Source of the DNA: Photorhabdus laumondii subsp. laumondii
GTDB lineage: Bacteria; Pseudomonadota; Gammaproteobacteria; Enterobacterales; Enterobacteriaceae
Assembly: GCF_003343245.1 (NCBI RefSeq)
Contig: NZ_CP024901.1
Coordinates: forward strand, 4,278,001-4,342,000
Direction: 5' to 3'
Length of the DNA stretch: 64,000 nt
The position numbers and the translations under genes are program-made. The notes beneath the pieces were generated by a model. It was given only the letters and a program-made list of their open reading frames with translations, was not told the origin of the DNA and searched no databases. Shown piece after piece: positions 1-64,000 of the stretch; the first letter of the stretch is position 1, and each line of letters opens with the position of its first letter.

Positions 1-67
1 CCAATGGTTTAGGGACGACACCTTGGGCTGCACGCTCGGCTACGTGCTTGCGGTATTCTTCTAGCAC
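1..67 (-). CDS. acnB: aconitate hydratase B, N-terminal fragment
   Basis: Only the first 22 codons are in the window. They read V(M)LEEYRKHVAERAAQGVVPKP, which matches the start of enterobacterial AcnB, the main TCA-cycle aconitase (citrate to isocitrate, 4Fe-4S enzyme, cytosolic). The start is GTG at 67-65, chosen because an AGGAG sits six bases upstream and because the family begins MLEEYRKHV. The gene follows lpdA in the same direction, as in E. coli, but is separated from it by a terminator, so it is probably its own transcription unit. The rest lies beyond base 1. Confidence 0.9.
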   Translation of the reverse strand, partial: MLEEYRKHVAERAAQGVVPKPL

Positions 68-470
68 GACTTTCTCCTCGCTCTCATTGTCATTTTATCT
101 ACCCGGCTCTGCACCCGCCTTAGAACCTGCCTCACCAAGCTATTATCTTTGCGTAACAATATGTGTTTTCGCAACAAATAGCCCCTCCTGAAACAGGTTG
201 TTAGTTATGGTTCCGGGTGCCAGGTCAGAGGATTGCCGGCATAACTTAACAAGTGCAAAACAAGTTATGCCCAGCTTCGGGCGCTCAGCATACCAAAATT
301 TGAATACGATGTTAATTCGTTCACAGAAAAGTAACATTAACTGATAGTAATATTCTGAATTAACAGCAGACAAAGCTATTAAAACAGATTATTCCGCTGA
401 TTTTTGCCAGTAGCACCCACAAAAACCATACTTTTTATATTGAGTCTCCTCAAACAGGTCATACCAGATA
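68..470. other. intergenic region between lpdA and acnB
   Basis: About 400 bases hold the acnB leader and presumably its promoter, with an AGGAG ribosome-binding site next to the GTG. A 76-codon minus-strand reading frame (143-373) has no visible ribosome-binding site and no protein I recognise, so I do not call it a gene. I see no repeat or RNA gene here. Confidence 0.5.
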
Positions 471-499
471 AAAAAACGGCTTTCAATAAATGAAAGCCG
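471..499 (-). terminator. intrinsic terminator of the pdh operon
   Basis: On the minus strand a 9-bp perfect stem (CGGCTTTCA / TGAAAGCCG) with a 5-base loop is followed by a run of six T. It lies about 40 bases after the lpdA stop codon and should end the pdhR-aceE-aceF-lpdA transcript. Confidence 0.85.
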
Positions 500-539
500 C
501 TTCGGTAAATTACATTAATAGATTGATCGATTTAAGAAA

Positions 540-1967
540 TTATTTCTTTTTCTTCGCTTTCGCATTTGGCAAATCAGTAATACTGCCTTCAAAGACTTCA
601 GCAGCCAGACCTACCGACTCATGCAACGTTGGGTGAGCATGGATAGTCAATGCGATATCTTCCGCATCACAACCCATTTCAATTGCCAGACCGATTTCAC
701 CCAACAATTCACCACCGTTAGTACCCACAATCGCACCACCGATAATACGATTACTTTCTTTATCGAAAATCAATTTGGTCATACCGTCAGCACAATCAGA
801 AGCAATTGCGCGGCCAGAAGCTGCCCACGGGAAAGTAGCCGTTTCATAGCTAATGCCTTTCTCTTTCGCTTCTTTCTCAGTCAGGCCAACCCATGCAACT
901 TCTGGTTCAGTGTAAGCAATGGATGGAATCACTTTTGGATCAAAGTAGTGTTTCTTACCCGAAATAACTTCCGCCGCAACGTGACCTTCATGAACACCTT
1001 TATGCGCCAACATCGGCTGACCAACGATGTCACCAATAGCAAAGATGTGCGGTACATTGGTGCGCATTTGCTTATCAACATGGATAAAGCCGCGGTCATC
1101 AACGTCAACACCGGCTTTACCTGCATCCAGCATTTTACCGTTAGGTACACGACCGATAGCAACCAGAACCGCGTCATAACGCTGTGGTTCTGCTGGTGCG
1201 TTTTTGCCTTCCATCGTGACGTAGATACCATCTTCTTTGGCTTCTACCACGGTAACTTTGGTTTCCAGCATCAGATTGAATTGTTTGCTGATACGTTTGG
1301 TAAAGACTTTCACCACGTCTTTATCAGCCGCAGGAATAACCTGATCCAACATTTCAACAACATCAATCTGAGAGCCCAGAGCGTGGTAAACGGTTCCCAT
1401 TTCCAGACCGATAATACCACCGCCCATGACCAACAAGCGGCCAGGAACCGTAGTCAGCGCCAAAGCATCGGTAGAATCCCAAACGCGCGGGTCATCATGA
1501 GGAATAAATGGCAGTTGGATAGGACGGGAGCCCGCGGCAATAATGGCGTTATCAAAATTAATCGTTGTTGCGCCACCTTCACCTTCAACAACCAGCGTGT
1601 TCGCCCCTGTAAATTTACCAAAACCATTAACCACTTTAACTTTGCGGCCTTTAGCCATACCAGCCAAACCACCGGTTAGCTGATTAATAACTTTTTCTTT
1701 CCAAACACGGACTTTTTCGATGTCAGTTTTGGGTTCACCAAAAACGATGCCATGATCTGCCAGCGCCTTAGCTTCCTCAATCACTTTTGCTACATGCAGC
1801 AATGCCTTGGAAGGGATACAACCAACGTTAAGACAAACACCACCTAAGGTAGAGTAACGTTCCACCAGAACGGTTTCTAAACCTAAATCCGCGCAACGAA
1901 AAGCAGCAGAATACCCTGCTGGACCTGCCCCAAGTACCACTACTTGGGCTTTAATTTCAGTACTCAT
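540..1967 (-). CDS. lpdA: dihydrolipoamide dehydrogenase (E3)
   Basis: FAD enzyme that reoxidises dihydrolipoamide with NAD+ in the pyruvate and 2-oxoglutarate dehydrogenase complexes and in the glycine cleavage system. The 475-residue product is close to identical to E. coli Lpd by eye. It has the FAD-binding GAGPAG near residues 13-18, the redox-active disulfide Cys45/Cys50 in GGVCLNVGCIPSK, the NAD-binding GGGIIGLE, the second FAD motif ending AIGDI, and the C-terminal HAHPTLHE with the catalytic His. Two ATGs stand in tandem; the second (1967) has better spacing from the GAGG. It is the last gene of the pdh operon. About 200 bases separate it from aceF, room for its own promoter as in E. 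coli. Confidence 0.97.
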   Translation of the reverse strand: MSTEIKAQVVVLGAGPAGYSAAFRCADLGLETVLVERYSTLGGVCLNVGCIPSKALLHVAKVIEEAKALADHGIVFGEPKTDIEKVRVWKEKVINQLTGGLAGMAKGRKVKVVNGFGKFTGANTLVVEGEGGATTINFDNAIIAAGSRPIQLPFIPHDDPRVWDSTDALALTTVPGRLLVMGGGIIGLEMGTVYHALGSQIDVVEMLDQVIPAADKDVVKVFTKRISKQFNLMLETKVTVVEAKEDGIYVTMEGKNAPAEPQRYDAVLVAIGRVPNGKMLDAGKAGVDVDDRGFIHVDKQMRTNVPHIFAIGDIVGQPMLAHKGVHEGHVAAEVISGKKHYFDPKVIPSIAYTEPEVAWVGLTEKEAKEKGISYETATFPWAASGRAIASDCADGMTKLIFDKESNRIIGGAIVGTNGGELLGEIGLAIEMGCDAEDIALTIHAHPTLHESVGLAAEVFEGSITDLPNAKAKKKK

Positions 1968-2146
1968 CATGACCTCTTAATTGTTTGTCCGGCGGGTCAG
2001 GCGCCAAAAACGATATATTCCACCGGGACCTACACACCGCGAGCAGTTTACAGAATTGTTAATAACCTGAAAAGTGCGTTAACGTGACAGAACTCGCAAC
2101 AAACTCACCAGATGTAAGCTGTCTCTCTGTCACCGCAATAACAATC

Positions 2147-2167
2147 AGGCCGGCACATGGCCGGCCT
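2147..2167. other. GC-rich hairpin between aceF and lpdA
   Basis: AGGCCGGC and GCCGGCCT form a strong short hairpin just after the aceF stop codon. No T-run follows on the minus strand, so it is more likely an mRNA-stabilising or processing stem, or an attenuating pause, than a full terminator. Confidence 0.5.
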
Positions 2168-2173
2168 TTGAGA

Positions 2174-3772
2174 TTACATCACCAGACGGCGGATATCGCT
2201 CATCGCATGATTAATAAATGTGATGAAACGCGCACCATCAGCACCATCGATCACACGGTGATCGAAAGAGAGTGACAGAGGTAGCATCAGGCGTGGAACA
2301 AACTCTTTACCATTCCATACTGGCTTCATTGATGAGCGGGATACGCCCAGGATAGCCACTTCTGGTGCATTAACGATTGGCGTGAATGCTGTGCCACCGA
2401 TACCCCCCAGACTTGAAATAGTGAAGCATCCCCCCTGCATATCAGATGCGGTCAGTTTGCCTGCACGCGCTTTCTTAGACATCTCAGTCAGCTCGCGGGA
2501 CAATTCAATGATGCCCTTCTTATTAACATCACGGAACACTGGAACCACCAGACCATTAGGTGTATCAACTGCCACACCAATGTTGATGTATTTTTTCAGC
2601 GTCAGTTTCTGACCATCTTCCGAGATAGAGCTGTTAAAGCGCGGCATCTCTTCCAGCGCTTTTGCTACCGCTTTTATGATGAATACTAGCGGAGTAATCT
2701 TCACGCCAAGCTGTTTCTTCTCAGCTTCCTGATTCTGCTGTTTACGGAAGTTTTCAACTTCAGTGATATCCGTTTCGTCGAACTGTGTAACATGTGGGAT
2801 CACCACCCAGTTACGGCTCAGGTTAGCACCAGAGATTTTCTGAATACGACCCAGCTCAACTTCTTCAATTTCACCAAATTTGCTGAAATCCACTTTCGGC
2901 CAAGGCAACATACCCGGCAGACCACCACCGGCTGATGCAGGAGCCGATTCTGCACGTTTAACCGCGTCTTTCACGTAAGCCTGAACATCTTCACGCAGAA
3001 CACGGCCTTTACGCCCTGTACCTTTCACTTTAGCCAGGTTAACGCCGAATTCACGCGCCAGGCGACGGATCACCGGCGTTGCATGAACATAAGCGCTATT
3101 TTCAGCGAAATCATTTTTGTCTTCTTCTGCGAAGCTTCTGCTAGCAATAACCGGTACTGCTGCTTTCTCTGGTTCAGCAGTTGGAGCTGGCGCAGAGGCA
3201 ACCGGAGCAACAGGTGCTGCACCCGCGACTTCGAATACCATGATCATAGAACCGGTTTCCACTTTATCACCGGCTTTGATTTGAATTTCTTTAACGATAC
3301 CGGCGAATGGCGCGGGGACTTCCATAGAGGCTTTATCGCCCTCTACGGTGATCAACGATTGTTCAGCTTCCACTGCATCGCCAACTTTCACCATCACTTC
3401 GGTAACTTCGACCTCATCACCGCCGATATCCGGTACATGAACCTTCATAGCCGCAGAAGCTACGGGTTCTGGCTCTGCCATACGCGAAGACAATGTTACC
3501 GCTGCTGGCGCTTCCGCTGGCGCAGCTTCTACAGCACCTTCCGCGGAATCAAAAATCATAATCAGTTTGTCGGTTTCAACTTTATCGCCAACCGCAATGA
3601 TGATCTCTTTAACAACACCCGCCTGTGGGGATGGAACTTCCATCGAAGCCTTATCACCTTCCACGGTGATCAGCGATTGCTCAGCTTCCACTGTATCGCC
3701 AACTTTCACCATGATTTCGGTGACTTCAACTTCGTCCGCACCGATATCCGGTACCTTAATTTTGATAGCCAT
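2174..3772 (-). CDS. aceF: dihydrolipoamide acetyltransferase (E2 of pyruvate dehydrogenase)
   Basis: Core subunit of the pyruvate dehydrogenase complex; it passes the acetyl group from lipoate to CoA. The 532 residues contain two lipoyl domains (about 1-80 and 108-185) with lipoylated lysines at 41 and 147, both in the motif [10 protein letters not shown]. Ala/Pro-rich linkers join these to a peripheral-subunit-binding domain (about 228-268, [13 protein letters not shown]) and a C-terminal catalytic domain with His505 and Asp509 in [11 protein letters not shown]. coli E2 has three lipoyl domains and about 630 residues, so this form is one domain shorter. It lies 14 bases downstream of aceE. 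Confidence 0.97.
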
Positions 3773-3786
3773 TGATTCTTTACCTC

Positions 3787-6450
3787 TTATGCCAGACGCG
3801 GGTTAACTTTTTCTGGGTTAATGTTGTATTTGTTGATTGCTTCTTCCACAACACTCACAGCGATTTCGCCGCGCTTAGCCAATTCACCCAAAGCAGCAAC
3901 TACCACGTAAGAAGCATCAACTTCAAAATGATGACGCAGGTTTTCACGGCTATCGGAACGACCGAAACCGTCAGTACCCAATACGCGGAATTCACTTGCA
4001 GGGATGAAGTTACGAATTTGTTCTGCGAACAACTTCATATAATCAGTAGAAGCCACTGCTGGTGCTTCATTCATGATCTGAGCAACATAAGGTACACGTG
4101 GCGTTTCTGTTGGGTGCAACATGTTCCACCGTTCACAATCCTGACCATCACGAGCCAGTTCAGTGAATGAGGTCACGCTGTACACATCAGAACCCACACC
4201 ATAATCGTTAGCCAGAATCTGTGCCGCTTCACGAACATGACGCAGAATAGAACCAGAACCTAATAGCTGAACTTTACCTTTGCTGCCTTCCAAGCTTTCC
4301 AGCTTATAGATACCTTTACGGATACCTTCTTCTGCACCTTGTGGCATCGCCGGCATGTGGTAGTTTTCGTTCAGCGTGGTGATGTAGTAGTAAATGTTCT
4401 CTTGTTTCTCACCATACATACGCTCTAAACCATCATGCATAATCACAGCAACTTCATAAGCAAATGCCGGATCATAAGAGATGCAGTTAGGGATAGTCAG
4501 AGACTGAATGTGGCTGTGTCCATCTTCGTGTTGCAGACCTTCACCATTCAAGGTTGTACGGCCGGAAGTCCCCCCAATCAGGAAGCCACGAGCCTGTTGG
4601 TCACCTGCTGCCCAGCACAGGTCGCCAATACGTTGGAACCCGAACATAGAGTAGTAGATGTAGAACGGAATCATTGGCAGGTTATTGGTGCTGTAAGACG
4701 TTGCTGCCGCCAGCCATGATGAACCGGCACCCAATTCATTGATGCCTTCTTGCAGAATCTGGCCTTTAGAGTCTTCTTTATAGTAAGCAACCTGTTCACG
4801 GTCCTGCGGAGTATACTGCTGGCCGTTAGAGCTGTAGATGCCGATCTGACGGAACAGACCTTCCATACCAAATGTACGCGCTTCATCAGCAATGATTGGC
4901 ACCAGACGATCTTTGATTGATTTGTTCTTCAACATCACGTTCAAGGCACGAACAAAAGCGATAGTGGTAGAAATCTCTTTGTTCTGTTCTTCCAGCAACG
5001 CACCAAAATCTTCCAGAGTTGGCAGTTCCAGCTTCTCTTCAAAATGAGTACGACGGCTTGGCAGATAACCCCCTAGCGCTGCACGATGCTCATGCAAATA
5101 TTTGTACTCTTCAGAGTCTTTATCAAACGTCACATAAGGCAGCTTTTCGAGTTGATCATCAGCCACAGGTACATTAAAACGATCACGGAAATGGCGAACG
5201 CCTTCCATATTCATCTTCTTAACCTGATGAGCGATGTTTTTACCTTCCGCCGTATCACCCATACCGTAACCTTTGATGGTCTGAGCCAGGATAACCGTTG
5301 GTTTGCCGGTAGTTTCTTGCGCTTTTTTCAAAGCAGCAAAGACTTTCTTAGGATCATGACCACCACGGTTCAACGCCCAAATCTGGTCATCGGTCATATC
5401 TTTAACTAATTCAGCGGTCTCTGGGTAACGACCAAAGAAATGCTGACGCACATAAGCGCCATCTTTGGATTTGAATGTCTGGTAATCACCGTCTAGCGTT
5501 TCGTTCATCACTTGGATCAATTTACCGCTGGTATCTTTACGCAACAGTTCATCCCAACGATCGCCCCAAAGCACTTTAATAACCTGCCAACCTGCGCCAT
5601 CAAAAATGCCTTCCAGCTCATTAACGATTTTGCCATTACCCGTAACTGGACCATCCAAACGTTGCAGGTTACAGTTGATAACAAATACCAAATTATCCAG
5701 TTTCTCGCGGGTTGCGATAGTGATCGCACCTTTGGATTCTGGCTCATCCATTTCACCATCACCCAAGAAGGCATAAACGGTCTGCTTGGAGGTATCTTTC
5801 AGACCACGGTGTTCCAGATATTTCAGGAACTTAGCCTGATAAATCGCACCGATTGGCCCCAATCCCATTGAAACAGTTGGGAACTGCCAGAATTCAGGCA
5901 TCAATTTTGGATGCGGATAAGAAGAGAGACCATTGCCATGAATTTCCTGACGGAAATTATTCATCTGCTCCTCAGTTAAACGGCCTTCAAGGAAAGCACG
6001 AGCGTAGACACCTGGAGAGATATGACCTTGGAAATAAACCAAATCACCGCCGTCATTTTCATTACGGGCACGGAAGAAATGGTTGAAACAAACTTCATAC
6101 ATGGTTGCTGAAGACTGGAATGAAGCCATGTGACCACCTAATTCCAGATCTTTTTTAGATGCCCGTAGCACAGTCATCACAGCATTCCAACGAATAGTAG
6201 AGCGAATACGACGCTCCAAATCCAGATTGCCAGGGTAAGCAGGCTCATCCTCAACAGCAATGGTGTTGATATAATCGCGGTTAGCAGCACCGGCCGCAAC
6301 ATTCACGCCACCTTTACGTGCTTCGTTCAGTACCTGATCAATCAAGAACTGGGCACGATCAACACCCTCTTCACGGATGACCGATTCGATCGCCTGTAAC
6401 CAGTCGCGAGTTTCGATCGGATCCACGTCATTTTTCAAAATGTCTGACAT
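3787..6450 (-). CDS. aceE: pyruvate dehydrogenase E1 component
   Basis: Thiamine-diphosphate enzyme that decarboxylates pyruvate and acetylates the E2 lipoyl groups, feeding the TCA cycle. The 887 residues match the homodimeric gammaproteobacterial E1 in length and sequence. The thiamine-diphosphate motif GDGE...NCNLQ is near residues 230-263. Start [11 protein letters not shown] is preceded by AAGGA at suitable spacing. It is followed closely by aceF and preceded by pdhR with about 190 bases between them. Confidence 0.98.
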
Positions 6451-6639
6451 GGTGTATTCCTTATCTGTTATCTGTTTCTAATGATTGTTTTGGAGCCTAC
6501 CTTCCCGTCATACCCTTTGACGTTCAGCCGGTCATGACTGGAAGATAGGCCCTCACTGTTGTTGCCGCTAGTGCCCTCAGTAAAGGGACTCAACTTAGCT
6601 ATGCAGACGCAGCAAATTTCAAGATCCACACAGCTAATT

Positions 6640-7404
6640 TTATTCCTGATGCTGTTGAAGACATCGTAATGATCGCTCGCGGCGAGTGTGCTCGCGGCTG
6701 AGATCCAATAAGACATCTTCAATAAACGCTAAATGGCGATGGGAGGCCTCACGGGCTTTCTCTGGTTGCCTCGCCATTATCGCTGCAAAAATCTTCGCCC
6801 GATGATCGCTGACAGCCGTCAACATTTCTCGGCGGGTATACAAAAACTCAAAATTCTGCCGGATATTTTGTTCCAGCATAGGTGCCATACAGCGTAATAA
6901 ATGAAGGAGAACCACATTATGCGCTGCTTCGGCAACGACAAGCTGATATTGCAACACAGCCTCAGATTCAGCATTGACATCACCACTTTCCTGAGCTTGT
7001 TGAATAACAAGGTGATATTGCCGAATGCGTTCAAAATCTTCGTCAGTTCCACGCAGTGCCGCGTAATAGGCAGCAACACCTTCCAAAGCATGGCGGGTTT
7101 CAAGGAGGTCAAATTGAGATTCAGGGTGACCAGCCAGTAGTTGTACCAGTGGATCACTGAAACTTTGCCAAAGGTTACTCTGAACAAACGTCCCCCCACC
7201 CTGACGGCGAAAAAGAAAACCTTTAGCTTCTAACCGCTGAATGGCTTCGCGCAGTGAAGGGCGTGACACATCAAACTGTTTCGCCAACTCACGTTCAGGC
7301 GGCAACTTCTCCCCTGGACGCACAGATCCTTCAAGGATGAGATGTTCAAGACGCTGCTCAATAACATCTGATAATTTTGGTTGGCGGATTTTATTATAAG
7401 CCAT
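6640..7404 (-). CDS. pdhR: pyruvate-sensing GntR-family repressor PdhR
   Basis: Represses the pdh operon in the absence of pyruvate. The 254 residues begin with a GntR winged helix-turn-helix (about 10-75; [28 protein letters not shown]), followed by a C-terminal FCD-type effector domain. The start [13 protein letters not shown] matches E. coli. Unusually, no convincing Shine-Dalgarno sequence is seen before the ATG. The conserved pdhR promoter and operator lie about 300 bases upstream, beyond an ERIC repeat. A near-repeat of about 15 bases (variants of GTTCTAACTGACTTAG) occurs twice just upstream of the ATG. Confidence 0.96.
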
Positions 7405-7538
7405 ATTTACTATAAGTCAGTTAGAACTAAGCCAGTTAGAACCTATCTCATGTCTCATGAGGCTATTTTGTTTGTCGTTTAAAACCTGGACAATGCTCAA
7501 ACCACCTGCATCAATAGCACCTACTTAAGGTAACTACA

Positions 7539-7667
7539 TATATCCGTCATCTTTCAAGTTGCCTCTTTGTTGGCTGCGTTCGCTCACCCCGGTCACATAG
7601 TTATCTATGCTCCCGGGGATTCTCTCCCTTGCCGTCGCGGTCCATCTTGAAATCTATTGAGTATATA
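7539..7667 (-). repeat. ERIC element, copy A (pdhR leader)
   Basis: Imperfect palindrome of about 129 bases with the ERIC signature: ends near TATA..CCGTCAT and ..GTATATA, central GTCACATAGTTATCTATGCTCCCGGGGAT. It is close to identical to three other copies in this window. It lies between the PdhR operator and the pdhR start codon, so it would be transcribed as part of the leader. Strand is given relative to the published ERIC orientation (reads CCGGGGTGAGCG). Confidence 0.9.
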
Positions 7668-7700
7668 TGGATAAACATTGTTTCGGTCTTTGCCAAAGTC

Positions 7701-7717
7701 AATTGGTAATACCAATT
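7701..7717. promoter_or_regulatory. PdhR operator
   Basis: AATTGGTAATACCAATT is a perfect palindrome with the PdhR consensus (AATTGGTnnnACCAATT). It sits just downstream of the -10 element, the same arrangement as the E. coli pdhR promoter, and should mediate autorepression of the operon. Confidence 0.9.
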
Positions 7718-7734
7718 TAAACTACCGGGCCATA

Positions 7735-7763
7735 AAAGTAACAAAGTATTCACCAACTGTCCA
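7735..7763 (-). promoter_or_regulatory. pdhR-aceEF-lpd promoter
   Basis: On the minus strand TGGACA (7763-7758) is separated by 17 bases from TACTTT (7740-7735). The stretch between them, GGTGAATACTTTGTTACTTT, matches my recollection of the E. coli pdhR promoter. The operator follows directly. The normal E. coli leader is short; here about 320 bases separate the expected start site from the pdhR ATG because of the ERIC and flanking DNA. Confidence 0.8.
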
Positions 7764-8135
7764 TAAAGACCTTGTCCCAAATCATAAAAACCTGCAAATT
7801 TTAACAGTTTTTTTTAAAAATTCGCAAAAGTTGATAACCAATAGGTTAATAAACATCCTAAGATAATATTTTAACCTAACCTTTATGAACGTATAAATAG
7901 GTGCAGTGAATCGTTACAGCAAGAAAATAGTTGAATCTTTATTAAAAAAATATAGCGACCAAATCATCACCTGTTGATTTTAAATACAAATGCATACCAT
8001 CAGGTTATAAATGTAGCTCAAATCAATAAAACCGAGGGCTAAAACTGGCAATTAGAAAGGAATAATGACAAATATGTGAGGAACCACCAGCAACAGCTCC
8101 AGGTAACTCCTGCTGATGGAAAAAAATGGACTACA
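7764..8135. other. intergenic region upstream of the pdh promoter
   Basis: AT-rich DNA with no reading frame I can support and no repeat. In E. coli the neighbouring gene here would be aroP; it is absent. Confidence 0.5.
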
Positions 8136-8504
8136 TTAAAACCAATAACGCGTCTCTTCATGCCACCCTTTTTTATACATACAGGATGAAATTATCCAAC
8201 GCCTTGATGATTCATTTTTATCCCAACGCTTAACCTCAGTTTTCGGCACAGTAATGTAATGATTACAGGATTTATCTTCGTCCTTGTCTTTATCTTTGCA
8301 AGAAAAATGTTTTGTCTCGAAAGAATGAACAACTTCGCTGGTCCAGTCTGATGGTAATTGAGAATAACCTAATGCTTTACATTCAGCGTAATCCCTATCT
8401 CTTTCATACTGAGTTGCCCCTGGTTTTTCCCACGATGTACAACCCGCCAATAGAGTAAATAAGGTAAATAAAGGGATAACAGCTATTTTTCTTATAAAAT
8501 TCAT
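8136..8504 (-). CDS. small lipoprotein, unknown function
   Basis: 122 residues. A type II signal peptide ends in the lipobox LLAGC (Cys about 22), so a lipid-anchored envelope protein is expected. The mature part has a charged Lys/Asp stretch (KDKDKDEDKS) and several cysteines, and ends with a Cys-Met-x-Lys-x-Gly-Trp motif often seen in small enterobacterial outer-membrane lipoproteins. An AAGG lies about nine bases before the ATG. It is the last of three small exported-protein genes on this strand, 47 bases after the next, possibly co-transcribed. I do not recognise a specific family and propose no function. Confidence 0.7.
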   Translation of the reverse strand: MNFIRKIAVIPLFTLFTLLAGCTSWEKPGATQYERDRDYAECKALGYSQLPSDWTSEVVHSFETKHFSCKDKDKDEDKSCNHYITVPKTEVKRWDKNESSRRWIISSCMYKKGWHEETRYWF

Positions 8505-8551
8505 ATAACAATACCTTAATTAAAAATAAAGAAATAACCAAAGAAATTAAA

Positions 8552-8827
8552 TTAGAATTTAAAAGTCCCCCCAATACTGTAACTCTTATCTTCAAAAGGT
8601 GGTCTTCCACCAGATTGTATAATTTGTCTATCTTGGATTGAGATATCCCGGTAAATATCAGGAGTAGAAGGTATATTATCTACTTTAACTTCACTACCTG
8701 AAACTATATCCTTGACATTACATTCAAAATAACCACAGGTTGAAATATAGCCATCAGTAAGCCGTGGCATAGAAGAACATCCTGTAATCACAAATATTGA
8801 GAATAAAACAATAAAAAATTTATTCAT
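8552..8827 (-). CDS. small lipoprotein, unknown function
   Basis: 91 residues starting MNKFFIVLFSIFVITGCSS, a clear lipoprotein signal with lipobox VITGC (Cys17). The start at 8827 was chosen over upstream ATGs because it puts the signal peptide at the N-terminus and has AAGG nine bases before it. The mature protein is short, with two cysteines in STCGYFEC and a Gly-rich end (SIGGTFKF). It lies between two other small exported-protein genes on the same strand. No family recognised. Confidence 0.65.
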   Translation of the reverse strand: MNKFFIVLFSIFVITGCSSMPRLTDGYISTCGYFECNVKDIVSGSEVKVDNIPSTPDIYRDISIQDRQIIQSGGRPPFEDKSYSIGGTFKF

Positions 8828-8895
8828 TGTTAACATCCTTGAATTGCTGTTTTTATAAAAATTTAACTTAAATGAAAACCATATAAAAAGAGAGA

Positions 8896-9090
8896 TCATT
8901 TCTTATGATCGAGTAAATAATATCTACATATGCATTTTATCTTTCTGGCATTCCACGGAATATCAGAACAATATCCCCCCAGAGAGAAATATATATTCTT
9001 ATCGCGAGGAGAAACCTGCTTTATTGGTGAACCATTAACACCACAGAGTAACAGGCTAGATAAAAAACATGAAATAATTAATATTTTCAT
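8896..9090 (-). CDS. small putative exported protein
   Basis: 64 residues with a hydrophobic N-terminal segment (MKILIISCFLSSLLLCG) that looks like a signal peptide, possibly cleaved after VNG. The mature part is about 44 residues with three cysteines. No good ribosome-binding site is visible, so expression is uncertain. It is 68 bases upstream of the lipoprotein gene at 8827 and has similar low-GC composition. Confidence 0.4.
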   Translation of the reverse strand: MKILIISCFLSSLLLCGVNGSPIKQVSPRDKNIYFSLGGYCSDIPWNARKIKCICRYYLLDHKK

Positions 9091-9168
9091 GCATTTAAAA
9101 CTGGCTAATGAATATAAAGTTCTATCTTATAAGATACCAAAAGACACACAATGACTTTATTTATTGTA

Positions 9169-9390
9169 TTAGCGGTTATCCTCTCCATCTTCCACATATT
9201 CCAATATATCTCCAGGTTGACACTGCAAATGTTTACAAATTTTTTCCAGCGTCTCAATACGGATACCTTTTATTTTGCCATTTTTCAGCAATGATAAATT
9301 CTGCTCAGTAATACCAATAATGGCAGCCAGTTCTTTAGACTTTACTTTCCTTTTTGCTAAGATCACATCCAACCTTATTATAATACTCAT
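9169..9390 (-). CDS. Cro/CI-type HTH regulator (YozG-like)
   Basis: 73-residue single-domain DNA-binding protein. The helix-turn-helix spans about residues 16-40 (SKELAAIIGITEQNLSLLKNGK), followed by RIETLEKICKHLQCQPGDIL, the typical end of this small Xre subfamily. The gene starts eight bases after the stop of the DUF2975 membrane protein, a pairing that is very common across bacteria, so the two probably form an operon and the regulator may control its own promoter. The target is unknown. Confidence 0.85.
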   Translation of the reverse strand: MSIIIRLDVILAKRKVKSKELAAIIGITEQNLSLLKNGKIKGIRIETLEKICKHLQCQPGDILEYVEDGEDNR

Positions 9391-9398
9391 GATGATTC

Positions 9399-9977
9399 TC
9401 AGATAAAATAACGTTGCTCATCGCTTATCTTCTTAGATTCACGCATAATTAAGCTAAATATCAGAAGGAATACACCAAACATAATAATAAACAGAGATTC
9501 TGAATTAACGCCAAATGAAAAACTAAATACCCGTTGCCCTTTCACTAAATCCACAGATAACGCCATTCCTTGTAACATATTAATCACAGGGTAGAGAAGT
9601 TGCTCTAGAATCATCAGGAAACCAATAATAAATGAAGCGGAAATATTACGGTTACTCCATATTTCACCTTTAGCAAACCGGAAAAACAGAATGCCAATTA
9701 ATATATAAGATGACGTTGATATAATCCGAGGTATCGTATCCAGAGAGATATAAAGCACCTGACTTAATAAAGATTGCTTAAATCCTTTTGCAGTTAATGC
9801 AGGCATAAGATCGCTATACGCCTGAAGAACGGCCTGACGAGTGGTATCGTGCCATAACGACCAAGATGCAATATGGAACCCCAAATCACCAATTACCATA
9901 ATGGAAGCAATAATAATAGCCAGAAAGCTGAGTAGCTTGATTCTGGGATTAGTTACAAACTCCTGTTTATCACACAT
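9399..9977 (-). CDS. DUF2975 membrane protein
   Basis: 192 residues with four predicted membrane segments (about 15-35, 75-100, 110-135 and 155-178) and a short charged C-terminus. The layout and the adjacent YozG-like regulator identify it as a DUF2975-type protein; I am reasonably sure of the family, but its function is not known. It is the first gene of the presumed two-gene operon. Start MCDKQEF has GGA upstream at loose spacing. Confidence 0.75.
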   Translation of the reverse strand: MCDKQEFVTNPRIKLLSFLAIIIASIMVIGDLGFHIASWSLWHDTTRQAVLQAYSDLMPALTAKGFKQSLLSQVLYISLDTIPRIISTSSYILIGILFFRFAKGEIWSNRNISASFIIGFLMILEQLLYPVINMLQGMALSVDLVKGQRVFSFSFGVNSESLFIIMFGVFLLIFSLIMRESKKISDEQRYFI

Positions 9978-10960
9978 CTTGTGTCATTCCATATACATGT
10001 TCAACTAAACTTTCGCTAAAGTACTTTAAAAGTTATCGTATGACAATAATTTTTTATCACTAAATAGACAGAATATGGTTCAAAGTGATAGATAAATCAG
10101 AGTGATAATCATTGAAAGCTACCATTAATTTATTGATAGAAAAAGAAAAAAGTCATCATTTATCTGAAACAGCAAACAGTATATGTTACTTGGTCACTGT
10201 TCTATCATCCCGCCATTACATGGTTTACAGCGATAGTTTGCTGTGAAGATTGTATGACAAACACAGAACGGTTTACTCAGGGCACCTTTCAAAACCAGCA
10301 CCATGCCGGTCAATTTCAATACAGAGTGAATCGAAGATGATGGTTCAAAACAAACCTGATATCAGGTCTTAACCAATCCCCTCAACACTGAAATTAATAA
10401 GAATAATTAATATAATGCTTTTGCAATGCTGGAGATTCGTGTTTCTGCGCAAGGGTAAGAAGGTGTAAGAACGAGGAAAAACCTTACTCAAAGTAGTGAT
10501 GTGGCTTTCAATGACATCAGTTTCTGATATGGGACAAAAAACCGAACATTTAGAGTTATTTTGTTCGGTCTTCTTCAAACGCGGGGGAGTATACGGAAAA
10601 TTTCATCACTTAAAAGAGATTTTTTGTATTTTTTTGTAAAAAATCACCTAGTTTTTTGATTTAAAATTGAAATTATTTCTTGCATTACGGATATTGCGAC
10701 CTGTTGCAAGATCGTTTTTTGATCGATTTTATATTCAATTTCTTATGACAAAGGCAGAAATCCTGAAACTAAATGGTATAAGTCAGAAGTAATTTCATTA
10801 ATTTAATATTTATATTCATATATTTCATCAAGTTAATAACTGAACAAAATAACTCTAAATGACCAGTAAACGCACCGCCTTGGCGGTCCGATTGTTTAAC
10901 CTGTCATGGTGTTGTTTTGGGCAAAATGTATTCAGTAGATGTAGATAAGGAATGTATGAA
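9978..10960. other. long AT-rich intergenic region
   Basis: Nearly 1 kb without a gene I can support. Reading frames here (for example 10369-10578, minus, TTG start) have no ribosome-binding site. Short palindromes occur (CCTGATATCAGG near 10353; GATCG/CGATC around 10712-10730). It may hold the promoters of the DUF2975 operon and of the fimbrial operon. A 29-codon frame (10859-10948) just before the fimbrial genes is noted but not called. Confidence 0.4.
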
Positions 10961-11565
10961 ATGAAAAAGCAAATGATGAAGACCAACATATTAGCCGCAG
11001 TACTCCTAAGCATGGAGATAGGTATGGCACACGCTTCAGATGGCGCTACGGTCAACGTGATGGCCTCCATAGGCGCCTCGACCCCTGATCTCAACGTCGA
11101 AGGTACGGGCATTGTTGGTAGTAAAGGTGCTTACACTTTAGATATGGGAACAGTTAGAACGTCAGACATTAGTGCTGACATCAATAGCGCTCATTCATCA
11201 GGAAAAGAGTTAGAGGTTAAACTAGCTAACTGTAGTTCCAAAATGGGAAAAACCATAAGCAATGCTAAATCACTCCTTCACAAGATATTCAAATACAGGT
11301 TTTGGAACAGACTCTTACTAACAGCAACCAGATCTTAAACGCCAATGCTAATGCTGACGTAGAGGTGGCCGTGTATGACGGGAATACCGCTGTTACTAAG
11401 GCAGCTCCTATTGTTATCGCTGATACCACAGAATTCGAGCCAACCAGTCCAAAAGATGGAAAAGGCATGAAAAAATGCAAAATGGCGCTGGTTTCCAAGT
11501 CCAGCGCCGTACCAGCAGCCCAAGAAGTAATAGCACCAGTAACATTCCAAGTGGTTTATAAATAA
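10961..11565 (+). pseudogene. major fimbrial subunit, frameshifted
   Basis: First gene of a chaperone-usher fimbrial operon. The start MKKQMMKTNILAAVL has a clear signal peptide ending AHA and is preceded by TAAGGA. The frame reads as a pilin (ASIGASTPDLNVEGTG..., LANCSSK) to about 11270, then loses sense and stops at 11338. The C-terminal half continues in another frame (LTNSNQILNANANADVEVAV... ending APVTFQVVYK, stop 11565), the usual beta-strand-rich pilin end. At least one frameshift, perhaps two, separates the halves, so no functional subunit is expected. Confidence 0.75.
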
Positions 11566-11667
11566 TCACACGCCATCAAGTGCTAAGGGCATCATAGCAG
11601 CGGAATTGGACAGAGAAGTCCAACTCTTGCTGATGCAACACCAAACCAGACACATTCAGGTGACTCA

Positions 11668-12384
11668 GTGAAAAGATTGATGACAGCGATGATGATGGCC
11701 GGCCTGTTAGGCTGCCCGATCACTTCCACACAGGCGGAGAGGGTGGGGATTGATGCCACCCGCATTATCTACCGGGCGGATAGCTACGCTGCAACCGCTT
11801 TGCTACGTAATAGCAGTAAAGAGGCCGTCTATCTGATGCAGGTGACGGTCAGTTCTATCCCTGATGGGAGCAAGACTGCGCCATTTTTAGTGACTCCCCC
11901 CCTGTTTCGTATGGAACCCGGCAGCCAGAATCAGGTGCGTATCATCAAAACCGGCCAGGCGCTGCCTGCTGACCGGGAATCCCTGTTCTGGTTTACCGCG
12001 CAAGCTATCCCGTTAAGCACCGAATCCAATAATCTCTCTAGTAAGCAGAGCTCCGGGGGCGTACAAGTTCTGGCTAACACAATTAAATTGATGTATCGCC
12101 CGTCAGGGCTGCCGGTTGCACCGGAAAAGGGCTTCGGCGCTTTGCGCTTCAAAACGACAGCCGAGGGAATAACGATCACGAATCCATCACCCTATTACAT
12201 CACCTTCACCTCCCTGAAAGTAGGCGGACAAGAGCTGATGACAAAGCAACAGAAAGAGAACATGGTCTCACCGTTCTCGACCCTTTTTTTACCCCTCAAA
12301 GGGGTGCATTACCCGGCTAAAGTGAGTTGGACGGTGATTAATGACCTTGGAGGAGGATCTACCTATCAGGGGGAGATACCGTAA
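11668..12384 (+). CDS. periplasmic fimbrial chaperone (PapD family)
   Basis: 238 residues; GTG start with AGGTG five bases upstream; signal peptide ending about STQA. The mature protein has the PapD-like two-domain pattern: ERVGIDATRIIYRADSYAA with the N-terminal strand, a conserved Arg-containing LLRN segment, PPLFRMEPGSQNQVRI, ESLFWFTAQAIP, then NTIKLMYRPSGLP before domain two. Such chaperones cap and deliver pilin subunits to the usher. This is the only open member of the operon; its partners are pseudogenes, so it is probably without a task. Its last codons overlap the next subunit start. GC content is visibly above that of the neighbouring core genes. Confidence 0.88.
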   Translation: MKRLMTAMMMAGLLGCPITSTQAERVGIDATRIIYRADSYAATALLRNSSKEAVYLMQVTVSSIPDGSKTAPFLVTPPLFRMEPGSQNQVRIIKTGQALPADRESLFWFTAQAIPLSTESNNLSSKQSSGGVQVLANTIKLMYRPSGLPVAPEKGFGALRFKTTAEGITITNPSPYYITFTSLKVGGQELMTKQQKENMVSPFSTLFLPLKGVHYPAKVSWTVINDLGGGSTYQGEIP

Positions 12385-12895
12385 TGTTAAAACCGTGAGC
12401 CTTTATCAGACGGACAACACTCGCTGGTCTGCTTTGTACCGTCCTCTTCCCGGGGCAAGTTCAAACACGGCAGAACTGACTCTGGCATTAACGCTGGAAC
12501 AGCCAACCTGTGAACTCAACGTGCAGACATCCCACGTCGAGTCTTCACCCATACCGCTTAACGAAGTACAGAACATATCGAAGCAGCGGACAACAAGCCT
12601 ATTACGCTAGCGTTGTCAGGTTGTGCGAGGTCAGCCAGAGCTGGTCGTACACCGGCCATTAAAATAGCCGGCCCCACACCAGAAAACCACCCGACATTAT
12701 ATCGGGATAAGGCTTCCACTGTGGCGGGAAACGTGGGATTTGGCCTGCGCTATCAATTACCGGGAGGCGGGCTAGGGAGCTACCTGAAAAATGGCGATTA
12801 TGGCGAAAACCGCCCCGGCGTTTGTGGGGACAGTCAGGATCGCCACGTCCCGTTATAACCCCGCCGCATCGGCGGACGGTATTCAGGCAGAGTGA
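12384..12895 (+). pseudogene. minor fimbrial subunit, frameshifted
   Basis: The ATG overlaps the chaperone stop codon (TAATG), suggesting an originally coupled gene. Pilin-like segments appear in succession in different frames: TAELTLALTLEQPTCELNVQ to about 12565, then DNKPITLALSGCARSAR and VAGNVGFGLRYQ, then a terminal FVGTVRIATSRYNP. The pattern Cys...PITLALSGC is typical of fimbrial subunits. Two or more frameshifts interrupt it; boundaries are approximate. Confidence 0.65.
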
Positions 12896-12940
12896 CCTTA
12901 ATATCAACAGCATAGGCTGAATTATAAGCAGAGATGAGCT

Positions 12941-14068
12941 ATGGCAACAAAAACTTCATTTCCGCCTGCACTGCGGGAGGATAACCAACACGCGCCCGGT
13001 CAACCAGGCGGTTTCTGGCCCCGTCCGGTATACCTATGTCTGCTGTGTTCACTGACGGCAACGACCCTGCCCGCCTCGGCGCGGGAATACTTTAATCCCA
13101 TGTTCCTAATGGGCGCTGATGGTGAACACAGTCATGTCGATCTCTTGGCGTATGAAAACGCGAGATATGTCGCACCCGGGCGCTATCTGGTGGATGTCTA
13201 CATGAACCAGAATAAGGTGGACAGCCGCGAGATTGAATTCAGGCTGGTTAACGGCCATCTCCAGCCGGTATTCACCGTCGCACAACTGGAAAGGTATGGG
13301 GTCAATACTCGCGAGTTACCGGCTTTTCAGGGTAAAGCGGATGACAGCCCCATCACCGAGCTGACGAAACAGATCCCGCACGCCCGCGTGACATTGGATT
13401 TTGTCCGTTTACGTCTCGATCTCAGCGTCCCTCAGAGCGCCATGCAGCCCCGTTATTCTGGAACGGTTAACCCGTCACTGTGGGATCCTGAGATCCCAGC
13501 TTTTTTGATGAACTACACCGTCAATGGCTCGGAAAAGCATTATGACAATCAGGGAAACTGGGAAGGATCACGTTCTCGTAATCTGTTTGCTTCTTTTCGT
13601 AATGGGCTGAATCTGGGACTGTGGCGTCTGCGCAGCCCGCAAACCTACAGTTACAATCATCAGCGCCACGAGGACGCCTCCTGTTTTTCCGCGCCGACAC
13701 AGACCCAATGGCAGGTGAACAATACCTACCTGCAACGTGACATCCCAGCACTGCGCAGTGAGTTCACGGCGGGTGAAACCTATACCGGTGGCGATATTTT
13801 TTACAGTATCCCATTTCGGGACATGAAACTGGCTTCGGAGGAGGCGATGTTACCCGACAGTCAGCACGGTTTTGCCCCGGAGATAACCGGTGTGGCGAAC
13901 TCCAATGCGCAGGTGACGGTATTCTAGAATGGCAATATCGTGTATCAAACCACCGTAGCACCGGGGCCGTTTCGGTTCACCGACCTCTATACCACCGGGA
14001 GTGCGGGCAACCTGACAGTGATAATCAAAGAGGCAAATAGGGATAAACAGCACCTGCTCCAGCGATGA
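12941..14068 (+). pseudogene. fimbrial outer-membrane usher, truncated with internal stop
   Basis: FimD/PapC-type usher. The signal peptide is followed by EYFNPMFLMGADG, the N-terminal domain (LLAYENARYVAPGRYLVDVYMN) and the start of the beta-barrel (FASFRNGLNLGLWRLR). At 13925-13927 a TAG stands where ushers have a Gln codon (VTVF-Gln-NG), so it is probably a CAG-to-TAG nonsense change. The same frame then continues as NGNIVYQTTVAPGPFRFTDLY...GNLTVIIKEA, classic usher sequence, until a TGA at 14066. A full usher has about 850 residues; only about 375 codons remain, so the rest has been deleted. Confidence 0.85.
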
Positions 14069-14369
14069 TGATGTATTTCAAAATTCACGCTTACTCTACC
14101 GGATCGATGGGCCATTTGTTCCGGGGAAACAGAATGCCTTAGCCTCTTCAATAGAGGATGTCGCCTTCATGTTTACTGATGCGGCCACCCCCCCCTTATC
14201 ACTCAAGAACGCAAGATACGTTAAACAAAGGAACGATAACTACACGGCATCGACACAAGTTTCTGTTGTACCAGTTCTGTTGAAAACTGACGGTGCCGGA
14301 GGGCTAGCTCAAGCTGTTGCGGTTATTTCAGTATGGTCGGATATTGACTTCATCGAACCCTCTTCTTAG
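14069..14369 (+). pseudogene. remnant of a fimbrial tip or minor subunit (C-terminal part)
   Basis: An open frame running from inside the usher end to a TAG at 14367 encodes a beta-rich tail (RIDGPFVPGKQ..., YTASTQVSVVPVLL...) resembling the C-terminus of a fimbrial subunit or adhesin. It lacks a start and signal peptide and appears joined to the truncated usher by a deletion. The identification is from position and pattern only. Confidence 0.4.
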
Positions 14370-14383
14370 TTGTTGCAATTGTT

Positions 14384-14403
14384 GCAGCGCCAGTCGGCGC
14401 TGC
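14384..14403. terminator. strong hairpin after the fimbrial locus
   Basis: GCAGCGCC-AGTC-GGCGCTGC is a perfect 8-bp stem lying between the convergent fimbrial remnant and ampE. There is no T-run on either side, so termination efficiency is uncertain. Confidence 0.45.
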
Positions 14404-14495
14404 ATAAATCGGCTCTAATAGCTAAAGGTAAGCCAAACAACTCCATATATAGTATGAATAAAACCCGAACCAATCAGAGTCATTAAGCCAACGCA

Positions 14496-15350
14496 TCAAA
14501 CCAATGCCCCATAAATTGTCAGTAAGGCAACGACAACGATGACAGAGAAAGTCACTTTTTTCGCCAGTATCACCGCAGCAATGGGAGTTTGAATTGAATC
14601 AAGATGGGGTTCACGACTTAATGAAAACTGAGCAAGCTGACAGAGCACTTTATATTGTGAAGTTCTTAAATCACTAAGAGAAGCAACCCACGCCGGTAAA
14701 GCCCGTTCACCATGCCCTAATAAAGCATAGGCAACGCCAGCCAAACGAGCAGGAACCCAATCCAACCAATGCAACAAGCTGTCAACACCCGATTGCGCCC
14801 GCTGAACCGGTGTACCATATTGTGCCAACCATCCCTGATAAGCCCTCAAAAAGCCATATCCCATCAAAGCAACAGGACCTAATTTACCCGCCACAATCAA
14901 CCAAAAAATCGGGGCCAGATAATAGCGAAAATTTATCCATAGCAACGCATTTTGTATCTCTCGCAACATATTCTCTTTGCTGGCATCAGAGGGTAAACCA
15001 TGAATAATTGCGAGACGCGTAAGATATTCCCTTTGTTGTTCCCTATTATCCTGATGAACAGTACGAAAATATTCACGATAGTCATGCCGTAAGCGCCCCG
15101 CTCCGATGCACAGCAAACAAATGAACACCCATAACACCAGTTCAAGAACACCGAACATAAAATCATTTAATATTTCAATCAGTAACCATGCTATCAACAT
15201 GACTGCTAACGTCATCAACAGGCTTTTCCATAACGAAAAGGATTTCATACCGGTAAGCAATGGCTCAAGACGATGCTCTAATTGCCAATGGTCACCCATT
15301 TTAAAAACTCGTTCCCACGCCAACACTAACAACAGTATAAAGAGAGTCAT
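14496..15350 (-). CDS. ampE: AmpE inner-membrane protein
   Basis: 284-residue membrane protein of the ampDE unit, linked historically to beta-lactamase regulation, with no settled biochemical function. The sequence matches E. coli AmpE closely: start MTLFILLLVLAWERVF, conserved ELQNALLWINFR-like block (EIQNALLWINFRYYLAPIFWLI), LDWVPARLAG, GHGERALPAW and the C-terminal LLTIYGALV. About four membrane segments. The start (15350) was chosen from alignment; the ATG overlaps the ampD stop (ATGA), as in intact ampDE operons. Since ampD is destroyed upstream, translation coupling and promoter supply are doubtful. Confidence 0.93.
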   Translation of the reverse strand: MTLFILLLVLAWERVFKMGDHWQLEHRLEPLLTGMKSFSLWKSLLMTLAVMLIAWLLIEILNDFMFGVLELVLWVFICLLCIGAGRLRHDYREYFRTVHQDNREQQREYLTRLAIIHGLPSDASKENMLREIQNALLWINFRYYLAPIFWLIVAGKLGPVALMGYGFLRAYQGWLAQYGTPVQRAQSGVDSLLHWLDWVPARLAGVAYALLGHGERALPAWVASLSDLRTSQYKVLCQLAQFSLSREPHLDSIQTPIAAVILAKKVTFSVIVVVALLTIYGALV

Positions 15351-15705
15351 TCTTTCTGCTCCTGTAACAATTGCTGGTAATGTGTCCAATCGAAATAAAG
15401 TCCCAGATCAATTTTTCTTCCCAGAACAACATCATTATAGCCAGTGATATGCTCTTTTATACCCGTCATCTTTCAAGTTGCCTCTTTGTTGGCTGCACTC
15501 ACTCACCCCGGTCACATAGTTCCCTATGCTCCCGGGGATTCGCTCCCTTGCCGTCGCGATCCATCTTGAAATCCATAGGGTATATATCCGGGTCTACCTA
15601 TAAACCATTGTGTCAGTACAACAAAGCTTTCCCGGAGACAAACTAATACGATGAATAACCAATAAAACAGTTGCTCACCTGTGGGCACAAATCGTGTGAA
15701 AGAAT
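15347..15705 (-). pseudogene. ampD: ampD remnant, internally deleted and carrying an ERIC
   Basis: AmpD is the cytosolic 1,6-anhydro-MurNAc-L-alanine amidase of cell-wall recycling. Two remnants are visible on the minus strand. An N-terminal piece (about 15705-15590) reads LLVIHRISLSPGK, matching LLVVHNISLPPGE of E. coli AmpD, then QWFIG after a frameshift. A C-terminal piece (about 15450-15347) reads HITGYNDVVLGRKIDLG..YFDW, matching MTGHCDIAPDRKTDPG..FDW. Between them lies an ERIC instead of the central approximately 100 codons. The zinc-ligand His of GH(S/C)D is Tyr here. The stop TGA still overlaps the ampE ATG. No activity is possible. Confidence 0.88.
15458..15585 (-). repeat. ERIC element, copy B (inside ampD remnant)
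   Basis: About 128-base palindromic element running from TATACCCGTCATC to CCATAGGGTATATA, nearly identical to the other three copies. It occupies the place of the deleted central part of ampD. Confidence 0.9.
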
Positions 15706-15809
15706 TTTTCTAACTCAATTCATCATGCAACCACATTTTTTCTTTTCCTTAATCTAGATGATAAAACCAAGATAGTAGTTGTTCACTACACAACAGGGTA
15801 GCATGTTAA

Positions 15810-16736
<927 letters not shown>

Positions 16737-16933
16737 CAATAATTATATTGATGGTGGTGTAAATCAGCAATTAGTTACTCACAAATTTGCGAACACCACC
16801 GTAAATATTTTTGCAAACCTTGTAATCCAAAAATTCTTTTTCGAGTCAATTCCATAACCTTCATATATCCTATTTCATTTTTTTCTCTTTCCTTCATTCT
16901 CTATATCGCAATACCACAACACGGAGAAAAAAT

Positions 16934-17356
16934 ATGAAACAACAAGGATTTACTTTAATGGAGATCATGGTTGCTATTGCTATCATTTCCATCTTAAGTG
17001 CCATTGGTATTCCTAGTTATCAAGGATATATCCAGAAAGCCGCTTTAACAGATATACTACAAAATATTGTACCTTATAAATCAGGTATAGAACTTTGCGG
17101 TTTTGAAACTGAAGATTTCAATGGTTGCAACGCAGGAGCAGTGTCAATTCCAAAAGAACATAACAGCAGATATATCGATAACATTTCAGTTAAAAATGGG
17201 GAAGTTACCATTAACGGTAAACAGAGTCTTAAAAACCTCAGCGTTACATTAAAGCCGACACAAAATACACAAACAGGTATAATTAAATGGAATATTAAAT
17301 GTGAATCGACAAACAATTCATTAAAAAGTCGTTGTCAGGAAATATTTGAATTTTAA
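16934..17356 (+). CDS. ppdD: type IV prepilin-like protein PpdD
   Basis: 140 residues with a short leader MKQQG and the prepilin peptidase site G/FTLMEIMVAIAIISILSAIG (Glu at +5 of the mature protein), a hydrophobic helix, then a globular domain with four cysteines (Cys in ELCGFE, GCNAG, IKCES and SRCQE), likely disulfide-bonded. It is the major-pilin candidate for a type IV pilus or type II-like system; in E. coli it is followed directly by hofB and hofC. GGAG lies seven bases before the ATG. Confidence 0.9.
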   Translation: MKQQGFTLMEIMVAIAIISILSAIGIPSYQGYIQKAALTDILQNIVPYKSGIELCGFETEDFNGCNAGAVSIPKEHNSRYIDNISVKNGEVTINGKQSLKNLSVTLKPTQNTQTGIIKWNIKCESTNNSLKSRCQEIFEF

Positions 17357-17367
17357 TTCATTAACTC

Positions 17368-17496
17368 TTATACCCTATGGATTTCAAGATGCATCGCGAC
17401 GGCAAAGGAGTGAATCCCCGGGAGCATAGATAACTATGTGACCGGGGTGAGCGAGTGCAGCTAACAAAGAGGCAACTTGAAAGATGACGGGTATAT
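17368..17496 (+). repeat. ERIC element, copy C (between ppdD and hofB)
   Basis: Same element in the opposite orientation to copies A, B and D, reading TATACCCTATGGATTTCAAG at the left and CAACTTGAAAGATGACGGG at the right, with GACCGGGGTGAGCG inside. It fills most of the 167-base gap between ppdD and hofB, which are nearly adjacent in E. coli. Confidence 0.9.
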
Positions 17497-17523
17497 CAAT
17501 ACACACTTACACAGGAAGCAATA

Positions 17524-18966
17524 ATGAACTCACTTTCAGCAACGGAAAATACATTAATGGAAAAAGAAATTCATGATATTTGTCAACGCCACCAATCTGT
17601 TGTGATAAAAAAAGATGATAATACGATAACAATTGCCAGCAGCGAATTACCCAATGATGATTTATTATCAGCATTACGCTTTATTTCCGGATGTATTGTT
17701 AATGTAGAAATTTGGCCACTGGCAAGGATCGAATCAGTATTACATCAAAATATTTCACTGAGTCATGTACCAGAGGAAGAATCCTCTCTATTACCACTTA
17801 AAACTGATATCAATACAGATGAAAATGATGCCCCCGTCATTCAACTTATTAATCAAACTTTATTAACTGCAATTCAACGGCGTGCATCCGATATTCATTT
17901 CGAGCCATTCCAACAAGGTTACCGTATCCGTATCCGAGTTGATGGCTCATTACACTTATTGTCTTCGCCATCTTATCAAATGAATGCAAGCATTGCCGCA
18001 CGCCTTAAAATAATGGCGAAATTGAATATTGCTGAAAAACGGTTACCTCAAGATGGACAATTTGATTGGTTTGACACCCGACACAACTATGCTATCCGTA
18101 TGGCAACTTTGCCAACCATACACGGAGAAAAAGTTGTGCTTAGAATATTAAATACAATGCAGCAATTATCGTTAGATCAATTAGGTATTCCTGACCCATT
18201 ATTAAATCAGCTCCGACAAAAACTCGCATTACCACAAGGAATGATTTTAGTGACTGGCCCAACGGGTAGTGGGAAAACCGTAACTTTATATAGCTGCTTA
18301 CAATATCTGAATCAGAATAAAAAGAATATTTGCAGTGTAGAAGATCCCGTCGAGATCCCACTGAATGGCATTAATCAGACACAAACTAATAGCAAAATCG
18401 AGCTCAATTTTGCCAAAGTATTACGGGCATTACTACGCCAAGATCCTGATGTCATTATGGTGGGAGAAATACGTGATGGCGAAACAGCTGAAATTTCAGT
18501 AAAAGCGGCACAAACAGGTCATTTGGTTCTTTCTACATTGCATACTAATTCAACCATAGATACATTATCGCGCCTACAAAATCTGGGTATTTCAGGTTAT
18601 ATGGCTGCTTCTTGTATCAAATTAATTATCGCCCAACGACTTGTCAGAAAATTATGTCTTCATTGCCGTAAACAACAAACAGAAGAAACCGTTATTAATA
18701 TTGAAAACAATTCTCTATTTATTAATCAATGGTTAGCAGTTGGTTGTGAACATTGTTTCTCCGGTTATTATGGCCGAACGGCTATTTATGAATTTTTAGA
18801 AATAACTTATGATATTCAACAAATATTATCAGAACAGAATCCTAAAAATGTTCAAAACACCATTATGGCTCAAAGAAAAGACACTTTACTTTCATCCGGT
18901 ATTTTATTAGTGGAACAAGGCATCACGACATTAGAAGAAATTTATCAAGTCACAGGTCAGGAATAG
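17524..18966 (+). CDS. hofB: type IV pilus assembly ATPase (PilB/GspE family)
   Basis: 480-residue cytoplasmic ATPase of the pilus/secretion superfamily. The N2 domain contains RRASDIHFEPF (about 119-129). It is followed by Walker A GPTGSGKTVTL (about 243-253), the Asp box ICSVEDPVEIPL, Walker B DPDVIMVGEIRDGETA, the His box GHLVLSTLHTNS, and a C-terminal zinc-binding pair of Cys motifs (CLHCRKQ and CEHCFSGYYGR). It powers pilin polymerisation. The gene is two bases from hofC, so the two are co-transcribed. An ERIC separates it from ppdD. Confidence 0.93.
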   Translation: MNSLSATENTLMEKEIHDICQRHQSVVIKKDDNTITIASSELPNDDLLSALRFISGCIVNVEIWPLARIESVLHQNISLSHVPEEESSLLPLKTDINTDENDAPVIQLINQTLLTAIQRRASDIHFEPFQQGYRIRIRVDGSLHLLSSPSYQMNASIAARLKIMAKLNIAEKRLPQDGQFDWFDTRHNYAIRMATLPTIHGEKVVLRILNTMQQLSLDQLGIPDPLLNQLRQKLALPQGMILVTGPTGSGKTVTLYSCLQYLNQNKKNICSVEDPVEIPLNGINQTQTNSKIELNFAKVLRALLRQDPDVIMVGEIRDGETAEISVKAAQTGHLVLSTLHTNSTIDTLSRLQNLGISGYMAASCIKLIIAQRLVRKLCLHCRKQQTEETVINIENNSLFINQWLAVGCEHCFSGYYGRTAIYEFLEITYDIQQILSEQNPKNVQNTIMAQRKDTLLSSGILLVEQGITTLEEIYQVTGQE

Positions 18967-18968
18967 TA

Positions 18969-20168
18969 ATGAAAATTCATTATATTTATAATTGGCAAGC
19001 AGTGAACAACAAAGGCGAAATATCAAAAGGGAAATCACTATGTGATAACAGGAAAGCTTTATATCAGCAGCTTATTCATTCTGGATTGCAACCTTATAAT
19101 ATAAAATGTGAAAAATTGATATTTTATCATCATCAACAAATTGCCTACCGTTTGAATTTCATTCGTCAATTGGCAACACTATTATCATCAGGAATGCCAT
19201 TACTGAATTGCCTCAATATTCTTATTCGCGAATGCGCTCATCCATTATGGCATTGTGTATTATTAGATATTAGCAAGAAAATTACCCGTGGAGAATCATT
19301 TTCCTCCTCATTAAAAAATTATCCATTTCTATTCCCACCTTTATTTTGTCAACTTATTTCTGTTGGTGAGTTAACCGGGCAATTAGAAGTCTGCTGTCAA
19401 TTATTGGTTAAACAACAGGAGCAACAAGATAAGTTACAGAAGAAAATAACAAAAGCGCTACGTTATCCTCTGATTATTACCATTGTTGCCAGCATCATTA
19501 TTTTATTGATGCTTATTTTTGTTTTACCTGAATTTGAACATATTTATCATTCATTTGATGCACAACTTCCTCTGCTCACCCGCAGTTTATTAATCACTTC
19601 CAACTGGCTGATTCAATACGGTGGCTATGGTGTTATTGGATTAATTCTACTGCTTCTATTTTATCTACAATTACGTCAACGCCATACAATATGGATTACT
19701 CGTGAAAAAAATCTAATGTTACGTTTACCCGTTATTGCAAAATTAATTAGTTGTCAGCAATTAGGACAACTTTTCCATATTCTGTTTATGACACAAAAAG
19801 CCGGCCTGACACTCACCGCAGGGTTAGACAGTGCTATTGCATCAATAAATCATCCGGTATTTTTGCAAGCGACTAAATTCTTACGAGCTCAAATTAATCA
19901 AGGGGTACCAATGAGCGAAACACTGAAACAACAATCTTGTTTTCCTGCTCTGTGTCAACAGTTTGTCAGTGTTGGCGAAGAATCTGGCAATCTGGAACTG
20001 TTATTAGGAAATCTTGCTAATTGGTACCAACAACAAGCATTGGAGATTTCTGATAATATGACACAGTTACTAGAACCAATACTTATAGTCATAATAGCGA
20101 TTATTGTCGGTACGCTATTGCTGGCAATGTATTTACCCATTTTTCAGCTAGGTACGATACTCACCTAA
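18969..20168 (+). CDS. hofC: pilus assembly inner-membrane platform protein (PilC/GspF family)
   Basis: 399 residues with two repeated GspF domains (about 50-170 and 255-375) and three predicted membrane segments (about 155-180, 205-225 and 365-390). Characteristic strings are FIRQLATLLSSGMPLLNCL, LISVGELTGQLE and its duplicate FVSVGEESGNLE. It would anchor the HofB ATPase in the inner membrane. It lies immediately downstream of hofB. The other E. coli minor-pilin and peptidase genes are not in this window, so whether a complete pilus is made cannot be told. Confidence 0.93.
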   Translation: MKIHYIYNWQAVNNKGEISKGKSLCDNRKALYQQLIHSGLQPYNIKCEKLIFYHHQQIAYRLNFIRQLATLLSSGMPLLNCLNILIRECAHPLWHCVLLDISKKITRGESFSSSLKNYPFLFPPLFCQLISVGELTGQLEVCCQLLVKQQEQQDKLQKKITKALRYPLIITIVASIIILLMLIFVLPEFEHIYHSFDAQLPLLTRSLLITSNWLIQYGGYGVIGLILLLLFYLQLRQRHTIWITREKNLMLRLPVIAKLISCQQLGQLFHILFMTQKAGLTLTAGLDSAIASINHPVFLQATKFLRAQINQGVPMSETLKQQSCFPALCQQFVSVGEESGNLELLLGNLANWYQQQALEISDNMTQLLEPILIVIIAIIVGTLLLAMYLPIFQLGTILT

Positions 20169-20259
20169 AGTAAAAATGATTCCATAGCTTTGTCTCTAGG
20201 TCATCTGCCTCCTTTCGGTTACAATCCTGAAATATTATCAAGTAATATTAAGGGATAGG

Positions 20260-20883
20260 ATGACTTATATTATTGCACTCACAGGTGGAATTGGCAGTGG
20301 TAAAACCACTATCGCCAATGCTTTTGCTGCGCTTGGTGTTCCTCTTGTCGATGCAGATATTATTGCCAGAGAAATCGTTGTTCCTGGAACGCCCGCTCTA
20401 CAAGCCATCACAGAACACTTTGGTCATGACATATTGACACCCGATGGTAACCTTAACCGAGCACTGTTACGCCAGAAAATATTCACAAACAATCAAGAAA
20501 AACAGTGGGTTAATCAACTTCTTCACCCTCTAATACATCAAGAAACCCGACGGCAATTAGAACAGATAATAGCACCTTATGTTATTTGGGTTATTCCATT
20601 ATTAGTCGAAAATAATTTAAGGCATCTGGCAGATCGGATTTTAGTCGTTGACGTTTCACCTGAAATACAAATCAGCCGGATAGCCACTCGTGATGGTATT
20701 AACTACCAACAAATTGAAAATATTTTGGCGGCACAGGCATCCCGTAGCGAGAGACTGGCTTATGCCGATGACATTATCTCAAATCATGATAACGTACAGG
20801 CAATTACTCCTCGTGTTGCCGAATTACATCAACAATACTTAAGATTAGCTGAATCAGCCAGACAGGACAATCATGATGAGTGA
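20260..20883 (+). CDS. coaE: dephospho-CoA kinase
   Basis: Last step of coenzyme A synthesis. The 207 residues start [22 protein letters not shown] with the P-loop GGIGSGKT at about 9-16, then DADIIARE, the LID/CoA region, and [31 protein letters not shown] precedes the ATG. The end overlaps the start of zapD. In E. coli guaC lies between hofC and coaE; it is absent here. Confidence 0.96.
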
Positions 20884-21628
20884 CACAACTTCTACAATCA
20901 TTTTTGAACATCCACTGAATGAAAAAATGCGAGCATGGTTGAGAATTGAATCTTCCCTACAACAACTCACAAGTCAACGCCATTTAAACTCATTGGCAAG
21001 CAGCCTCGCCTTTTTCCGCACAATAACTGAGTTACTTGAAGTGCTAGAACGCGGGGAAGTACGTTCAGAATTGCTAAAAGAATTAGAACGTCAACAGGCA
21101 AAATTAAAACAATGGGCTGAAATACCCGATGTTGATATAAATATCGTCAATAGTTTCAGATTAAAATTGAAAGAGCGGGCTATTGCATTAAGTAAAGCAC
21201 CACGATTAGGGCAATCCCTTAAAGAAGATAAAATTATCAGCCTAGTGCGCCAGCGCCTCAGTATTCCCAGTGGTTGTTGTGGTTTTGATCTACCCACCCT
21301 ACATCTATGGCTTCACTTACCACAATCAGAAAGAGATAAAATGGTCGCATTCTGGATTGATAGTTTGCTACCTCTCCAACAAGCCCTGGACAGTATTTTA
21401 GAACTCATCCGCCAATCTGCTATTTTTCGTTCAGAAATCAGTAAAAACGGTTTCCATCAGAATACAGCAGAAGGCGCAGATTTACTGAGATTACGTTTGC
21501 CATTAACCCCTTTATTGTTTCCCCAAATTTCCGGTCATAAGACCCGCTTTGCTATCCGTTTTTTACCATTGGATAGTGAAAAAGGCTCCGTGCCTGCTCA
21601 TTTACCATTTGAATTGGCATGCTGCTAA
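20873..21628 (+). CDS. zapD: cell division protein ZapD
   Basis: FtsZ-bundling cytosolic factor that helps stabilise the Z ring. The 251 residues match E. coli ZapD along the length: [16 protein letters not shown] at the start, [22 protein letters not shown] helix, [28 protein letters not shown], and [16 protein letters not shown] to the terminal ELACC. Two ATGs stand in tandem (20873, 20876) and either could be used. The start overlaps the coaE stop by eleven bases, so translation is coupled. Confidence 0.95.
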
Positions 21629-21658
21629 TATTACGAACTAATTATCAGGAAAATTATT

Positions 21659-21856
21659 ATGTCTGAATTACTCACGATTGAATGCCCAACATGTGGTAAA
21701 ACTGTGGTTTGGGGAGAAATAAGCCCATATCGCCCATTTTGCAGTAAACGCTGTCAATTAATTGACTTAGGCCAGTGGGCAAATGAAGAGAAGCGGATAC
21801 CAAGCCAAAGTGAAAACTCTGATAGTGATGATTGGAGTGGACAACCTGAGCAATAA
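21659..21856 (+). CDS. yacG: DNA gyrase inhibitor / zinc-binding protein YacG
   Basis: 65 residues with a four-cysteine zinc site: CPTC near residues 9-12 and FCSKRC near 27-32. The order and spacing match E. coli YacG, which binds GyrB and inhibits gyrase. An acidic, disordered tail follows. It is 30 bases downstream of zapD in the same direction, with AGGA before the ATG, and is the last gene of the coaE-zapD-yacG unit. Confidence 0.95.
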
Positions 21857-21858
21857 TA

Positions 21859-21888
21859 AATAGCCGCGTTATTAATAATGCGGCTATT
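21859..21888. terminator. bidirectional hairpin between yacG and mutT
   Basis: AATAGCCGC and GCGGCTATT form a 9-bp stem in the 38-base gap between the convergent ends of yacG and mutT. T-runs are weak on both sides. It probably serves as the shared terminator. Confidence 0.6.
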
Positions 21889-21894
21889 GACAAC

Positions 21895-22287
21895 TCAAGC
21901 GGTAAGTAATGCAACAATGCTGCGGTTAGCAGGCGGGAATTCATCAGCAATTAAATCTTTCTGTAATACCCACCGAGAAAGTTGCCCTTCTTTACCGAAA
22001 GGCTCATTTTCCCATTCATCCACCAAGAAGAAATACAGGGTAATCAACCTGTCAGGAAAATCATGTTCAACCGTTTTTACCAGATCATAATGAATAACTG
22101 TAATACCAATTTCTTCCTGTAACTCACGTATTAAAGCCTGTTCAGGCGTTTCTTCTTGCTCAACTTTCCCACCAGGGAATTCCCAGACCCCCCCCATATG
22201 GGCATCAGCATGACGCTGAGTAATAAAAATTTCATGTTGCGTATTTCTGATAATCCCAGCGGCTATATGTAGGTGTTTCTTTTCCAT
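21895..22287 (-). CDS. mutT: 8-oxo-dGTP diphosphatase
   Basis: Sanitises the nucleotide pool by hydrolysing 8-oxo-dGTP. The 130 residues carry the full Nudix box GGKVEQEETPEQALIRELQEE(IG) at about 37-59, with the catalytic REXXEE glutamates intact. The start MEKKHLHIAAGIIRN matches the family. It lies downstream of secA on the same strand, after a terminator, so it needs its own promoter or read-through. Confidence 0.96.
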   Translation of the reverse strand: MEKKHLHIAAGIIRNTQHEIFITQRHADAHMGGVWEFPGGKVEQEETPEQALIRELQEEIGITVIHYDLVKTVEHDFPDRLITLYFFLVDEWENEPFGKEGQLSRWVLQKDLIADEFPPANRSIVALLTA

Positions 22288-22379
22288 ATTACTCTTACTT
22301 CTTCATCTCTTCTTTTTGATTGCTCAACAACCAAATACTATATCCAACGTTGACGTTGCTCACTTAAAACTAACAGAGT

Positions 22380-22403
22380 AAAAAGGCGGTTTCCCGCCTT
22401 TTC
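22380..22403 (-). terminator. intrinsic terminator after secA
   Basis: AAAAGGCGG-TTTC-CCGCCTTTT forms an almost uninterrupted stem immediately downstream of the secA stop codon, followed on the minus strand by TTTTTAC. Confidence 0.8.
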
Positions 22404-22407
22404 ATCG

Positions 22408-25119
22408 TTACTGCAAGCGCCCGTGGCAATGTTTATATTTTTTACCCGATCCACAAGGACAAGGATCATTACGCCCTACTTTACGAGCTCCACTGGCAAT
22501 CTGAGCTTCTGTTGTAGACATCAATGCGCCTTTTTCAACCTCATGGCTTAATTGCTGTTGCTTTGCCAAGCGTTCAGCTTCCGCCCGGCGCTGTTGCTCC
22601 AATGCCTCTACTTCTTCCGGCAATCTCACTTGAACTTTGCTCAATGTACTAATCACTTCATATTTCAGCGATTCCAGCATGCTTGCAAACATAGCGAAAG
22701 ATTCACGTTTATATTCCTGTTTCGGATCTTTCTGAGCATAACCACGTAGATGGATACCTTGACGTAGGTAATCCATTGCAGCCAGATGCTCTTTCCACAA
22801 CATATCCAGAGTCTGCAACATGATACCTTTTTCGAAATTACGCATCATTTCAATGCCAACAATCTCTTCTTTGCGTTTATAGACTTCAACAGCCTGTTCA
22901 AGGATACGCTCACGCAACGTCTCTTCGTGTAACTCAGGCTCTTTATCCAACCACTCTTTGATCGGCAGCTCTAAATCGAAATCAGTCACTAAACGTTGCT
23001 GCAAACCTTCCACATCCCACATCTCTTCCAGAGATTGAGGGGGAATATAAGCATCAATGGTTGCTTTAAATACATCTTCACGAATGCTACCAATGGTTTC
23101 ACTAACATCACTCACATCCAACAAGTCGTTACGCTGAGCATAAATAGCACGGCGCTGATCGTTAGCAACATCATCGTATTCTAGCAATTGCTTACGTATA
23201 TCGAAGTTACGGCTCTCTACTTTACGTTGAGCATTGGCAATGGCTTTGGTTACCCACGGATGTTCAATCGCCTCACCCGGTTTCATACCCAGTTTACGCA
23301 TCATGCTAGTGACACGATCAGAGGCAAAAATACGCATCAGTGAGTCTTCCATTGATAAATAGAAACGGGATGATCCCGCATCCCCTTGACGCCCGGAACG
23401 CCCGCGTAACTGATTATCAATACGACGAGATTCATGACGCTCCGTACCGATAATATGCAAACCACCCGCCGCCAGAACCCTATCATGACGTTCCTGCCAT
23501 GCAGCTTTAATCTCTTCAATCTGAGCTTCTGTTGGCTCGGTCAGCTTAGCAATTTCTGCCTGCCAACTACCGCCTAGCACAATATCTGTACCACGACCCG
23601 CCATGTTAGTCGCAATGGTTACCGCGCTCGCTTGACCTGCCTGAGCAATAATGTCCGCTTCCATTGCATGAAATTTGGCGTTAAGTACGTTGTGCTCGAT
23701 ACCCGCGTTAGTCAGTTCACGGGAAACCAGTTCAGATTTTTCAATAGAAATAGTCCCCACCAATACCGGCTGCCCTTTACCGGTACGTTCGCGGATATCT
23801 TCAATGATAGCTTCAATTTTTTCAGCTTCGGTCATGTAAACCAGATCTGGCAAATCATTACGGATCATTGGACGGTTTGTCGGAACCACAATGGTATCAA
23901 GCTTATAAATAGAGCTAAACTCAAACGCTTCTGTATCTGCCGTACCGGTCATACCCGCCAGTTTTTCATACAACCGGAAGTAGTTTTGGAAGGTAATTGA
24001 AGCTAGGGTTTGGTTTTCATTCTGAATTTCTACACCTTCTTTAGCTTCAACAGCCTGATGCAATCCATCAGACCAGCGACGCCCCTGCATAGTACGGCCC
24101 GTATGCTCATCAACAATAATGACCTCACCATCTTTCACGATATAGTCAACATCACGGGTAAACAGTGCATGGGCACGTAGTGCGGCTGTAACATGGTGCA
24201 TTAACATGATATTGGTTGGCGAATATAGGGATTCACCTTCTTCCATCAAGCTGGCTTCTGACAGTAATTGTTCAATCAAAACTAAACCGCGTTCCGTCAA
24301 GTTAACCTGGCGGGACTTTTCGTCGACAGAAAAATGGCCTTCTCCCTGGAAAGTCTCTGAATCCTCTTTTTCCTGACGAATCAATTTAGGGATCAACTTA
24401 TTGACTTTGATATAAAGCTCAGAACTATCTTCAGCAGGGCCAGAGATAATCAATGGCGTCCGTGCTTCGTCGATTAGAATGGAGTCAACTTCATCCACTA
24501 GCGCATAATGTAACTTACGCTGAACACGCTCTTCCGGGCTAAATGCCATGTTGTCACGCAGATAGTCAAAGCCATATTCGTTGTTAGTACCATAGGTAAT
24601 ATCCGCAGCATATGCCTGGCGTTTAACGGGTGCCGGCATACCTGGCAGGTTAATACCAACACTCAATCCCAGAAATTCAAACAGTGGGCGGTTATTTTCG
24701 GCATCACGTTGCGCCAGATAATCATTCACAGTGACTACGTGAACACCACGCCCAGTTAATGCATTTAAATAAGCAGGCAAAGTCGCTGTCAGTGTTTTAC
24801 CTTCACCAGTGCGCATCTCCGCAATACAACGTTCATTCAGAACCATACCACCCAGTAACTGAACGTCGAAATGACGCATAGCAAACACGCGCTTACTTGC
24901 TTCACGTACTGTTGCAAATGCTTCAGGTAACAGATTTTCCAACGATTCGCCTTTTTCTAAACGGGCACGGAATTCGGCAGTTTTACCCTTCAATTCATCA
25001 TCAGACAATTTTTCAAACTCTGGCTCCATGCGGTTGATGACATCAACAACTTTACGCATACGACGCAATGTACGGTCATTACGACTACCAAAAACCTTTG
25101 TTAATAATTTAATCAGCAT
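22408..25119 (-). CDS. secA: preprotein translocase ATPase SecA
   Basis: Motor of the Sec export pathway. The 903 residues carry Walker [11 protein letters not shown] near 105-114, [19 protein letters not shown] as the DEVD motif, [11 protein letters not shown], and the C-terminal zinc site [14 protein letters not shown]. Length and sequence match the enterobacterial protein. It is preceded by secM, whose translational arrest regulates it, with 83 bases between. Confidence 0.98.
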
Positions 25120-25202
25120 AGTTAATTACATCTCAGATAAGGCCGTTATTTCGCAGCCAGCAAATAGTTATTTATTTCGAAAATTTGTAAAAAAACGAAG
25201 AT

Positions 25203-25727
25203 TCAGAGGTAAGCAGTAGGACCTGCACGGATACCTTGGGCTTTAGCAATCCAAAGCGTCAGAATATAAGAAGATTGTGATGCAACATTCAGGAACGGTA
25301 TATCTAAAACCGGCTCAGGTGGCTTAGGTTCCCGAATTAATAGTGTATTCAGGGTTTCCAGCACAAGCTGCTGAATATTGGAAGAACTTAACCGGATACT
25401 TTGTTTTGCTGTTTCATCGCTCATAGGCTGCGAAATAGAAAAAGCAAAAGAAAGCTGTCTGATCACGTTACGTACAGCATGTTGTTGCCAGTAATTAACG
25501 CCATTGGCTGGCTGGTGTTGAACATTCTGCAATGAAAATAGATTATCAAAAGCCGATAAAGCCTGATTTTGCCAGCTCTGACTAGGCGAGGTATTAGCTT
25601 GTGAGATATTATCGGTAACACCCGCTAAAATGGTAGGAGCGCCAATACTTGCCGCAACCACCCCTAATAACAGATGTGACCAGAAATAACGTCTGCCAAA
25701 TTGTCGCCAAAGATTTAGAATACCCAT
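25203..25727 (-). CDS. secM: SecM, secretion monitor and regulator of secA
   Basis: 174 residues with a signal peptide in the N-terminus (RQFGRRYFWSHLLLGVVAAS as in E. coli) and a C-terminal ribosome-arrest motif. In E. coli the motif is FxxxxWIxxxxGIRAGP; here it reads YILTLWIAKAQGIRAGP (residues about 154-170), so the critical Trp, Arg, Gly and Pro are kept. The Phe is Tyr, and Gln158 is Lys (E. coli numbering). Four residues follow (TAYL). Stalling of SecM unmasks the secA ribosome-binding site when export is slow. It is divergent from the DUF721 gene. Confidence 0.93.
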   Translation of the reverse strand: MGILNLWRQFGRRYFWSHLLLGVVAASIGAPTILAGVTDNISQANTSPSQSWQNQALSAFDNLFSLQNVQHQPANGVNYWQQHAVRNVIRQLSFAFSISQPMSDETAKQSIRLSSSNIQQLVLETLNTLLIREPKPPEPVLDIPFLNVASQSSYILTLWIAKAQGIRAGPTAYL

Positions 25728-25759
25728 TAATCCTTCATCATACCGGAGCTACTTTCATT

Positions 25760-26287
25760 ATGCGCGATAGCCGCCCACAATCATTAGATGTTCTTTTTGA
25801 AGACGCCGCCGCCGTTGAGAAAAGCCCGCTTCATGTTATCCAGCAACGTGCCGTCGCTTTGTTAAAACTTAACCGTGCCGTTATCAGCTTGCTTCCCGCA
25901 CAATTACATCCGTGGTGCCGGGTCGCTAATTATCGCAAACAAATTCTGGTACTGGAAGCAGGAAACGCCAGTTGGATGACCAGATTACGTTACGAGCTGC
26001 CAACGCTGCTTTCTACACTAAGAAGCGGAATTCTACCATCATTGTCATCTATCGACATCAGGATTAACCCATCACTCATGATTAAGCATGGCAATAGTGC
26101 GCAGAGCTTCGCAAAAACGATGAGAGATGATCATAAAACTTTACCGACACGTCAGTTAAGTCAAGAGAGTGCGAAAGAATTAATAACGCTAGCGAACCGT
26201 AGTCCAAAAAAGCTGAAGGAAAGATTAGAACGACTAGCTGCACTGGCCGGAGAGAGTGCCAGTACAGCTAAAACGACTAAGCGATAA
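25760..26287 (+). CDS. DUF721 (DciA-like) protein
   Basis: 175 residues starting MRDSRPQSLDVLFEDA, with GGAG 11 bases upstream. The central region (about 27-110: ALLKLNRAVISLLPAQLHPWCRVANY...LEAGNASWMTRLRYELPTLLSTLR) fits DUF721, the family of DciA, a loader/operator of the DnaB helicase in bacteria without DnaC. The Lys/Arg-rich C-terminal tail (about 135-175) looks disordered. A DUF721 gene next to secA/secM is a known arrangement outside E. coli. The gene overlaps the secM promoter region divergently. Whether it still acts on the helicase in a DnaC-containing enterobacterium is unknown. Confidence 0.75.
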   Translation: MRDSRPQSLDVLFEDAAAVEKSPLHVIQQRAVALLKLNRAVISLLPAQLHPWCRVANYRKQILVLEAGNASWMTRLRYELPTLLSTLRSGILPSLSSIDIRINPSLMIKHGNSAQSFAKTMRDDHKTLPTRQLSQESAKELITLANRSPKKLKERLERLAALAGESASTAKTTKR

Positions 26288-26414
26288 CGCTAAATAAATT
26301 TAAGTGCTAACGCTGAATAGTGCTAACGCCGAGTAAAAAACATCAGCGAAAATAAAATCACTGATAACATAACCCACTGATATATCATTAAATTATTATC
26401 AGCATACTAGAGAG

Positions 26415-27365
<951 letters not shown>

Positions 27366-27430
27366 TCACTATACACTATGATTGGCGGGCAAGTTTAGCA
27401 CAAAAAGCGGAGAATCCAATTTTTTAGCTA

Positions 27431-28591
27431 TTAATCGGCCTGTTTACGCAAAAATGCAGGAATATCCAAATAATCGGGCTCCTTACTCGTTTGTACGCTT
27501 TGGTCATTCACCACTTTTGCTGCTGGTTTATTTTCTTCAGACAATGAAGACATACCGCCAGACATTTGCTGATGACGGTGTTCCATTACGCTTGACTGAG
27601 AAGATTTATTGGTAACCAACGTAATTTCAGGACGTTTATCCATACCAATACCCGTGGCAACCACAGTCACCCGCAACTCATCATTCATGTCTGGATCCAG
27701 AGAGGTACCGATCACGACAGTTGCATTATCAGATGCAAATGCACGGATCGTGTTACCCACTGTTTCGAACTCATCCAAACGCAGATCAAAGCCAGCAGTA
27801 ATGTTAACCAAAACACCACGAGCGCCTGACAAGTCGATATCTTCCAGCAATGGGCTGGATATCGCCATCTCAGCAGCTTCTTCCGCACGATCTTCGCCCT
27901 GCGCAATACCGGAACCCATCATGGCGTAGCCCATTTCGGACATCACGGTACGCACATCAGCAAAGTCAACATTCATTAGACCTGGACGCGTGATCAGTTC
28001 AGCGATACCCTGAACCGCACCTTTCAAAACATCATTAGCTGCGCCGAAAGCGTCCAGTAGTGAAATGCCGCGGCCAAGCACTTTTAACAGTTTGTCGTTA
28101 GGGATAGTAATCAATGAATCTACATGCTTAGACAATTCAGTGATCCCTTGTTCGGCAAACGCCATGCGCTTCTTACCTTCGAAATTGAAAGGCTTAGTCA
28201 CCACAGCAACTGTCAGAATCCCAAGCTCTTTTGCAATTTCAGCTACCACAGGCGCTGCGCCAGTACCAGTACCACCACCCATACCGGCAGCGATAAATAC
28301 CATATCTGCACCATCAAGTGCGGTGCGCAATGCATCACGATCTTCTTGAGCAGCAGTACGACCAACTTCCGGGTTTGCCCCAGCCCCCAAACCTTTAGTA
28401 ATACCATTACCAATCTGGATAGTCTGGCCGACAGCAGTTTTACGCAATGCCTGGGCATCCGTATTTACTGCAAAGAATTCAACACCTTCGATGCGTTCAC
28501 GCACCATGTGCTCAACAGCGTTACCGCCGCCACCGCCGACGCCGATGACTTTAATCACCGCGTCATTGGTTAATTCTATTGGTTCAAACAT
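27431..28591 (-). CDS. ftsZ: cell division GTPase FtsZ
   Basis: Tubulin homologue that forms the Z ring. 386 residues; nucleotide-binding [13 protein letters not shown] near 17-29 and the tubulin signature [14 protein letters not shown] near 105-118. The variable linker is followed by the conserved tail [14 protein letters not shown] (371-384), the binding site for FtsA, ZipA, MinC and ZapD. It lies 62 bases after ftsA at the end of the dcw cluster. Confidence 0.98.
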
Positions 28592-28653
28592 ATAGTTTCT
28601 CTCCGCTTTGTGCCTTTATATCGAGACTAAAAAAACTCAGCCTCTGTATAAAA

Positions 28654-29910
28654 TTAAAACTCTTTTTTCAGCCAGCTACTGACTCTCTTAAACCAACGGC
28701 TCACTGAAACATGTTTTTCAATATCCGCATCACCATTAAGATGAGAGGCTTTTCCGTAATGCAGCAACCCTACCGCTGTTGAATAATAGGGTTGCTGCGC
28801 ATAGTCCGTCAGACCAGTAATATTAAGAGGTTGGCCGATACGCACCTGAGCATGGAACACACGCTGAGCACATTCAGCCAAACCATCAATCTGAGCACCA
28901 CCGCCAGTCAAGACAATACCCGCCGCCAGATGGTGTTTAACCCCCTGCTGGCGTAACTGTTCCTGCAATCGCAAGATTTCATCATTCACTAAATTCAGTA
29001 ATTCGATGTAACGCGGCTCAATGACTTCAGCCAACGTCTGACGCTGTAAGCTACGTGGTGGGCGTCCACCGACACTAGGTACCTCCACACTTTCATCTTT
29101 GCTGACCAACGAACCTAGTGCACAACCGTGGCGTACTTTTATCGTTTCTGCATCGCTTGGTGGCGTACCAAAGGCATAAGCAATATCACTGGTGACAACG
29201 TTACCGGCATAAGGAATAACTTTGGTATGACGCAACGCTCCGCCGGTATACACCGCAATATCCATCGTCCCGCCGCCAATATCTACCACGCAAACGCCCA
29301 ATTCACGCTCGTCTTCGGTCAAAACAGCATAGCTGGCAGCCAACCCGGAAAAAATAAGCTGGTCGACTTTCAAACCACAGCGTTCAACCGCTTTTGCAAT
29401 ATTTTTCGCCATATCATTATGACAGGTAATCAAGTGAACTTTAGCCTGCATACGCACACCGGAAAGCCCCACCGGATTTTTAATACCTTCTTGATAATCG
29501 ATAGCATATTCTTGCGGAATAACATGCAGTATTCGGTATTCATCACGTACACGAACTGATTTGGCAGTATGAACAACATTGTCTACATCTTCCTGAGTAA
29601 CTTCCTCTTCGGAAATAGGAACCATCCCGATTTCATTCTGACAACTGATATGTTTTCCAGATAACGCCAGATAAACAGAGGAAATTTGACAATCTGCCAT
29701 CAATTCAGCCTGATCGATAGCCCGCTGTACACATTTAACAACCGACTCCAGGTCGTTTACACCGCCTTTATCCATACCGCGGGATGGACAGCTTCCCACC
29801 CCGATAATATTAACCATACCATCGGGCAGAATTTCACCAACAAGGGCAGATACCTTTGCTGTGCCAATCTCTAGGCCAACTACTAATTTTCTGTCCGTCG
29901 ATTTGATCAT
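28654..29910 (-). CDS. ftsA: cell division protein FtsA
   Basis: Actin-like ATPase that tethers FtsZ to the membrane. 418 residues: KLVVGLEIGTAKVSALVGE at the start, VCVVDIGGGTMDIAVYTGG near 205, IVLTGGGAQIDGL near 335, and a C-terminal amphipathic membrane-targeting helix (SRWFKRVSSWLKKEF). It follows ftsQ by 41 bases. Confidence 0.98.
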   Translation of the reverse strand: MIKSTDRKLVVGLEIGTAKVSALVGEILPDGMVNIIGVGSCPSRGMDKGGVNDLESVVKCVQRAIDQAELMADCQISSVYLALSGKHISCQNEIGMVPISEEEVTQEDVDNVVHTAKSVRVRDEYRILHVIPQEYAIDYQEGIKNPVGLSGVRMQAKVHLITCHNDMAKNIAKAVERCGLKVDQLIFSGLAASYAVLTEDERELGVCVVDIGGGTMDIAVYTGGALRHTKVIPYAGNVVTSDIAYAFGTPPSDAETIKVRHGCALGSLVSKDESVEVPSVGGRPPRSLQRQTLAEVIEPRYIELLNLVNDEILRLQEQLRQQGVKHHLAAGIVLTGGGAQIDGLAECAQRVFHAQVRIGQPLNITGLTDYAQQPYYSTAVGLLHYGKASHLNGDADIEKHVSVSRWFKRVSSWLKKEF

Positions 29911-29951
29911 CGTTGTTCTGCCTGCCTCATATAATTATTGCCAGTAATTGT

Positions 29952-30758
29952 TTATTGCCTTTTGACCGGAGCATTAGGATCACCAATGGGTAAAGGCGCC
30001 CAACCTACCGCGGCACCACTGTCATAACGCAAATCCACGTAATCTACCCTTTTCTCTGTGTTCTGCTGTAACAGCGGATAAAGCTCGATAAAACGTTTAA
30101 TACGGCCTGTTGTATCCATTCTTCCCAGCTTTAGCTGGATACCATTATCCAGAGTCAGTTGCCAGGAACGACGCGCAGTCATTGCCGCCGATTTTAATTT
30201 CAGTTTATTGGCAGCGAGAAGTTTAGTCATGGCCCGGTAACCATCAAGGACTTCTTTTTCACTGCCTTGTGGGCCATAAAGCATCGGAAAATACCCTTTA
30301 GCTCCCCATTCAGCCGGAATGCTGAATACCTGACCTTCGGCATCCAGCATCTGTGTGTCATTCCAGCGCACATAAGGAACATATTCTACCAGATGAATTC
30401 TCAGTTCATCAGGCCACTGTTTACGGACAGTGACTTGCCTTATCCACGGCATCCGTTCAATTTGTTGCTGAATGATATTCACATCCTGCGTCATGAAAGT
30501 TCCCGGTTGCCCTAATGACAAAATTGCCCGCCGGATATCATCGTTGGTCGTGTAGTGACGCTCACCCGTTACCACCAGTTTTGAAATAGGCAATCTGTTA
30601 GCATCTTTCATCCAGTTAAGGACGGCCAAACCTCCCCAAATAATGGTCCCAAGTACCATCAGGAAGAAGATAAGCCCTGCCAGGTAAGAGCCGTTACTAG
30701 GACGGGAACTGCTACTTTCATTATCCCGTCCCCTCACTTTCAGGGCCGCTTGAGACAT
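29952..30758 (-). CDS. ftsQ: cell division protein FtsQ
   Basis: Bitopic inner-membrane divisome protein linking early and late components (with FtsB and FtsL). 268 residues: a cytoplasmic N-terminus, one membrane segment (about 24-47, [20 protein letters not shown]), a POTRA domain ([23 protein letters not shown]...) and a beta domain. The start is one base from the ddlB stop, so translation is coupled. Confidence 0.96.
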
Positions 30759-30759
30759 A

Positions 30760-31680
30760 TCAATCAGCCAACTCCAAAATCTTTACCACCAACTGTGAAA
30801 AACTTAATCCAGCCTGACGCGCAGCCATCGGCACCAAGCTGTGGCTGGTCATCCCCGGAGAGGTATTCACTTCCAACAGATAGAAATCACCATCAGTATC
30901 CATCATGACATCAACTCGCCCCCAACCACTGCATCCAACTGACTGATAAGCTTTAAGCGCCAGTTCTGCCAATTGCTGCTCTTTTTCATCACTTAAGCCA
31001 CTTGGACAAAAATATTGTGTTTCTTCAGACCAATATTTTGCATCATAGTCATAAAAAACAGCAGCGGGTTGAATACGAATAGAAGGTAAAGCCGTATCAC
31101 CAAGGATGGCTACTGTGTATTCCGGGCCGTGCAACCATTTTTCGACCAGCAAGTCAACGTCATAACGAAACGCAGCCTCTAATGCACCACGCAACTCCGA
31201 AATCTCATTAACCTTAGTCATACCAACACTGGAACCTTCCAGACTTGGCTTAACAATTAATGGCAAACCTAAATCTGCTACATATTCTTGGAGTTGAGAA
31301 TCAGTCAATCGTTCAACTTGCTGAGAATTAATTGAAACATACGGCGAAACAGTCAACCCAATTCCCTGCCATACCTGTTTTGTACGCAATTTATCCATTG
31401 ACAGTGCAGAAGCCATCACGCCACTACCGGTATAGGGTAACTGCAAAAATTCCAATACCCCTTGCAAAGTACCGTCTTCCCCACCACGCCCATGAAGCGC
31501 GATAAAGACTTTCTCAAATCCGGCCTCTTTAAGTTGAGTCACAGGAAAATCTTTTGTATCAACTGGATGTGCATCAATACCCGCTTCTCTCAATCCAGCC
31601 AACACGGCTTGTCCCGATAACAGCGAAACTTCACGCTCAGCGGAAGTTCCTCCCAACAGTACCGCGACTTTCTCAGCCAT
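30760..31680 (-). CDS. ddlB: D-alanine--D-alanine ligase
   Basis: ATP-grasp enzyme that makes the D-Ala-D-Ala dipeptide. From [23 protein letters not shown] the protein has 306 residues, as in E. coli Ddl[28 protein letters not shown] and the Mg-binding [15 protein letters not shown] are visible. The upstream in-frame ATG (five codons earlier) is not conserved. It overlaps the end of murC by eight bases. Confidence 0.97.
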
Positions 31681-33148
31681 TGTGTTTTTCCTCATTCAAA
31701 GATGGCTGTAATTTTGTTTCAGCCAGATTACGCGCTATTTTGCCTATATTGCCGGCCCCTTGAACCAGAATTAAATCATGACCATCCAGCACCTGTGCCA
31801 ACACAGCGGTCACTTTTGCCGGATCAGAGACCAAAATCGGATCTAACTTACCGCGGCTACGGATAGTACGGCACAACGAACGACTATCTGCTCCCGGAAT
31901 AACCACTTCACCCGCAGAGTAAACATCCAACATCAGCAATACATCTACCTGATTCAATACATTGGCAAAGTCATCGTACAAATCACGGGTTCGGGTATAA
32001 CGATGAGGTTGAAATATCATCACAATCCGTTTATCCGGCCAGCCAGCACGAGCGGCTTTAATGGTTGCATCCACTTCCGTTGGATGATGACCATAATCAT
32101 CAACCAACATTGCGCTACCACCTTTGCCGTTAACATGTTCCAGAGAAAAATTCCCCAAAAAATCAAAACGGCGCCCGGTTCCCTGAAAACCTGCCAACGC
32201 CGCCAAAATATCACTGCCAGAAATCCCTTCCTCAGTCGCAACAGCCACTGCTGCCGCCGCATTCAGCGCATTATGGCGACCCGGTGCATTCAATACGACT
32301 TTCAGATCCGCCATATCTTGACGACTAACAGTAAAATATCCCTGAGCACCTTTTTGCTGATAATGGGTAATACGTACGTCCGCTTCCTCGCTAAAACCAT
32401 ACGTCGTGATATAGCGACCAACACGAGGAATTAACTCTTTGACAACCGGATCATCAATGCACATGACTGCACGCCCGTAAAAAGGTAAGTTGTGCAAGAA
32501 GTTGATAAACGTCTGTTTCAAGTTTTCGAAGTCACCATGATAGGTATCCATATGATCTGCTTCGATATTCGTAATGACCGCCACCATCGGCTGCAAATGC
32601 AAGAAAGAAGCATCACTTTCGTCAGCTTCCGCAATTAAATAACGGCTACTGCCAAGACGAGCATGCGTTCCTGCTGCTTTAACTAAACCACCATTAACAA
32701 AAGTGGGATCTAAACCAGCCTGTGCATAGATGCTAGAAATCATCGCTGTTGTTGTCGTTTTACCGTGAGTCCCGGCAATAGCAATACCATGACGGTAGCG
32801 CATCAGTTCTGCCAACATCTCTGCTCTGCGAATAACCGGAATTCGGGCCTCACGAGCAGCAACAATTTCCGGGTTATCCGCCAAGATTGCGCTTGAAGCC
32901 ACAACAACACTGGCATCCAGTATATTTTCAGGACGATGATTAAAATAAATCTGAGCGCCCAATTTAGTCAGTTGCCGAGTTACCGGGTTTGGTGCCAAAT
33001 CAGATCCACTAATCTGATAACCTTCATTAGCCAACACTTCGGCGATCCCCCCCATGCCAGCACCACCAATGCCAACAAAGTGGATGTGCCTGACTTTTCT
33101 CATCTCAGGCACGAAAGCTCTTAATTTCGCCAGTTGTTGTGTATTCAC
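31673..33148 (-). CDS. murC: UDP-N-acetylmuramate--L-alanine ligase
   Basis: First amino-acid ligase of the peptidoglycan stem peptide. From a GTG at 33148 ([32 protein letters not shown]) the protein has 491 residues, matching E. coli. ATP-binding [11 protein letters not shown] near 125, and [13 protein letters not shown] and [10 protein letters not shown] are present. The frame stays open 24 codons further upstream to an ATG inside murG, but those residues are not part of the family. Confidence 0.96.
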
Positions 33149-33203
33149 GTTTTCTTCTTCGCTATATATGTTTGCTTCACCGCCCCTTTTAAGGCGGTCT
33201 AAA

Positions 33204-34271
33204 TCATTTTTTTGCTGCATCGATCAATGCCGCCGATACTTGCTCAGTTGCATCAACAATTGCTGCTGAACGGGCTTTTTCCGCCATTTCCAGCAATTGT
33301 GGCCGTTGCCACTGAGTTAATAATTCAATTACTGCATCAACTGTAAATTGGGGTTGCTCCAGTATTTTTGCTGCGCCAACTTTTTCTAGAGGTAACGCAT
33401 TCCAGTATTGCTGACGATCTTTATGCTGAAATGGCACAAAAATCCCGGGTAATCCCGCCGCTGACACTTCACTAACCGTCAACGCGCCAGAACGACAAAT
33501 CACCACATCAGCCCAGGCATAAGCTTGTGCCATATCGTCAATAAATTCAGTAATCTTATGTTCGCATTTAACTGAATTGTCATAGGCATTCTGAACACTT
33601 TCTTTAGCCCCTTTGCCTGTCTGATGCCAAAGAGTAATTTTATCACCCATACGGGCAGCAATTTCAGGCATTGCCTGGTTAAGAATTCTCGCCCCCTGAC
33701 TGCCACCAACAACCAGAACCCGAATCGGACCTTCACGCCCTGTCAAACGTTGTTCAGGTATAGGCAGTGCCAACACATCTTCGCGAACAGGATTACCAAC
33801 AACGGGCGCTTTTGGAAATGCACCGGGAAATGCTTGTAAAACAGTCGTAGCGATTTTAGCCAGCCACCGGTTTGTCAGCCCGGCAATACCATTCTGTTCA
33901 TGCAATACAACCGGAACACCGCACATCCACGCAGCAATGCCACCGGGACCAGAAACATATCCTCCCATGCCAAGCACGACATCTGGCTGATAGCGACGCA
34001 TAATCGCCTTTGCCTGACGGATTGCTTTGAAAATTCGGACCGGGGCAGCCAACAATGCTTTGATCCCTTTACCTCGCAGACCAGAAATCTGAATAAATTC
34101 AATATCAATGCCATGTTTTGGCACTAAATCGGCTTCCATACGATCCGCTGTTCCCAACCAGAGAACGTCCCAGCCCTGATCTTTTAAATGATGAGCGACA
34201 GCCAGCCCTGGGAAAACATGTCCTCCAGTTCCACCTGCCATCACCATCAAACGCCGGGTTTTGCCACTCAT
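33204..34271 (-). CDS. murG: UDP-GlcNAc transferase MurG (lipid II synthase)
   Basis: Peripheral membrane GT-B enzyme adding GlcNAc to lipid I. 355 residues with the donor loops [14 protein letters not shown] (12-25), [11 protein letters not shown] and HEQN, and [12 protein letters not shown]. The start overlaps the ftsW stop by four bases. Confidence 0.97.
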
Positions 34272-35461
34272 CGGGGGCTCCTTACAAACGCTTGAGCTTT
34301 TGCCAAGCGTGTTTCAAAATCAATTCTTAATAGCAATACGATAGCTGTCGACATAATCAGCAAACTTGAACCACCGTAACTAATCAAAGGTAAAGTCAAA
34401 CCTTTAGTCGGTAACATACCTGCGGCGGCCCCAACGTTAACCAGAGCTTGGAAACTAAACCAAATACCCACCGAACAAGCCAGAAAACCCGAAAAACGCT
34501 GATCCATCTGTAATGCGCGACGACCTATCGTCATTGCGCGAAAAGCGACGAAGAATATCATTAACAACACCAAAACCACACCTACGTAACCTAATTCTTC
34601 TGCTAAAACAGAGAAAATAAAGTCAGTATGTGCTTCCGGCAGGTATTCCAGTTTCTGTACTGAATTTCCTAGTCCTTGCCCTAAAAATTCCCCACGACCA
34701 AAAGCCATCAAAGATTGCGTTAATTGGTAACCTTTGCCGTATGGATCTTCCCAAGGATCCAGAAAGGAAGTTACACGGCGTATACGGTAAGGTTCAGCAA
34801 TGATTAACAAAACCACCGCGAATACCCCTGAACCAATAATTGCTAGAAACTGCCATAACTTAGCCCCGGCCAGAAATAGCATTGCCAACGTTGTTACAAA
34901 CAGTACAACCACTGTCCCCAAGTCGGGTTGAGCCAGAAGTAACACCGCTAACACGACCATCACACCCATTGGCTTACAGAATCCCCAAAAGTTATTCCGC
35001 ACTTCTTCTACTTTGCGCACCAAATAACTGGCGAGGTAGCAAAATAGAGAAAGTTTCGATAACTCAGCAGGTTGAATTCTCAAAGGCCCAATGGCAATCC
35101 AACGCGATGCCCCATTGACTGAATTTCCCACCACCAGGACAACCAACAACAAAATAACGGAAACAAGCAGCATCAGATTGCTATAGCGTTGCCAGAAATC
35201 CATCGAGATACGCAATGTGATCAATGACAACCCGAAAGCCAGCAAGAGATAAATTGCATCACGCTTAGCAAACAGAAACGGGTCTTCTGCAAGACGCTGC
35301 CCAACCGGCATCGATGCTGATGTCACCATAACAAAGCCGATAATTCCCAATCCGAGTGTCAGCCAAACCAGTGTGCGATCATACAACACCATATTGGTGG
35401 CATCAGTTTCACGGCCACCAATAACCCAGTCTTTTAATCTACTGAATCCCGGAATAGACAT
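34268..35461 (-). CDS. ftsW: septal peptidoglycan polymerase FtsW
   Basis: SEDS-family glycosyltransferase that works with FtsI. 397 residues with about ten membrane segments. Conserved strings are [39 protein letters not shown] with the essential Asp-containing region, [16 protein letters not shown] and [12 protein letters not shown]. It overlaps murD by one base and murG by four. Confidence 0.97.
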
Positions 35462-36771
35462 CAGCCCAACTCCTCTGCCAAACGGGTAAACTCATGACCA
35501 CGCTGTTCAAAATTACGAAACTGATCAAGGCTTGCACAAGCAGGAGATAACAACACCATGTCGCCAGCCACCAGACGCGGAGCAATATCACGTATCGCCT
35601 GTTCCATAGTTTCGGTCAATGTCGCTATTTCCGGGCGTAGTTGCGCCAACTGTTTTCCATCTCGACCAAAGCAGTAAAGCTGAACTTTATTCCCACAAAG
35701 GAAAGGTTTAAGCGGAGAAAAGTCTGCCGACTTGCCATCACCACCTAACAGCAAATAAAGCGTTCCCTCCAGATTCAGACCATCAAGCGCCGCCATCGTA
35801 CTGCCAACATTGGTCGCCTTAGAATCGTTAATCCAACGCACTCCTTTGTTCAAACGAGCAAGCTGGAAACGATGGTCAAGCCCCGGATAAACCGTCAATG
35901 TTGCCAAACTGGCTTCACGAGGAATACCAACCGCATCAGCTAAAGCCAATGCAACCAACCCATTGGCGTAGTTATGTCGTCCAGTCAGCTTAATTTCATT
36001 TGTCGCCAGCAGTGATTGGTTGTGAACTTTCAAAAAAGCATTTTCACTATCAAGCTGGTAGTCACCACAATCGACACCAAAGCTGACACAACGGCTATCC
36101 ATACCCATTTCAGGCAGTGTCAGGGGATCTTGAGCATTCACAATGCATCTTTTCGCCTGATGATAAATCCTCAGTTTAGCCGCCCGGTACTGAGATACCC
36201 CCTGAGGATAACGATCCATATGGTCCTCAGTTACATTAAGCACAGCGGCGGCTGTTGCGTTCAGGCTATATGTAGTTTCCAACTGGAAACTGGAGAGCTC
36301 TAAGACATAAAGCTGACAAGATTTCTTCAACAATTCTAATGCAGGTAGGCCAATATTACCGCCAACACCCACCTGCCAATTAGCCGCTTTCGCCATTTCA
36401 CCGACAAGACTGGTAACAGTACTTTTACCATTAGAACCGGTAATGGCGACTATCGGGGCTGTTGCTTCACGGCAAAACAACTCGATATCACCAACAATTT
36501 CAATACCTGCATTAGCCGCAGCCTGCAATACCGCCGTTGCCAAGGCAATGCCCGGGCTTACGACAATCAAATCAGCATCCATCAACCAGTCAGCATTCAG
36601 GCTTCCACTGTGACACTCAACACCATCGGGCAGTTTATCCTTGCCGGGTGGTGCCGTACGAGTATCCATCACACGAGGGATCACGCCTCGTGCCATAAAA
36701 AAGTCAACACAGGAGAGACCCGTCAGCCCCAACCCGATAATGACGACTTTTTTACCCAAATAATCCGCCAT
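35461..36771 (-). CDS. murD: UDP-N-acetylmuramoylalanine--D-glutamate ligase
   Basis: Adds D-Glu to the stem peptide. From [21 protein letters not shown] the protein has 436 residues, two fewer than E. coli. ATP-binding [16 protein letters not shown] near 112-127; [10 protein letters not shown] and [22 protein letters not shown] carry conserved ligase residues. The frame extends 20 codons upstream into mraY but alignment fixes this start, two bases after mraY. Confidence 0.97.
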
Positions 36772-36773
36772 GA

Positions 36774-37856
36774 TTAACGTACCTTCAATGTTGCCAAGCC
36801 AATCAGCACTAGCATCAGAGAAATAATCCAAAAACGCACAATGACACGCGGTTCTGGCCAGCCTTTCAATTCATAATGATGGTGAATAGGTGCCATACGG
36901 AAAATACGCTGCCCGCGCAGTTTAAAAGAACCCACCTGTAAAATAACTGACAGGGTTTCCACCACAAATACACCGCCCATAATCACCAGTAGAAACTCTT
37001 GGCGTAGCAACACAGCAATCGTCCCCAGTGCACCGCCTAATGCCAAAGAGCCCACATCCCCCATGAAAACCTGAGCCGGGTAAGTGTTGAACCACAAGAA
37101 ACCTAATCCAGCACCCACAATCGCAGTACAGACGATAACCAGTTCACCAGCATGGCTCAGATAAGGGATATGCAGATAGTTAGCAAAATTGACATTACCT
37201 GTCGCCCATGCCACCAAAGCAAAACCCGCTGCAACAAAAACGGTTGGCATAATTGCCAAACCATCCAATCCGTCGGTCAAATTCACTGCATTACTGGTTC
37301 CGACAATCACAAAGTAGGTCAACAGAATATAAAGCACACCCAGTTGCGGCATCACATCTTTAAAGAATGGCACGACCAATTGTGTTGCCGGAGTATCTTT
37401 ACCGAAACTGTACATTGCAAACGCCACCCCCAATGCCAGGACGGACTGCCAAAAATACTTCCAACGGGCAATCAACCCCTTAGTATCTTTGCGCACAACT
37501 TTGCGGTAATCATCCACAAAACCAACAATGCCGTAACCAATCAGCACAATCAGCACGCACCAAACATAGGGGTTATTCAAGCGCACCCACAACAGTGTAG
37601 AAATCGTAATTGAAAGTAAGATCAGCAAACCACCCATCGTCGGCGTACCACGTTTGCTAAAGTGAGATTCCGGCCCATCATTGCGAACAACCTGCCCGAT
37701 TTGTAATTTTTGCAGAAAGGCGATCATACGCGGCCCCATCCACAATGCGATAGCCAAAGCAGTCAGCAGGCTGACGATAGCCCTAAACGTCAAGTAAGAA
37801 AAGACGTTAAAGCCGGAGTGATATTTGACCAAATATTCGGCCAGCCAAACTAACAT
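36774..37856 (-). CDS. mraY: phospho-MurNAc-pentapeptide transferase MraY
   Basis: Ten-helix inner-membrane enzyme making lipid I. 360 residues, the same length as E. coli. Active-site motifs [13 protein letters not shown] (about 113-125), [10 protein letters not shown] and the histidine-rich [17 protein letters not shown] (about 318-334) are all present. The start overlaps the murF stop by seven bases. Confidence 0.98.
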
Positions 37857-39229
37857 GTGAAGCTCTCCTGTAATGCGTGGACAACATCTTCCATTGTGGT
37901 ATTACGCGAACCTTTAACTAACACTGAAAAGACTTTGTGTTGTTGTAATAGTGGAACCAATGTTGCGATCAATGCAGCTTTATCCGCAAAATGCTGACCA
38001 CAACCGCTCGCTTCACTAACATGAATACTTAATTTGCCCACACTGAACACACTATTGATACCGCAAGAAGCTACGGTTTCACCAATCTGACGATGGTAAT
38101 CTGCTGACTGTTCACCCAATGCCCCTATATCGCCTACAACCAGCACTCGGTAACCCGGCATCTGTGATAACACCTGAACTGCAACAGTCATTGAGCCGAC
38201 ATTGGCGTTATAAGTATCATCAAGCAGCAATTTTCCTTCTGCCAGATTGATTGGAAACAACCGCCCTGGTACCGCTTTCAGCTCAGATAAGCCCAGACGA
38301 ATATCTTGCAGGGTTGCGCCAACAGAAATTGCTAACGCACTGGCTGCTAACGCATTGGCGACATTGTGTTTTCCAGGCAACGGCAAATTGATTTCTGTGC
38401 TACCAATAGGCGTATGCAGACAAAAATCCGTCGTCAGTTGTTTAACCTGAATATCTGTAGCGTAAAAATCAGCACCTGATGCTTGTTGCATGGAAAAACG
38501 CTGTACTGTTTTGTCGCCAATAACCTGCTGCCAGTGAGCCCAATCATTGCTTTCCATATTGATAATGGCCGTACCTTTCTCTGAAAGACCAGTAAAAATC
38601 TCGCCCTTAGCTTTTGCAATACTCGCAAGAGAACCAAAATCCGCTAAATGCGCAGCAAACAGATTATTGACTAACGCCGTTTCCGGCCGAGCCATTTCTA
38701 CGGTATAGGCAATTTCACCAACATGGCTTGCACCTAATTCAACCACAGCAAACTCATGTTGTTCTGTCAGTCTGAACAATGTCAGCGGCACACCGATATC
38801 ATTATTCAGGTTACCTGCGGTATAGAGCGTGTTGCCACATTGGCGCAAAATCGCTGCGGTCATCTCTTTTACCGATGTTTTGCCGGACGAACCCGTCAAC
38901 GCAACAACACGGGCATTACTCTGCTGGCGAACCCAACTCGCTAATTTACCCATTGCTAAACGAGTATCTTTAACCACGACCTGTGGAAAGTTAATATCTA
39001 ATACCCGGCTGACGAGCAAAGCACCAGCACCAGCTTTGACTGCATCAGCAAAAAAATCATGCGCATCAAAGCGCTCACCTTTCAAGGCAATAAACAGACT
39101 GCCATTGCCAACCCGACGGCTGTCAGTAGTCACATCACTGATACAAATATTGGCAGCCTGTTGTTCAGTCACCTGATTCAATACGCCATCTGTTACTTGT
39201 GAAAGTTGTTGCAAAGTGAGGGAAATCAT
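37850..39229 (-). CDS. murF: UDP-MurNAc-tripeptide--D-alanyl-D-alanine ligase
   Basis: Adds D-Ala-D-Ala to complete the pentapeptide. 459 residues; ATP-binding [11 protein letters not shown] near 112-122, [22 protein letters not shown], and [11 protein letters not shown] near 315. Overlaps murE by four bases (ATGA-type junction). Confidence 0.96.
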
Positions 39230-40713
39230 GCAATTACCCCCAGTAACCGAGCAACAGTTAACCGGTCTGAGTAATCCAGTCGACGATGGCCGACCAATTG
39301 ATAATCTTCATGGCCTTTACCCGCTATCAATACAACATCATCTGCTTTTGCCTGCATAATAGCGTTGGTTACCGCTTCAACACGGCCATGAATCGCTATC
39401 GCTCTCCCCGGATCAAGAAAACCCGTCAGAATATCAGCAATAATCGCCTGCGGTTCTTCATTGCGAGGATTATCATCAGTAACAATCACATAATCGGCCA
39501 ACTGCTCTGCAACCCCCCCCATCAGTGGACGTTTACCTTTATCACGATCACCACCACAACCAAAAACACACCAAAGCTTACCTTGACAATGCAAACGTGC
39601 AGCCATCAAAGCTTTTTCCAACGCATCAGGTGTGTGAGCATAATCAACAACGACAACTGGTTTGCCCGGTGTAGTGAATACTTCCATTCGTCCACAGACA
39701 GGTTCCAGGCAGGAAGCTGTTTCAAGCAGTTTTTCCAATGGATAATCCAGAGCTAATAGGGTGGAAAGTGCCAACAACAGGTTGCTAACATTAAATGCCC
39801 CCATTAGGGAACTATCAATTGTACCGCCCCCCCAACTAGACTCGAAGGTGATAGATACCCCTTTATCGTGATACTTTATTTCACGCGCTGCCAACCAACG
39901 GCCCTGCCAATTTTCCGGCAGACGGTTTTCCATCGTTACAGCAACCGCTTGTGGTAAACGGGATAACCATTTCAATCCAATCTCATCATCAGCATTAATA
40001 ATTTGTTGCTTCACATTATGAGTGGAAAATAGCAGCCATTTAGCGGCTTCGTAGTGTTCCATATCACCGTGATAATCAAGATGGTCACGGCTCAAATTGG
40101 TAAACACTGCCGCCTCAAACGGCAACGCAGCCACACGCCCCTGAACCAGTCCATGAGAAGAGACTTCCATTGCCGCAAAAGTCGCCTCTTGCCGAACAAG
40201 TTGTTGCAAATCCAGTTGGATATCAACAGCAGAGCCTGTGGTATTTTCACTTGGCGCCACACGCCCCAGTAAACCATTGCCAACCGTTCCCATCACGGCA
40301 CTGGTTTCCCCTAACCCGTGGCTCCACTGCGCAAGTAATTGAGTAGTGGTTGTTTTACCATTGGTTCCGGTTACACCAATCAAGTGCAATTTATCACCGG
40401 GGTGACAATAAAACTCACCAGCTAACTGTGACAACTTATTATTCAAATCGTTCACATAAACAACCGGAACACCATGCATAATTTGTACGGTTCCGTTATC
40501 AACCTCGCCTTGGGCTTCTGCAATAACCGCCGCAACCCCTTGTGCGATGGCTTGAGGAATGTAGTGTCGACCATCTGTCTGGTGCCCTTTAATAGCAACA
40601 AACAGATCTCCGGCAGACGATTTACGGCTGTCCAATGTCATTTCGCGTAACTCACGCACTGGGGCGTCAATACCCAACGGCGCGAGTAAATCGCGTAGAT
40701 TACGATCTGCCAC
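39226..40713 (-). CDS. murE: UDP-MurNAc-L-Ala-D-Glu--meso-diaminopimelate ligase
   Basis: Adds meso-DAP to the stem peptide. 495 residues; ATP-binding [18 protein letters not shown] near 113-130. The DAP-recognition string DNPRNEEP is present (near 415), so DAP rather than Lys is the substrate. Its start overlaps the end of ftsI by 14 bases. Confidence 0.97.
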
Positions 40714-42466
40714 CTGTATCCTCTTTCTTATTAATCACAAATTCGTTTTTATCACCTGCCGCCAAAGCATCTGGCTCCACATTCATGATGCGTAGAACGC
40801 CCCCCATAATGGCACCAAATACCGGCGCAGAAACCACACCGCCGTAATACTTACCTGTCAGTGGATCATTAATGATCACAACCAGTGCAAATCTTGGATT
40901 ACTTGCAGGGGCAACACCTGCGGCGTAAGAGATATATCGACTAGCATATTTGCCATCCGGCCCAACTTTCTTAGCTGTACCCGTCTTAATTGCAATCCGA
41001 TAACCTTTTATCGCAGCTCGCACTCCGCCGCCGCCGGGCAGAGCCACACTTTCCATCATATGAACGACTGTTCGCATAATAGGCTCAGGAAATACTCTTG
41101 TGCCTGGCACAGGTGGATCAACTTTGGTAATTGACAGAGGACGATAAATACCCAAGCTACCAATCGTTGCATAGACCCGCGCTAACTGTAATGGTGTTAC
41201 CATCAGCCCATAACCGTAAGAAAAGGTCGCTCTATCAAGATCTGACCACCGTTGTTTTCCTGTTGGATATAAGCCACTGCTTTCTCCAACCAACCCCAGA
41301 TTGGTCGCCTTTCCTAACCCAAAACGTGAATAAACATCCACCAATTCTGTCGCGGGCATCGCCAACGCTAGCTTAGAAACACCGACGTTACTCGATTTTT
41401 GTAAAATACCAGTGATAGATAATTCTGGATAACGGGATACGTCTCTGATTTCCTTACCGCTTATCCTATAAGGTACTGTATTAATAACGGTATTTTCTTT
41501 GATGATACCATCATTCAGCGCAGCCATTACCACCATCGGCTTAACAGTGGAACCTGGCTCGAAAATATCGGTGATAGCCCGGTTACGCATGACTTCTTTT
41601 GGCGTATTGATGCGATTATTTGGGTTATAAGATGGGCTGTTTGCCATTGCCAGCACTTCTCCGGTATTAACATCCACCAACACCGCTGTACCGGATTCTG
41701 CTTTGTTAAAGGCCACCGCATTGGTTAATTCGCGGTAAACCAGCGCCTGTAAACGTTCATCAATACTCAATACCAGATTGTGGGCCGCCAGACTATCAAC
41801 AGATGAGATATCTTCGATGACACGACCAAAGCGATCTTTACGTACAGTCCGCTCACCCGGTTGACCTGTCAACCAACGATCAAAACTTTTCTCTACGCCT
41901 TCAATACCCTGACCATCAACGTTGGTCACGCCAATAATATGTGCCGTTACCTGACCTGACGGGTAATAACGCCGGGATTCCTGACGTAAATAAATCCCCG
42001 GCAATTTCAGTTTATGAATGTAATCGCCAACCGATGGGTTAACCTGACGCGCTAAATAAACAAAACGGCCTTTTGGATTAGCGCTAACTTTGTCGTTAAG
42101 TTGTTCAAGAGGTAAATTAATGGCATCAGATAAAGCTTTCCAGCGGGTATCATCCGTAATACCCCCTTTTTCAAATACCTCTTTCGGATCTGCCCAAACA
42201 GCATTGACTGGAACGCTGACAGCCAGAGGTCGCCCCATTCGGTCACTGATCATACCGCGAGCGGTAGGGATTGATTGCACGCGCAGGGAACGTAAATCAC
42301 CTTCTTTAACCAGTTGATCCGGATTGATGACCTGCAAATAAGTCACTCTCAGCAATAAGGCAATTAAAGCTACGGCAATCCCCCCGCATAACAAAGCAAA
42401 ACGCCAGCTAACAAAACTGGCTTTATCTTCTTGCCTTTTTAACTTCACGGAGCGTACTGCTTTCAT
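40700..42466 (-). CDS. ftsI: septal peptidoglycan transpeptidase FtsI (PBP3)
   Basis: Class B penicillin-binding protein of the divisome. 588 residues: one N-terminal membrane segment (about 22-42), the pedestal domain, then a transpeptidase domain with the active-site Ser in [10 protein letters not shown] (SxxK, about 307), SSN in [12 protein letters not shown] (about 359) and KTGT in AIKTGTAKK. It follows ftsL by 28 bases. Confidence 0.97.
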
Positions 42467-42494
42467 CTCTTACCTTTTTAATAATTAAATTAAC

Positions 42495-42812
42495 TCACTG
42501 TGAAACAACAATGTTTTCCTGAGCAGGATTAACATGCTGCATATGCATTTTTTCAACAGCTATCCGCTCAACCCGGCTGTGATCACCCAAGGCATTTTCT
42601 TCGAGGATCAAATTGCGCCACTCGATATCTAATGCATCACGTTCCACCACCAGATGCTCTCTTTCAGCCGTCAACAAGCGGGTTTCATGTGCAGTGGTTA
42701 CAACAACTATGGCCGAAACCAGTACAACGACTAGAAGAATTAACGGTATCTTGGCATTCTTGAGCAAATCGCTGCCGATAATACCGGTTAATCCGTGACG
42801 TTCACCTGCCAT
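42495..42812 (-). CDS. ftsL: cell division protein FtsL
   Basis: Small bitopic divisome protein that forms a coiled-coil with FtsB and activates FtsWI. 105 residues: a short cytoplasmic part, a membrane segment (about 20-42, [18 protein letters not shown]), then a periplasmic leucine-zipper-like helix ([23 protein letters not shown]). It overlaps rsmH by one base. Confidence 0.95.
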
Positions 42813-43756
42813 TATTCACTAACTTTTTCAGCAAAACGCAAAACAGAACTACGAGCCCGTGGATTATCAGCCACTTCTTCCTCTGAAGGTTTCATCTTGC
42901 CAATCGATTTCAAGCTACGCCCACCGCGTGCTTTCAGTTGCTCTTCGGTGAGGGGCAATCCTGCCGGTACTTGTGGCCCTCGACTATTCTGACGAATAAA
43001 TCGTTTAACAATACGATCTTCCAGCGAATGGAAACTAATCACTGAAAGTCTCCCTTGCGGTGCAAGCACTTGTAATGCTCCCTCCAGCGCCTGCTCAATC
43101 TCTTCCAGCTCACTGTTGATATAGATCCTAATAGCCTGGAAGCTCTTGGTTGCTGGATGCTTATGTTTTTCTTTTATCGGGCTGGCCTGAGCAATCAAAT
43201 CGGCTAACGCTTTTGTTCGAGTAATTGGCTCTTCCTGATTGCATGCCACAATTGCTCTGGCAATGCGTTTGGCGAAACGCTCTTCACCAAATGTTTTCAA
43301 TACCCAGGCAATATCATCTGCTGTTGCGTTCATCAGCCATTCTGCTGCTGACTGCCCACGAGTCGGGTCCATCCGCATATCTAGCGGCCCATCACGCATA
43401 AAAGAAAAACCGCGTTCCGGATCATCCAACTGAGGAGAAGAAACACCTAAATCCAGTAATACACCATCAATTTTGCCGATTAGCCCGGCTTTTTCTGTAT
43501 AGTGAGCCAATTTAGAAAATGGCCCATGTACAATTGAAAAACGTGGATCTGTAATCGCTTTCGCCACTTCAATCGCCTGAGGATCTCGATCAATGGCAAT
43601 TAAGCGACCCTCAGTCCCCAATTGCGACAAAATCAGACGTGAATGCCCTCCACGGCCAAATGTGCCATCAATATAGATGCCATTTTCACGAATATTCAGC
43701 CCGTTGACTGCTTCATCCAACAATACGCTGGTATGTTTAAAATGACTATTTGCCAT
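42812..43756 (-). CDS. rsmH: 16S rRNA m4C1402 methyltransferase
   Basis: N4-methylates C1402 in the ribosomal decoding centre with SAM. 314 residues; SAM-binding [14 protein letters not shown] near 30-43, [20 protein letters not shown], and [12 protein letters not shown]. Starts two bases after mraZ. Confidence 0.97.
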
Positions 43757-43758
43757 AT

Positions 43759-44217
43759 TTATAGTGATAATTCCTGTAGCCGTACTGATAAAGGTTCCTG
43801 TGTGGATTGCTCAGCCGCAATATCATCTTTAACCTGTTGATACCAAGCCTGTTCATCCCACAATTCAAATTTGTTGAACTGACCAACCAGCATGACCTCT
43901 TTGACTAGCCCTGCATGCTGACGCAATGTATTAGCTAACAAAAGACGTCCTGCACTATCCATCTGGCATTCACTGGCATGACCTAAAAGCAAACGTTGCA
44001 CCCGACGCTCTGCCGGATTCATGCTGGATAAGCGAGAAAGTTTTTCTTCAATAATTTCCCATTCAGATAATGTATAAAGCAACAAGCACGGTTGATGAAG
44101 GTCAATGGTACAAACCATTTGCCCTTGTGATTCCTCATTTAGCATAGCCCGGTATCGGGTAGGTACGGTGAGCCGCCCCTTGCTATCGAGATTTATCTGC
44201 GTTGCTCCACGAAACAT
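43759..44217 (-). CDS. mraZ: transcriptional regulator MraZ
   Basis: AbrB-fold regulator that binds its own promoter and represses the dcw cluster. From [23 protein letters not shown] the protein has 152 residues. The two DXXXR repeats are visible (DSKGR near 11-15; DSAGR near 90). The start at 44217 was chosen by alignment; in-frame codons further upstream belong to the leader. First gene of the dcw operon. Confidence 0.96.
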
Positions 44218-44245
44218 CCTCAGGCCGCCCCTGGTGATCAAAAAT

Positions 44246-44270
44246 TACCACTTTATCCCACTAATCCCCA
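44246..44270 (-). promoter_or_regulatory. MraZ-binding direct repeats
   Basis: Read on the minus strand, TGGGG-ATTAG-TGGGA-TAAAG-TGGTA gives three TGGGN-type boxes at 10-base spacing (the third is imperfect). This is the known MraZ operator layout, about 30 bases upstream of the mraZ start. Confidence 0.8.
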
Positions 44271-44810
44271 CAATAAGGAGTTTACGGATGGGACGAAAAC
44301 CTTGTCAAGCCAGAGCCGATGCGCTTTAGCTATATTTGATGGCAGGATTTTGGCTATTGGGAGGCATAATTATTAAATTTAGCAATATCAATAATAATTA
44401 ACACCATGATAATTCTGAATAATTTTACAAGCACAGGGCGAATGAATGTTTACGGCAAAATAATGAAAAAATAGTTGTGTGATTAATTTATTTACATAAT
44501 TTACATTTCATTACTATTTAACCATTATGCAGAAATATTTATCATTTCATTTGATGCATTCAACATTAAAACTAACTAGCAACAAAAACACTTCAAGATA
44601 AATATTATTAAAATCAATTTAATATATAAAAAACAGTAAAAGACAGGGGTAAATAGACAAATCTCAAACTGAAATAAGCGCTGTTCCATGCTCTTCTTGC
44701 TACTGAATAATTTATGTATGAACAAAATTGCTATTTGATCGTGTAAAACACCCAACGTAAGAACTAGTTAAAAGTTGCCCTCACACACTTCTTTTAGGAC
44801 AATCTGACAA
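44271..44810. other. AT-rich intergenic region between cra and mraZ
   Basis: About 540 bases with no gene. It should contain the mraZ promoter near its left edge. The rest, up to the cra terminator, shows only low-complexity AT-rich DNA. Confidence 0.5.
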
Positions 44811-44847
44811 CCAAAACCCCCCATCAGAAAATTAATGAGGGGTTTTT
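44811..44847 (-). terminator. terminator after cra
   Basis: On the minus strand AAAACCCCTCAT and ATGGGGGGTTTT pair across a loop of about 10 bases, directly after the cra stop codon and ending in a short T-run. Confidence 0.7.
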
Positions 44848-44848
44848 A

Positions 44849-45856
44849 TCATATTTTCCGACTCAGGCTTCCTCGCCGACATAAGTCACGATGTATCCGT
44901 GTGATACCTGGCCCTGGCTTCTGCTTTTCATCTAGACTTGCTAACACCAGTTCCAATACCCGTTCAGCAATTTCACGATGACGCTGCGCTACAGAAAGCA
45001 CTGGACATTCAAGGAAATCCAATAATTCATGATCACCAAAAGTCGCAATAACCAATTGATTTGGTAAACGGCCGCTGTGTTTAAGGGTAACATCCATGAC
45101 CCCCTGTAACAGGGCAAAAGAGGTGGTGAACAACGCTTGTGGCATTGGATGAGTTTCTAACCATTTGGTGAATACTTCAGCAGCCGCATCACGCTCATAG
45201 CTGTTTGAGTAAAGATACATCACTTTACGAGGGTCATCTTTCCATGCTTCACGGAACCCCTGCTCACGCAGAAAACTGACTGATAACTCCGGTAATGCAC
45301 CGAGATAAAGCACAGATTCAGCCGGGAATTGACGAAATTCTTGTGCCAACATCTTTGCATCTTCAAAATCATCACCCACTACGCTGATAAAGTGTTCATT
45401 TTCAAGTGCCCGATCGAGAGCAATAATAGGCAAAGAACGACTAGCCCAGCGTTGATAAAAAGGATGCTCCGGCGGTAATGCGGTAGAAACAATAATTGCA
45501 TCCACCTGACGTTGTAGCAGGTGTTCAACACAACGCATTTCATTCTCAGGTTGGTCTTCCGAACAGGCTATCAATAACTGATAGCCACGCTGACGAGCCT
45601 GACGTTCCAAATAATTAGCAATACGGGTATAGCTGGTATTTTCTAAATCTGGAATAACCAAACCAATAGAACGGGTACGCCCTGCACGGAGACCGGCTGC
45701 CACAGCATTAGGATGGTAATTATGCTCTCTGACTACTGCCATCACTTTTTCTACCGTTTTATCACTGACACGGTATTGCTTGGCTTTACCATTAATTACA
45801 TAACTGGCCGTTGTGCGTGAAACACCTGCAAGGCGGGCGATTTCATCCAGTTTCAC
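44849..45856 (-). CDS. cra: catabolite repressor/activator Cra (FruR)
   Basis: LacI-family regulator of carbon flux between glycolysis and gluconeogenesis, controlled by fructose 1-phosphate and fructose 1,6-bisphosphate. 335 residues: HTH at 1-25 ([21 protein letters not shown]), hinge, then a periplasmic-binding-like effector domain ([41 protein letters not shown]). Nearly identical to E. coli in the HTH. Located between ilvH and mraZ as in E. coli. Confidence 0.97.
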
Positions 45857-45943
45857 ATTAACTCCTTCATAGACCCAAAAAAGGCCCTACTTTATCGCAG
45901 AGCCTGATAAATGTATGCACATAGCCCCGCAGTTTGCGATTTT

Positions 45944-46435
45944 TCATCGCATAATTTTATCCCCGCGAGAGACACCGACAATACCCGAACGAGCAACTTC
46001 AACAATTTCAGCAACATCCCGAACAGCATCGAGAAAGGCATCCAATTTATCGCTGGTTCCCACCAACTGTACGGTATATAAGGTCGCAGTCACATCAACG
46101 ATCTGCCCACGGAAGATGTCAGTACTGCGCTTGATCTCTTCACGTCCATATCCACTGGCCTGCAATTTGACTAGCATAATCTCACGCTCCACATGAGAAC
46201 CCGGTGCCAACTCGCTGACTCGCAACACATCCACCAACTTGTGCAACTGTTTTTCAATCTGTTCAAGTACCCTTGCATCGCCCTTAGTCTGAATTGTCAT
46301 CCGCGATAATGTCGGATCATCCGTTGGGGCAACAGTTAAACTTTCAATGTTGTAGCCACGTTGGGAAAACAGACCAACAACCCGGGACAAAGCCCCTGAT
46401 TCGTTTTCAAGTAATACAGATAAAATCCGGCGCAT
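45944..46435 (-). CDS. ilvH: acetolactate synthase III small (regulatory) subunit
   Basis: Valine-sensing regulatory subunit of acetohydroxyacid synthase III. From [35 protein letters not shown] the protein has 163 residues, with an N-terminal ACT domain (1-76) and a C-terminal regulatory domain. It begins two bases after ilvI. Confidence 0.96.
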
Positions 46436-46437
46436 AA

Positions 46438-48165
46438 TCAGGTTCTCTCCGTTTTGCTTAACCACATCTCATCCATTGCTCCTCCACGGATCTGCATAGG
46501 ATATACATGTTCAGTTTCATCCACAGTGATATCAACAAATACCAGCCGCTGATTTTCAGTCACCTCTTTCAAGGCTTCGGCCAATTTACTTTCCAATTCA
46601 TCATAACGTTGAATAGAAATGCCAACATGACCGTAAGCTTCAGCCAATTTGACAAAATCAGGCAAGGATTCCATATAAGATTGAGAGTGACGACCAGCAT
46701 AAATCATATCTTGCCATTGTCTTATCATCCCCAAGAAACGATTATTCAAGTTCAGAACCAGTACCGGCAACCCATATTGCAATGCGGTGGACAGCTCCTG
46801 AATATTCATCTGAATACTACCATCCCCCGTAACACAGACTACCGTCGCTTCCGGTTTCACCAGTTTAACGCCCAAAGCCGCCGGTAAACCAAATCCCATC
46901 GTCCCCAAACCACCGGAACTGATCCAACGCCTTGGTTTATCAAATGGGTAATGCAATGCAACAAACATCTGATGCTGCCCAACATCTGAAGTGACATAAG
47001 CTTCTCCCTTCGTCAGACGATAGAGAACCTCGATAGCCGCTTGTGGTTTAATCTTTTCACCACTGCGATCAAAACTAAGACATTTACGGCTCCGCCATTG
47101 CTGAATAGATAACCACCAATCTTTTAGCGCATCTGGATCTTGTGTGTCTTCTACTGTCTCCAGCAACGACAACATTTGTCCAAGCACCTGTTTAGCATCA
47201 CCAACAATAGGTACATCTGCGGAAACCGTTTTCGAAATTGATGTTGGATCAATATCAATATGTAATACCGTTGCTTCCGGGCAATATTTCTCCAGATTAT
47301 TGGTTGTACGATCATCAAAACGTACACCGACAGCAAAAATGACATCTGAATTATGGATGGCTTTGTTGGCTTCGAATGTACCATGCATACCGAGCATGCC
47401 CAGGCTTTGCGGATGAGTTGCAGGGAAACTGCCTAAGCCCATCAGGGAGCTCACAACAGGGATATTGAATTTTTCTGCCAATACCAGTAATTCTGCTGAA
47501 CAATCTGCGTTAATCGCCCCCCCGCCTACATATATGACTGGTTTTTTCGCATTCAATAGTTTTCTTAATGCCCGCTTAATCTGCCCTTTGTGTCCTTGAA
47601 TCGTTGGATTATAAGAACGCATACTTATCTGATCAGGATAAATATAGGGTAATTTTACTGCCGGATTTACCGTGTCTTTTGGTAAATCAATAACGACGGG
47701 TCCCGGACGACCACTGGAAGCTAGATAGAAAGCTTTTTTCAGTACCTTCGGAATATCCTCTGCTTTTTTCACTAAAAAACTGTGTTTTACGATCGGGCGG
47801 GATATCCCTACCATGTCACATTCTTGGAATGCATCATTACCGATCAACGAACTGGCGACTTGACCGGACAATACAACCATCGGAATTGAATCCATATAAG
47901 CTGTGGCAATACCGGTAATGGCATTGGTTGCTCCTGGACCGGAGGTGATTAATACCACACCAACCTTCCCGGTAGAACGAGCATAACCATCAGCCATATG
48001 AACTGCCCCCTGCTCATGACGTACCAGGATATGCTCAATGCCCCCAACCGTATGCAGGGCATCATAAATATCCAGTACTGCCCCCCCCGGATAACCGAAT
48101 ATATGCTTAACGCCCTGATCAATTAACGATCGGACGACCATTTCAGCTCCTGATAACATCTCCAT
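46438..48165 (-). CDS. ilvI: acetolactate synthase III large (catalytic) subunit
   Basis: Thiamine-diphosphate/FAD enzyme for the first common step of valine, leucine and isoleucine synthesis. From [37 protein letters not shown] the protein has 575 residues. The catalytic Glu is in [13 protein letters not shown]; the thiamine-diphosphate motif [12 protein letters not shown]...LNLNN is near 425-460. The start (48165) was chosen by alignment, with AGG upstream. Confidence 0.97.
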
Positions 48166-48858
48166 AGGTTTTCCTCCAGGCTCTGTTTGCAAGTTAATAA
48201 ATCGGAAATTCCTTCCACTTTTATTTTAGTAAGGCGAATGGCCTCTCAGCGATATATTGATGCTGAGTTAATTAACATAACGCTAGAAACGGGTGTTAGC
48301 AATGTGAGTACAAGGCAGAATAGCAACTTTCTAGCCATTCAAAATGTCTCTTGTAAGCGTTATCTTACTATTAAAAGGCTAAAGGTAAGTAGAATATGAG
48401 TGGCTATACCTAAAAAGAACGACAACGTATAGGCATTATCCAGTATATATACGATAAAAAACTAAAAAGCAGTTTTCAAGATCGTTTCAGTCACCAAGGT
48501 ATGAAGCTGATAAAGGAAATGCAGACAAATGCCTCAGATAATTTGACCGTCATTTCCTCGTTTTTGGATAGCCATTGCAAATAATGAATTCGAGTAGAAT
48601 TTTTTTACTCCATTTTAATTAGAGAATACGATAGAGTCTATTATTTCCCTGTCGTCTCAGTCTCAACCATTCAATATTTGCCCAGAGATTTTAATGTATG
48701 ATTTTTATACTCATATACGCAAATTAAATAATAAGTAAAAGATCATCTCCCAAGAAGATGATTTAAGGCTGACAATTAAATGGTAATTTAAATTAATCAG
48801 ACTATTTGGTTACAATATAATCAAACCATATCATTAAAATTATTTATCAAAGGCAATA
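48166..48858. other. intergenic region upstream of ilvI
   Basis: About 700 bases of mostly AT-rich DNA, expected to carry the ilvIH promoter and, by analogy with E. coli, Lrp sites; I cannot assign these by eye. A plus-strand frame at 48187-48399 has no ribosome-binding site or recognisable product. A small hairpin (ATCATCT..AGATGAT) lies near 48743-48764. Confidence 0.45.
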
Positions 48859-49098
48859 ATGAGTTATGATATAGATAATTCAATTTTAACTTCTAATGTT
48901 TGATGGGGTCTGATTTGTCGCTTGCAGGATTAGATAAAACCCAGTGGTTACTTGCTGCTAATAAATTGGGTTTAAAGGCTATGGGTTTAAAGACTATGGG
49001 TTCAAAGACTATGTGTTTAAAGACTATGTGTTTAAAGACTAAAAGTCTCAAAAAAGATTTTTTCCGCCTGCCTTATGCAGGGCTGTCTGGAATACAGA
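48859..49098 (+). pseudogene. remnant of a HlyB-type secretion ATPase (N-terminal C39-like domain)
   Basis: An ATG at 48859 with AAGG upstream starts MSYDIDNSILTSNV, then stops. The next frame reads SLAGLDKTQWLLAANKLGLKA...KKDFFRLPYAGL, which matches the N-terminal peptidase-like domain of HlyB-family ABC transporters ([20 protein letters not shown]...FISLPAL in E. coli HlyB). A frameshift or small deletion separates the two parts, a 15-bp repeat has expanded inside, and the frame runs into an ERIC. The membrane and ATPase domains are gone. Confidence 0.6.
48968..49042 (+). repeat. 15-bp tandem repeat, five units
   Basis: Five head-to-tail units of 15 bases, variants of GGGTTTAAAGACTAT, start at 48968, 48983, 48998, 49013 and 49028. 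In the hlyB-remnant frame each unit codes for five residues (GLKTM, CLKTM and similar). There are no spacers, so it is not a CRISPR. Confidence 0.9.
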
Positions 49099-49225
49099 TA
49101 TACCCGTCATCTTTCAAGTTGCCTCTTTGTTGGCTGCGCTCACTCACCCCGGTCACATAGTTATCTATGCTCCCGGGGATTCGCTCCCTTGCCGTCGCGA
49201 TGCATCTTGAAATCCATAGGGTATA
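49099..49225 (-). repeat. ERIC element, copy D (between hlyB and hlyD remnants)
   Basis: About 127 bases from TATACCCGTCATC to CCATAGGGTATA, almost identical to copy B. It lies exactly at the join between the two secretion-gene remnants. Confidence 0.9.
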
Positions 49226-49229
49226 AACA

Positions 49230-49512
49230 ACATTTCATTTCGTGCCAAGGAAACCAAGTTGTGTCCCTCAATTCAATAATCGTCCTAAGAAATATAAACG
49301 GATACAACCTAATTTATTCGACTATCATTCAGTTAGATAAAAATCATCTGACTGTTAATGGTGAACAAATGATGCTAGTTGCCAATATTAACATAAAGGT
49401 AGAAACAAAAACTGACCGACTGAAAATTATTGACTATGGGCTCAGCCCGTTAAAAACCAAAACCGAAGAAAGCCTTTTAGGAACGATAATGACTTCTCAA
49501 TTCATTTTTTAA
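49230..49512 (+). pseudogene. remnant of a HlyD-type membrane fusion protein (C-terminus)
   Basis: The frame ending at a TAA at 49510 reads NLIYSTIIQLDKNHLTVNG, then INIKVETKTDRLKIIDYGLSPLKTKTEESL. This is the C-terminal signature of HlyD (GLVFNVIISIEENCLSTGN..., AEIKTGMRSVISYLLSPLEESVTESL in E. coli). Only the last approximately 80 codons remain; the N-terminal membrane anchor and coiled coil are missing. With the hlyB remnant it shows that a type I secretion operon once stood here. Confidence 0.75.
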
Positions 49513-49590
49513 AACAAAAAGAACCAATTTAGTAACACTTTATCTGAAAGATAAGAATTATTTTTTAAATCAATGAGGAAGAAACCACAT

Positions 49591-50856
49591 ATGCCTGATG
49601 AAACGCTACAACAACCTAAACATAAAACAATAGGAATATTTGAAAACTATCAAGAAATTATGCCCGACGATAAACTTTCATACTTTGAAAACACACCGTC
49701 TATAACCTTGCATGTAGCCCCCCAAGGTGCTCCTATAGCAGGAGAAAATGGAATCAATATAGGTAAATCACTTACGGGTCATGTTTTCTATACCATCAGA
49801 AATAACAACCCCAAAACTGGTAATTTTGAGTCCATTACCGCAGGATTAAGTCCGGGGGAAGATTGGGGTACCGTTAAAGACAATTTGTCGTTTAATGACC
49901 ATATACGCTACCCTACGGCCTCATCACTAACAATGGTATCCCAAAACCTTCAATTCTTGATGGACCTTGATATGGTTTTTCAGAAAACTATTGATTACCG
50001 GGATGGAAAAACGCAACCACCATCCTATAATTTATTAACAAATAACTGTATTGATTTTGTAAAAGAGACGTTTCACAGAAAGGGAGGACATGCTGGTTAC
50101 TCTGGCATTACTCTAAACTTAGAGAAGACTCCTAATCAAGTACTCAATCAAATTTTCCCAAACCCGAAAAAAGTTACGAAAACTTACATAACACCATTAG
50201 TAATTGATTTAAATGGCGATGGCGTTCAAACAGTAACCAGTGAATTAGGAGTAATATTTGATTTTGACGGTCAAGGGCAGAAAGTCAATACAGGTTGGAT
50301 CGATGCAAATGATAGCCTATTAGTCTGGGATAAAAACAATGACGGATTAATCAATAATGGCACCGAATTGTTTGGGGAAAATTCCCAACTGTCATCTGGA
50401 GTAAAAGCACAACATGGTTTTATGGCTTTAGCTGATATAGACAGCAATCAGGACGGTATTATTGATAACCAAGATGTAACTTGGAACACATTAAAAATCT
50501 GGCAGGATAGGAATTTAGACGGACTCAGTACCCCAGATGAACTTAACAGCCTTGAAGAAACCGATATTAAATCTATTCAACTAAACTATCAGGAGAGCGA
50601 TTATTTTGACCTACAAGGTAATTACCACGGACTGACATCTACCGTCAACTGGTCAAATGGATATCAGACAGAGATCACGGATGTCTGGTTTAAACAGGAG
50701 CCAATATCTATACACGAAGCTGAACTAAGTAACGAATTACATAATCTAATTAATGCGATGGCCTGCTTTGTCAGCCAGCAAACAGCAGAAATTAACAACA
50801 CTATCTCTGTCGGGATAACACCAATTCAACTTCTTACCGTCAACTCGATAGGATAA
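49591..50856 (+). CDS. probable type I-secreted protein: papain-like domain plus FrpC-like calcium-binding region
   Basis: 421 residues. The ATG at 49591 is preferred over the one at 49573 because GAGGAAG lies nine bases before it. Residues about 30-180 contain GHVFYTI (His64) and NLLTNNCIDFV (Cys153), in the His-then-Cys order of permuted papain-like (PPPDE/NlpC-like) hydrolases; this is a pattern call. Residues about 203-370 match the calcium-binding region of FrpC/RTX proteins: DLNGDGVQT, GWIDANDSLLVWDKNNDGLINNGTELFGE (repeated Asp/Asn-Gly loops), DIDSNQDGIIDNQD and WQDRNLDGLSTPDEL. No signal peptide; the C-terminus (LHNLINAMACF...) resembles tails of type I substrates. Its former hlyB/hlyD lie just upstream. 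Role unknown. Confidence 0.7.
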   Translation: MPDETLQQPKHKTIGIFENYQEIMPDDKLSYFENTPSITLHVAPQGAPIAGENGINIGKSLTGHVFYTIRNNNPKTGNFESITAGLSPGEDWGTVKDNLSFNDHIRYPTASSLTMVSQNLQFLMDLDMVFQKTIDYRDGKTQPPSYNLLTNNCIDFVKETFHRKGGHAGYSGITLNLEKTPNQVLNQIFPNPKKVTKTYITPLVIDLNGDGVQTVTSELGVIFDFDGQGQKVNTGWIDANDSLLVWDKNNDGLINNGTELFGENSQLSSGVKAQHGFMALADIDSNQDGIIDNQDVTWNTLKIWQDRNLDGLSTPDELNSLEETDIKSIQLNYQESDYFDLQGNYHGLTSTVNWSNGYQTEITDVWFKQEPISIHEAELSNELHNLINAMACFVSQQTAEINNTISVGITPIQLLTVNSIG

Positions 50857-50865
50857 ACTAGTAGA

Positions 50866-51492
50866 ATGAAATATATACTTTTGCTGATAATCGTATTATT
50901 TACCAATGCATGTGCAGAACCGACGAAAACAAATATTCCTAGAACTGTATTTGATGGAATTAAATATACAGGTATGGTTAAGGAACTGCCACTGAAAGTA
51001 CCGAGAACAGTTGAAGAGTTTCGGGAACTGGAAAAACAAGCTCAGAATGGTAGCTCTAATGCCTATTTTTTATTAGGAAAACTTTATACCGACAGTTCAT
51101 TAAAGAAATCAGAAAGAGATTACCAAAAAGCCATCGAGTATTATAGCAAGGCATTAAAGTTAGATAAAAACCATGCGGAATCTTTATATAATCTCGGTAT
51201 AATTTATAGTTTTGGTTATGGAGTACAAGAAGATCAAATAAAAGCCAATGATCTACTTCAAAGAGCTGGAGATTCTGGCATAATAAATGGGTATCAGATA
51301 ATAGGGGTGAATTATTTACATGGTTTAGGGAATAGCCCACAGGATTTAGAAAAGGCATTTCATTATATTAAAATAAATGCTGAAAAGGGCATCGTGGAAA
51401 AAGAAATATCTCAAGAAATAATAAATCATTGGGATAATTTTTTAATTCTCATGGGATATAAACCCATCCCATTAGTAGGAAAAAGTAACTAA
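50866..51492 (+). CDS. Sel1-repeat lipoprotein
   Basis: 208 residues with a lipoprotein signal MKYILLLIIVLFTNACA (lipobox TNAC, Cys16) and Sel1/TPR-type helical repeats from about 50 to 175 (NAYFLLGKLYTDSS, KAIEYYSKALKLDKNHAESLYNLGIIYSFGYGVQED, NGYQIIGVNYLHGLG). The gene starts nine bases after the secreted-protein gene, so the two are almost certainly co-transcribed. Sel1-repeat lipoproteins often act as envelope adaptors or as immunity proteins next to toxin genes; a protective role here is a guess from position. A hairpin follows the stop codon. Confidence 0.8.
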   Translation: MKYILLLIIVLFTNACAEPTKTNIPRTVFDGIKYTGMVKELPLKVPRTVEEFRELEKQAQNGSSNAYFLLGKLYTDSSLKKSERDYQKAIEYYSKALKLDKNHAESLYNLGIIYSFGYGVQEDQIKANDLLQRAGDSGIINGYQIIGVNYLHGLGNSPQDLEKAFHYIKINAEKGIVEKEISQEIINHWDNFLILMGYKPIPLVGKSN

Positions 51493-51508
51493 AAATATAC
51501 TTATAATC

Positions 51509-51535
51509 CCGCTCTGTATTCAGAGCGGATTATTT
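51509..51535 (+). terminator. terminator after the Sel1 lipoprotein gene
   Basis: CCGCTCTG-TATT-CAGAGCGG, an 8-bp perfect stem, followed by ATTATTTTA. It ends the two-gene unit. Confidence 0.75.
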
Positions 51536-51647
51536 TACAGTAGGTAAATGATTATTTTGACAACTTATTTAAAACACACAAAGTCTATCATAATTACATA
51601 AAACATGAAAAAATCTGTCATATTCATTTATATAAGGAAATTCTGAT

Positions 51648-52214
51648 TCACAACATTGAGTTATCTTTTAATACCTTTTCTAGCTTAGGAAAAACAGTAA
51701 AACCGTCGCGATCTAAAAAGTGCCCGCCATCAGGAAAACCATATAATTCAGCCCGGAGCTGCTGACTCAAATTTAAGGTAAACTGTGGCGATACAATCTC
51801 ATCATTAAGCGATAATATTGTTATTCGTTGGTTTATTTTCTGTCTGAGCAAGTGAAAATCCAGCCCCTCTTCAGTAAATGTATTTAATTCAGGTAAAGTT
51901 GATAGTTTTTCATAAAATCCTGCAATTAATACAATCCCCCCAATATTTATATTATCAGGTAAAGATGAGATATAACGGAGTGTAGCAATGCAACCCAGAC
52001 TATGCCCGATAAAAAGTGTTCTTTCATTAGGATTTGAAATGCTCTCCTGCAATTTTTCTTGCCATAAATGGGGGGAAGGAACATGAGATTCAGGCAGTTC
52101 CGGCACAATAACATTGATATTTAACTTTTCATACTGATCTTTAAGCCAAGGAAACCAATGGTGATCGGGAGTTGCTAAAAAACCATGAACAATAACTACA
52201 TTATTAAAATTCAT
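51648..52214 (-). CDS. RBBP9/YdeN-family serine hydrolase
   Basis: 188-residue alpha/beta hydrolase. The nucleophile elbow GHSLG places Ser at about residue 72, with Asp in LNDEIVSP (about 138) and His in DGGHFLDRDG (about 165), a complete catalytic triad. The N-terminal VIVHGFLATPDHHWFPWL is the usual oxyanion-side loop of this family. The start is the ATG at 52214, with AGGTG five bases upstream. Substrate unknown; family members are small esterases. It is a lone gene on the minus strand between the secreted-protein unit and the acyl-CoA ligase. Confidence 0.85.
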   Translation of the reverse strand: MNFNNVVIVHGFLATPDHHWFPWLKDQYEKLNINVIVPELPESHVPSPHLWQEKLQESISNPNERTLFIGHSLGCIATLRYISSLPDNINIGGIVLIAGFYEKLSTLPELNTFTEEGLDFHLLRQKINQRITILSLNDEIVSPQFTLNLSQQLRAELYGFPDGGHFLDRDGFTVFPKLEKVLKDNSML

Positions 52215-52538
52215 CAATTCACCTAATTACACAAAATGTATTTTATTTACCATACAAACTTTATATTATCTTATCAATATGATTTTTCAGAAAAAAATAT
52301 CTGATAATTTTTAAAATTATCATCATTCAATCTGCAATATTTAATAATCACAAAATGGTCTTAGACAATATAATTTATATGCGATTTTAAGGCTGAAATA
52401 AAGTTTATTTTTCTAGTATTTAAATCTTGAAATACGGGTATTTTTCAGGGAAAACCCAAAGCGGGATATTACTACAATATCCCCCATACTTCCCATGAAT
52501 AACGTGTAATACTCACTCTTTGTATAAAATCCCGAAAA
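52215..52538. other. intergenic region between the hydrolase and the acyl-CoA ligase
   Basis: AT-rich, no gene. A hairpin GGGATATT-ACTAC-AATATCCC lies at 52463-52483 downstream of the ligase gene, without a T-run. Confidence 0.45.
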
Positions 52539-54341
52539 TCAATCCTGATACATAGATTCAATTTCTTCATAGTAACGCTGCATAATAATTTTCCTCCTCA
52601 ATTTCAGTGTTGGAGTTAATTCACCCGTTTCCATTGAAAATGGTTTTGGCAGTAATATGAAACGCTTTACCTGATCGAAGTGAGCAAAGTTTTTCTGCAT
52701 TTCTTTCAAGCGTTGCTCAAACATATTGATAATCTGACTATGACGCAGTAATTCAACCCGGTCATGATATTTGAGATTAATTGACCTTGCATACTCTTCC
52801 AATGCTTCATGACAAGGCACGATAAGAGCCGATACAAATTTACGAGCATCAGCAATAATAGCAACATGTTCAATAAAACGATCTTGTCCCAAAATGCCTT
52901 CAATCATTTGAGGGGCAATATATTTGCCATTCGATGTTTTCATCAAATCTTTCAGGCGTTCAGTAATGAACAAATTACCATTTTCATCCAACTTACCGGC
53001 ATCACCTGTACGCAACCAACCGTCTTGAGTAAATGCCTTGGTGGTTTCTTGCTGATTATTGAAATAGCCTTTCATCACAATTGGGCCACGCACTTGTATC
53101 TCATCTTCTTCACCGATACGGACGTCAATGCCAGGCGATGGTTTACCAATAGAACCAAGTACATAACCTTGCTCTTCCCAACAGGAAACCGTGGCACAAG
53201 TCTCTGTCATGCCATAGCCATATTTGATATTTATCCCAACAGCGAGAAAGAACAGGATAATCGTTTCGTCCAGACGTGCACCAGCAGCAGGTAAAAACCG
53301 AACTCTGCCCCCCAACACATTCCGTAATTTGCTCAACACCAATTTATCAGCCAGTCGATGCATTGCTGTTGACCAAGGGCAGCTTTTTTTACTCTGCAAC
53401 TTACGTAAAAACTGACGCTCACCACATTTAATCGCCCAATTAAAAAGTTTTCTTCGATGCCAAGGAGCCTTAGAAACCTTTTCAAAAACCGCACTATAAA
53501 TTTTTTCGTAAAATCTCGGCACTGCACACATCACTGTCGGGCAGACATCCGCCATAGCTTGACGAACAAAATTAGTGTCAGTCAGATAAACATTTTGTGC
53601 CCCTACATGCATGACATAGAAACTCCATGCACGCTCAAAGACATGGGATAACGGCAGAAAACTCAAAGAAATGTCCTGATCAGTTAATGCCAGGATATGA
53701 TCATGTGAATACAACTGATAGGCTAAATTGCGGTAATCAAGCATGACGCCTTTAGGCTCACCCGTGGTACCAGACGTATAAATAAGTGTAAAAAGATCAT
53801 CCAGATTGTGGTTAGCAATACGAGTTTCCAACTCGGACTGACAGGGTAATTCATTATCGACCATGAAATCAGATAAATGCTGAGCTAATGAACAATCCCG
53901 CAAATCGACTGATTCATCTAAGACAATAATGTGACTTAACTGAGGGCAACATTCTGTCAACGTAATAGCAACATCATACTGCGCCTGCCCACCAACAAAC
54001 AAAATACGCACACCAGCATCATTAAGTATGAAACCAGCCTGTTCCTGACTACTGGTTGCATACAGAGGGACAGTGACCGCCCGAAGTTGTAATACAGCGA
54101 TATCTGCCAATGACCACGCCATGCTGTTATGTGCAAAGAGGCCAATTTTTTCTTGCACATCAACACCAATCTCCAACAACGCCCGGCTAATAGCGTCGGT
54201 CTTTTTGCCAATATCATGCCAGTTTAGTTCGAGTTGTTCAGCCGGAGACCATTGGCGAAAAGCAATTTTCTCTGGGTGTTGTTTTATTTGTTGTTGCAAC
54301 CGGTTTATCAAGTGATAAGGATGTAAATTTTTAGTTATCAC
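52539..54341 (-). CDS. long-chain acyl-CoA ligase (AMP-forming)
   Basis: 600 residues; GTG start with AGGA eight bases upstream. It is an ANL-superfamily adenylating enzyme of the eukaryote-like FadD15/Faa type. The P-loop TLIYTSGTTGEPKGVML is near 185-201, followed by SFLPLSHVFERAWSFYVM, YGYGMTETCATVS (A5), GWLRTGDAGKLDENGNLFITERLKDLMKTSNGKYIAP (A7-A8) and a C-terminal catalytic Lys region (TPTLKLRRKII). It activates fatty acids to acyl-CoA or channels them into secondary metabolism. It is not the fadD of beta-oxidation by position, and is inserted between ilvI and leuO relative to E. coli. Confidence 0.88.
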   Translation of the reverse strand: MITKNLHPYHLINRLQQQIKQHPEKIAFRQWSPAEQLELNWHDIGKKTDAISRALLEIGVDVQEKIGLFAHNSMAWSLADIAVLQLRAVTVPLYATSSQEQAGFILNDAGVRILFVGGQAQYDVAITLTECCPQLSHIIVLDESVDLRDCSLAQHLSDFMVDNELPCQSELETRIANHNLDDLFTLIYTSGTTGEPKGVMLDYRNLAYQLYSHDHILALTDQDISLSFLPLSHVFERAWSFYVMHVGAQNVYLTDTNFVRQAMADVCPTVMCAVPRFYEKIYSAVFEKVSKAPWHRRKLFNWAIKCGERQFLRKLQSKKSCPWSTAMHRLADKLVLSKLRNVLGGRVRFLPAAGARLDETIILFFLAVGINIKYGYGMTETCATVSCWEEQGYVLGSIGKPSPGIDVRIGEEDEIQVRGPIVMKGYFNNQQETTKAFTQDGWLRTGDAGKLDENGNLFITERLKDLMKTSNGKYIAPQMIEGILGQDRFIEHVAIIADARKFVSALIVPCHEALEEYARSINLKYHDRVELLRHSQIINMFEQRLKEMQKNFAHFDQVKRFILLPKPFSMETGELTPTLKLRRKIIMQRYYEEIESMYQD

Positions 54342-54534
54342 AATTTTTTTCCTGTTCGAAAATTTTTTTTCTTATCGGAGAAAAAACAGTAATTTTATTC
54401 TCTGATAATACCTTTCCGCATCACTTATTCGCTTTTCAGCTTACAGGTGTTAGCTATTTCCTTGCAGTCTACCGATTCCTGAACAACAGGAAAAGCCTAT
54501 TTATCAAAAGTTGAAAAATTTGTGATAAAATAAA

Positions 54535-54571
54535 AAAACTCACTACCCTTATCCAGTAGTGAGTTTTCAAG
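54535..54571 (-). terminator. intrinsic terminator of leuO
   Basis: On the minus strand ACTCACTAC-TGGATAAGG-GTAGTGAGT is followed by a run of seven T. It lies just after the leuO stop codon. Confidence 0.9.
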
Positions 54572-54575
54572 TTAA

Positions 54576-55520
54576 TTATCTGCTACTAAGTTGACTCAAC
54601 AACGATTTCATCCATTGATGCCCTTTATCTTTCGTTGTAGATTCATGCCAAATCAAATAACACGGACGACTTACTTTATCCCACGGTAATGAAACCGCTC
54701 TTATTGCTAATTGTTCGCTATAGTGCTCAACTAACCATCTTGGCGCAATCGCAACCAAATAGGTTTGAGAAACAATATGCAACACACTATTCAAATCGGT
54801 CCCCTGATAAACCACCGAACGCAAACGTTTACCTCCATCATAATAGGGAACGCTGAATGAACATATATTATCCAGTGATACAACGGCATGATGTTCCTCA
54901 TACAATTGCTGCTCACTAATACTATTTTCAATTCTTGGATGATGATTAGAAACAGCCAAAACCAACTCATCATTGAATAACGGGTAATGATGAAAATCCA
55001 TACGTTCTAGCTGCGTATAGCTAATGACAAACTCAGTTTCCTGATACCTGAGCTGATGTTCAATATTATCATGCAGATATGATCTAATCGTCACACCCAG
55101 ATTGGGTGTGTTTTGCTTCACCTGTTCAACTATTTTTGCCGCCAATCTAATATCTAGAGGGCTACAAATTGAAAGACTAAAAACCCTATCACTATTATCA
55201 GGTTCAAAACCAACCCCAGGTAACTCGTTATATACCAATTGTAATGCCTGACGGACTGGACCAAATAATTGATGAGCTCTTGCCGTCGGTTGTATTCCAC
55301 GCCCATAACGCACAAATAATTCATCATTGAACATGAGCTTCAAACGAGAAACCGCATTACTGACAGCCGGTTGTGACATTCCTAACATCTGTGCCGCACG
55401 TGTTACATTCTGCATCTGCATAACTGCATCAAAAACAGTCAGCAGATTGAGATCCACATTACGTAAATGAATTTCATTTGGATCTTTTTTGATTGCAGTT
55501 ACTGAGGTGTATTCAGCCAT
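54576..55520 (-). CDS. leuO: LysR-family global regulator LeuO
   Basis: H-NS antagonist and regulator of many silent genes, including secondary-metabolite and envelope functions in several enterobacteria. 314 residues: HTH at about 22-82 ([60 protein letters not shown]), followed by the LysR effector domain ([15 protein letters not shown]..., [14 protein letters not shown]). The HTH is nearly identical to E. coli LeuO. It lies divergent from leuL-leuABCD across a long AT-rich region, as in E. coli. Confidence 0.96.
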
Positions 55521-56205
55521 TGTTTAACTCCACTAAACTCATGCAGATGATCCCAGCTAATAACAAAACATCGGAAATACCTTCATTTATTACTCAGATA
55601 TTACGATGACTCTAACTATTAACGAGATCAATTGTCTTAATCATTTGGATAACAAATAATTAAGACTCGTCCTTGTACAAATCTGAATACGCATAGCTAA
55701 CCCGCGCATCCCCTTATTAGTGTTAAAAATATATAATTCCAATTAGTAGACAATGTAGTGCTCATTATTCATTCACAAAAAAGTACAATCATGTTAACAA
55801 TTTATTCACCCTGCTATTTTGTATATGATGATAAATCAAAGAATTACACAATTCATAATAAAATTACTGATTTATTATTATTAAACAATTTTATCAGAGT
55901 TATTATATTATAGAATTATTTTTTCAAAGATATATAACATAACTTCCTATTTGTATCTATTTTTCCAATGGCAAATGATGTTTTTCGGAAAAATACAAAT
56001 CGACTTCCAGCTCATCACACAAAAAATACTTAATTTTAATTAATCAGTATAATGCGCTATTTTTTATATAAATCTGAGATTATCATTAAAGTCAAACCAG
56101 AACAAAAAAGGATAAAATAAAATCTTTTTAAATATAAACAGATCAACACTTCAATTTACCACCATGAGAAAAGTAAAACCAAGAATCATATGCCTAAATG
56201 AATTC
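55521..56205. other. AT-rich region between leuO and the leu promoter
   Basis: About 680 bases of very AT-rich DNA without a gene. It should contain the leuO promoter and is a likely site for H-NS and LeuO binding, from composition and the E. coli parallel; no sites can be fixed by eye. Confidence 0.5.
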
Positions 56206-56234
56206 TTGACATCACTTTTAAGATAACGTATCAA
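56206..56234 (+). promoter_or_regulatory. leu operon promoter
   Basis: TTGACA (56206-56211), a 17-base spacer and TATCAA (56229-56234) lie 55 bases before the leader peptide ATG. The match to sigma-70 is good at -35 and moderate at -10. Confidence 0.65.
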
Positions 56235-56288
56235 TAAAAGCATACGAATCACAAACACTCATTAATACTATTGAAAGGTTGGATCGAT

Positions 56289-56372
56289 ATGATTCACTCA
56301 ATTTGTCTACTAAACCTACTACTCATCGTATCTGATATGCGCGGTATGCTGGTGGACAGAAAACAGAGTTGA
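56289..56372 (+). CDS. leuL: leu operon leader peptide
   Basis: 27-codon peptide MIHSICLLNLLLIVSDMRGM... rich in leucine. Five Leu codons lie in a row of six positions around residues 7-12 (CTA CTA AAC CTA CTA CTC), mostly the rare CTA as in other leuL genes. Ribosome stalling here when leucyl-tRNA is short would favour the antiterminator. AAAGGTTGG precedes the ATG. It is too short for standard gene finders. Confidence 0.9.
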   Translation: MIHSICLLNLLLIVSDMRGMLVDRKQS

Positions 56373-56409
56373 TTCAAAACAGAGTTGGTCCAAACCAGAC
56401 ATTAACAAG

Positions 56410-56437
56410 AACCCGCGCCAAGCGCGGGTTTTTTTTA
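56410..56437 (+). terminator. leu operon attenuator
   Basis: AACCCGCGC-CAA-GCGCGGGTT followed by eight T, a strong intrinsic terminator between leuL and leuA. It is the terminator arm of the attenuation switch. Confidence 0.92.
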
Positions 56438-56477
56438 CCTGCTGGGCGCAAAAAATAACCATAAGAGGAACCTACAT

Positions 56478-59134
<2,657 letters not shown>

Positions 59135-59135
59135 C

Positions 59136-60545
59136 ATGGCTAAGACTTTATATCAAAAATTATATGACGCTCATATTGTTCGGGAAGTACCGAATGAAAC
59201 CCCGTTACTCTATATTGATCGTCATCTGGTTCATGAAGTAACCTCCCCGCAAGCTTTTGATGGTTTGCGTACTAAAGGCCGCCCAGTGCACCAACCAGGT
59301 AAAACGTTCGCAACAATGGATCATAATGTATCCACGCAAACAAAAGATATTAACGCTTGTGGTGACATGGCACGTATTCAAATGCAGGAGTTGATGAAAA
59401 ACTGTGCCGAATTCGGTATCACATTATATGACCTCAATCATCCCTATCAGGGGATTGTTCATGTCATCGGCCCTGAACAGGGGATAACCCTGCCAGGCAT
59501 GACGATTGTTTGTGGTGATTCCCACACTGCCACGCACGGAGCATTCGGCTCGTTAGCCTTCGGTATTGGCACTTCTGAAGTTGAACATGTACTCGCCAGC
59601 CAAACTCTAAAACAAGCCCGTGCCAAAACTATGAAAATCGAAGTGATGGGTGATGTCGGTGACGCTATTACCGCCAAAGATATCGTTCTGGCGATTATCG
59701 GCAAAACAGGTAGTGCAGGTGGTACAGGGTATGTGGTGGAATTCTGTGGTAAGGCGATTGAAGCACTTAGCATGGAAGGCCGTATGACTTTATGTAACAT
59801 GGCAATTGAAATGGGTGCTAAAGCAGGTTTGGTTGCACCGGATGAAACCACTTTTACTTATATGAAAGGCCGCCAGTTCTCACCAAAAGGAGAGCTGTGG
59901 GAACAAGCTGTTGCTTACTGGAAGACATTGAAATCCGATCCTGATGCACAATATGACACCATTGTTACGATTAATGCAGAAGAGATCTCTCCGCAGGTTA
60001 CATGGGGAACAAACCCTGGGCAAGTGATCGCCATTGATCAAACAATTCCTGCACCGGAATCTTTTAGTGATCCTGTTGAACGAGCATCTGCTGAAAAAGC
60101 ACTGGCGTATATGGATTTGAAACCCGGTATTAAACTAACAGATGTGAAGATCGATAAAGTCTTTATCGGCTCTTGCACCAACTCCCGGATTGAAGATTTA
60201 CGGGCTGCCGCAGCTATCGCACAAGGTCATAAAGTTGCACCTGGTGTTCAGGCAATCGTTGTTCCCGGATCAGGCCCCGTTCAAGCACAAGCAGAAGCAG
60301 AAGGTTTAGATAAAATTTTCATAGAGGCCGGTTTTGAATGGCGCTTACCCGGATGTTCCATGTGTCTGGCAATGAATAATGACCGCCTGCAACCCGGTGA
60401 ACGCTGCGCTTCTACCAGTAACCGCAACTTTGAAGGGCGACAAGGACGTGGTGGACGCACTCATTTGGTGAGTCCAGCGATGGCAGCAGCAGCAGCGATT
60501 AATGGTCATTTTATCGATATACGCCACCCAGCACAGAAGTCATAA
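59136..60545 (+). CDS. leuC: 3-isopropylmalate dehydratase large subunit
   Basis: Isomerises 2- to 3-isopropylmalate with LeuD, using a 4Fe-4S cluster. From [18 protein letters not shown] the protein has 469 residues. Cluster cysteines are visible in [13 protein letters not shown] and in [14 protein letters not shown]. The ATG at 59136 was chosen by alignment over an in-frame start three codons earlier. Confidence 0.97.
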
Positions 60546-60556
60546 AGGAGAGAATG

Positions 60557-61159
60557 ATGGAAAAGTTTATTCAACATACCGGCTTGGTTGCCCCTTTAGA
60601 TGCTGCAAACGTCGATACTGATGCCATTATTCCTAAGCAATTCTTACAGAAAGTTACTCGTACAGGATTTGGTCAGCATCTGTTTCATGACTGGCGTTTT
60701 CTTGATGATGCAGGACAAAAACCTAATCCTGAATTCGTATTAAATCAGCCTTGTTATCAAGGTGCTAGTATCCTTCTGGCTCGTGAAAACTTTGGTTGCG
60801 GCTCCTCTCGTGAACATGCACCTTGGGCACTAACGGATTATGGTTTTAAAGTGGTTATCGCCCCAAGTTTTGCAGATATTTTTTACGGTAACGCTTTCAA
60901 CAACCAGTTACTGCCGGTAAAACTGAACGATACAGATGTCAATGAGCTATTTGAGTGGGTTCAGCAAAACAAAGCTTGTCGTTTTACTGTCGATCTAGAA
61001 CAACAGAAAGTCCACGCTGGCAATAAAAGCTATGATTTTGAAATCGATAGTTTCCGGCGTCACTGTATGATGAATGGTCTGGATAGTATTGGCCTGACAT
61101 TACAACATCTGGATGCCATAATAACCTACGAGCAAGAACAACCGGTTTTCCTACGTTAA
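60557..61159 (+). CDS. leuD: 3-isopropylmalate dehydratase small subunit
   Basis: Swivel-domain partner of LeuC. 200 residues with [16 protein letters not shown], the catalytic-loop motif [16 protein letters not shown] near 73-88, and [18 protein letters not shown]. Two ATGs stand in tandem; the second (60557) has the better spacing from AAGGAG. Last gene of the operon, followed by a terminator. Confidence 0.97.
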
Positions 61160-61177
61160 TTTTTCCGTTATTGATTT

Positions 61178-61208
61178 ATCCCGTAGTTTTCTACTACGGG
61201 ATTTTTCT
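61178..61208 (+). terminator. terminator of the leu operon
   Basis: ATCCCGTAGT and ACTACGGGAT form a 10-bp stem with a loop of about five bases, followed by TTTTCT. Confidence 0.88.
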
Positions 61209-61434
61209 ATCACAAGCAAAAACAATACCACCACGTCAATACTCATGCAGACAATCATTTTTTCAGTCATATACAGGGTTTTAACTAATATTTAGTCATC
61301 CCATATCACATTTAAAAGAAATTAACAGATAGAAATAGCTATAGTGGCTGGACAAAACGCCTCCAATACCGGATTATTACTCGCTTTAAACTGATATGTA
61401 AAAAAGAAGCGGGGAGTACATAATGTACAATAAG

Positions 61435-61548
61435 AAAAAAAGCCAGTAAGCTTTCTTACTGGCTGGCAAATCACCATTACTCAAGAAAATTGGGGGAGAA
61501 GCCAGATTTCGTCTGGCCTATTGAGCTACTTTCAATATGGATAATTAT
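61435..61548 (-). ncRNA. sgrS: SgrS glucose-phosphate-stress small RNA (short form)
   Basis: On the minus strand, divergent from sgrR as in E. coli. The 3' end reads TGAGTAATGGTGATTTGCC, matching the ptsG-pairing and Hfq region of E. coli SgrS (TGAGTATTGGTGTAAAATCACC), then the terminator stem GCCAGTAAG/CTTACTGGC and a run of seven T. A second small hairpin (GCCAGA-CGAAA-TCTGGC) lies upstream. The 5' end is set about seven bases after a TATATT at 61560-61555 and is uncertain. At about 115 nt it is half the length of E. coli SgrS, and no sgrT frame fits in it. Confidence 0.82.
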
Positions 61549-61603
61549 CGTCTCAATATAAGGAAATAAAAATTGATGAATAATACTCTGGAGTTCCTCT
61601 TTT

Positions 61604-63265
61604 ATGCCCAGTTCACGCTTACAACAACAATTCATTCGATTATGGCAACACCATCAAGGAAAAGAGGCTGAAACCACGTTACAAGAACTGGCAAATGTAC
61701 TGCATTGTTCAAAACGCCATATCCGTTCACTGCTCAACAATATGCAGAAAGCGGGCTGGTTACAGTGGCAGGCTGAGTCTGGTCGAGGGAAACGTTCTCA
61801 ACTGAATTTCTTACGTGATGGATGGGAACTTCAACAACAACGAGCGGAAGAGTTGCTTGAGCAACATAACGTTGAGAAGTTGGTCCAACTGGTTGGTGAT
61901 AAAGATACAGTCCGCCATATGGTACTATCCCAGATTGAACGCCGTTTCCGTCAGGGAAAAAACTTACTGCGGATACTCTATTATCGCCCCTTCCCTAATC
62001 TTCTACCCGGTTCACCTTTACGCCGTTCTGAAATTCATCTGGTCAGGCAGATATTTAATAGCCTAACCCGAATAAATGAGGAAAATGGGGAACCAGAAGC
62101 TGACTTAGCTCATCATTGGCAACAATTATCCTCAAATCATTGGCGCTTTTATCTACGCCCGGCTATCCATTTTCACCACGGCAGAGAATTACAGATGGCG
62201 GATGTCATCGCTTCGCTACAAAGATTACGCAACCTGCCCCTTTTTTCTCATATTGAAAAAGTCACCACGCCCACCCCCTATGTGATTGATATTTTTCTTT
62301 CAGAACCTGATCTCTGGCTCTCTTTATTAATCGGCAGCCCACATGCCATGATCTTGCCTCAAGAGTGGCAAAAGTTACCGAACTTCTCTCGTATGCCAGT
62401 GGGAACCGGCCCTTACCAGGTCATAAAAAACAGCGCTCAGAAACTACAAATTCGTGCCTTTGATAATTACTTTGGCTTTCGGGCACTGATTGATCAGGTG
62501 AATATATGGTTTCTACCAGAACTCGCCGAGAAACTGGTTTGTACAACTCTGCATCTGGAAAGTGACAGCACGGATAATAACTCGCTAGATAGCAGGATAG
62601 AAGAAGGCTGTTATTTCCTATTACATGACCATCGTTCAACTAAATGTAAGAGAGAAGACGTTCGCCAATGGCTATGCAGCCTGCTAACACCGATCAATCT
62701 GCTAGCGCATTGTGACCCCTTTTATCAACGCCATTGGTCACCTGCTTATGGTTTATTACTACGCTGGCATCACAGTAAGCTCATATCCGAATTGAACAAA
62801 CCAGAGGATATTACCCATCTGACCGTCACGCTTTGTCATCAACATCACGAATACCACACAATCAGCCAGATCCTTCAAGCCATACTGACCAAATGCGGCG
62901 TCGAATTGAAAATCAACATCGTGGATTATGACACATGGTTCAATGGTAACACCGAAAGTGACTTCTGGCTTGCTACCGCCAACTTTTATAATCCTCTGGA
63001 GTTTTCGCTGTTCGCTACGCTGTACGAGATGCCATTATTGAAAAAATGCCTTGGTAATGACTTAAGTAAAGAAGTATCACAATGGCGACGACAAGAGTTA
63101 TCGCTTGAAGAGTGGTGCGAAAAAATAGTTGATGAACATTGGCTGCATCCACTGTTCCACCACTGGCTTGAGTTACAGGGACAAAGAAGTATGCGGGGAG
63201 TCAAAATGAACACCTTTGGTTGGTTTGATTTCAAATCTGCCTGGTTCAACCCATATGAAGGGTAA
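61604..63265 (+). CDS. sgrR: transcriptional activator SgrR
   Basis: Activates sgrS during sugar-phosphate stress. 553 residues with an N-terminal winged HTH (about 5-60, LANVLHCSKRHIRSLLNNMQKAGWL) and a C-terminal domain like periplasmic solute-binding proteins of the SBP_bac_5 type (LYYRPFPNLLPGSPLRRSE, HFHHGRELQMADVIASLQRL). The terminal QRSMRGVKMNTFGWFDFKSAWF is almost identical to E. coli. GGAG precedes the ATG. The setA transporter gene that neighbours sgrS in E. coli is absent here. Confidence 0.95.
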   Translation: MPSSRLQQQFIRLWQHHQGKEAETTLQELANVLHCSKRHIRSLLNNMQKAGWLQWQAESGRGKRSQLNFLRDGWELQQQRAEELLEQHNVEKLVQLVGDKDTVRHMVLSQIERRFRQGKNLLRILYYRPFPNLLPGSPLRRSEIHLVRQIFNSLTRINEENGEPEADLAHHWQQLSSNHWRFYLRPAIHFHHGRELQMADVIASLQRLRNLPLFSHIEKVTTPTPYVIDIFLSEPDLWLSLLIGSPHAMILPQEWQKLPNFSRMPVGTGPYQVIKNSAQKLQIRAFDNYFGFRALIDQVNIWFLPELAEKLVCTTLHLESDSTDNNSLDSRIEEGCYFLLHDHRSTKCKREDVRQWLCSLLTPINLLAHCDPFYQRHWSPAYGLLLRWHHSKLISELNKPEDITHLTVTLCHQHHEYHTISQILQAILTKCGVELKINIVDYDTWFNGNTESDFWLATANFYNPLEFSLFATLYEMPLLKKCLGNDLSKEVSQWRRQELSLEEWCEKIVDEHWLHPLFHHWLELQGQRSMRGVKMNTFGWFDFKSAWFNPYEG

Positions 63266-63849
63266 TTCACAGAAAAAGCCAGAGTTATGAACATACACAG
63301 GTGTGCAAACTTGCTTTTATTCACTTTTTCTGTGGATATCTATGTGAAAAAGGCAAGGGTAATTCAGGTATAGCTTTATATTATGAATTATCAATCTATA
63401 GACAAAAAATGAAATAGTATTTACTTTTCATTGAAATAGCAGCTATTTACCTCGCTATTTCTAGCGTCAATCACAGCTATAATGGACGACGTTAGTTGAT
63501 GAGAACAAAAAACAATCAAACATCATGTTATCCACAGGTTATGCTTTTTAGTTAAGCAAAAAACAGCGGTTTTTGTAGAAAAAAGTGTTAGTCAAACCTG
63601 TAAATCAAACCAGTGATCTCATTTTTGTCTACTTATCCCATAAAACTGTGGATAACATAGTGTAAGATCCTGTTCATTATTACCGGCAATAGGTGAACAA
63701 GAACGGCAGTCAATTTTACAATATTTGAAACAGCAATAAAAAATGTTTGTATATCATGCTATTATCACTTTTTAGCTATTGAATGAACCTCAGATTTATT
63801 ATTCACAGAAACTAAGGCTGTTTTTTGACCTAAAAAACGGATATCTCAA
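63266..63849. other. intergenic region upstream of mutH with DnaA boxes (DARS2-like candidate)
   Basis: About 580 bases without a gene. It contains two perfect DnaA boxes, TTATCCACA at 63528-63536 (plus) and its complement TGTGGATAA at 63647-63655 (minus). There is also a TTATTCACA at 63799-63807 (fits TTATNCACA) and a one-mismatch box at 63331-63339 (TGTGGATAT). In E. coli the DnaA-reactivating sequence DARS2 lies next to mutH. A long inverted repeat (CACAGAAAAAG at about 63268; CTTTTTCTGTG at about 63324) follows sgrR. Confidence 0.55.
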
Positions 63850-64000
63850 ATGAACACTCTTTTTTCCCCTCCATCGCCACCAGACAACGAACAACAACTG
63901 TTTGAATGCGCCCAGCTTCTGGCTGGCTTATCAATGGGAGAACTCGCGGCAAAAGCAAATTTACCTATCCCACCCAATCTGAAACGAGATAAAGGCTGGG
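63850..64000 (+). CDS. mutH: DNA mismatch-repair endonuclease MutH, N-terminal fragment
   Basis: The first 50 codons are present. They read [20 protein letters not shown] and [19 protein letters not shown], ending PNLKRDKGW. This matches the start of MutH, the hemimethylated-GATC nickase of mismatch repair (E. coli LLSPPETEEQLL..., [21 protein letters not shown]). The gene runs off the right edge. Confidence 0.92.

Follow-up and report, generated by a model that had tools for sequence, protein, structure and literature searches.

FrpC binds the outer-membrane lipoprotein FrpD (PMC7078468), and the pairing of the two proteins, which are encoded in the same operon, is likewise supported by a second study (PMC5233953). 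The self-processing module (SPM) of FrpC comprises four EF-hand-like calcium sites, a scissile Asp414-Pro415 bond and a fifth, transient calcium site with D478 and D579 (PMC7078468). In 2019 the Stenotrophomonas maltophilia X-Tfe Smlt3024 was reported to be homologous to the N-termini of RTX proteins, to be toxic in the periplasm but not in the cytoplasm of E. coli, and to be neutralised by Smlt3025, a protein with the FrpD fold; on this basis the authors reinterpret FrpC/FrpD as an effector and its immunity protein (PMC6759196). In the passages considered no enzymatic mechanism is given for the N-terminal domain, and the main text of that paper contains none of the terms papain, NlpC or catalytic.

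Two further groups of proteins are relevant for comparison. Permuted NlpC/P60 enzymes carry the His before the Cys together with a conserved Tyr, as exemplified by His38, Tyr101 and Cys108 of PPPDE1 (PMC3142127), and the permuted NlpC/P60 T6SS effector Tox-Act1 is a phospholipase (PMC12994826). Sel1-repeat immunity proteins are represented by Tli5b, the partner of PldB (cited in PMC13133936), and by Sel1E, the partner of VgrG4 (PMC7108748).

Here we analyse a two-gene locus of Photorhabdus laumondii. The window, i.e. the whole stretch of 64,000 nucleotides that was analysed, spans positions 4278001-4342000 of a genome that consists of a single contig of 5.69 Mb. Both genes lie where an earlier note on this DNA had placed them, and the ORF coordinates reproduce the nine-base gap between them. 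The features of the locus, all on the plus strand and in window coordinates, are as follows.

48912..48980, plus: weak resemblance to the start of an HlyB-type transporter, possibly left over from one (tblastn, E 0.003-0.004)
49303..49479, plus: remnant that corresponds to the C-terminus of a T1SS protein of HlyD type (tblastn E 1e-10; TIGR01843 E 2.9e-4, under the cut-off)
49591..50856, plus: ORF1, candidate effector of 421 aa, consisting of an N-terminal domain (NTD), a degenerate FrpC-type SPM and a C-terminal tail
49699..50085, plus: NTD (residues 37-165), a candidate enzyme of the permuted papain-like (NlpC/P60) kind
49780..49782, plus: codon of H64, invariant in 79/79 non-redundant full-length NTDs
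50026..50028, plus: codon of Y146, the Tyr at Cys-7, present in 77/79 (compare Tyr101/Cys108 of PPPDE1, PMC3142127)
50047..50049, plus: codon of C153, invariant in 79/79
50191..50196, plus: Thr201-Pro202, counterpart of the FrpC scissile Asp414-Pro415 (PMC7078468)
50194..50700, plus: SPM-like calcium-binding module, residues 202-370, with four EF-hand-like sites (alignment by eye; sites from PMC7078468)
50701..50853, plus: C-terminal tail, residues 371-421, putative type I secretion signal
50866..51492, plus: ORF2, exported Sel1-repeat protein of 208 aa, candidate immunity protein

An alternative in-frame ATG of ORF1 is found upstream at 49573; the AGGAAG at 49576-49581 suits the ATG at 49591 as the start codon.

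The earlier note knew of no described system with this combination of genes. Precedents do exist in Smlt3024/Smlt3025 (PMC6759196) and in the Sel1-repeat immunity proteins (PMC13133936, PMC7108748), and on the preferred reading the pair would belong to an effector-immunity type that the 2019 work had already touched on. The pair of an NTD+SPM protein with a Sel1 protein was itself not described in the open-access titles and abstract starts, among the matches listed.

The N-terminal domain and the FrpC-type module of ORF1

The proposal that His64 and Cys153 of ORF1 stand in the order of a permuted papain is borne out at the level of the sequence. S60, G63, H64, G85 and C153 (numbering of the window protein) are invariant in 79 non-redundant full-length NTDs. 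These were picked with an 88% similarity cut from 160 domains that had passed a profile-coverage filter, which left out truncated copies. A Tyr precedes the Cys by seven residues in 77 of these NTDs, and from this spacing we infer that it is the active-site Tyr. No column of the alignment was assigned to the third, polar residue of the triad.

In a Pfam scan at E values up to 1 the 79 NTDs matched 32 families, many of them by chance. The most frequent were Peptidase_C97 (19/79, best E 2e-5), RTE1 (15), LRAT (13) and Lnb_N (8), and the TseH profile matched two NTDs. We take Peptidase_C97, RTE1, LRAT, Lnb_N and TseH to belong to one superfamily. The highest score observed was that of Peptidase_C97 with the NTD of locus L042, a match that extends over the regions of the His and of the Cys (E 3.5e-5) and reaches 24.1 bits against a curated cut-off of 29.2. 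Matches to PPPDE, LRAT, Lnb_N and TseH are weak and fall under the curated cut-offs where these are given. NCBIfam gave no match for ORF1, and no solved relative of the NTD profile was found, the only row being azurin at E 1.5. Overall, the sequence evidence for a permuted papain-like NTD is good, not decisive. The domain resembles Tox-Act1 and TseH in its permuted His...Cys order, and for Tox-Act1 periplasmic action and a membrane-associated immunity protein have also been reported; unlike ORF1, however, Tox-Act1 and TseH are delivered by the T6SS, and the profile similarity is weak (Lnb_N/DUF4105 8/79, TseH 2/79) (PMC12994826).

The FrpC-like calcium-binding region described in the earlier note is confirmed by the match of residues 202-364 to FrpC (PDB 6sjw, E 9.3e-36), but it is more specifically a self-processing module, and one that is probably cleavage-dead. 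In the alignment with 6sjw, read by eye, the four calcium sites are retained in ORF1, with D421 replaced by Asn; of the two fifth-site positions D579 is kept and D478 is changed to Glu. Asp414 of FrpC corresponds to Thr201, and the scissile Asp-Pro bond is absent. No RTX family matched ORF1 in the family profile scan for nonapeptide repeats. ORF1 and ORF2 are thus like FrpC/FrpD in having an SPM with four calcium sites and an exported partner protein, and unlike them in the exchange of the scissile Asp and of D478, in the lack of RTX repeats and in the unrelated family of ORF2 (PMC7078468).

The loss of the scissile residue is common to the short NTD+SPM forms (frames below 500 aa). The count takes the best SPM match per frame at E 1e-8, a threshold that L098, L109 and L143 do not pass, and excludes the late-starting matches of L015, L021, L034, L018 and L120. 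Among 23 distinct SPM sequences of short forms, the Pro is preceded by Thr 19 times, by Ser four times and never by Asp. By the same count, 20 of the 21 long, RTX-type NTD+SPM proteins have Asp at this position and one has Ser. The 17 SPM frames without an NTD match have Asp (9), Ser (7) and a single Thr, the latter in a short form split by a stop. Because the published mechanism requires the Asp side chain, the short-form SPMs should be devoid of clip-and-link activity. In the Morganella form L034 the first half of the SPM is missing and the pairing with Sel1 persists. Locus L015 resembles L034 in the alignment, where it also lacks the first half of the SPM.

The Sel1-repeat partner and the pair in other genomes

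ORF2 contains three Sel1 stretches (E 1.4e-17) and starts with a hydrophobic export signal, which is general across 28 distinct Sel1 partners. Of the "Sel1 lipoprotein" that had been proposed, the repeats and the export signal stand and the lipobox is doubtful: FTNAC, with T at -3 and N at -2, fails a strict pattern. This pattern is our own, and it is matched by 5 of the 28 partners and failed by 23, ORF2 among them. Here, ORF2 would probably be a periplasmic protein and not a lipoprotein. With Tli5b and Sel1E it shares the architecture of a Sel1-repeat protein encoded beside a toxin or putative toxin, and it is a candidate for the protective role reported for those two; their toxins, unlike ORF1, are T6SS proteins of other families, and Sel1E has no predicted lipoprotein signal (PMC13133936, PMC7108748).

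The genome of the window encodes a second complete pair (L002), in which genes for a 385-aa effector and a 193-aa Sel1 protein overlap by 4 bases, as well as a giant protein of 2123 aa in which an NTD and an SPM are combined with RTX-type repeats and a subtilisin-like region (the last two labels given by eye). A Sel1 model detected only the Sel1 gene of the window below E 1e-3 in this genome, with a score under the curated cut-off; the model is insensitive and missed the partner of the paralogue. Near-identical loci were found in Photorhabdus species. The arrangement of NTD, SPM and Sel1 is not due to chance, because the paralogue and many relatives retain both domains and the neighbour gene.

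With the genome of the window counted where it belongs, the whole ORF1 as a query found 16 of 198 genomes of the family, mostly through the SPM alone, and the NTD profiles found 9 of 12 genomes in the genus, 7 of 394 in the order and 5 of 369 in the class. In the genus to which G160 belongs the profiles matched 16 of 30 genomes; for G848 the numbers were 13 of 149 (family) and 45 of 91 (genus), and for the family that includes G371 12 of 121. Named genomes contributed 16 loci. We assign the genus of G160 to Xenorhabdus because the G160 NTD is identical to that of L039. Pairs are present in Morganella, Proteus and genomes of family f9 too. Family f9 appears to be Pasteurellaceae-like, f39 would correspond to Xanthomonadaceae, and g410 within f39 is presumably Stenotrophomonas-like.

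The earlier note had treated the two genes as a unit. This holds for the short form: a same-strand Sel1 neighbour was found for 24 of 26 short NTD+SPM forms, downstream in 20 and upstream in 4, where forms are distinct by NTD sequence, L096 and L033 (incomplete NTDs) and L036 (truncated Sel1) are included, and loci with NTD and SPM in separate frames are excluded (L018, with no Sel1 match; L064 and L115, with intact Sel1). It does not hold for the NTD in general, which often occurs without Sel1 in giant RTX-type, T4SS and T6SS settings. The two short forms without Sel1 are the 204-aa piece at L143, seemingly a fragment of a giant, and the 314-aa protein at L109, which has a full NTD and an SPM rump. 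None of the 21 long NTD+SPM frames has a Sel1 neighbour within flanks of mostly about 1.5 kb, a length that will miss part of the T1SS linkage and part of any Sel1 genes lying downstream of giants; among the NTD+SPM giants both flanks were read for L073 and L083 only.

The two genes decay unequally. Searching 12 Photorhabdus genomes with ORF2 yielded 11 Sel1 places in 5 genomes. The effector is intact at seven of them and broken or gone beside an intact Sel1 gene at four: L112 lacks the first NTD half including the His, L115 carries a stop, L113 has no effector, and in L120 the effector is reduced to the protein start and the SPM tail. Three of these four places belong to one genome, G574. The effectorless Sel1 gene of L113 shows a dN/dS of 0.26-0.32 against other Sel1 genes, and in the Xenorhabdus locus L096 an interrupted NTD accompanies an intact Sel1 gene. 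The reverse is rarer, being represented by L109 and by L036 and L054, in which both genes are truncated with transposase-like genes near; L018, where NTD and SPM lie in separate frames, has no Sel1 match. Albeit in small numbers, unequal decay of this kind is what one would predict for a toxin gene and its immunity gene.

The distances among NTDs are correlated with those among Sel1 proteins (r 0.83, Mantel p 1e-4, n=15 of the 24 Sel1-paired forms), which could be explained by shared inheritance alone. In an unrooted NTD tree built on few columns, 18 short-form NTDs lie on one side of a branch with support 100/99; the Sel1-short group of this tree includes L109, which has no Sel1 neighbour, and its X_T4SS group is set by taxon and not by XVIPCD.

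Secretion systems associated with the domain

ORF1 has no N-terminal hydrophobic segment, in agreement with the earlier note's statement that it lacks a signal peptide, and the proposed type I export gains support from the surroundings of the pairs. At least 8 of 24 distinct pairs lie beside T1SS genes or remnants, a number that includes L094, the disrupted L036, and L031 and L032 with their HlyD remnants; the ORF1 tail is suggestive only. Gene orders were read by eye and with tblastn among loci. The Xenorhabdus locus L041 encodes an HlyB-type transporter, an HlyD-type protein, the Sel1 lipoprotein and the effector; L038 repeats this order, its transporter genes being broken up into several frames, and L097 has the order HlyD, Sel1, effector. 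In L039 the pair follows a serralysin and its inhibitor and precedes PrtD, PrtE and PrtF (prtA-inh-effector-sel1-prtDEF). In the window itself, the HlyD remnant matches the genome's own HlyD at E 1e-10 and the HlyD of L038 at 2e-10 (tblastn). Since this HlyD tail and a weak HlyB start precede the pair, it probably once followed a T1SS operon that has now decayed. Export of ORF1 in this strain is uncertain because the adjoining T1SS is a remnant. Elsewhere in the genome four HlyD-type proteins score above the curated cut-off, and one of them precedes the giant.

The NTD is also associated with other secretion machines. XVIPCD is the signal of the bacteria-killing X-T4SS. It was found on 13 of 15 scanned NTD proteins of family f39 (2/2, 5/5 and 6/8 in three sets), and a lipoprotein-like gene adjoins most XVIPCD-NTD proteins whose surroundings were read; ORF1 itself gave no match to XVIPCD (PF20410). 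By analogy, these fusions may be likened to Smlt3024, which differs from ORF1 in its delivery by a T4SS with XVIPCD and in having a partner with the FrpD fold instead of Sel1 repeats (PMC6759196). At L079, L100, L101, L104 and L105 the NTD stands beside VgrG-like or VgrG- and PAAR-like genes (by eye), and a membrane-anchored protein is present as well. The giant of the window's genome is preceded by an HlyD gene and by seven tandem paralogous lipoproteins, of which the one scanned belongs to DUF5625 (E 1.9e-49). Tandem copies of the partner are typical of immunity genes. Several copies of immunity genes are also mentioned in PMC13133936, and DUF5625 was not found to be mentioned in the open-access literature searched.

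A single family common to all partners is not apparent: among 15 hhalign comparisons only that of DUF5625 with the T4SS partners was notable (partial, probability 67%). A profile of DUF5625 proteins and one T4SS partner matched the uncharacterised structure 3nkg (1.6e-5). The structure of Smlt3025 (6PDK) was not matched by four partners of XVIPCD-NTD proteins, two of them incomplete. Known anti-phage defence was considered and rejected, as PADLOC has no model for ORF1 and ORF2 gave only a weak PtuA match (E 0.012). A phage origin was likewise discarded: the PHROGs match of ORF1 is limited to the SPM-like region, and the best match of ORF2 is to Sel1 repeats.

Interpretation and alternative readings

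The effector-immunity layout suggested in the earlier note remains the best reading of the pairing, the decay and the T1SS linkage, with toxicity and immunity as its putative elements. We regard it as reasonably probable that ORF1 and ORF2 are an antibacterial T1SS effector-immunity pair, composed of a Cys/His envelope hydrolase and a periplasmic Sel1 antidote; its fold, enzyme activity, target and immunity we infer from the sequences. ORF1 would leave the cell via the T1SS without a periplasmic stage and would fold outside once the SPM-type module binds calcium. In the envelope of a bacterial neighbour the NTD could then work as a Cys/His hydrolase. Its likeliest target would be a lipid or a lipoprotein, attacked at an acyl bond, because several of the permuted NlpC/P60 enzymes studied, including T6SS toxins, act on acyl bonds. 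In the periplasm, ORF2 would bind the enzyme and shield the producer and its kin. The SPM, presumably cleavage-dead, would probably serve as a module for secretion, folding or presentation. The need for a T1SS product to enter the periplasm of another cell counts against the effector reading.

ORF2 could instead be an outer-membrane docking receptor for ORF1, the two forming a surface pair that serves adhesion and not killing. The SPM stems from FrpC, which binds the operon-encoded outer-membrane lipoprotein FrpD (PMC7078468, PMC5233953), and five of the 28 Sel1 partners have a lipobox; yet the other 23 fail the pattern, all 23 short forms lack the Asp needed for cleavage and linkage, and the NTD is common to XVIPCD proteins and VgrG neighbours. 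Moreover, FrpC/FrpD itself has been reread as effector and immunity protein (PMC6759196), and we consider a surface pair quite improbable. T1SS-secreted virulence proteins are known from Photorhabdus (PMC6023292) and one pair is located inside a serralysin-type operon (names by eye), as would suit an enzyme directed against insect or nematode tissue with ORF2 as an accessory factor. Such an enzyme is unlikely, however: it would have no need for an exported cognate partner that outlives it, pairs occur in Morganella, Proteus and family f9 genomes as well, and the domain is also found on proteins with XVIPCD, which marks a T4SS aimed at bacteria.

The HlyD and possible HlyB remnants upstream, together with related Photorhabdus genomes in which the effector is broken or lost and Sel1 is intact, would also fit a relic, i.e. 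an effector no longer deployed after its T1SS was reduced to remnants, and a pair kept mainly for the immunity value of ORF2. We give this only a small chance. ORF1 is intact in the window, in L031 and in L032, two of three comparisons give the effector a dN/dS of 0.31 and 0.34 (the value of 1.60 in the remaining one derives from one synonymous change), and four other HlyD-type proteins above the curated cut-off are encoded in the genome.

Beyond the preferred reading of ORF1 and ORF2 as effector and antidote, a wider scheme is tentative, and we would put it somewhat below an even chance. One Cys/His envelope toxin domain would have been fitted to T1SS, X-T4SS and T6SS, with the SPM of the compact T1SS form, now devoid of self-cleavage, acting as a calcium-triggered delivery module and Sel1 replacing FrpD-like or DUF5625 immunity. 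Large FrpC-type RTX proteins with this domain would then be antibacterial acyl hydrolases.

What FrpC-type RTX proteins do is still debated, and the antibacterial proposal of 2019, in the passages considered, comes without an enzymatic mechanism for their N-terminal domain (PMC6759196). The compact pair offers a small and testable version of the problem: one protein of 421 aa is the candidate enzyme, with a Cys/His/Tyr site, and the other, of 208 aa, is the candidate antidote. If the effector-immunity reading is true, bacteria-killing T1SS weapons would reach beyond bacteriocin-like proteins, of which the two-protein system of Caulobacter is reportedly an example.

Separation of the N-terminal domain from the self-processing module

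The candidate papain-like N-terminal domain (NTD) is separable from the FrpC self-processing module (SPM) at the gene level, as a 228-aa protein in a genome of family f9, Pasteurellaceae-like by inference (L027/L080:5529-6215), carries the NTD only and is flanked by two SPM-containing frames. Two further loci of this family (L148:249-3343 and L149:713-3349) encode small lipoproteins, two of them in tandem at L148, together with a protein of 428-433 aa that matches the NTD weakly; each also includes the beginning of a T1SS-type transporter. They possibly represent another T1SS form whose partner is different.

Sequence traces at transporter genes

Within the possible HlyB remnant upstream of ORF1, short in-frame repeats with GLKTM-type units occupy window positions 48969-49043. 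At the Xenorhabdus pair in a serralysin-type prt operon (L039), a piece of about 38 codons (L039:2083-2196) lies upstream of the effector and shares 79% protein identity with the interior of the downstream PrtD; it is perhaps a footprint of the pair inserting into the operon. A similar piece occurs at L094.

Tandem lipoproteins and clustered NTD genes

In the own genome, seven paralogous lipoprotein genes lie in tandem (L073:2185-6165; C1, about 730.2-734.2 kb) between an HlyD gene and the gene for a 2123-aa NTD+SPM giant. Each encodes about 173 aa, and the single copy scanned is DUF5625. In Pseudomonas cichorii (L044), two lipoprotein genes of this kind lie ahead of the giant, and the single one scanned is again DUF5625.

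At L180, L183 and further loci of family f39, assigned by inference to Xanthomonadaceae, several NTD genes are clustered at one site, most with an XVIPCD, and their partners are lipoprotein-like and divergent. Such clusters are likely arrays of effector-immunity pairs.
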